Source: Nitrosomonadales bacterium
Lineage (GTDB): Bacteria > Pseudomonadota > Gammaproteobacteria > Burkholderiales > Gallionellaceae
Length of the DNA: 32,517 nucleotides
Assembly: GCA_016218445.1 (NCBI GenBank)
Contig: JACREC010000070.1
Location: forward strand, 1 to 32,517
Direction: 5' to 3'
Part shown: positions 1 through 32,517 of the stretch, piece by piece
Numbering within the stretch: position 1 is the stretch's first letter
Layout: the number at the start of each line of letters is the position of its first letter
Position numbers and translations under genes: made by a program
The notes under the pieces: generated by a model
Databases searched by the model: none
Seen by the model: only the letters and a program-made list of their open reading frames with translations
What the model was told of the DNA's origin: nothing

Positions 1-1
1 C

Positions 2-592
2 ACCACCGATGTGGCGATTTTTACCGGTGGCGCGATCCGCCATACCGCGGTGATTCCCATCGCGGGCGACCAGATCACCAACGATATTGCGATGGCCCTG
101 CGCACCCCGACCAAGGATGCGGAGGACATCAAGATCAAATATGGCTGCGCCTTGCGCCAGCTTGCCGACGATGGGCCTATCGAGGTGCCCGGTGTGGGCG
201 AACGCGGGCCGCGCATGTTGTCGCGGCAGACCCTGGCGGAGGTCATCGAGCCGCGCGTGGAAGAGTTGTATTCGCTGGTGCAGGCTGAATTGCGCCGCAG
301 CGGTTTTGAGGACTTGCTGTCCTCCGGCATCGTGATTACCGGCGGCAGCAGCGCCATGCAAGGCATGGTGGAACTGGGTGAGGAGATTTTCCATATGCCG
401 GTGCGCCTGGGGCTGCCGCACTACGTGGGTGGCTTGTCTGATGTGGTGAAAACGCCGCGCTTTTCCACCGGTGTCGGTTTGTTGCTCCATGGGCTGGAGC
501 AACACCAGCGCCATCAGGCGGCGCGCCTGCACTCGAATTCCTTCAGCGATGTGCTGGACAGGATGAAGGCGTGGTTCCAGGGTAATTTCTAA
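2..592 (+). CDS. ftsA: Cell division protein FtsA, 3' part (5' end outside window)
   Basis: The frame is open from base 2 and encodes the last ~197 residues of FtsA, the actin-like ATPase that ties FtsZ filaments to the inner membrane and recruits later divisome proteins. The visible part starts in the TTDVAIFTGG strand of the second actin subdomain. It contains the nucleotide-binding VITGGSSAMQG loop about 80 residues from the C-terminus. It ends in a short basic/aromatic segment (DRMKAWFQGNF) that matches the conserved membrane-targeting amphipathic helix of the family. The GTG at 11 is an internal valine, not a start. ftsZ follows after 71 bases in the same direction, the standard dcw order. 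Identification is firm; the N-terminal half cannot be judged here. Confidence 0.95.
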   Translation, partial: TTDVAIFTGGAIRHTAVIPIAGDQITNDIAMALRTPTKDAEDIKIKYGCALRQLADDGPIEVPGVGERGPRMLSRQTLAEVIEPRVEELYSLVQAELRRSGFEDLLSSGIVITGGSSAMQGMVELGEEIFHMPVRLGLPHYVGGLSDVVKTPRFSTGVGLLLHGLEQHQRHQAARLHSNSFSDVLDRMKAWFQGNF

Positions 593-663
593 CGGGGCGA
601 TTTTTAGCAGGGAAATTTCAGTGGTTTTGGGATGTTTCGGTTTTGTAATCAACAAGGAGAAAA

Positions 664-1818
664 ATGATGTTCGAGATTATGGATGCACAAATTCAGGGGG
701 CGGTGATCAAGGTGATAGGCGTGGGCGGCTGCGGCGGCAATGCGGTGAACCATATGATTGATCAGGCCGTGAATGGCGTCGAGTTTGTCGCCATCAATAC
801 CGATGCCCAAGCGCTCAGGAGCAACAAGGCGCGCAGCCAACTCCAGATCGGCAGCAGTTTGACCAAAGGGCTGGGCGCGGGCGCCAGGCCGGAGGTTGGC
901 CAGGCTGCGGCAATGGAAGATCGCGAGCGCATTGCGCAACTGCTGGAAGGTGTGGACATGGTGTTTATCACCGCAGGCATGGGCGGCGGCACCGGCACCG
1001 GCGCGGCGCCGGTAGTGGCGGAAATCGCCAGGCAGAAGGGTATCCTGACAGTGGCGGTGGTGACCAAGCCGTTCGAGCACGAGCGCAAGCGCATGCAGTT
1101 GGCGCAAGCCGGCATCGAAGCGCTGAGCGTGTTTGTGGATTCCCTGATCATCGTGCCGAACGAAAAGCTGATGACGGTGCTGGGTGAAGACACCACCCTG
1201 CTGGATGCCTATCGCGCCTCCAACGGCGTGCTGCAAGGCGCGGTGGCCGGTATCGCCGAAGTGATCAACGTGGACGGCATGGTGAACGTGGACTTCGCCG
1301 ACGTGCGCACCCTGATGTCGGAAAACGGCATGGCGATGATGGGTTCGGCCACGGCTTCCGGCACAGACCGCGCTTGCGAGGCGGCTGAAGGCGCGATGTC
1401 CAGCCCATTGCTGGAAGACGTGGATCTGTCCGGTGCGCGCGGCGTGCTGGTAAACATCACGGCCAGCGCCAGCTTCACCATGCGCGAATACAAGGAAGTA
1501 ATGCGTTGCGTGCAGAGCGTGGCCGCCGAGGACGCCACCGTAATTGTCGGCCAGGTGTTCGACGAGGGGATGGGCGACGGGCTGCGCGTGACCATTGTGG
1601 CGACGGGCCTGGGGGAACGCAAGCAACCCAAGCCGGAACTGGTCTATGGGCTGCGCACCGGCACGCATGACGAAGCGGTTTCGGCCGTCAATTACAACGA
1701 GCTTGAAAAGCCGGCAGTGATGCGCAGCGGACGCCACCGTGAAGCGATCGAGGCGATGAAGCAATCCGGCATTGATACGCTGGACATCCCATCCTTCCTG
1801 CGCAAACAGGCGGATTAA
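664..1818 (+). CDS. ftsZ: Cell division GTPase FtsZ
   Basis: FtsZ is the tubulin-like GTPase that polymerises into the Z-ring. At 384 residues it has the normal length. Visible signatures are the N-terminal GVGGCGGNAVNHM loop (residues ~19-31), the tubulin signature GGGTGTGAAP (107-116), the T7 synergy loop NVDFAD (208-213) that completes the GTPase site of the next subunit, and the C-terminal peptide DIPSFLRKQAD (374-384) that binds FtsA and other partners such as ZapD. The linker before that peptide is short (~50 residues). The start is chosen for the good AAGGAG at 654-659; the ATG at 667 or 679 could also serve. It lies 71 bases after ftsA and would be co-transcribed with it. Confidence 0.98.
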   Translation: MMFEIMDAQIQGAVIKVIGVGGCGGNAVNHMIDQAVNGVEFVAINTDAQALRSNKARSQLQIGSSLTKGLGAGARPEVGQAAAMEDRERIAQLLEGVDMVFITAGMGGGTGTGAAPVVAEIARQKGILTVAVVTKPFEHERKRMQLAQAGIEALSVFVDSLIIVPNEKLMTVLGEDTTLLDAYRASNGVLQGAVAGIAEVINVDGMVNVDFADVRTLMSENGMAMMGSATASGTDRACEAAEGAMSSPLLEDVDLSGARGVLVNITASASFTMREYKEVMRCVQSVAAEDATVIVGQVFDEGMGDGLRVTIVATGLGERKQPKPELVYGLRTGTHDEAVSAVNYNELEKPAVMRSGRHREAIEAMKQSGIDTLDIPSFLRKQAD

Positions 1819-1824
1819 AAAGCA

Positions 1825-1845
1825 GGACTGAGGACTGAGGATCGA
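1825..1845. repeat. Short tandem heptamer repeat (GGACTGA type)
   Basis: Just after the ftsZ stop there are two exact heptamers of the form GGACTGA followed by a decayed third (GGATCGA). The same heptamer recurs inside pilX at about 21607-21633, so it is a dispersed family. It resembles the short tandemly repeated repetitive sequences described in other bacteria. The function is unknown. Confidence 0.6.
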
Positions 1846-1866
1846 GTGAAAAGCAGGGTAACAGGG

Positions 1867-1894
1867 TTGGCTCAAACCTGCCAAGGGCTATGTT
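1867..1894 (+). promoter_or_regulatory. Possible sigma-70 promoter for lpxC
   Basis: TTGGCT at 1867-1872 and TATGTT at 1889-1894 are separated by 16 bases and lie 36 bases upstream of the lpxC start. Each box matches the consensus at four of six positions, so this is only a weak candidate. lpxC may equally be read from upstream dcw promoters. Confidence 0.25.
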
Positions 1895-1929
1895 AAACTA
1901 TGCGTCTGATCTACAGGGTTTGAGGCAAC

Positions 1930-2841
1930 ATGGTTAAGCAACGCACACTGAAAAATCCGGTGCAGGCAACGGGGGTCGGGCTGCATACCGGCGAGAGGGT
2001 TGACCTGACCTTGCGCCCCGCGCCCGCCAACAGCGGCATCGTGTTCCGCCGCATGGATCTCGCCCCGGTGGTGGAGATACATGCCGAGGCACATGCGGTG
2101 CATGACACACGCCTGTCCACCTGCCTGGAAGCAGGCGGAGCGCGCGTGGCCACCATCGAGCATCTGATGTCCGCCTTCGCCGGACTGGGCGTGGACAATG
2201 CCTTTGTTGACCTGAGCAGCGCGGAAGTTCCCATTATGGACGGCAGCGCCGGCACCTTCATTTTCCTGCTGCAATCCGCAGGCATTGCCGAACAATCCGC
2301 CGCAAAGAAATTCATCCGCATCAAGAAAACCGTCGAGGCCAGGGATGGCGACAAGTGGGTGCGCTTCGAGCCGTTCAACGGCTTTAAGTTAAATTTCACC
2401 ATCGACTTTGCCCATCCGGTATTTGCCGCTACCAGGCAGAATGTGACGGTGGATCTGGGTGAACATTCTTACATCAAGGAGGTGAGCCGCGCGCGCACCT
2501 TCGGCTTCATGCAGGATGTCGAGAACATGCGCGCCCAGGGGCTGGCACTGGGCGGCAACCTGGACAACGCCATCGTGATGGACGAGTACCGCGTCATCAA
2601 CCCGGACGGCCTGCGTTTCGAGGACGAGTTCGTCAAGCACAAGGTGCTGGATGCCATCGGCGATTTATACCTGCTCGGCCACCCGCTGATCGGTGCGTTT
2701 TCCGGTTACAAATCCGGCCATGCGCTCAACAATGCCCTGCTGTGCGCCTTGCTGGCCGACGAGCAGGCATGGGAGTTTGTTACTTTCGGCAAGACTGAGG
2801 AAGCGCCAGCATTCCTGCGCCTGCAATTGCAGGCGGTTTGA
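1930..2841 (+). CDS. lpxC: UDP-3-O-acyl-N-acetylglucosamine deacetylase LpxC
   Basis: LpxC is the zinc deacetylase that carries out the committed step of lipid A synthesis in the cytoplasm. The 303-residue product has the family length. The expected zinc ligands are visible: H78 in the EHLMSA motif, and H237 with D241 in the HKVLDAIGD motif. H264 in SGHALNN corresponds to the catalytic histidine. The conserved N-terminal TGVGLHTG loop is at residues 14-21. It sits 111 bases after ftsZ, the usual end of the dcw cluster, which implies a Gram-negative envelope with lipid A. The start follows TTTGAGGCAAC with a weak GAGG ribosome site. Confidence 0.98.
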
Positions 2842-2871
2842 TTCACGCACCCTCGCGCAAAGGGAAACGCC

Positions 2872-3072
2872 ATGCTCATCTTGCGCCTGTTGCTCATCCT
2901 GTCCGCCCTCTCCGTTATTCTGGCCGGCGGAATGTACGTGTTCACCCGCAACCGCCACTACCTCAATCTGGCCTGGCAGATAGTGCGCTTCGTGGTTTTT
3001 GCGCTGCTGGTGTTTGCCGCGCTGTTTGTGCTGGAACGCTATGTGCTGATCGGCTGGCGCATCCTGCTTTAA
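2872..3072 (+). CDS. Small membrane protein of unknown function (66 aa)
   Basis: I do not recognise a named family. The 66-residue product has two hydrophobic segments (about residues 3-22 and 34-57), separated by a short basic/aromatic loop around residue 27 (TRNRHYLN), so it should be a two-pass inner-membrane hairpin. It starts 30 bases after lpxC in the same direction with AAAGGGAAA upstream, so it is probably co-transcribed with lpxC. A longer frame at 2838 overlaps it in another phase and has poor codon use. The stop codon is directly followed by a palindromic repeat element. Its reality is supported by the hydrophobic pattern, position and codon use, not by homology. Confidence 0.7.
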   Translation: MLILRLLLILSALSVILAGGMYVFTRNRHYLNLAWQIVRFVVFALLVFAALFVLERYVLIGWRILL

Positions 3073-3184
3073 CATGAAACTCGCGTAGCGATTCGTTTGC
3101 CCCTCTCCCGGGTGCCCGGCCAAAAGCTTTTCGGACTCCGGGGGAGGGTTGGGGCGGGGGAAACGGGCATGGCGGGTTTCATCA
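3073..3184. repeat. Palindromic MITE-like element, CCCTCTCCC family, copy 1
   Basis: The element begins immediately after the TAA of the 66-aa gene and fills most of the gap to dciA. Both ends carry related inverted sequences: ATGAAACTCGCG on the left, and the complement of GATGAAACCCGCC on the right. The core pairs CCCCTCTCCCGG with CCGGGGGAGGG around an AAAAGCTTTT centre. The reverse complement closely matches 12384-12477, and its core is like 10077-10120. It sits between converging genes and could also act as a bidirectional terminator-like hairpin. Confidence 0.7.
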
Positions 3185-3224
3185 TTAAGGGCGGCATTTT
3201 ATGCCATGCCCGTTAGACGCACCC

Positions 3225-3650
3225 TTAGCTATTATTTTTCCTGGCAAGGCGCTGCAATGCGCTTTTCAGCGGTGAGTCAGGCAGTTTCCCGGCCAGATCA
3301 GTCAGCCGCTGCCGTCCTGCAGCACTCAGCGAAGCGGGGGTGGGAGTGCGCAGGATGGGCGGCCGGGCAACTTGCACCCTCACCTGAATTCCAGTAACCT
3401 CGCAACCCGCGCCTTGGAACAGGTGGGCCAGTTCCGGGGCAAGCTGGCGCAATTTTGCGGCCGCCGCGCTGTTGTCCGCGGCGAGCGTCAGGGTTTGCCG
3501 ATCAAGTTGCCACACACGGCTGGCGCGCACCAGGGAGGGCGGGGCTAGCTGTTCATAATGCCGCTGTAATGCAACAAGCTGCCCTGCCTTACGGGATAAT
3601 TGGCGCAGTTCCTGGCTGGCGCTGAAGTAAGACTTCAAACGTTTCGACAC
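3225..3650 (-). CDS. DciA-like (DUF721) helicase-loading protein
   Basis: The 141-residue product fits the DUF721/DciA family, whose members bind the replicative helicase DnaB and act in its loading in bacteria without DnaC. The N-terminal ~95 residues carry the family layout: a helix with LRQLSRKAGQLVALQ, then WQLDRQTLTLAADNSAAAAKLRQLAPEL leading to a short strand (VTGIQVRVQV). The C-terminal tail is basic and low in complexity. It begins with GTG at 3650. It is transcribed away from the M23 gene, with only 28 bases between the starts. In many betaproteobacteria a DUF721 gene lies between lpxC and secA, where enterics have secM. No symbol is given because assignment rests on length, position and the weak family pattern. 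Confidence 0.75.
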   Translation of the reverse strand: MSKRLKSYFSASQELRQLSRKAGQLVALQRHYEQLAPPSLVRASRVWQLDRQTLTLAADNSAAAAKLRQLAPELAHLFQGAGCEVTGIQVRVQVARPPILRTPTPASLSAAGRQRLTDLAGKLPDSPLKSALQRLARKNNS

Positions 3651-3678
3651 TTGATCAAATTAATACTGAAGGTGGAGC

Positions 3679-4599
3679 ATGAATATTATTCTGGTTTCCA
3701 GTCGCTTTGCAAAAGTTCGCAGCATCACGCTGAATGGCACGCACTTGCTGCTGGCCGCATTGTTGGCTGTGGGCTTGTTGTTGGCGGCCGCATTTGCGGT
3801 GCAGTACACCCTCATCCGCTTCCATCCGGATGCCATGAGCACCGAGATGCGTGCCTGGTTAGCCAGCGTACAAACCGAGGGCCAGCAGAAACAGCAATCC
3901 TACTTGCGTGAGGGTCTGGATACCATGGCTGCCCGCATGGGCCAGATGCAGGCACAGTTATTACGCTTGGATGCGCTCGGTGCCCGCCTGGCCAAACTGA
4001 GCGGAATAAAGCCGCAGGAGTTTAACTTCGACCAACCGCCCGCGCAAGGCGGCCCTTATATACCTGCCATGCAGCAAGATGTTTCCTTGCCCGGCATGAA
4101 TCAGCAATTGGCCAACCTGTCGGTGCTGCTGAATGACCGCAATGACAAACTGATGGCGCTGGAAACACTGTTGATGCAGTCCAGCCTGGAGAAGAAACAG
4201 TTTCCCTCCGTGCCACCGATCATGGAAGGCTGGCATTCCTCCAACTTCGGCTGGCGCCTCGACCCGTTTACCGGCAAGAATGCGATGCACGAGGGGGTGG
4301 ATTTTATGGTGCCGGAGGGTTCGCCCATTCTGGCTTCGGCCGGTGGTGTCGTGGTGTATTCGGATTACCATCCGCAGTATGGTAATATGGTCGAGCTTGA
4401 TCACGGCAATGACATTGTCACGCGTTACGCACATGCTTCCAGATTGCTGGTCAAGGTCGGGCAGATAGTGCGGCGCGGACAGGAGATTGCCAAGGTGGGT
4501 ACCACAGGCCGCTCCACCGGCAATCACCTGCACTTTGAAGTGAGATACAAGGGCCTCGCCCAAAACCCCGTGCGTTTCCTGCAAAGCGCCGCGAGTTGA
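3679..4599 (+). CDS. M23 family (LytM-type) peptidoglycan endopeptidase, membrane anchored
   Basis: The product is a zinc endopeptidase-type protein acting on peptidoglycan cross-links in the periplasm, or a LytM factor that activates amidases. Residues ~22-44 form one transmembrane segment. Residues ~60-175 are helical and glutamine-rich, likely coiled coil. Residues ~185-300 form the M23 domain. The zinc and catalytic residues are present: H204 and D208 in HEGVDF, H252 in RYAHAS, and H283/H285 in HLHFEV. The domain therefore looks active, not a degenerate activator. GGTGGAG lies seven bases before the ATG. It stands between dciA (divergent) and secA, and a clear terminator follows, so it is probably a separate transcript. 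Confidence 0.93.
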   Translation: MNIILVSSRFAKVRSITLNGTHLLLAALLAVGLLLAAAFAVQYTLIRFHPDAMSTEMRAWLASVQTEGQQKQQSYLREGLDTMAARMGQMQAQLLRLDALGARLAKLSGIKPQEFNFDQPPAQGGPYIPAMQQDVSLPGMNQQLANLSVLLNDRNDKLMALETLLMQSSLEKKQFPSVPPIMEGWHSSNFGWRLDPFTGKNAMHEGVDFMVPEGSPILASAGGVVVYSDYHPQYGNMVELDHGNDIVTRYAHASRLLVKVGQIVRRGQEIAKVGTTGRSTGNHLHFEVRYKGLAQNPVRFLQSAAS

Positions 4600-4617
4600 C
4601 AGGTGCCGGCTTTGTGC

Positions 4618-4656
4618 AAGGGTGAGGTGTGGTTGCCTCACCCTTTTCGTTTTTTG
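4618..4656 (+). terminator. Rho-independent terminator after the M23 gene
   Basis: AAGGGTGAGG at 4618-4627 pairs with CCTCACCCTT at 4636-4645 around an 8-base loop. It is followed by a T-rich tract (TTTTCGTTTTTTG). It lies 19 bases after the M23 stop and separates it from secA. Confidence 0.85.
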
Positions 4657-4699
4657 TGGCCAGGATTTTTGTGACCCTGAATTGAAGAAGAATTAAAAG

Positions 4700-7411
4700 A
4701 TGATTTCCAATTTGCTGAAAAGTGTTTTCGGTAGCCGCAACGACCGCCTGCTCAAACAATACCGCCAGACCGTGCTGGCAATTAACTCGCTCGAAGCCGG
4801 AATGGCGAAGCTGTCGGATGAGGAATTGCGCCACAAGACCGACGCCTTCAAACAGCGCGTTGCCCAGGGCGAAGCACTGGATGTCTTGCTGCCTGAGGCT
4901 TTTGCCGTGGTGCGCGAAGCCAGCCAGCGCGTATTGCAGATGCGCCACTTCGATGAGCAGCTGATCGGCGGCATGGCGCTGCATTATGGCAAGATCGCCG
5001 AGATGCGCACCGGCGAGGGCAAGACCCTGATGGCGACCCTGTCCGCGTATCTCAATGCGCTGTCCGGCCAGGGCGTGCATGTGGTGACGGTGAACGATTA
5101 CCTGGCCGGCCGCGATGCCGAATGGATGGGGCGGTTGTATCGTTTCCTCGGCCTTTCGGTTGGCGTCATCCTGTCACAGATGGATCATGCCGATAAACAG
5201 ACTGCCTATGCTGCCGACATCACTTACGGCACCAACAACGAATTTGGTTTTGACTATCTGCGCGACAACATGGCGACCCACGCCAGCGAGCGCTTTCAGC
5301 GCAAGCTGAATTACGCCATTGTGGACGAGGTGGACTCCATCCTGATCGACGAGGCGCGCACCCCGCTGATTATCTCCGGCCAGGCCGAAGACAATGTGGA
5401 TGTCTATGTGCGCATGGACAAACTGGTGCCACAGCTTACCCGTCAGCAGGCTGAAGATGGGCCCGGCGATTACAGTGTGGATGAGAAAAACCAGCAGATA
5501 CTGCTGACCGAGGCCGGGCACGAAAACGCCGAGCAGTTGCTGGCTCAAAGCGGGCTGCTACCGGCAGGCGGCAGCCTGTATGACCCGGCCAATATCACGC
5601 TGATTCATCACCTGTATGCCGCATTGCGCGCGCATGCACTGTATCACCGTGACCAGCATTATGTGGTGCAGGACGGCGAGGTGATCATTGTGGACGAATT
5701 CACCGGCCGGATGATGGCCGGGCGGCGCTGGTCGGACGGCCTGCATCAGGCGGTGGAAGCCAAGGAAGGCGTGCCGATCCAGAAGGAGAACCAGACACTC
5801 GCGTCCATCACCTTCCAGAATTATTTCCGCATGTACCACAAGCTGGCCGGCATGACCGGCACTGCGGATACCGAAGCCTATGAGTTCCAGCAGATTTACA
5901 ATCTGGAAACCGTGATCATCCCGCCGCACCTCCCCACCATACGCAAGGACATGATGGACAAGGTCTACCTGACCCTGCGCGAAAAATACACGGCGGTGAT
6001 TGCGGACATTCAGGATTGCCACCAGCGCGGCCAGCCGGTGCTGGTCGGCACGACCTCGATTGAAACATCGGAGCTGTTGTCGCAACTGCTGGAGAAAGAG
6101 AAGCTGCCGCATCAGGTGCTGAATGCCAAGCAGCATGCGCGCGAAGCCGAGATTGTGGCGCAGGCGGGGCGACCCAAGATGATCACCATCGCCACCAACA
6201 TGGCCGGCCGCGGCACTGACATCGTGCTGGGCGGCAACGTGGAAAAACCCATTGAACTTCTGCGCATGGACGAGAGCATGGATCACGCCACGCGCAACCA
6301 GCGCATCGAGCAATTGCGCGCCGAATGGCGTCCAATACACGAGCAGGTATTGGCGAGCGGCGGCCTGCACATCGTCGGCACCGAACGGCATGAATCGCGC
6401 CGCGTGGACAACCAGTTGCGCGGCCGCGCGGGGCGCCAGGGCGATCCCGGCTCCAGCCGCTTCTACCTGTCGCTGGAAGACCCGCTGCTGCGCATCTTCG
6501 CCTCCGACCGCGTGGCGGCAATCATGAACAGATTCAAGCTGCCGGAGGGCGAGGCAATCGAGCATCCCTGGGTGACGCGCGCCATCGAAAACGCGCAGCG
6601 CAAGGTCGAGGCGCGCAACTTCGACATGCGCAAGCAGATTCTCGAGTACGACGATGTCGCCAACGACCAGCGCAAGGTGATTTACCAGCAGCGCAATGAA
6701 CTGCTGGAAAGTGCGGATATTTCCGAGACCATTGCGGCAATGCGCGAAGATGTGTTGAACAGCACCATCAGCGAATACATCATTCCACAGAGCATGGAAG
6801 AACAGTGGGATGTGCCATCACTGGAAAAACTGCTGGCTGCTGAATTCCAGCTGGACCTGCCGCTGGCGCAGTGGCTGGAGCAGGACAAGCAGCTTGACGA
6901 GAACGGCCTGCGCGGGCGTGTAGCGCAGGCCGCGCAACAGCAGTACCAGGCCAAGGTGGACCAGGTTGGGGCGGAGACGATGCACCAGTACGAGCGTATC
7001 GTCATGCTGCAAAGCCTGGACACGCACTGGCGCGAACATCTGGCGGCGCTGGATCACCTGCGCCAGGGCATCCACCTGCGCGGCTATGCACAGAAAAACC
7101 CCAAGCAGGAATACAAGCGCGAGGCGTTTGAACTGTTTTCTGCCATGCTGGAAACCATCAAGCGCGATGTCACGCAGATGCTGATGAACGTGCAGGTCCG
7201 CAGCGAGCAGGATATTGAGGCGGTAGAAGCGCCCCAGGCCCCGGAAAATGTGCAGTATCATCATGCCGATTATGATGAGGCATTGGGGCAGACGGCCGAT
7301 ACGACAGAACACCAACCGTTCGTGCGTAGCGGCGCAAAGGTCGGGCGCAACGACCCATGCCCGTGCGGTTCCGGCAAGAAATACAAGCAGTGCCACGGCA
7401 AGTTGAGTTGA
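4700..7411 (+). CDS. secA: Preprotein translocase ATPase SecA
   Basis: SecA is the motor ATPase that drives unfolded preproteins through SecYEG. The 903-residue product has full length. Motifs seen include Walker A MRTGEGKT (102-109), the DEAD-type [17 protein letters not shown] stretch near residue 210, the preprotein cross-linking domain between roughly 225 and 370, the helicase motif [13 protein letters not shown] near 500, [13 protein letters not shown] near 575, the scaffold/wing region, and a C-terminal zinc finger with C887, C889, C898 and H899 that binds SecB and phospholipid. No secM-like arrest peptide precedes it, so the enteric secretion-responsive attenuation is not expected. The only upstream element is the terminator of the M23 gene. 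Confidence 0.99.
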
Positions 7412-7436
7412 TGAATTTTCTATCCAAGGGAGATAA

Positions 7437-7937
7437 ATGATGGCAACGGATACTTTGGTTTTGCAGGCTTTACGCGACTCGAGCCTGTCCGATGAGTTGC
7501 GTGATGCAGAGATTGAGGTATTGGCAAAATGCATTACGGTGCGTGATTACAAGGCAGGGGAGCCCATCCTGAAGCCGGGTAATGCTGAGCTGAAAGACAC
7601 CCTGCTGATCCTTGGCAGCGGCGAGGTAGAGGCTACCGCCACTACTGGCGGGGAGCAGATGACGCTGCACCTGCTCCAGCCTGGCGATTTGGCGGGCATC
7701 ATCGGATTTGTGGGCGGCACCGCAATGCAGATCAGCGCCACGGTGGTAGCCAAGACCGACAGTAAAGTATTATTGCTCGACCGCGTTCGTTTTGAATCGC
7801 TGCTTAACACCAATCCGGCCATTGTGTATTACGTGATGCGCGGCATCGTGCGGCACGTGCATGGCATCGTGCGGCGCATGAACATGCAATCGGTGCAAAT
7901 GAGCAACTACGTGTTCAAGCAGGGCGGGCGCTACTAA
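7437..7937 (+). CDS. Stand-alone cyclic nucleotide-binding domain protein (Crp-like, no DNA-binding domain)
   Basis: The 166-residue product has one cNMP-binding beta-roll (about residues 35-135), with the usual Crp-type phrases EPILKPGN, TLLILGSGEVEAT, LLQPGDLAGIIGFVGG and ATVVAKTDSKVLLLDRVRFESLL. A C-terminal helix (NPAIVYYVMRGIVRHVHGIV) corresponds to the Crp dimer helix. There is no helix-turn-helix after it, so it should sense or bind a ligand without binding DNA. The phosphate-binding cassette of classical cAMP receptors (GE...RSA) is not clearly present; a similar position reads GGTAMQISAT, so ligand identity is open. AAGGGAGAT lies just before the ATG pair at 7437/7440. It is 25 bases after secA. 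The TAA overlaps the first base of a repeat element. Confidence 0.85.
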   Translation: MMATDTLVLQALRDSSLSDELRDAEIEVLAKCITVRDYKAGEPILKPGNAELKDTLLILGSGEVEATATTGGEQMTLHLLQPGDLAGIIGFVGGTAMQISATVVAKTDSKVLLLDRVRFESLLNTNPAIVYYVMRGIVRHVHGIVRRMNMQSVQMSNYVFKQGGRY

Positions 7938-8061
7938 TTCCAACTCCATTTCATCAGTGATACTGCGTTGGCTTTCGCGCTCGCTCCTAGCCGTGCTACT
8001 TGCACTGCCTTCGTCGCTTGCTTGTCGCCGCCTTGCCTCACTTTCGAAATGGAGTTGGAAT
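7937..8061. repeat. MITE-like element with perfect 16-bp terminal inverted repeats
   Basis: ATTCCAACTCCATTTC at 7937-7952 is exactly inverted as GAAATGGAGTTGGAAT at 8046-8061. The 93-bp interior contains CTTCGTCGCTTGCTTG followed by CGCCGCCTTGCCTC. A very similar core occurs in the element inside ybdD (28071-28226), so the two share a family although their ends differ. No coding capacity. It fills the gap between the cNMP protein gene and argJ; its first base is the last base of the upstream stop codon. Confidence 0.85.
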
Positions 8062-8077
8062 AACCAGGTAATCTTAT

Positions 8078-9304
8078 ATGCCAGTTAACCTGCAACCCCC
8101 CGCTGCAGGCACGCTGCTGCCAATCAACGGCGTGCTGCTGGGCACGGCCGAAGCATCCATCAAGAAGCCCAACCGCAAGGATCTGCTGGTCATGCAATTG
8201 ACCCCGCAGGCCACGGTGGCGGGCGTGTTTACGCAGAACCGTTTCTGCGCTGCGCCGGTCATCGTGGCGCGCGAGCACTTGGCGTCAGGCAAGGGTATAC
8301 GTGCGCTGGTGGTCAACACCGGCAATGCCAATGCAGGCACCGGTGAGCAAGGATTGGCCGCAGCCCACGCCACCTGCGCTGAAATCGCGAATTTGCTGGA
8401 TTGCGAGGCAGAGCAGGTGCTGCCTTTTTCCACCGGCGTGATCATGGAAGCGCTACCGCTGCCGCAGATCATTGCCGGGCTGCCAATATGCGTGGCCGGG
8501 TTGCGTGAGGATAACTGGCTCAACGCCGCGCACGCCATCATGACCACCGACATCATCGCCAAGGCGGTATCCAGGCAGACCACCCTTGCGGGCAAGACGG
8601 TCACCATCACCGGCATCGCCAAGGGCTCCGGCATGATCCATCCGAACATGGCCACCATGCTCGGCTACATCGCCACCGATGCGGCGGTGGCGCAGCCCTT
8701 GCTGCAACAGATGGTGAAACATGCCAGTGATGCCTCGTTCAACTGCATCACCGTGGATGGCGACACTTCCACCAATGACGCACTGATGCTGATCGCCACC
8801 GGCAAGAGCGAAGCGCCTGTCATCACTGATGCGCAGGGCGCGGCATTTGAAAAATTGCAGGCGGCGGTGACCGAGGTTGCCATCCTGCTGGCGCAAGCCA
8901 TCGTGCGCGACGGCGAGGGTGCGACCAAATTCATCACGATCAAGGTGGAAGGCGGCAAGAGTGTTGCGGAATGCAGGCAGATTGCCTATGCCGTGGCACG
9001 TTCGCCGCTGGTCAAGACCGCGTTCTTCGCTTCCGATCCCAATCTGGGGCGCATCCTCGCCGCCATCGGCTATGCAGGCATAGACCTCGATGTGCAGCGC
9101 CTCAAACTGTATCTCGACGACGTATTGGTGGCCGAGCACGGCGGACGCGCAGCCAGCTACCGCGAGGAGGACGGCCAGCGCGTGATGCAGCAGAGCGATA
9201 TCACCGTGCGGGTGGTGCTGGAGCGGGGTGTCGCTTCGGCCACTGTTTGGACCTGTGACTTTTCTTACGATTACGTGAAGATCAACGCGAGTTATCGTAG
9301 TTAG
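8078..9304 (+). CDS. argJ: Bifunctional ornithine acetyltransferase / N-acetylglutamate synthase ArgJ
   Basis: ArgJ transfers the acetyl group from N-acetylornithine to glutamate in the recycling arginine pathway; some members also use acetyl-CoA. The 408-residue precursor is of family length. The self-cleavage site is clear: [16 protein letters not shown], with cleavage expected between A192 and T193, leaving T193 as the N-terminal nucleophile of the beta chain. The alpha-chain motif [12 protein letters not shown] (78-89) and the beta-chain DGDTSTND motif are conserved, as is the C-terminal [15 protein letters not shown]. The start follows a repeat element by 16 bases and has no strong ribosome site, so its expression signal may lie in or beyond the element. 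Confidence 0.98.
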
Positions 9305-9367
9305 TTTGCTTTCAACACCGTTCGCCCTTAAGTAGTAACTTAGCACGGGGTTATCGTGCTTAGCCCA

Positions 9368-9434
9368 GTAGGGTGGGCACCCTGTGCCCACGCGGCAGTT
9401 CAATGATTGATGGGCAACTTGTTGCCCACCCTAC
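9368..9434. repeat. Palindromic repeat, GTAGGGTGGGCA type
   Basis: GTAGGGTGGGCA at 9368-9379 is exactly inverted as TGCCCACCCTAC at 9423-9434, with a second inner pair (TGTGCCCACG / GATGGGCAAC, imperfect). Elements with this end sequence are widespread in proteobacterial intergenic regions. It is part of the gene-free 9305-9738 interval, together with the larger repeat at 9463-9699. Confidence 0.75.
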
Positions 9435-9462
9435 GACTTAAAGATTTTGGGCCTTCGTTTTT

Positions 9463-9699
9463 TCTTCCCCTGTGCGCCGCCTCGACCAGATGCAAGAAAG
9501 CGGAGGTTTAGGCGAGCACTGTTCGAGTTCCGCAGGGAGGCACGTTTTATGTGCCTCACTAGGGCGAGTTGCGCAGCCCCGCTTGCTTGCGGCTGATCGA
9601 GGGAACCCCGCAGGGGCGGCAAACCGGGGGGCGACTTCTTTGGGTTACTTTTCTTGGCAAGACAAGAAAGGTAACCAGCTGCCGGTCTACCACCGGCGA
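9463..9699 (+). repeat. 235-bp structured repeat, copy A
   Basis: This segment is ~85% identical by eye to the reverse complement of 32066-32300. It contains a nested inverted repeat (arms 9480-9506 and 9577-9603, decayed on the left), a central hairpin (9534-9543 with 9551-9560), a CCCCGCAGGGG hairpin near 9606-9616, and a third inverted pair around TTCTTGGCAAGACAAGAA (9651-9668). Short open frames across it differ between copies and look accidental. Copy A ends 40 bases before the TTG start of mutT-thiE, so it forms that gene's upstream region. Confidence 0.8.
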
Positions 9700-9738
9700 A
9701 GTTGCCTTTGATCTGGCTTGAAAATTTGAGAGAGTACG

Positions 9739-10722
9739 TTGAACAATTCCATAGAAAAAACCAAGCTTGTCGAAGTTGCCGCTGCGGTGCTGCAACGCCC
9801 AGACGGTTCCTTCCTGTTGGCCCAACGCCCCCCCGACAAAATCTGGGCCGGCTATTGGGAATTTCCCGGTGGCAAAATCGAACCCGGCGAAACGCCTTAC
9901 CATGCATTGGTGCGCGAGCTGCGCGAAGAACTGGGCATAGCAGTCGAAACAGCTTACCCGTGGGTAACCCGCATCTTCACTTATCCTCATGCGACAGTGC
10001 GGCTGAATTTTTTTCGCGTAACTCAATGGAGCGGTGAGTTGCATCCGCATGAGGGGCAGCAGTTTGCGTGGCAGCGCCCCCTCTCCCTAGCCCTCTCCCC
10101 CGATGGGGCGAGGGGACGGGTTTTGGTTTCTCCCATTCTCCCTGCTAACGCCCCTATCCTGCGCGCGCTGGAATTGCCGTCGCTGTATGCCATCAGCAAT
10201 GTGGCCGAACTGGGTGTGGAGGAATTCATGCGTCGGCTGGAAGGCGTATTGCACAACGGTTTGCGGCTGGTGCAGGTGCGCGAAAAACATTTGCCGCGCG
10301 CCAAGATGCGCGTATTGTCGCTGCGTGTGCTGGAGCTGGCGCATGCGCATGATGCAAAAGTTTTGATTAACAGCGATGTCGAGCTGGCCCAAGAAATCGG
10401 CGCGGACGGCGTGCATCTCACCAGCACGCAGCTCGCTGCATTGCGCAAACGCCCTGACCTTCCGTGGTGCGCGGCATCCTGCCACAACAAAGAAGAGCTG
10501 CAACGGGCCGGAGAGTTGGGTCTGGATTTCGTGGTGTTAAGCCCGGTGCTGCCGACCAAATCACATCCGGGTACGGCTCACCTCGGCTGGGAAGCATTCG
10601 GGGAAATTGCGGCCGGTTCGGCCATCCCGGTGTATGCCTTGGGTGGGCTGTGTCGCGACGATATGGAAACGGCGTGGCAGCATGGCGCGCACGGAATAGC
10701 CTTGTTGCGTCAGGCCTGGTGA
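9739..10722 (+). CDS. MutT-type Nudix hydrolase fused to a ThiE/TenI-like domain
   Basis: Residues ~10-112 form a Nudix hydrolase. The full Nudix box GX5EX7REUXEEXGU is present at residues 45-67 (G45, E51, R59, E60, E63, E64, G66), as in MutT enzymes that hydrolyse 8-oxo-dGTP. Residues ~145-327 form a TIM-barrel like thiamine phosphate synthase: [39 protein letters not shown] and a terminal YALGGL phosphate-binding loop. This fusion is known in beta- and gammaproteobacteria. The ThiE half departs from the classical INDR motif (here INSD), so its thiamine role is uncertain. The linker carries ~16 residues from a palindromic repeat. The start is TTG at 9739 with GAGAGAG upstream. No TPP riboswitch was seen. 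The 3' end overlaps converging yacG by 13 bases. Confidence 0.9.
10077..10120. repeat. CCCTCTCCC-type palindrome inside mutT-thiE, partial copy
   Basis: A CCCCCTCTCCCTAGCCCTCTC-like left arm (10077-10099) pairs with GGGGCGAGGGGACGGG on the right. This is the core of the elements at 3073-3184 and 12384-12477. Here it is in frame and encodes residues ~113-128 of the fusion protein, exactly in the linker between its two domains. Confidence 0.7.
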
Positions 10723-10901
10723 GAAGCGTCCTCTTCCGTGCTGTCCTCATCCTGCGGGATACGGTAACTCTCCGCAGCCCACTGCCCGAGGTCTATCAAT
10801 TTGCAGCGCTCGCTGCAAAACGGGCGGTAGCGGCTGTCGCTGTTCCATACCACTTCCTTGCCGCATTGCGGGCATGAAACTACGACCGGTTTATTCGCCA
10901 T
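10710..10901 (-). CDS. yacG: DNA gyrase inhibitor YacG (zinc protein)
   Basis: The 63-residue product is a small zinc-ribbon protein of the YacG family, which binds gyrase GyrB and inhibits it. The family signature is clear: [10 protein letters not shown] near the N-terminus and [17 protein letters not shown] in the middle, giving the C-x2-C...C-x3-C zinc site. The C-terminus ([10 protein letters not shown]) is the usual acidic tail. I start at the ATG at 10901. A longer frame reaches 11030, but that would run across the 3' end of zapD in another phase. The ATG comes 2 bases after the zapD stop, which suggests translational coupling in a pilC-pilD-coaE-zapD-yacG operon. Its stop overlaps the end of the convergent mutT-thiE gene. 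Confidence 0.95.
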
Positions 10902-10903
10902 GA

Positions 10904-11659
10904 CTATAAAGAGCAGAAGGTGAGGTCGAAAGCCACATCCTGTTCGTACAAGACGCTCTTGGCCGCATAATTGGCCGCAATGAAACGGATGTTGAGCACG
11001 TATTTGTTGGCGCTGACTTCCGGGATGCACGGCAGGTTGCTGTCCAGGCTGAGGCGCAGCAATTGTGCGACGCGGCCGCCCTGCATCTGCTGGAAGCTGC
11101 CCTGCTGGGCGGTGAAGTGGTACATTTTGCCGCTCTCGCGCATCAGCTTGAGGAGGATACCCAGGCTGTCGCGTATGGACAGCATGGGAGTCAGCCAGGC
11201 GTTGAGGTAATTGCGCCGCAGCATGGCATCCTGATGCAGCCAGTAGTGGTAGGAAGGCAGGTCAAATTCACATGTCCCCCCGGGGATGCAGGCGCGCTGC
11301 TTGATGCTCATCAACCATTCGTTCTCGCGCAAGTGCTGGCCTATCTTGCCGCTCATGCCAAACAAGCTGCTGCTGGCGCTCTCGATTTCATTAAGCACCG
11401 CATCCAGCGCCTCCTCCGAAATCCCAGGATTGCTATGCAAGGCGGAGAGCTGGCGCTTCTGGCGTTCCAGTTCCTGCAGCAAGTCAGACTTCAGGTCGGC
11501 GCGGCTGGCAACTTCGAGAATTTCGAACAGTACGTTCAGCGCGGCATGATGGTCGGCAGCGCTTGCCTTCTCGGTGAAATACGACATCCGGGCATAGAGA
11601 TCCTCCAGGCGTAGCAAGGTGCGCATGCGCTCATTGAGAGGGAAGTCGTAACTGATCAC
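10904..11659 (-). CDS. zapD: Cell division protein ZapD
   Basis: ZapD binds the FtsZ C-terminal tail and bundles filaments at the Z-ring. The 251-residue product has family length and its recognised phrases: [16 protein letters not shown] at the N-terminus, the helical first half, then [13 protein letters not shown] and the C-terminal beta domain ending [12 protein letters not shown]...VAFDLTFC. The start is GTG at 11659, which gives the conserved N-terminus [11 protein letters not shown]; no nearer ATG fits. It follows coaE by 76 bases and precedes yacG by 2. Its partner FtsZ is encoded at the start of this window, in a separate transcription unit. Confidence 0.96.
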
Positions 11660-11735
11660 AATGCCGGGATAAGGATGGTTATGCGTTTAATTTCGAGCCA
11701 TATTTAACCATATTATTGTGAACCGCTGCATATCG

Positions 11736-12362
11736 TCAATCGCTTCCTGTGGCAAGAACCAGGTAACGCTGGTGCAACCGTTCCACTTGTTGGCGTAATG
11801 CTTCCATGTCGCCATCGTTTTGAATGATGTCATCGGCACGCCGCAACCGCTCGGCGCGCGCAATCTGCTGCGCCATGATGGCGCGCACTTCCGGCTCGCC
11901 CAGCCCGCTGCGCCGCATGGCGCGCGCAACCTGTACAGCTTCTGCGCAATCTACCACCAGTGTGCGCTGCACCAATTCACGATAATTCTGTGTCTCGAAC
12001 AACAGTGGCACCACCAGCAGCAGGTAAGGGGATGCGCCGGCGTGGTCCGTATTGGACGCTTGGGCCAGTGCCAGCATCCGCGCGCGGATCAGCGGATGCA
12101 GGATGCCTTCAAGGCGTTGTTTGGCAGCAGGGGCGGAGAAAACCAGTTGGCGCATACGCTGCCTGTCCAGCGCTCCGCTGGCATCGATGTAAACATCGCC
12201 AAATGCCGCGCGAATCGCTGCAATGGCGCCGCCGCCGGACTGGGTGAGTTGGTGCGAGATTACATCGCTGTCAATGACCGTGACGCCGCAGTCCCTGAAC
12301 AGCGCGGCGACCGTGCTCTTGCCGCTGCCGATGCCGCCGGTCAGGCCAATGCTAACGGTCAT
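11736..12362 (-). CDS. coaE: Dephospho-CoA kinase CoaE
   Basis: CoaE phosphorylates the 3' hydroxyl of dephospho-CoA, the last step of coenzyme A synthesis. The 208-residue product carries the P-loop GGIGSGKS (9-16), the DSDVISHQL substrate motif near residue 31, LEGILHPLIRARM in the lid region, and VVPLLFE near residue 119, all expected for the family. It is in the usual betaproteobacterial place between pilD and zapD on the same strand. A 94-bp palindromic element fills the space between the pilD stop and this start, so the operon must be read through it or coaE has its own promoter. Confidence 0.97.
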   Translation of the reverse strand: MTVSIGLTGGIGSGKSTVAALFRDCGVTVIDSDVISHQLTQSGGGAIAAIRAAFGDVYIDASGALDRQRMRQLVFSAPAAKQRLEGILHPLIRARMLALAQASNTDHAGASPYLLLVVPLLFETQNYRELVQRTLVVDCAEAVQVARAMRRSGLGEPEVRAIMAQQIARAERLRRADDIIQNDGDMEALRQQVERLHQRYLVLATGSD

Positions 12363-12383
12363 GGCGAACCGCCGCTCCTGATG

Positions 12384-12477
12384 ATGAAACTCGCCATGCC
12401 CGTTTCCCTCACCCCATCCCTCTCCCAGAGGGCGAGGGGGGCAATGACTCGCTTCGCGACACTCACGTTAAAGCTCA
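12384..12477. repeat. Palindromic MITE-like element, CCCTCTCCC family, copy 2
   Basis: The left part GATGAAACTCGCCATGCCCG matches the complement of the right end of the 3073-3184 element almost exactly. The core pairs CCCTCTCCC with GGGCGAGGGG around AGA. The right part (GCAATGACTCGCTTCGCGA...CTCAT) matches the other end of copy 1 with some decay. It fills the pilD-coaE gap, and the pilD stop codon lies at its right edge. Confidence 0.7.
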
Positions 12478-13410
12478 TGGTGCGGCAAGCAGATGCAGGT
12501 AGCTTTGCGTCAATGCCTGCCCCCAGAACAGCGCGATCAGACCGCCACCCGCGAGATAGGGGCCGAACGGGATGGGGATATTGCGGCCATGCCGTGCCAC
12601 AACAATCAGCGTGATGCCAACCACCGCGCCCACCAGTGAGGAAAGCAGGATGACCAGCGGCAGCATCTGCCAGCCCAGCCACGCGCCGATTGCCGCCAGC
12701 AGCTTGAAGTCGCCATAGCCCATCCCCTCCTTGCCGGTGGTGAGCTTGAACAGCCAGTACACGGCCCACAGCACCAGATATCCCGCAACCGCACCGGCAA
12801 CGGCACTGTGCAGGTCAACAAAGGTGGCGGGCAGGTTGAACAGCAACCCCAGCCACAGCAGCGGCAGGGTGATGGCGTCCGGCAGCAGTTGCGTGTCGAA
12901 ATCGATAAAGGTCAGCGCCAGCAGCGCCCAGACAAGCAGCAGAGCGGCCGATGCAGCCATGCCGAAGCCGAAGTGCCATGCGACATAGCCGCTCAGCAGC
13001 CCGCTTGCCACCTCCACGATGGGGTAGCGTGCGGAGATGTGTGCGCCGCAACCCTTGCACTTGCCGCGCAACAGCAAGTAACTGATGACCGGAATATTCT
13101 CCAGCGCGCTGATCTTGTGGCCGCAGTGCGGGCAGGCTGAGCGCGGCACGACCAGATTGTAGGTGTCGGGTGCCGGGTGCCGGGTATCGGGTGAATTGCC
13201 AACCAACTCGCTATCCCCTGTCTCCTGCAACCCGTAACCTGTAACCTGATCCCTGAGTTCAGCGCATTGCAGTTGCCATTCGCGCTCCAGCATTTTCGGC
13301 AGGCGGTGGATCACCACATTCAGAAAACTGCCGACCATCAGGCCTAATACCGTCCATAAGCTGATGAATGCGAGCGGTGAGGATTGAAGAAGCTGGAATA
13401 ATTCGGACAT
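12475..13410 (-). CDS. pilD: Type IV prepilin peptidase / N-methyltransferase PilD
   Basis: PilD is the inner-membrane aspartic protease that removes the leader of prepilins after glycine and methylates the new N-terminus. The 311-residue product has about eight membrane segments. The cytoplasmic zinc site is present (C93, C96, C118, C121 in CPHCG and CKGCG). The catalytic aspartates lie in FIDFDTQLLPD (~168-178) and in GMGYGDFK (D234). Residues ~54-83 replace the usual short spacer with a stretch encoded by short repeats. It follows pilC on the same strand, with a truncated copy of its own 5' end between them. Its substrates, the minor pilins, are encoded 3-10 kb upstream on the same strand. 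Confidence 0.97.
   Translation of the reverse strand: MSELFQLLQSSPLAFISLWTVLGLMVGSFLNVVIHRLPKMLEREWQLQCAELRDQVTGYGLQETGDSELVGNSPDTRHPAPDTYNLVVPRSACPHCGHKISALENIPVISYLLLRGKCKGCGAHISARYPIVEVASGLLSGYVAWHFGFGMAASAALLLVWALLALTFIDFDTQLLPDAITLPLLWLGLLFNLPATFVDLHSAVAGAVAGYLVLWAVYWLFKLTTGKEGMGYGDFKLLAAIGAWLGWQMLPLVILLSSLVGAVVGITLIVVARHGRNIPIPFGPYLAGGGLIALFWGQALTQSYLHLLAAP
13162..13250. repeat. In-frame short repeats inside pilD
   Basis: GTGTCGGGTGCCGGGTGCC followed by GGGTATCGGGTG (13162-13192) is a run of GGGTGCC-like units. CCCGTAACCTGTAACCTGAT (13230-13249) is a second run. Together they encode about 30 hydrophilic residues in the first cytoplasmic loop of PilD, just before the zinc site. The base pattern is unlike the surrounding coding sequence. 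Confidence 0.65.
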
Positions 13411-13420
13411 GTCGGCTGTT

Positions 13421-13546
13421 TCAGTGAAGACTAATCCGCTTGCGGGTTATGTCGGAGCTAAAACTGCCGACCATCAGGCCCAATACCGTCCATAAGCTGA
13501 TGAATGCGGGCGGGGAGCTTTGCAGTAATTGGACAATAGAGGTCAT
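13421..13546 (-). pseudogene. Truncated duplicate of the pilD 5' end (41 codons)
   Basis: An ATG at 13546 opens a 41-codon frame whose first 29 residues (MTSIVQLLQSSPPAF, then ISLWTVLGLMVGSF) mirror PilD (MSELFQLLQSSPLAF, then the same ISLWTVLGLMVGSF). It then departs into unrelated codons and a TGA at 13421. At the DNA level 13460-13546 matches 13324-13410, offset by exactly 136 bases, with few changes in the middle. It starts 57 bases after pilC, where pilD itself would be expected to start. It is either a dead remnant of a tandem duplication or a small one-pass membrane peptide. Confidence 0.8.
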
Positions 13547-13603
13547 GCTTGTCCATTAAGTAAACACGGCCTCATATCGGGGGGAAAATCACTGGCTGAT
13601 TGT

Positions 13604-14824
13604 TTAACCAACCGCTTGCCCCATTTTGAAGATAGGCAGATACATTGCCACCACCATCCCGCCGATCAGCGTGCCCAGCACCACCATGATGACAGGTTCC
13701 ATCAGGCTGGATAAAGCCGACACCGCATCATCCACCTCGGCCTCGAAGAAATCGGCGACCTTGCCCAGCATGCTGTCCAGCGAACCGGCTTCCTCGCCGA
13801 TCGCCGTCATTTGCAACACCATGCTGGGAAACACCCCGGTATTCTGCATGGCCACTGTCAGGCTGCTGCCGGTGCTGACTTCGCGCTGTATCTGCTTGGT
13901 CGCGTCAAAATATACCGCGTTGCCGGCCGCGCCCGCCACCGAGTCGAACGCTTCCACCAGCGGCACTCCGGCGGCAAACATGGTGGACAGGGTGCGCGCC
14001 CAGCGCGCGATGGAGGCAATGCGTACCAACGGACCGAAAACCGGTATCTTGAGCAGGAGCCGATCCATCACCTGCTGCATTTTCTTGCTGCGCTTCCAGA
14101 AGTAGAAGAAGGTATAGAGGCCGCCGCCCACACCACCGAAAATTGCCCACCACCATTTGACGAAGAAGTCGGAAATTGCCATGATGATCAGTGTGGGAGC
14201 GGGCAGGTCTGCGCCAAAGTTGGCGAACAATTCCTTAAACGCCGGGATTACGAAAATCATGATGACTGCGGTAATAACAAAGGCCACCACGATAATGGAA
14301 ACCGGGTAAAACAAGGCTGATTTGATTTTGCTTATGATAGCCTGGGTTTTTTCCTTGTAGGTCGCCAGGCGATCGAGCAAGGCATCCAGAATACCGGCCT
14401 GTTCACCGGCATCTATCAGGTTGCAATACAGATCGTCAAAATATAACGGGTATTTGCGGAATGCCTGTGACAGGCTGCTGCCGGTTTCCACGTCGGTTTT
14501 GATGTCGAGCAACAGGCGGGCGACGGCCGGGTTGCTGTGCCCTTTGCCCACTATGTCAAATGACTGTATCAGCGGCACGCCGGACTTCATCATGGTGGCA
14601 AGCTGGCGCGTAAACAGGGTGATATCTTTTTCGGTGACCTTGCCCCCCTCCCCGCTGCTTTTCTTGATCTTGCTGACAGTGATGCCCTGACGGCGCAGTT
14701 GCGCGGAAACCATTTCCTTGCCGGCGGCCCGCATCTCGCCCTTGACCAGTTTGCCGGTCTTGTCTTTGCCTTCCCAGGAGAAGCGGGGTTCTTTTTTCTT
14801 GTCGGCCTTCTTGTCCACTGCCAT
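13604..14824 (-). CDS. pilC: Type IV pilus inner-membrane platform protein PilC
   Basis: PilC (GspF family) is the inner-membrane platform on which pilins are extruded and retracted by the PilB/PilT motors. The 406-residue product has the two repeated GspF domains (roughly 75-200 and 275-400), each ending in hydrophobic segments. Family phrases include FTRQLATMMKSGVPLIQSF, SSLSQAFRKYP, LIDAGEQAGILD and, in the second repeat, FAAGVPLVEAFDSVA and MTAIGEEAGSLDSMLGKVADFFE. The lysine-rich N-terminus (MAVDKKADKKK) is normal. The ribosome site is AAGGAA, seven bases before the ATG. The ATPase gene pilB, often next to pilC, is not upstream here; a CorC-like gene takes that place. Confidence 0.98.
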   Translation of the reverse strand: MAVDKKADKKKEPRFSWEGKDKTGKLVKGEMRAAGKEMVSAQLRRQGITVSKIKKSSGEGGKVTEKDITLFTRQLATMMKSGVPLIQSFDIVGKGHSNPAVARLLLDIKTDVETGSSLSQAFRKYPLYFDDLYCNLIDAGEQAGILDALLDRLATYKEKTQAIISKIKSALFYPVSIIVVAFVITAVIMIFVIPAFKELFANFGADLPAPTLIIMAISDFFVKWWWAIFGGVGGGLYTFFYFWKRSKKMQQVMDRLLLKIPVFGPLVRIASIARWARTLSTMFAAGVPLVEAFDSVAGAAGNAVYFDATKQIQREVSTGSSLTVAMQNTGVFPSMVLQMTAIGEEAGSLDSMLGKVADFFEAEVDDAVSALSSLMEPVIMVVLGTLIGGMVVAMYLPIFKMGQAVG

Positions 14825-14900
14825 AGCATTTCCTTAATGACAAATTAGTTCCATCATGCCGAGCTTTGCGGGTATTGTAAAGTGGCTAATTTGTTGTTTG

Positions 14901-16187
14901 CTATTCATTTACCTTCTGGCGCAACGCAGGAAAAAGCTTCACCACCTTCACCACGCGATCCTGCGTCTGGATGATTTCAATCGGGTAATCCGCAATTTTC
15001 AGGCTGGTGCCCGCTTCCGGAATATCCTGCAGATGCTCCAGAATCAAGCCGTTCAGCGTCTTCGCGCCATTCAGCGGAAAATGCATGCCCAGCTTGCGGT
15101 TCAGATCGCGCAACGGCGTGCCGCCTTCCACCAGCAGGCTGCCGTCTTCCTGGCGCAGGAACTTGCCGGTTTGCGCAGGCGACAGCGTGGTGAAGTCGCC
15201 GACGATCTCCTCCAGAATATTTTCCAGCGTCACCAGGCCCAGCAGTTCACCGTATTCGTCCACCACCAGCCCCAGCCGCGTATGCCGTTCCTGGAAATGC
15301 TGCAGTTGCGACAATAACGCCGTATCGGAAGGAATGAAGTAAGGCTCGTGCAACAGCTCGCGCAACTCATCGCGGTCGAAATCCTCGCGCTGCACCAGGG
15401 CCAGGGTACGACGCACGTGCAGGATGCCCACAATGTTGTCGAGTGCCCCCTCGTACACCGGCAGCAGCGTGTGGTGGCAGGTCGCCAGCTGCTCGCGCAA
15501 CACAGCGGGTTCAGCGTTCAGGTCGAGCGCCTCGATCTGGTTGCGCGGCACCATCACGTCGTTCACCGCAACCCGTTCCAGGTCCACCAGGTTGAGCAGC
15601 ATCTTCTGGTGTTTGCGCGGCAGGAACTGCTCCGCCTCCAGCACCATCATGCGTACCTCTTCCAGGCTTACTTTCTGGTGGCTTCGATCGGTCTGCACCT
15701 TGATGCGCAACAGCCAAAGGAAGCCGCGAACTATCGCCGTGGCAATGGATACCACGGGGTGAAACAACTTGACGAGGAAAGACAGTATATAACTTGAAAA
15801 CAGCGCCACGCGCTCCGGAAAGCTGGCGGCAATTACTTTCGGCATGATTTCGCTGAATACCAGGATGGTGAAGGTGATCGCCAGCGTGCCCGCAAGCAGC
15901 GCCGTGCTGTTATCGTGGCCAAACAGGCGCAACACAATGATCTCGGTGAGTGTCGCCGCCGCCACATTGAGCAATGTGTTGCCGAACAGGATAGAACCGA
16001 GCAGCTTGTCCGTCTGCGCCAGCAGCTTGGCAGTAAGCTTGGCGCTCTTGTTGCCTTTGCGCACCAGATGATTCAGCCGGTGGCGGTTCAGCGCCATCAT
16101 GCTGGTTTCGGAAGAAGAGAAAAAACCGGAGCAAACCAGGATTACAACGAGGGCAAAAAACAGCGTACCCAATGAAAACTCGTCCAA
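14901..16187 (-). CDS. HlyC/CorC family membrane transporter (CNNM domain, paired CBS)
   Basis: The product is a CNNM/CorB-type protein linked to magnesium or cobalt efflux. Residues 1-195 form the DUF21/CNNM membrane domain with the GFFSSSETSMMALNRHRL motif and ILFGNTLLNVAAAT helix. Residues ~205-330 hold a pair of CBS domains (MVPRNQIEALDL, LPVYEGALDNIVGIL, LGLVVDEYGELLGLVTLENILEEIVGD). Residues ~345-425 form the CorC_HlyC domain. At 428 residues it resembles E. coli YfjD. The start is TTG at 16187; no better in-frame start is near and the usual N-terminus is matched. It ends 76 bases before the pilC start, so it may lead the pilC-pilD operon. Ion specificity cannot be read from sequence. 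Confidence 0.93.
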   Translation of the reverse strand: MDEFSLGTLFFALVVILVCSGFFSSSETSMMALNRHRLNHLVRKGNKSAKLTAKLLAQTDKLLGSILFGNTLLNVAAATLTEIIVLRLFGHDNSTALLAGTLAITFTILVFSEIMPKVIAASFPERVALFSSYILSFLVKLFHPVVSIATAIVRGFLWLLRIKVQTDRSHQKVSLEEVRMMVLEAEQFLPRKHQKMLLNLVDLERVAVNDVMVPRNQIEALDLNAEPAVLREQLATCHHTLLPVYEGALDNIVGILHVRRTLALVQREDFDRDELRELLHEPYFIPSDTALLSQLQHFQERHTRLGLVVDEYGELLGLVTLENILEEIVGDFTTLSPAQTGKFLRQEDGSLLVEGGTPLRDLNRKLGMHFPLNGAKTLNGLILEHLQDIPEAGTSLKIADYPIEIIQTQDRVVKVVKLFPALRQKVNE

Positions 16188-16345
16188 AGCGGAAAGCCTT
16201 AACTAATGCGATGCGCCTAGTATCGGGGAGGTGAAGTGGAGTGTCAAGAAATCCGCCCCGCCAACTGCACTCAATTCCCGCCTTCGCCGGAATAACACTA
16301 TTTTCGGTCTAATACCAATTCCAGGGAAAACAAGTTGTGCCCGGA

Positions 16346-16831
16346 TCACCAAGATACAGGCGAGGCCGAATTGCAGGCATCATTGTTTTCATGCCACTGC
16401 CGCAGACCGTTTTCCTGAATAGTGAGACAGCCGTTACCTGCCTGTTTGCTTCCCGCGACGGGCGTGGCGGTAATGGTATAGGTCTGCTGCGTCCCACTCG
16501 TGGTAATGCTTAGCGTATATTTGCCATCATTGGTTAAACCAGTCGTACGGCCAAGCCCGCCAGTAGTGACTACTGGAGACGCCGTGCAATTATTGATGGC
16601 CGATGTCCCGTTATAAGTCATGGTGACACTCGACGTGTAGCAATTGGAATTGAGGTAAATCTTTTCCTGCAGGCTGGCCAAATCCAGCAATTCCGTTTGC
16701 GCCGCCGCGCGCGAGCCGCGTATCACATAGTTGCTGTAGCTCGGCATGGCAATGGCGGCGAGGATGCCGACGATGATCACGGCAATCATCAATTCAATCA
16801 GGCTAAATCCGCCGATGCGATCAGGCTTCAT
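16346..16831 (-). CDS. pilE: Type IV minor pilin PilE
   Basis: The 161-residue product starts with a short basic leader and the class III signal GFSLIELMIAVIIVGILAA; PilD would cut after G8, leaving F1 and E5 of the mature pilin. The rest of the hydrophobic N-terminal helix and the YSNYVIRGSRAAAQTELLDLASLQEKIYL phase match the PilE/minor pilin subfamily. Cysteines in NSNCYT, NNCTAS, GNGCLT and NDACNS could make a disulfide-bonded D-region. A GGGGGAGTG ribosome site precedes the ATG. It follows pilY1, the standard end of the fimT-pilE minor pilin cluster, but a strong hairpin terminator lies between. It is more likely the minor pilin of the priming complex than the major subunit. Confidence 0.93.
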   Translation of the reverse strand: MKPDRIGGFSLIELMIAVIIVGILAAIAMPSYSNYVIRGSRAAAQTELLDLASLQEKIYLNSNCYTSSVTMTYNGTSAINNCTASPVVTTGGLGRTTGLTNDGKYTLSITTSGTQQTYTITATPVAGSKQAGNGCLTIQENGLRQWHENNDACNSASPVSW

Positions 16832-16882
16832 GGTTCACTCCCCCAACAGGTAAAAAGGCAAAACAAAATAAATTCGTTGTTA

Positions 16883-16917
16883 AAAAAGCGTGATGCCGCT
16901 TGGCGCGGCATCACGCA
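16883..16917 (-). terminator. Rho-independent terminator between pilY1 and pilE
   Basis: On the minus strand a 12-bp perfect stem (GCGTGATGCCGC at 16906-16917 with its complement at 16889-16900) closes a 5-base loop and is followed by six T (16883-16888). It begins 10 bases after the pilY1 stop. It should end or reduce transcription before pilE. Confidence 0.92.
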
Positions 16918-16926
16918 GTGGGTTGG

Positions 16927-19900
16927 TTACTGCCTGATCAATTCATGCCACGAGACGCGCCCGGTGCGCGCCTGCGAGCGGCTCTCGGTAGCGCCGGTCA
17001 CGACCCCGCCGCCGGACGCCGCAATAATCTGAACCGTTTCGCAGCTTGCATCGGCACAGCCTGCGGCCCTGGTGCGGAAGGTTACGCTGCCACCGGGGTT
17101 GACGGTTCGGACAATGGTCGCCTGTCCGCCGCCGCTGTACGTGATGGTGGTGGTCGTCACATTCCCCGCCACCGTTCTTGTCACGCCGACCACCGTACCG
17201 CCACCACCACTCAGGTCACCGAGCTTCGGGTCGGTGGAACCGGCTGCAGGGGTGACAGGCGCGGAACTGGAGTTGTCCTGCGGCGGAGCCTTGATCCAGC
17301 CGGCATCGCCGTAGCACTTGCCATTTGGGTGATGCCAGAAGGTGGTGTATTCCGCGTACACATAAGTGTTGTAATCGGCTGACTTCACGCGCCAGCCGTA
17401 TTCCGGCCTGCCAGGCACATTTTCCTCGATGGCAGTGTCCGGCGTGTTAGCCTTGATGACCTGGATGGTCAACGCCCCGTTATGGCGTACGCCGGTCGCG
17501 GTCAAGGGGGTGGTCGAAGCGGAGTACCCGTTGGTTCCCGGCCCATCTACTCCATTCGCGGGCGGGATCACCGGCTGGTACATGTTGCCGTCGTTCGCGC
17601 CGGCTGCTTTCTTGACACAGCCGGTCTGGGTGGGGTGCAGACCGGAACGCACGTCACCATTGCCCCACCAGTTCTTGGAGGTCAGCGCATCAATCGGCAT
17701 GTTGATGACCAGGCTGCCGACATCGGCAAGGGTATAGGTGGGCAAGGCAGCCATGCCGGCCACGGTGTTCAGGTTGGCCGAGGTGACGAAGTCCCTGACC
17801 GGCGTATAACCGAAGTCCACGTTGTACTGGTAATCCGTCCTGCCGATGTTGATTTTCACCGCAGGGCTCAGGTACTGGTTCTGTGCGATCACCTTGAACT
17901 GCGGGCTGGCGGTCGGCACGGCGTTGTACAGATTGAGCGCCTCCACGCTGGCGTTCAGCATGTCCACGCCGGTCTTGTCGAACTTGTCGTCATACTGGTG
18001 GGTGTGCGACTTGCTTTGCCATGTCGTGATCGGGGAACAGGTCGTGGTGCGCGTACCCGCAATCGCATCCGATCCGCCGCTGAATGCAGACGCCGTCAGG
18101 GCGGGCGCGAAGTTGCTCCAGCCAGTGGCGGCGCTGCCGGCAGAGCCGTTGGCTGTGGCCACGGTGGTATAAGTGACGGTATTAAAATCCTGTAGCGTAC
18201 CCAAGGTAACCGCATTGCCGTTGCTATAGGTTGATGTGTCCACGAGACACACTGTAGTGTTGGGTTCCGCAGCGCAAGTGGGTGTAACCGTGTTGCCGCC
18301 AACGTAAGCCTTGATGATGCCGCCAGTTCCAATTGCACTTGCCACCGCATTGGCTACCTCGCTCGGTTTTTTGTTTTTCCCCGGATCGATATTGGAAGTA
18401 CTTGCTGCCACTCCTCCCACCTTGACCGAAGCACTACCGGACAAGTCATTATTGATACGCGGAGTACCGCTATTCCTGGTCTTGGACGTCGCCTCAGTGG
18501 CAAAACGAATCAACCCGGTCGGTCGCACCGCCGGTACTGCAGGCGAACCGGCTTGGGAGGTGCCGTCGGCGATGACGAAAGTTTTGCCGTTGTAGCTGGC
18601 TCCCGCAACGGGCGCCGAGACGGTTACCGTACTGCCCGACACGGTGGCGGTGTAGCCGCCCGTCACCTTGTTCTTGATGGTCGTGGCGTTGGTGGTCGTA
18701 GCCGTGCCATTGGTAATGTCGGTGGTGGTCAACGCGGGGAAGACGGCGATGCCATCCACTGATATGACGCCCAGCGTGGCGGGCAGGTTGGTGGTCTGGC
18801 CGGCAGTGCCGACCGTGATCGTGGCGGTGGCCTTGACGGCGGTTACGCCACCGGAGACGGAGGTCGTGCAATTATGATAGATGTCTTCGTCGAAGTGGCC
18901 GCCCGTCACGCCGAATCCCACATCCTGATAGGGAAAAGCGATATCCGGGTTCTGGTTGAACAGGGTGGTATTCAACGTCTGCAACTGCACCAGAATGGGC
19001 TGCGACTGCACCCCCATGGAAAGCCACCTGCCGACCGGAATGCCGTCCGTGCCGGGAATGGCGCAGAGGGTGCTTTCCGCGATTAAAGGATCGCTTAAAT
19101 TACAAGCCGCAGGAATCGACGCATCTCCGGTGATGTATTTAATCCGGTCGCCACTGTTCAGCAGATGGTTCTCGTCCAAATCTAGGAACGGATTGTCCTT
19201 GCTGCCGCCCGTCAGATAATCCAGTTCCATCAGCCAGTTATCGCCCAGAATTGTGGAGTTGGTGCCGGATACAGGGTAGGGAATGTTCGGATTATGGCTG
19301 GTGAAATAGAAGCGTCCGCTCTCGATGTGGCTGCCCTCGCCGAGCACGCGCTCTCCGGCAGGCAAGGCGACCTTCCAGCCCTTGTGATTGGCGACACCGC
19401 TGCTCCAGTTTGGCGTGACAATGTTCTTGCTGCGGCGCACGCGGGTGGTTACCCCATTGAGGTTATAGGCTCGCTCTTCAAGGGTTGGGGTCATCACTTC
19501 GGTATTTGCGACCGGCGCGCCATCCCAGATGCCATAGGCATAATGGACAGACGTGTCGCCCAAATCGCCGGTGGATGGGATGGTCCAGGTTGAAGTGGCG
19601 GAGTCATAGGTGCCGGCCGTGCCGGTAAATATGGCGCCGGTGCCGAAGTTGATCATGTAGCCGGTGCTGTTCGGGCCAATTGCAACGCCGGGGGTCGAGG
19701 TGATCGGCTGCGCCGGACTGGTGGTCAGCAGCACGGTTGCCGTGGAGGCGGTCAGATCGAATTTCCACATTGTGCCGTTCAGGTCCCCCGCATAAACCAG
19801 ATCAACCGAACCGTCGCCGTTGCTGTCTATTGCCCCCGGCGCGGACAGGCCATTGGGGCTGGCGGACGTTCCGTCGGCGCCGGCCTTGATCTTCTGGATC

Positions 19901-21069
19901 AGTTGGCCGGTATAGGCATTGATCACGTACAGGTAGGCCGCATAATCGCCGCCGCAGTTCGTGTAATTCGGCGTGGCATGGGTGCAGCCCGCGTAGTCGC
20001 CCTGCCCGTCGTTGTAGCCATTGCCGATGATGACCGCATCCACCCCCGCCACCTTGGCGATAGTCGGCGTGCCGTAGGTATAGCCAAGGTTGACATAGGC
20101 GTTCGCCATGGTCGGGTTGGCGTAATTCACCTTAGTAGGGGTGATTTCCCAGAGGATTTTGCTGGCTACGGCTGCTTCACTCGCGGCGATCAGTCCGGCG
20201 CTGCCGGTGATGTCCAGCGCGTACAACCCCCGCCCGCCGGCACCCAATCCGCCCACCAGGATGCGCTTGCTGCCGGAGCTGGTGACGGTGGCGATATTGA
20301 TTCGCCCGTCCACGAAATAATCATGCGGATTGCTCACGCCGCCGTAGGGTTTCGCAAGGTTGATCATCTTGGAGAGCAGCATGGACGGCACGTAAGCCCA
20401 GCGTTCCGAGCCATCAGCCGTATTGAGGGCGTGCAACATGCCGTCATTGGCGCCGACGAAAATGGTGGGGTTGGTGGCATCGGCCACATAATAGGGGCGC
20501 AAATGAATGATGTCGCCCAATACCGATCCGCGTATCCGCAGGCTCTGAGGACCCTCGTTGGTGCGGTCGCCGCGCAGGAAATCCACGATGTTCGCGCCGG
20601 TCGCCGCGAAAAGATTGATGGTCGTGGGGAAAGTTGTATTCAGTTGCGCGGGGTTCAGGCTGGTATAACGGAACGGGATTTTGGTGCCGTCGTCCTTCAT
20701 CGTGGCGATCAGTCGCCCGGTATCATAATTCTGGGCGTCAAGAATCTCTTGCATTCCGCCTCCCGCGCCGGCCCAGCGTCCGCCGGTCGCATCCACGATT
20801 CCCGCCGCGCTTACCGGCAAAGCATACAGGTTGCCGCTCCAGAATTCTCTTTCATATCCGGGGCGGTAAACCGTCTCGTTGCCGCTGGTCAGGTCGTAAT
20901 TGGAAATTTCGTCCTGCGCGACATAACCGGTGGGCTGTGCCTGCGGGGTGAATGCGGTAAGCGCTATTGCCGGTTTGATAAAGGCGACCGCCATACCGAG
21001 CAGGGCGAACATGCCGATCCATTGCAAGGCCGCGCCTTGCAGTTTTTTTGTGAGAGTGCATTTGGTCAT
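16927..21069 (-). CDS. pilY1: Type IV pilus tip-associated protein PilY1
   Basis: PilY1 caps the pilus with the minor pilins and works in adhesion, surface sensing and pilus dynamics. The 1380-residue product has a leader with a hydrophobic core (~15-36). A PQQ-like beta-propeller follows (~180-620; VGANDGMLHALNTADGSERWAYVP, GGLGAGGRGLYALDI) and contains a calcium loop DSNGDGSVD (415-423). Residues 724-735 (GGHFDEDIYHNC) and 1022-1041 (HTHQYDDKFDKTG...) are the conserved C-terminal region, here separated by ~290 extra residues (735-1021). The terminal VSWHELIRQ is typical. No von Willebrand A domain precedes the propeller, unlike classical PilY1. The start at 21069 is set by CCAGGAGACC; the frame opens further upstream into pilX. 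Confidence 0.95.
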   Translation of the reverse strand: MTKCTLTKKLQGAALQWIGMFALLGMAVAFIKPAIALTAFTPQAQPTGYVAQDEISNYDLTSGNETVYRPGYEREFWSGNLYALPVSAAGIVDATGGRWAGAGGGMQEILDAQNYDTGRLIATMKDDGTKIPFRYTSLNPAQLNTTFPTTINLFAATGANIVDFLRGDRTNEGPQSLRIRGSVLGDIIHLRPYYVADATNPTIFVGANDGMLHALNTADGSERWAYVPSMLLSKMINLAKPYGGVSNPHDYFVDGRINIATVTSSGSKRILVGGLGAGGRGLYALDITGSAGLIAASEAAVASKILWEITPTKVNYANPTMANAYVNLGYTYGTPTIAKVAGVDAVIIGNGYNDGQGDYAGCTHATPNYTNCGGDYAAYLYVINAYTGQLIQKIKAGADGTSASPNGLSAPGAIDSNGDGSVDLVYAGDLNGTMWKFDLTASTATVLLTTSPAQPITSTPGVAIGPNSTGYMINFGTGAIFTGTAGTYDSATSTWTIPSTGDLGDTSVHYAYGIWDGAPVANTEVMTPTLEERAYNLNGVTTRVRRSKNIVTPNWSSGVANHKGWKVALPAGERVLGEGSHIESGRFYFTSHNPNIPYPVSGTNSTILGDNWLMELDYLTGGSKDNPFLDLDENHLLNSGDRIKYITGDASIPAACNLSDPLIAESTLCAIPGTDGIPVGRWLSMGVQSQPILVQLQTLNTTLFNQNPDIAFPYQDVGFGVTGGHFDEDIYHNCTTSVSGGVTAVKATATITVGTAGQTTNLPATLGVISVDGIAVFPALTTTDITNGTATTTNATTIKNKVTGGYTATVSGSTVTVSAPVAGASYNGKTFVIADGTSQAGSPAVPAVRPTGLIRFATEATSKTRNSGTPRINNDLSGSASVKVGGVAASTSNIDPGKNKKPSEVANAVASAIGTGGIIKAYVGGNTVTPTCAAEPNTTVCLVDTSTYSNGNAVTLGTLQDFNTVTYTTVATANGSAGSAATGWSNFAPALTASAFSGGSDAIAGTRTTTCSPITTWQSKSHTHQYDDKFDKTGVDMLNASVEALNLYNAVPTASPQFKVIAQNQYLSPAVKINIGRTDYQYNVDFGYTPVRDFVTSANLNTVAGMAALPTYTLADVGSLVINMPIDALTSKNWWGNGDVRSGLHPTQTGCVKKAAGANDGNMYQPVIPPANGVDGPGTNGYSASTTPLTATGVRHNGALTIQVIKANTPDTAIEENVPGRPEYGWRVKSADYNTYVYAEYTTFWHHPNGKCYGDAGWIKAPPQDNSSSAPVTPAAGSTDPKLGDLSGGGGTVVGVTRTVAGNVTTTTITYSGGGQATIVRTVNPGGSVTFRTRAAGCADASCETVQIIAASGGGVVTGATESRSQARTGRVSWHELIRQ

Positions 21070-21098
21070 GATGGTCTCCTGGTGAATAGCTTGGGAAC

Positions 21099-21806
21099 TC
21101 AGGTCGGCGGACAGTTTAGAACGCTGTAGTAGGACTGGACAAATTTGGTGGCGCCGCGCGCGCTGACGCCGCGCGCGGTAATGCGGTAGGTGTTCACTTT
21201 GTTGCAAATGGAAACGGGGACCCCGCCGATCAACACGCTCGAACCGCCCAGGATGTTGCCGACGGACATCAGTTCGATGATGTAACGCTGGTTGGTATTG
21301 GCAACCTGAATGGAGTTGCCGTCGCTCCATGTCATCGTCAACGGGTCGCCGGCAGCGCCAATCGGGTAGAGGTGGGGGATGGCCGGATCGTAGGTGGTGA
21401 ATCCGGCATTGCTGAAATTGGTGCCGGTCGCCAGCCAGTTTTCTGCGGTGCTGATGGCGGTTTCGGTGTTGTTCATCGCGGCGTTTTCGAATTGCAGATT
21501 GCCCGCCAATTTATATTGCGTGTCGGAAGTTGTCATGGCGGTTACGCCCAGCAACATCACAAGAATCAGGATGATCAGGCTGACGATCAGGGTGGAGCCG
21601 CGTTCAGAGGACTGAGGACCGAGGACCGAGGACTGATGTGTTGTGCGCCGCAAAGCGGCGCGATCATACAAATGGCACGGTACAGCCGCGACGGCACTTC
21701 TGTCTTCTGTCTTCTGTTTTCTGATAAAACTACTAGCCATCTGACTAACCCGGCAAAAGACGCCGGCTAAGTCATTGGTTATGTCTTCTGATTGCATGAT
21801 AGTCAT
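21099..21806 (-). CDS. pilX: Type IV pilus assembly protein PilX
   Basis: PilX is a minor pilin-like component that joins the priming complex with PilV, PilW and PilY1. The diagnostic part is residues 69-115: RGSTLIVSLIILILVMLLGVTAM, followed by YKLAGNLQFENAAMNNTETAISTAENWL. This is the membrane helix and the amphipathic region with the conserved AE pair. Residues ~28-69 are unusual: they are encoded by heptamer repeats and a small hairpin. I use the ATG at 21806, two bases after the pilW TGA, as a coupled start giving 235 residues. An ATG at 21740 (MASSFIRKQ) gives a more usual leader and may be the ancestral start. The pilY1 ATG lies 29 bases beyond the stop. Confidence 0.9.
   Translation of the reverse strand: MTIMQSEDITNDLAGVFCRVSQMASSFIRKQKTEDRSAVAAVPCHLYDRAALRRTTHQSSVLGPQSSERGSTLIVSLIILILVMLLGVTAMTTSDTQYKLAGNLQFENAAMNNTETAISTAENWLATGTNFSNAGFTTYDPAIPHLYPIGAAGDPLTMTWSDGNSIQVANTNQRYIIELMSVGNILGGSSVLIGGVPVSICNKVNTYRITARGVSARGATKFVQSYYSVLNCPPT
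21600..21725. repeat. Heptamer repeats and hairpin inside the 5' part of pilX
   Basis: The + strand shows GGACTGA/GGACCGA heptamers at 21607-21633, a CGCCGC-AAA-GCGGCG hairpin near 21645-21659, and GTCTTCT heptamers (three in a row, one with a mismatch) at 21702-21722. All are in frame and encode hydrophilic residues ahead of the PilX membrane helix. The first heptamer is the same as that after ftsZ (1825-1845). Confidence 0.7.
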
Positions 21807-21808
21807 TC

Positions 21809-22795
21809 TCAATTGCGCAACTGCACGACGGTCGTGAACAGTTGGCGGCGGAAACTGTCGCTTGTTGGCCGGGTATAGGTGATATCCCCCATCGGATAGC
21901 CAATAGTATTGATAGTGGTGTTGATATAACCAGTTTCCTCTTTGGAGTTGCGCGCCAGCAACCAGATGCGTACCGAGTTCACGTTGTCCCATCCGTTTTG
22001 CGTCGCAGCGGTAGAGGCGTCGGTCAGGTCTGGTGCGTCGCCTGCATTGTAGTATTGCGTGTTCAGGTCGGCGGTGGCGCTTCCGTATTGCACCTGCATC
22101 TGTTCGATGCCGCTCACCACCATCTCATCGGCAAAGCTGCCGTCGGGTTGCAAGGCGATGCGCCGCAACGCGGGAACCGTTGCATCGTTATCATCTCGGC
22201 CGATGTAATAGACATATTCCTGTAACGCAAAATCGGCTAGTGGCGTGCCTGCGATGGCCGGTGCCGCAACTCCCTGAAACACCACGCCGGCGGAATAGGT
22301 GGAGCGAAAGTACATGGTGTTGGCGACTAGTGTAGCTGTCGGCGCGCTGGCTACGCGGCGGATCACCAGTACGTCGCCACGTACATAAAGGCCGTTCATA
22401 CAGTTGGCAGTAAAAGGGTTACTGTCGTTCGCCCCCCATATACCCTGGCGGATATTGCTCACAAAGGCGCCGCCGGCACCGCCATCAAGGCATTCGTTGG
22501 TGACGGCGATTGCCGTGGTCGGTGTGTTCGGTTCCGCCTGTGTATAGCCGCGGTATCCGGCATGGCGCAGTTCGCGTTTGAGGTGATCCAGCGCGTAGCG
22601 CCCGTTGCTTTGCAGCTCGGAGGTGCGATCGTTGGTTTTGGTGCTGCCTGAATTGCTGACCAGCACGCCGACCAATGCGGCGACGATCATCAGCCCGATG
22701 GTGATGGAGATCATCATCTCAATCAGGCTGAACCCTGCCATAGCCATGACGCGGTAGGGCAAGCGGGGAGCAATTTTGTGAGAGTGCGCATTCAT
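21809..22795 (-). CDS. pilW: Type IV pilus minor pilin PilW
   Basis: The 328-residue product has a class III signal GFSLIEMMISITIGLMIVAALVGVLVSNSGS at residues 21-51; PilD would cut after G21. The post-helix region SELQSNGRYALDHLKRELRHAGYRGY is the hallmark of PilW/PilJ-type minor pilins, followed by a large beta-rich domain. It belongs to the priming complex with PilV, PilX and PilY1. It starts 4 bases after the pilV stop, and pilX begins 2 bases after its own stop, so the three are almost certainly translated from one message. The ~20-residue leader is longer than average; an internal ATG (MAMAGFS) would give a shorter one. Confidence 0.95.
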   Translation of the reverse strand: MNAHSHKIAPRLPYRVMAMAGFSLIEMMISITIGLMIVAALVGVLVSNSGSTKTNDRTSELQSNGRYALDHLKRELRHAGYRGYTQAEPNTPTTAIAVTNECLDGGAGGAFVSNIRQGIWGANDSNPFTANCMNGLYVRGDVLVIRRVASAPTATLVANTMYFRSTYSAGVVFQGVAAPAIAGTPLADFALQEYVYYIGRDDNDATVPALRRIALQPDGSFADEMVVSGIEQMQVQYGSATADLNTQYYNAGDAPDLTDASTAATQNGWDNVNSVRIWLLARNSKEETGYINTTINTIGYPMGDITYTRPTSDSFRRQLFTTVVQLRN

Positions 22796-22799
22796 GGCA

Positions 22800-23306
22800 T
22801 CAGTTGCTTACGGTTCGTGTCGCGGTGTAGGAAAAAGTCTCACCGCTGCTCGTCTTGACGGAGCTTCTGTCTGTCCAGTTGATTACGATGCTGTATGTGC
22901 TGGGATTGCCCGCAGTGGTTTGGGTGATAGACCAGATCGGTTGCGGCAAAAGGCCGGTAATGGCAGTACCCCACTGACTGATATCCCAACTTGCCAAATT
23001 TGCGGAATTGCATGCCATCTGCGAACAATCGGCAGCAGCGACGTTAACCGCGCTAGTGGCCGCAACCGCATAGGTTCCGAGAACGGCTGTGGCCTTATTG
23101 GCTTCCATGCGTTCCGCCATGTCTGATGCCAAAAATACCGCTTGGGTACGGAAATGACTACCTTTATTAACCTTCATGGCGATAACCTGCAAACCAGCGG
23201 TGCCGAGCAGAGCGGTGGCGACGATGACCAGGGTCACCAAGATCTCAATCATGGAAAAACCATGTTGTGTTGTGGTCGAGGCGAACGGGTGTAAGTTGCG
23301 GCGCAT
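22800..23306 (-). CDS. pilV: Type IV pilus minor pilin PilV
   Basis: The 168-residue product carries GFSMIEILVTLVIVATALLGTAGLQ at residues 16-40, with cleavage expected after G16. The sequence then continues as RTQAVFLASDMAERMEANKA, which is characteristic of PilV (the AxxxAxDMxERM phrase). It is the second gene of the minor pilin operon, 10 bases after fimT and 4 before pilW. It fits the expected size and role as a priming pilin that links PilY1/PilX to the fibre. Confidence 0.95.
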   Translation of the reverse strand: MRRNLHPFASTTTQHGFSMIEILVTLVIVATALLGTAGLQVIAMKVNKGSHFRTQAVFLASDMAERMEANKATAVLGTYAVAATSAVNVAAADCSQMACNSANLASWDISQWGTAITGLLPQPIWSITQTTAGNPSTYSIVINWTDRSSVKTSSGETFSYTATRTVSN

Positions 23307-23316
23307 TTGTTGACCC

Positions 23317-23838
23317 CTATGGTGTCTTGGATATGTTGCCAGTCGCGGCGATATTGGCGGTAATAGCTGTCGCCCCAGGCCATGTGCCGTTAAGAGTCAG
23401 CGTGGCAGCAGCAGTGCCTTGAGTGCCGTTCGGGCTGAAATAAATGGGCGCCGCGCTGCTGGTAAGGGTAAGGCGTGCATTGATTGCCGGGCGTACCGTA
23501 ATTGGGTTCGGATTTGATCCGTCGCCAGGAGCGGTGTCGCATGCACCATTCTGATCTTCGTCATAACAAACCAGCCAGCCGTTTTGCCAGTTGATACCCG
23601 TTCCGCAAGCGGTATCGGTGCCGCGCACACAAACCAGCATGCGCCGATTGCGTTTTATCGCCTCGCTACGGGCGCGATTCAAATCACTGGTGAGCTGCGT
23701 CATGGCGGAAGTCAGGCGCGTGCTGTTGATTAAACTGAAAAACGAAGGCGTAGCAACAGCCGCCAGTATGCCGGCTATGACTACAACGATCATCAGCTCA
23801 ATCGCATTTACACCAGCTTGCAGCCTTTTTGCGGACAT
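23317..23838 (-). CDS. fimT: FimT/GspH-type pseudopilin with atypical processing motif
   Basis: The product is a FimT/GspH-family minor pilin, the usual first gene of this cluster. After a basic leader (MSAKRLQAG) comes an N-terminal pilin helix VNAIELMIVVVIAGILAAVATPSF, then the FimT phrase LTSDLNRARSEAIKRNRRMLVCVRG and a beta-rich domain with NWQNGWLVCYDEDQNG. The usual GFTLIELM reads GVNAIELM: the +1 residue is V and the +2/+3 residues are N and A, while glycine -1 and glutamate +5 are kept. The start is placed at 23838, which has GGAGTGG five bases upstream; an ATG at 23850 would add four residues. FimT proteins are linked to DNA binding by pili in some species. Confidence 0.92.
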   Translation of the reverse strand: MSAKRLQAGVNAIELMIVVVIAGILAAVATPSFFSLINSTRLTSAMTQLTSDLNRARSEAIKRNRRMLVCVRGTDTACGTGINWQNGWLVCYDEDQNGACDTAPGDGSNPNPITVRPAINARLTLTSSAAPIYFSPNGTQGTAAATLTLNGTWPGATAITANIAATGNISKTP

Positions 23839-23867
23839 TATCCACTCCATATTTATGTTGCGCGGAC

Positions 23868-23897
23868 ACTATAAGGAATGTTGTACAAAAGAGTAAA
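23868..23897 (-). promoter_or_regulatory. Candidate sigma-70 promoter of the minor pilin operon
   Basis: On the minus strand, TTTACT (23892-23897) and TATAGT (23868-23873) are separated by 18 bases and match the consensus at four and five of six positions. They lie 30 bases upstream of the chosen fimT start, so a short leader would result. No sigma-54 GG-N10-GC motif was noticed here. Confidence 0.45.
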
Positions 23898-23903
23898 GCT
23901 ACA

Positions 23904-23916
23904 ACCGATAATCGGT
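23904..23916. promoter_or_regulatory. Short palindrome upstream of the pilus promoter, possible operator
   Basis: ACCGAT-A-ATCGGT is a perfect 13-base palindrome located 6 bases upstream of the -35 box of the fimT promoter. Its position would suit an activator site. No known regulator can be named from the sequence. Confidence 0.3.
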
Positions 23917-24100
23917 CAGTGCGATGGAATTAACGGTAGATTGAGTTGGTATTTTCAGGATCACGGGTTTTGTCCTCATTTTCAGCCTTGCATCTGCCTT
24001 TCTCACTCTTCTAAAGAGTGCAATATGTTTCTGGCGGAAAGCACCAAATTCACAATGTGCAAGCATGTCCATGCAGGGCTGGCCAGAAAGTCCGGGAACC

Positions 24101-24130
24101 AAAAAACAAAGCCGGCTGGCGCCGGCTTTG
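24101..24130 (-). terminator. Rho-independent terminator of the cytochrome c gene
   Basis: CAAAGCCGGC (24107-24116) and GCCGGCTTTG (24121-24130) form a perfect 10-bp stem with a 4-base loop. On the minus strand six T follow directly (24101-24106). It begins 21 bases after the cytochrome stop. The rest of 23917-24100, between this and the pilus promoter, shows only a small CACTCTT/AAGAGTG hairpin (24004-24020) and no gene. Confidence 0.93.
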
Positions 24131-24151
24131 TGAAGGAAGCTTGCTTCCGGC

Positions 24152-24472
24152 TTATTTTGCCAGGCCGGCGATAAACTCTGCCATCTCCTTGATTTCAGCG
24201 TCAGTCGCGCCCAGGCCTTTTGGCGGCATGGTGCCCAGTTTCCAGCCAAACGAACCACCCTTGGTGGCACTGGCAATTATTTTGCTGACTGCATCCTTAT
24301 CGCCCTTGTATTTCGCGGAAACATCGTTATATGCCGGGCCAACGACTTTTTTGTCGACAGCGTGGCATGCGCCACACTTGGCTTTGCCCGATGCCGGCAT
24401 ATCTACCGCCAGTGCGGAACCTGCAACCATCAGACCTGCTGCTGCAACCATGCTTACGATAATAGATTTCAT
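24152..24472 (-). CDS. Small periplasmic class I cytochrome c (c551/c552 type)
   Basis: The 106-residue precursor has a Sec signal peptide (about 1-22, cleavage after SALA). The mature ~84-residue domain has one haem site C33-G-A-C36-H37 and a methionine ligand M82 in GTMPPKG, with the C-terminal helix EIKEMAEFIAGL. Length and motif spacing fit the cytochrome c551/c552 group, soluble electron shuttles between membrane complexes and terminal oxidases or reductases. A good GGAGAGA ribosome site precedes the ATG, and it has its own terminator, so it is a single-gene unit. Its place beside the pilus operon does not imply a joint role. The gap up to tRNA-Pro (24473-24669) shows no gene. Confidence 0.95.
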   Translation of the reverse strand: MKSIIVSMVAAAGLMVAGSALAVDMPASGKAKCGACHAVDKKVVGPAYNDVSAKYKGDKDAVSKIIASATKGGSFGWKLGTMPPKGLGATDAEIKEMAEFIAGLAK

Positions 24473-24669
24473 GTTCTCTCCATATATTAAAATAAAAATT
24501 GGGGGTTTAACTACCCGCCGGGCATTTTAAACACTTCCGCCTGGTTTGCAAGTGCGCATTCCCGATGGTAAGTCAATAACGCCCATCCCATGCCAGGCGT
24601 TGACAAGTGGCATAGTAACCACGCGCCTTGTAGGGAATATGAAACGCTGCCGTCTGTTGCTTTTATTGC

Positions 24670-24746
<77 letters not shown>

Positions 24747-24758
24747 AATCTAAGAAAG

Positions 24759-24899
24759 TAGAAGCTGTTTAAAACGTGGCGAGCGCAGCCGGGTTGGGTG
24801 CGCCCGGAGCGCAGGAACCGGAGTGTACTCTAGTACATGAGGATTCCGAGCACCGCGCAAGCCCAAGTTGGCAAGCGCAGCAGTTTTAAACTGCTTCTA
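24759..24899. repeat. 141-bp imperfect palindrome between tRNA-Pro and ispB
   Basis: TAGAAGCTGTTTAAAAC at 24759-24775 is inverted at 24883-24899 (GTTTTAAACTGCTTCTA) with one mismatch. The inner halves also pair imperfectly: GCGCAGCCGGGTTGGGTGCG with CGCAAGCCCAAGTTGGCAAG, meeting at a GTAC-rich centre near 24824-24836. The element ends exactly at the ispB stop codon, which its right inverted repeat provides. No coding capacity. Confidence 0.85.
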
Positions 24900-25865
24900 A
24901 AATTGCCGCGTGGCGGCAAAGTTGGCCAATTGTAACAGGGATTGCTTGTAATTCGTATCCGGTAAACCAACCAGCGCCGCGCATGCCGCATCCGACTCGC
25001 GCTGCGCCTGCTGCCGGGTGTATTCGAGCGCGCCGGTCTGCTTGATCACCTGCAACACGTCGGCAAAGCGCGCAATGTCGCCCTGTTCGATAGCCTGGCG
25101 CACTATGGCTACCTGGCTTGCATCACCATGCTGCATGGCATAAATCAGCGGCAAGGTAGGCTTGCCCTCGGACAAATCATCGCCCAGATTCTTGCCGGTT
25201 TCCTGCTCGTCACCGGAATAGTCCAGCACGTCATCCACCAATTGGAACGCGGTTCCCAAGTGCATGCCGTATTTCGCCGCAGCCTGCTCACCGGCCTCGT
25301 CCATCCGCGCCAGAATAGCACCCAGGCGCATGGCCGCTTCAAACAGCTTGGCCGTCTTGCAGTGGATCACATGCAAATAACTGGATGCATCCACACCCGC
25401 ATCATGGCAGCTCAACAACTGGAGCACCTCGCCCTCGGCGATGGTATTGGTGGCATCCGCCAGAACTTGCATCACGCGCATGTCATTCACCTCCACCATC
25501 ATCTGGAAAGCGCGCGAGTACAAAAAATCTCCGACCAGCACACTGGCCGCATTGCCGAACAGGGTGCTGGCCGTGGCGCGCCCGCGGCGCAGCTCGGATT
25601 CATCCACCACATCGTCATGCAGCAGCGTGGCGGTATGGATGAACTCGACCACTGCGGCCAGGTTGTGGTGATATTCCCCGGTGTAGCCGAACGCCTTGGC
25701 GGACATCACCACCAGCGCCGGGCGCAGCCTTTTGCCGCCGCTATTGATGATGTATTCGCTCACCTGGCTGACCAGCGCCACTTCGGAACGCAAACGGGCG
25801 CGGATCACCCTGTCCACGGCGGACATGTCCGGTGCGAGCAACTGCTTGATGGCTTCAAACGACAC
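24897..25865 (-). CDS. ispB: Octaprenyl diphosphate synthase IspB-type polyprenyl synthetase
   Basis: The enzyme builds the long isoprenoid chain of ubiquinone from IPP and farnesyl diphosphate. The 322-residue product has both aspartate-rich motifs: D84-D85-x-x-D88 in LLHDDVVDESELRRG and D211-D212-x-x-D215 in FQLVDDVLDY. It also has GGKRLRP near residue 43 and the GNxxSVLVGDFLYSRAF helix. Chain length cannot be fixed from this reading; octaprenyl is the usual betaproteobacterial product. The start is GTG at 25865, with AGGAA eight bases upstream. The last codon and TAG lie inside the terminal repeat of a palindromic element. It is divergent from cstA, with 120 bases between the starts. Confidence 0.95.
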   Translation of the reverse strand: MSFEAIKQLLAPDMSAVDRVIRARLRSEVALVSQVSEYIINSGGKRLRPALVVMSAKAFGYTGEYHHNLAAVVEFIHTATLLHDDVVDESELRRGRATASTLFGNAASVLVGDFLYSRAFQMMVEVNDMRVMQVLADATNTIAEGEVLQLLSCHDAGVDASSYLHVIHCKTAKLFEAAMRLGAILARMDEAGEQAAAKYGMHLGTAFQLVDDVLDYSGDEQETGKNLGDDLSEGKPTLPLIYAMQHGDASQVAIVRQAIEQGDIARFADVLQVIKQTGALEYTRQQAQRESDAACAALVGLPDTNYKQSLLQLANFAATRQF

Positions 25866-25985
25866 GGCGGTTCCTGAAAAAAAGCGGCGATGTTAGGGAC
25901 TATGTGGATAAGGTGTCAAGTAAACGACAAACGAGATTTCGGGTAGTATTGTCGCACAAAAATTTCTCACTTAAAGTTCTGGCTC

Positions 25986-28058
25986 ATGTATAACAAAATT
26001 TTTTCCGCCTCCATCTGGATTGCCGTCGCACTGCTCGGCGCTGCCGCGCTGGGCGGCATCGCCCTCAACCGGGGCGAACCCATCAATGCGCTGTGGTTCA
26101 TCACCGCCGCGCTGTGCGTGCATGCCGTCGCCTATCGCTTCTATGCGGCCTGGATCGCGGCCAGGGTACTGGCCATTGACCCCACGCGCGCCACGCCCGC
26201 AGAGCGGTTGAATAACGGGCGCGACTACATCCCCACCAACCGCTGGATTGTGTTCGGCCATCACTTCGCCGCCATCGCCGGGCCCGGCCCCCTGGTTGGC
26301 CCGACGCTGGCCGCGCAGTTCGGCTACCTGCCCGGCACGCTGTGGATACTGATCGGCGCGGTGCTGGGCGGTTGCGTGCAGGACATGGTCACGCTGTTCT
26401 TTTCCACGCGGCGCAATGGCCGAAGTTTGGGACAAATGGCGCGCGATGAGCTCGGCGCCATCGGTGGCATCGCCGCACTGATCGCCACGTTGCTGATCAT
26501 GATTATCCTGATTGCGGTGCTCGGCCTGGTGGTGGTGAATGCGATGAAGCACAGCCCGTGGGCGACCTCCACCGTCGCCGCCACCATCCCCATCGCCATG
26601 CTGGTCGGGTTGTACATGCGCGACATCCGCCCCGGCCGCGTGCTGGAAGGCTCGCTGCTCGGCGTCATCCTGTTGCTGCTGGCCGTGGCGGGCGGCAGTT
26701 GGCTGGATCACCAGCCGGGCTTGCGTGTACTGTTCGACCACCCCGGCCTGACGCTGGCATGGGCGGTAATCGCTTACGGTTTTGCCGCCGCCATCCTGCC
26801 GGTATGGCTGCTGCTGGCACCGCGCGATTACCTTTCCACCTTCATAAAACTTGGCACCGTGGTTTTGCTGGCGCTGGCCATCGTGTGGCTGCAACCGGCA
26901 GTGAAAATGCCCGCGTTCACCCAGTTCATAGACGGCAGCGGGCCGATCTTCGGCGGCAAACTGTTCCCCTTTGTGTTCATCACCATCGCCTGCGGCGCGG
27001 TCTCCGGCTTCCATGCGCTGATCGCTTCCGGCACCACGCCCAAGCTGCTGTCCAATGAGCGCGACATCCGCATGATCGGTTACGGCGGCATGGCGCTGGA
27101 ATCCTTCGTCGCAATCATAGCGATGATCGCCGCCACTGTACTCGACCCCGGCGTGTTCTTCGCCATCAACTCACCCGCAGGCGTGGTGGGCAAGGAAGCT
27201 GCCGCAGCCGTGGCCAAGATTTCCTCGTGGGGCTTCCCGGTCACAGTGGAGCAAATGTCGCTGCTGGCACAGCAGATGGGCGAAGCCACGCTGTTCGCCC
27301 GCACCGGCGGCGCACCCTCGCTGGCAGTGGGCATGGCCAGCATCTTCGGCAGCGCCTTCGGCCAGGGTATGCTCGCGTTGTGGTACCACTTCGCCATCAT
27401 GTTCGAGGCGATTTTCATTCTCACCACGCTGGATGCCGGCACCCGTGTCGGGCGCTTCATGCTGCAGGACATGCTGGGCAATATCTGGCAGCCGCTGGGG
27501 CGCACCTCGTGGTATCCCTCGGTACTGCTTACCAGCGGACTGGTGGTCGCGGCTTGGGGCTACTTTCTGTACATCGGCGTGATTGACCCCAACGGCGGCG
27601 TCAATATCCTGTGGCCGCTGTTCGGCATCTCCAATCAAATTCTGGCCGCCATCGCACTGTGCGTTGCCACCGGCATCCTGGTCAAATCAGACAAGCTGAA
27701 ACACGCCTGGATCACCGGCCTGCCGCTCACCTGGCTGGTCATCGTCACCAGCAGTGCGGCGTGGGAAAAAATCACCAGCCCCGATGTGCGTATCGGCTTC
27801 CTCGCCGCCGCCAACGACCTCGCCGGCAAGCTCGCAAGCGGCGTCCTGCCGCCGGAGAAAGCCGCTTCCGCACCTACGCTGATTTTCAACCAGCGCCTCG
27901 ATGCGGCACTGACCTTGTTTTTCGTCTGCCTGCTGTGGCTGATCGTGCTCGACATGCTGCGCATCTGCGCCCGCCACCTCAACGGCAAGCCTGTGCCACC
28001 GCTGTCCGAAGCACCGCATCTCGTCACGCAATTGGAGGAAGCATGGCAAAGAGATTGA
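25986..28058 (+). CDS. cstA: Carbon starvation protein A, pyruvate/peptide transporter
   Basis: CstA-family proteins are large inner-membrane carriers; the E. coli members take up pyruvate, with a role in peptide use. The 690-residue product has roughly 16-18 membrane segments. Family landmarks include WIVFGHHFAAIAGPGPLVGP near residue 87, LPGTLWILIGAVLGGCVQD near 115, the SGTTPKLLSNERDIRMIGYG loop near 349 and TTLDAGTRVGRFMLQD near 481. The length compares well with ~700 in E. coli. ybdD overlaps its 3' end by 16 bases, the conserved cstA-ybdD pairing. No clear Crp site was identified upstream, and the ribosome site before the ATG is weak. Confidence 0.96.
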   Translation: MYNKIFSASIWIAVALLGAAALGGIALNRGEPINALWFITAALCVHAVAYRFYAAWIAARVLAIDPTRATPAERLNNGRDYIPTNRWIVFGHHFAAIAGPGPLVGPTLAAQFGYLPGTLWILIGAVLGGCVQDMVTLFFSTRRNGRSLGQMARDELGAIGGIAALIATLLIMIILIAVLGLVVVNAMKHSPWATSTVAATIPIAMLVGLYMRDIRPGRVLEGSLLGVILLLLAVAGGSWLDHQPGLRVLFDHPGLTLAWAVIAYGFAAAILPVWLLLAPRDYLSTFIKLGTVVLLALAIVWLQPAVKMPAFTQFIDGSGPIFGGKLFPFVFITIACGAVSGFHALIASGTTPKLLSNERDIRMIGYGGMALESFVAIIAMIAATVLDPGVFFAINSPAGVVGKEAAAAVAKISSWGFPVTVEQMSLLAQQMGEATLFARTGGAPSLAVGMASIFGSAFGQGMLALWYHFAIMFEAIFILTTLDAGTRVGRFMLQDMLGNIWQPLGRTSWYPSVLLTSGLVVAAWGYFLYIGVIDPNGGVNILWPLFGISNQILAAIALCVATGILVKSDKLKHAWITGLPLTWLVIVTSSAAWEKITSPDVRIGFLAAANDLAGKLASGVLPPEKAASAPTLIFNQRLDAALTLFFVCLLWLIVLDMLRICARHLNGKPVPPLSEAPHLVTQLEEAWQRD

Positions 28059-28426
28059 ATAACCTACTGCGCGGTCAATATGCTGCGTTGCGTGCTTACT
28101 CGACTCCTGAGCGTAGCGGTCGTAGCTTTAGCTACGGGAACCGCACGGCCTACCCCTTGCGGGTGCGCCTACCCTCCTCGGTATGTCTTCGTCGCTCGTT
28201 GCGCCGCGCCTTGCCTCTTGACCTGCCCGCTACGGTTCTTCGGTGGCTTTATGCAAACTGGAGAAAATTTTGGTACGCCCTGCGCCAACTCAGCGGCGAT
28301 GATGCCTACGAACGCTATCTGGCACACCATTCTGCCTGCCACGCCAATACCGCGCCGCTGTCGCGCAAGAACTTTTTCCAGCACGAACAGCAACAAAAGT
28401 GGAGCGATATCAAGCGCTGCTGCTAA
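28043..28426 (+). CDS. ybdD: YbdD-type small protein (DUF466) with in-frame repeat insertion
   Basis: YbdD is a small cytosolic protein encoded with CstA and needed for normal pyruvate uptake in E. coli. The C-terminal half fits: RKFWYALRQLSGDDAYERYLAHH, SRKNFF and the terminal ...RCC. The start at 28043 has GGAGGA upstream and overlaps the cstA end, as is usual. Known YbdD proteins have ~65-75 residues, but this one has 127. The excess is a 52-codon block (28071-28226), arginine- and serine-rich and lacking any stop, encoded by a repeat element. Removing it restores MAKRLNNLLPATVLRWLYANW, a plausible native N-terminus of ~75 residues. Whether the long form folds or is processed is unknown. 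Confidence 0.8.
   Translation: MAKRLNNLLRGQYAALRAYSTPERSGRSFSYGNRTAYPLRVRLPSSVCLRRSLRRALPLDLPATVLRWLYANWRKFWYALRQLSGDDAYERYLAHHSACHANTAPLSRKNFFQHEQQQKWSDIKRCC
28071..28226. repeat. Repeat element inserted in frame in ybdD
   Basis: The ends are short inverted repeats, GCGGTCAA (28071) and TTGACCTGC (to 28226). The interior contains CTGCGTTG, ACTCCTGAGCGTAGC and CTTCGTCGCTCGTTGCG followed by CGCCTTGCCTC, all shared with the MITE at 7937-8061. The length of 156 bases is divisible by three. Confidence 0.7.
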
Positions 28427-28450
28427 CGTCTATCCGCAAAAACCACAAAG

Positions 28451-28479
28451 TTGCACATGCCCGCTTTTTCATGGATAAT
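28451..28479 (+). promoter_or_regulatory. Candidate sigma-70 promoter for rpmE
   Basis: TTGCAC at 28451-28456 and GATAAT at 28474-28479 are 17 bases apart, with a five of six match in the -10 box. The predicted start would give a ~50-base leader before rpmE. It lies in the 110-base gap after ybdD, which holds nothing else recognisable. Confidence 0.45.
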
Positions 28480-28536
28480 CCGCGCCCTTAATCAGCGCGT
28501 ACAACCGCCGCGCCCAACTTTAGCAAGGAACAGAAA

Positions 28537-28758
28537 ATGAAAGCCGACATCCATCCGAAATATGAAGAAATCGCCGTGAACTGCAGCTGCGGCAACACAT
28601 TCAAGACCAAGTCCACCATGGGCAAACCGCTGCATGTGGAAGTCTGCTCGGAGTGCCATCCGTTCTACACCGGCACGCAGAAGATCGTGGACACCGCCGG
28701 CCGCATCGAGAAATTCAACCAGAAATACGCCAAGCCCGGTGCAAAAGCTGCCGCGTAA
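28537..28758 (+). CDS. rpmE: 50S ribosomal protein L31 (zinc-binding type)
   Basis: L31 bridges the 50S and 30S subunits. The 73-residue product begins [20 protein letters not shown] and carries all four cysteines of the zinc-binding form (C16, C18, C37, C40 in NCSCGN and [11 protein letters not shown]), so it is the zinc-containing L31, not the cysteine-free YkgM type. The AKPGAKAAA tail is normal. AAGGAAC lies upstream. A sigma-70-like promoter precedes it and a clear terminator follows, so it is a single-gene unit. Confidence 0.98.
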
Positions 28759-28783
28759 TGGAGCTTGCAACAGGCAACAACTG

Positions 28784-28807
28784 AAAGGCAGCGCACGCTG
28801 CCTTTTT
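28784..28807 (+). terminator. Rho-independent terminator of rpmE
   Basis: AAAGGCAGC (from 28785) pairs with GCTGCCTTT around GCAC, followed by a run of six T (28803-28808). It starts 26 bases after the rpmE stop. Confidence 0.9.
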
Positions 28808-28918
28808 TGTTTCTGATTTAAAATGTAATAATTGAAGGCCACGCCCGGTATTCCGGATGCACGAGAATGACGGCAGTCGTTAACGGCGTCTGCTATTTCG
28901 TAAAGGTCAATCCGCAAC

Positions 28919-30355
28919 ATGAGAAGCCCGATAAAAGTCCTGCTTGCCTGCATGGCCCTGCTTGCCATGGCCGGCTGCGCGCAAAATCCGGTGAGCGGCC
29001 AGCAGGATTTCGTGATGATGTCCGAAGCGCAGGAAATAAAATTTGGCCGCAGCGCCAATGAAGAAGTGCGCAAGCAGTACGGGGTGTATAAATCAGAGGC
29101 GCTGCAGGAGTACGTCAACAGCGTGGGGCAGCAAATCGCGAAGAAGAGCCACCGCCCCAATCTCCGCTATCACTTCACGGTGCTGGATACACCGGAGGTA
29201 AATGCCTTTGCCTTGCCGGGCGGCTATGTCTACATTACCCGCGGTATTCTCGCCTACCTCAATTCCGAGGCCGAGCTGGCCGCCGTGCTCGGCCATGAAA
29301 TCGGGCATGTGACGGCGCGCCACGGCGTGCGCCAGGCCAGCGCAGAGCTGGCCGCCAATATCGGCCTGACCATCGCTTCCATCCTCGCGCCGGAAATCAA
29401 TACCGCCGCCGGGCAAAACCTGAGCAACATTTTGGGCGGCGCGCTGTTCGCCGGTTATGGCCGCGACCACGAACTGGAGGCCGATCGCCTCGGCGCGGAA
29501 TACCTGGCGCGCACCGGATATGACCCTCATGCGATGATCAAGGTGATAGATGTCCTGAAGCACCAGGAATTGCTCGATGCCGAAATCGCCAGGCAGGAAG
29601 GACGCGAACCGCGCCGCTATCACGGCCTGTTTGCCACCCATCCGGACAATGACACGCGCCTGCAGCAGGTGGTGGGCGAATCCAGCCATCTCACCGTCAC
29701 TAATCCCAAGGAGGGATACGCGAAGTTCCTGCAACAGATCGATGGCCTGATTTTCAACGAAAGCGGCGAGCAGGGCGTGGTGCGCAACAATAAATTCATG
29801 CACGTTGAACTGGGCATCGCGCTGAGTTTTCCGCAGGACTGGCGGGTGCAGAACCTGCCGGACAAGCTGCTCGCCGTCAGCCCGCAGGGCGACGCCGTAA
29901 TCCAGTTGAAAATGGATGAGCAACCCTCGGGCACGCCTGCCAGCTATGCACGCCGCATGGCCGGTTTCGGTTCCGATAACATGGTCGAAACACTGGACAT
30001 CAACGGGTTGCCCGCCGCCCTCGCCACGCTGCCCGCGGCAATGGCAGGCGTGATCTATTTTGACCAACGCGCCTTCATCATCCAGTGCAACGCCAAATCG
30101 CGTGCAGCCTTCGCATCACATCGCAACGGCATGCTGGACACCATCCACAGCTTTCACGCCCTGAGCGAGACGGAGCGCAGGCAGGCAAAACCGCTCGTCA
30201 TCAGGCTCACCACTGCGCGTGCCGGCGACACCTACGCCAACCTGGCGCAGCATTCACCGCTCGGCAGGGCAGCGGAAAATTACCTGCGCCTGATCAATGG
30301 CAACTACCCGCAGGGCGAGCCCGTGCCGGGCCAGTACGTCAAGATCGTGGAATAA
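28919..30355 (+). CDS. M48 family lipoprotein metalloprotease (BepA/LoiP-like)
   Basis: The 478-residue product is a zinc protease of the periplasmic M48 group, which acts on outer-membrane assembly and misfolded envelope proteins. It has a lipoprotein signal with lipobox LAMAGC (C20). The catalytic motif is GHEIGH (H126, E127, H130), and the further zinc ligand lies in HELEAD (184-189). The protease domain runs from ~30 to ~260. After it, a region of ~110 residues of unclear fold (MHVELGIALSFPQDWRVQNLP...) leads to a C-terminal segment (RAGDTYANLAQHSPLGRAAENYLRLIN) that resembles a LysM-like or TPR-associated tail in related proteins. The ATG has no strong ribosome site. The glycosyltransferase gene follows after 9 bases, so the two form an operon. 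Confidence 0.92.
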   Translation: MRSPIKVLLACMALLAMAGCAQNPVSGQQDFVMMSEAQEIKFGRSANEEVRKQYGVYKSEALQEYVNSVGQQIAKKSHRPNLRYHFTVLDTPEVNAFALPGGYVYITRGILAYLNSEAELAAVLGHEIGHVTARHGVRQASAELAANIGLTIASILAPEINTAAGQNLSNILGGALFAGYGRDHELEADRLGAEYLARTGYDPHAMIKVIDVLKHQELLDAEIARQEGREPRRYHGLFATHPDNDTRLQQVVGESSHLTVTNPKEGYAKFLQQIDGLIFNESGEQGVVRNNKFMHVELGIALSFPQDWRVQNLPDKLLAVSPQGDAVIQLKMDEQPSGTPASYARRMAGFGSDNMVETLDINGLPAALATLPAAMAGVIYFDQRAFIIQCNAKSRAAFASHRNGMLDTIHSFHALSETERRQAKPLVIRLTTARAGDTYANLAQHSPLGRAAENYLRLINGNYPQGEPVPGQYVKIVE

Positions 30356-30364
30356 GTTGCCCGC

Positions 30365-32014
30365 ATGTTTTCTTATCCGTCCGCCACGCACGAGCATCCC
30401 ATCACGCAAACCAAGGCGCTGTTTCTTGCGTTGTTGTGCGCGGTATGGGTGGCCACCGGGCTGATCGGGCATGACCCGTGGAAGCCGGAAGATGCGCACA
30501 GCTTCGGGCTGGTCTATCACATCCTGCAAAGCGGCGATTGGCTGATTCCCACGCTCGCCGGTGAGCACTACCTGGACAAGCCGCCGCTGTTCTACATCAC
30601 TGCCGCGGCATTCGCCAAACTGTTCTCCCCCTTGCTCGCGCTGCACGACGGCGCGCGCCTGGCGAGCGGTTTCTACACCGCGCTCACGCTGCTGTTCACC
30701 GGCTTGGCCGGGCGCGAACTGTTCGGCAGCGGACGCGGCTGGGCGGCGACCATCATCCTGATCGGCTGTCTCGGCATGCTGGTCACCGCGCACCAGCTTG
30801 TCACCGACCTCGCGCTGCTCACCGGCTGCGCCATCATGCAATACGGCTACAGCCTGAGCCACCGCCGCCCCCAGCGCGCGGGCGTGTTGCTCGGCACCGG
30901 GCTGGGCATCGGCTTCATGGCCAAGGGCTTCATCGCGCCCATGCTGTTCCTGTTCATCAGCGCCGCGCTGCTGCTGTTCCGCAACTGGCGCACCCGTCCC
31001 GTCTTCACCAGCCTCGGCATTGCCGCGTTGTGCGCCCTGCCCTGGCTCATCATCTGGCCCGCCCTGTTGTACCTGCGCTCGCCGCAACTGTTCGCGGAAT
31101 GGGCATGGACGCTGAACATCGGGCGCTGGTTCAGCTACGCGCGCGGCGGCGATTACGATGAAACTTTTTACTACGTTAAAATCCTGCCGTGGTTCGCCTG
31201 GCCCGCCCTGCCGCTGGCCGCGTGGGCGGTGTGGCAGGCGCGCAGGAAAGTGCTGCACCAGTTTGAATTCCAGCTGCCGCTGGTAAGCTTCGCGGTGATG
31301 CTGGTCACGCTGAGCCTGGTGCCCAACATCAAGGACATCTTCGCGCTGCCCATGCTGCTGCCGCTTACCCTGCTCGCCGCCGCATCGCTCTCGACGCTGC
31401 GGCGCGGCGCGGCCAACGCACTGGACTGGTTCGGCATCATGACCTTCGGCCTGCTCGCCATCCTGATGTGGTGGGGCTGGGCCGGGCTGCTGCTGGACAA
31501 CCACGCCAAGATCACGCAATGGCTGAAGGAATACCAGCCCGGCTTCGAGCCGACGGTGCATACCCCGACGTTCTGGATCGCAGTGATCGCCACCGTGCTG
31601 TGGCTGGTGCTGGTGTGGCGCGTGGGGCGCTCCATCAGGCGTTCGGTGACCAACTGGGCAGCGGGCGTCACCCTGATCTGGATACTCGCCATGACCCTGT
31701 GGCTGCCGTGGCTGGATAGCGGCAAGAGCTACCGCGGCATGGTTGTTTCCCTCAAGCACGCCCTGCCCAAGCAATATGACTGCATTGCAAGCCGGCATGT
31801 GGATGATACGCAGCGCGCCCTGCTGCAATACTTGGGCAATATCACCACGCGCCGCCATGCGCATGGCGCTTGCGGCTTGCTGCTGGTGCGAGGGACCCGG
31901 ATGGCCCAGTCGGCGGAAGACGAAACGGAATGGAAGCAAATCTGGGAAGGCGGTCGCAGCAGCGACAAGAATGAGCGGTTCAGGTTGTATCAGAAGAGAG
32001 TTGGTAGTCGCTAG
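30365..32014 (+). CDS. ArnT-like membrane glycosyltransferase (GT83/PMT superfamily)
   Basis: The 549-residue product has about 12 membrane segments in its first ~430 residues and a soluble C-terminal part. Near the N-terminus are two loops typical of lipid-linked sugar transferases of the ArnT/PMT group: GHDPWKPEDAHSFG (~45-58), with the acidic catalytic region, and HYLDKPPLFYIT (~73-84). Such enzymes move a sugar from undecaprenyl or dolichyl phosphate to lipid A, glycans or proteins in the periplasm. The acceptor cannot be inferred: no arn operon lies near, and the neighbour is a protease. The start is 9 bases after the M48 stop. C-terminal residues ~455-549 are weakly conserved by eye. 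Confidence 0.85.
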   Translation: MFSYPSATHEHPITQTKALFLALLCAVWVATGLIGHDPWKPEDAHSFGLVYHILQSGDWLIPTLAGEHYLDKPPLFYITAAAFAKLFSPLLALHDGARLASGFYTALTLLFTGLAGRELFGSGRGWAATIILIGCLGMLVTAHQLVTDLALLTGCAIMQYGYSLSHRRPQRAGVLLGTGLGIGFMAKGFIAPMLFLFISAALLLFRNWRTRPVFTSLGIAALCALPWLIIWPALLYLRSPQLFAEWAWTLNIGRWFSYARGGDYDETFYYVKILPWFAWPALPLAAWAVWQARRKVLHQFEFQLPLVSFAVMLVTLSLVPNIKDIFALPMLLPLTLLAAASLSTLRRGAANALDWFGIMTFGLLAILMWWGWAGLLLDNHAKITQWLKEYQPGFEPTVHTPTFWIAVIATVLWLVLVWRVGRSIRRSVTNWAAGVTLIWILAMTLWLPWLDSGKSYRGMVVSLKHALPKQYDCIASRHVDDTQRALLQYLGNITTRRHAHGACGLLLVRGTRMAQSAEDETEWKQIWEGGRSSDKNERFRLYQKRVGSR

Positions 32015-32016
32015 AC

Positions 32017-32053
32017 GTTAGGTTGGGTGGAGCGCACAGCGCGTAACCCAACA
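32017..32053. repeat. Short palindrome, GTTGGGT type
   Basis: GTTGGGT (32022-32028) and ACCCAAC (32046-32052) flank GGAGCGCACAGCGCGTA. Sequences of this type are common dispersed intergenic repeats in beta- and gammaproteobacteria. It begins right after the glycosyltransferase stop and joins the larger repeat. Confidence 0.6.
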
Positions 32054-32065
32054 TCAAAGAAAAAA

Positions 32066-32300
32066 CCGCCGGGGGTTGCCCGGCAGCAAGCTACCTTTCT
32101 TGTCTTGCCAAGAAAGGTAACCCAAAGAAGTCGCCCCCGGTTTGCCGCCCCTTCGGGGTGCCCTCGATCAGCCGCAAGCAAGCGGGGCTGCGCAACTCGC
32201 CCTAACAAGGCACACACAACGTGCCTTGTTGCGGAGCTCGAACAGTGCTCGCCTACCCCTCCGCTTCCTTGCGGCTGATCGAGGCGGCGCACAGGGGAAA
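32066..32300 (-). repeat. 235-bp structured repeat, copy B (inverted relative to copy A)
   Basis: The reverse complement aligns with 9463-9699 over its whole length. This copy has the more intact structure: arms 32162-32187 and 32258-32284 are near-perfect inverted repeats of ~26 bases, enclosing a 10-bp hairpin (32204-32213 with 32221-32230). A CCCCTTCGGGG hairpin lies near 32149-32159. No conserved frame is shared with copy A. Confidence 0.82.
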
Positions 32301-32310
32301 TGGGCACTCA

Positions 32311-32388
32311 GTAGCCTGGATGTAGCGTAGCGAAATCCGGGTTCTGGTTACAAGCACCCCCAGATTTCATTGCATCCCATCCGGGCTT
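32311..32388. repeat. Imperfect palindrome, GTAGCCTGGATG type
   Basis: GTAGCCTGGATG...GAAATCCGG (32311-32340) pairs imperfectly with CCAGATTTC...CATCCGGGCTT (32360-32388). The ends resemble well-known REP-like sequences of proteobacteria that surround ATCCGGGCTAC. No transposase is seen in the window. Confidence 0.55.
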
Positions 32389-32517
32389 GTATGATTCAAC
32401 TCGCACCCATAGGGTGCCGGGGTGGAGGGACGATCCGGGCTATCTGCCGTTGTTGCGGACAGACTCAAGTAGCCATGTCCCCACCCTGTCTTCACTAACG
32501 TCGATTTGGGATGCAGC
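32389..32517. other. Unassigned sequence at the window edge
   Basis: No convincing frame, RNA or repeat relationship within this window was seen in the last ~130 bases. It could be the leader of a gene or mobile element beyond the edge. Confidence 0.4.

Follow-up and report, generated by a model that had tools for sequence, protein, structure and literature searches.

Copies of a folded repeat in the window

The window, by which we mean the whole 32,517-nucleotide stretch of DNA analyzed here, contains two copies of a structured repeat. Copy A lies between argJ and a mutT/thiE-like gene and matched a covariance model of the repeat at 9461..9715 on the + strand (201 bits, E 1e-55), while copy B matched at 32050..32303 on the − strand (211 bits). 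An initial annotation had placed the two copies at 9463-9699 (+) and, inverted, at 32066-32300 (−), and both repeats were found at these places. The copies are 88% identical and have a fold in common. In the central stem of copy A, AGGGAGGCAC (9534-9543) and GTGCCTCACT (9551-9560) form nine pairs and one G.A mismatch, whereas AACAAGGCAC and GTGCCTTGTT form ten pairs in copy B. Two G-C pairs of copy A are A-T in copy B, with both partners changed, and where A has its mismatch, B has a C-G pair. The annotated central stem, including these paired changes, held exactly, as did the long outer arms claimed for copy B. When folded as RNA, copy B reached −134.7 kcal/mol (z −6.8 relative to shuffles); copy A folded as DNA gave a z of −5.3 relative to shuffles. 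Neither copy had an Rfam match at gathering score, and the Rfam matches over copy A were at chance level only (E up to 5).

In other respects, the annotation required correction. The conserved unit is larger than the central hairpin alone: beyond it, that strand folds into an outer stem, a small hairpin, a hairpin of 14-15 bp, and, at the terminus, a hairpin crossed by a further helix. Nor is the repeat confined to two copies, since the genome gave 18 blastn matches, which include fragments and palindromic reverse matches. The annotation also overlooked that such repeats come in pairs that carry cargo, each repeat forming one end. We reject the view that the window holds an ordinary repeat.

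Read 5′ to 3′, a copy begins with an outer stem, P0 (CCCC..GCCGCC paired with GGCGGC..GGGG), which encloses the P1 arm (capped by P2 and an apical hairpin) and, after it, P3, which is a small hairpin. Two further hairpins lie outside P0, namely P4 (GGTTAC..GTAACC) and the terminal P5, the latter usually with a T-rich stretch on its 3′ side. In copy A (+ strand throughout), the 5′ arm of P0, CCCCTGTGCGCCGCC (9467..9482), pairs with the 3′ arm, GGCGGCAAACCGGGG (9615..9629), and this helix, the first of the covarying helices, is paired in 96% of cells. The P1 arms (9482..9497 and 9586..9601) are replaced in sequence yet complementary in other copies. The apical hairpin atop P1/P2, which is the central hairpin of the initial annotation (9534..9560), is exchangeable and is swapped for other hairpins in other copy classes; the P1 arm and the apical hairpin each exist as several sequence classes, freely combined and with complementarity retained. 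Over 150 copies, P3 (CCCCGCAGGGG, 9606..9616) and P4 (GGGTTACTTTTCTTGG..AAGAAAGGTAACC, 9642..9676) are paired in 99.7% and 99.3% of cells, respectively. P5 and the helix that crosses it (XXGC..GCYY) occupy 9676..9699. With CA and TA as its crossing dinucleotides, copy A is among the few non-complementary exceptions.

Copy A is the complete right end of a cassette element whose left copy is missing. By comparison with an element at the same site in another genome (L243), an apparent remnant of the left outer module, CCGTTCGCCC, lies at 9317..9327 (+). At 9411..9432 (+) is the inner hairpin TGGGCAACTTGTTGCCCACC, a module that sits inside elements beside the 5′ end of a copy and recurs in other elements. 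Copy B, likewise complete, is the left end of a second element, whose other copy would be expected past the contig end at 32517. An outer hairpin module, GGTTGGGTGGAGCGCACAGCGCGTAACCCAAC, adjoins copy B at 32021..32052, and similar outer modules are found in other elements.

Other short hairpin repeats are present near the copies (GGGTGGGCAACTTGTTGCCCACC, GGTTGGGTGGAGCGC..GCGTAACCCAAC, and GGATGTAGCGTAGCGAAATCCGGG, within 9355-9440, 32021-32052, and 32310-32345), and hairpin modules like those around the window copies are stacked symmetrically around other elements. Spurious open frames cross copies (e.g., 9431-9907 on the − strand, ..YLSCLAKKSNPKKSPPGLPPLRGSLDQPQASG..) and may be annotated as proteins in public genomes.

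Conservation of the fold

The initial annotation proposed that the fold, not the sequence, has been kept. Covariation analysis supported this claim, with a very strong signal beyond phylogeny. In our main alignment (57 copies, aligned on sequence alone, 65 pairs tested), 90% of cells pair. Cells in which both partners had changed numbered 343, compared to 111 in shuffles and 34-105 when partners were slid. On the copy tree, we counted 116 double changes, whereas permuting the partners gave 4.4 on average and never more than 17. For 150 model-aligned copies, double-changed cells numbered 1001 versus 239; because this alignment was fitted to the model, it leans towards structure. Since double changes far exceed the shuffled, slid, and permuted-partner nulls, the copies keep their fold and not their sequence, and phylogeny alone is not a sufficient explanation. 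Template-switch repair of palindromes can yield paired changes without selection, and a neutral origin of this kind remains possible for the paired changes.

The helix crossing P5 was also maintained. Its flanking dinucleotides are complementary in 206 of 211 copies, with five dinucleotide types represented, and on the tree, double events numbered 15 for one of its column pairs, more than for any pair of the nested fold, and 6 for the other. In distant families of the class, a crossing helix was present in 19 of 26 copies, mostly with other sequence, versus 11% of shuffles. With only 1-2 nt, the connecting loops leave little room for a simultaneous pseudoknot, and two alternative hairpins may form instead.

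An excess of G.U over A.C on the copy strand would imply folding of one single strand. In the model-fitted alignment, G.U exceeded A.C in both P0 (64:10) and P4 (82:3); with a strict filter on the main alignment, the counts were even (112 vs 115). We rejected the asymmetry as decisive for one folded strand, as it was gone under the stricter filter and came back only on the model-fitted alignment. At most, the asymmetry in P0 and P4 may be weak evidence for a single folded strand. Where the annotation suggested a structured RNA or a DNA hairpin, the fold is supported and the evidence does not choose between RNA and single-stranded DNA.

Inverted pairs, cargo, and shared sites

The repeat is present in 76 of 100 Gallionellaceae genomes. 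In a class-wide sample, 79 of 276 genomes and 66 of 216 genera had matches. Organisms named in a pattern scan were Gallionella, Sideroxydans, Ferrigenium, Sideroxyarcus, Thiobacillus, Sulfuricella, Hydrogenophilales, Methylophilaceae, Collimonas, Glaciimonas, Polaromonas, and some MAGs labelled Gammaproteobacteria. The multi-part architecture, its order, and its orientation are alike across the class. Plasmid and phage collections gave no match to the repeat. Within the family, genus g9 (e.g., G103 and G105) is nearly without the repeat, G113 being the sole carrier among its model-searched genomes, and neighboring genera have many copies, a natural contrast for spotting a required host gene.

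In the fetched loci, neighboring copies formed inverted pairs with their 3′ ends outward in 119 cases, versus 4 other arrangements. Because loci were selected by their matches, these 119 do not represent random sampling; inverted pairing was also seen in complete genomes and distant families. In 56 pairs, the copies are <300 bp apart (median ~115 bp). This empty form, with ~115 bp of short hairpins between its ends, measures ~570 bp as a whole. The copies of the other 63 pairs are further apart (median 1.1 kb) and enclose cargo. Single copies without a close partner also exist, for example five in the complete genome G063. An apparent 37-kb pair in genome G015 consisted of a partial copy and a separate close pair.

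The 63 occupied elements contain 77 reading frames of ≥100 aa, usually one gene each. Nearly all of this cargo is mutually unrelated, with two exceptions, a single homologous pair and a recurring 340-aa gene; the latter was not identified and is likely an inserted transposase. The only homologous pair (L066/L077) represents one site inherited in two relatives; as some cargo is vertically inherited, recent mobility is unproven. Mean GC content was 44.7% for cargo and 59.8% for the flanks, and cargo was lower in 62 of 62 comparisons. Most of the 64 scanned cargo proteins had no Pfam match. The matches that we obtained include Mrr_N, HEPN (RiboL-PSP, AbiU2), T5orf172, KilA-N, TIR/SEFIR, RelA_SpoT, DUF1780, DUF3800, an OLD-like AAA ATPase, and a trypsin-like peptidase, and PADLOC matches include bSEFIR, Old, AriA, BstA, HEC-01A, PDC-S33, and PDC-S59. 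Recognizable cargo is often defense-like.

Upstream of many cargo genes is a 27-bp motif (sense ATAGTCAAAACAATTCGACTCCGGTACATT) with promoter-like hexamers 17 bp apart. From its position and spacing, we infer that it is likely a promoter. We also considered whether it could be half of an attC site; the place upstream of gene starts and the −35/−10-like spacing favor a promoter. The antisense reading, GTACCGGAGTCGAATTGTTTTGACTAT, is found at L019:2624-2650, L221:721-747, L225:1856-1882, and others. The motif is not restricted to elements, being found upstream of accessory genes elsewhere as well and in one genome that lacks copies; examples outside elements are L318:1973-1999, L320:1575-1601 (in the window's own genome), and L322:1431-1457. 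It may mark one regulon of defense-like genes.

Site-specific cassette exchange should leave the same site with different cargo in relatives, and this was met, with 20 sites common to fetched loci of different genomes. At one shared site, the cargo in the loci of six genomes was 236, 174, 222, 264, 227, and 233 aa. Ends at one site often match end-for-end across species (e.g., 0.86 parallel vs 0.59 crossed), and in L211 and L217 they are apparently swapped relative to the site. The two ends of one element are up to 99% alike, and ends of unrelated copies have a mean identity of 62%. The argJ-mutT site was found in several states. In G002, there are no copies and the genes are ~90-110 bp apart; in G003, the genes are followed by a left end at the contig end; in G090, the full element L243 carries a 302-aa gene; and the window retains no more than the right copy and the remnant of the left outer module. 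We detected no consistent target-site duplication in the outer flanks compared, where boundaries were blurred by further hairpin modules. The initial annotation had suggested recognition by a mobility enzyme. The mobility part is supported by the inverted pairing, the unrelated cargo, and the presence, absence, or different cargo at one site; no enzyme was identified.

No recombinase lies within the elements, nor did we see anything else there that could mobilize them. The Y1 transposase (PF01797) was absent from the complete genomes G063 and G115, both copy-rich, and present in two complete genomes without copies, a distribution that does not support RAYT as a general mobilizer. The integron integrase model TIGR02249 scored above cut-off in 7 of 14 genomes, in none of them beside a copy by position, and found nothing above cut-off in the copy-bearing genomes G063, G115, G131, G062, and G034. 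The window's genome encodes an integron integrase at G000:C113:1465-2352 (454 bits, above the curated cut-off), and no repeat copy was reported on contig C113. Two recurrent insertion sites are just downstream of tyrosine recombinase genes (L129:1-2762; L042:625-2855, on C124 of the window's own genome; L249:240-1417) that resemble the housekeeping genes xerD and xerC, the latter with an rlmI-like gene after it. These neighbors may reflect chance or be a lead to the mobilizer, which may also have been lost or belong to another family.

Explanations and known systems

In the explanation that we favor, each repeat would be one end of a non-autonomous gene-cassette element, in which two inverted copies with their 3′ ends outward bracket either ~115 bp of hairpins or, usually, one foreign gene. 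Cargo would be swapped while the site can keep its ends, leaving different genes at the same intergenic site across species. We infer, by analogy to integron attC sites and REP hairpins, that the ends fold as single strands and would be recognized by their shape by an enzyme acting in trans. Homologous exchange within the ends may add to cargo replacement.

Parts of this explanation differ in strength. Fold conservation, pairing, cargo diversity, and shared sites with different or no cargo are shown. The anatomy of the element, paired folded ends around exchangeable cargo, is well supported and very likely correct. Shape recognition is our best guess because unrelated ends share only 62% identity while the fold holds; the structure-recognized recombination or transposition in trans that would follow is inferred, and we lean slightly against taking it as established. 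For the overall reading, a gene-cassette system without its own recombinase and with ends recognized by fold, we see as much reason for belief as for doubt. We are likewise undecided on a bolder joint claim, that one cassette system spans the Gammaproteobacteria (including the former Betaproteobacteria), with multi-helix inverted ends, a pseudoknot-like terminus, and recognition by fold, and that single exchangeable defense-type genes at recurrent sites are moved by an unidentified enzyme.

Among the rivals, the one that survives best is that the ends are RNA elements. Transcripts leaving the cassette either way, which are inferred, would end in the fold, which would terminate, stabilize, or regulate the message; the cargo gene would be costly, and cargo exchange would be ordinary homologous recombination. 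This remains possible. In its favor are a crossing helix compatible with an H-type pseudoknot, the G.U excess in P0 and P4, the T-rich stretch after the terminal hairpin, and the conserved promoter-like motif before cargo genes. However, empty elements retain their two ends although hardly any gene would fit between them, the promoter side bears a copy too, the wobble test fails on the stricter count, and the connecting loops are short for a simultaneous pseudoknot.

Less likely is that the ends are homology arms of cassettes acquired by DNA uptake and replaced via homologous recombination in the repeats, with the fold incidental. Consistent with this view, a site's ends are retained while cargo differs, the ends of one element can be nearly identical (up to 99%), and ends can look swapped relative to the site, as in L211 and L217. 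Against it, unrelated copies diverge to the 62% mean with stems still paired; such arms should preserve sequence, not fold. Finally, that the repeats are mere intergenic palindromes kept by template-switch (quasipalindrome) repair among other hairpin repeats, with fold and cargo unselected, would fit the several other hairpin modules on both sides and the ability of template switching to make paired changes, but is very unlikely given the same architecture, order, and orientation class-wide, the crossing helix maintained by covariation, and the consistent inverted pairing around foreign genes.

If our favored cassette explanation is true, bacteria have, in addition to transposons and integrons, another route by which to collect and swap single accessory genes, and the covariance model would allow such cassettes to be sought across thousands of genomes. 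Because most cargo has no Pfam family and the matched proteins are often defense-like, the cassettes may amount to a collection of defense genes yet to be tested. It also raises the question of what enzyme recognizes, at a cassette end, a 240-base fold that includes a crossing helix. The open-access literature that we searched contained no description of the element; subscription journals and preprints were outside our scope, so prior description is not excluded. The element is widespread in bacteria and apparently undescribed.

Several known systems share features with these elements. Neisserial minimal mobile elements and repeat arrays (NIMEs) are similar in having different genes at one site across strains and flanking intergenic repeats; they are not known to contain a comparable 240-nt covarying fold, and the elements described here differ in being spread class-wide. 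The ends of IS200/IS605 elements, PATEs, and omega-RNA likewise involve folded single-strand ends or a structured RNA at a transposon end, but IS200/IS605 ends are on one strand whereas these are inverted, no tnpA or tnpB was seen inside elements, and Rfam gave no match. Like MITEs, the elements are short and non-autonomous, with the inverted ends lacking a transposase that define such elements. Unlike MITEs, their ends are kept as folds rather than as sequence and roughly one pair in two has a gene inside; a parent transposon with matching ends was not found.

REP/BIME repeats, which are associated with RAYT (Y1), are also inverted intergenic hairpins, and short REP-like hairpins flank these ends on both sides. 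In contrast, the units described here are much longer and multi-helix, with a crossing helix, and membership of a REP/BIME system with RAYT was not supported, as the Y1 transposase is missing from two copy-rich complete genomes. Nor was an integron cassette array supported, since the sites are inverted (119 vs 4) rather than direct and no integrase was adjacent to a copy in the 14 genomes searched. These ends are inverted pairs of ~240 nt, whereas integrons have one direct attC per cassette, and the elements often have their own promoter-like motif, with no integrase beside copies. Nonetheless, integron cassettes are alike in what they carry and how their sites are kept: single AT-rich genes, mostly unknown or defense-like, at sites preserved by fold and not by sequence.
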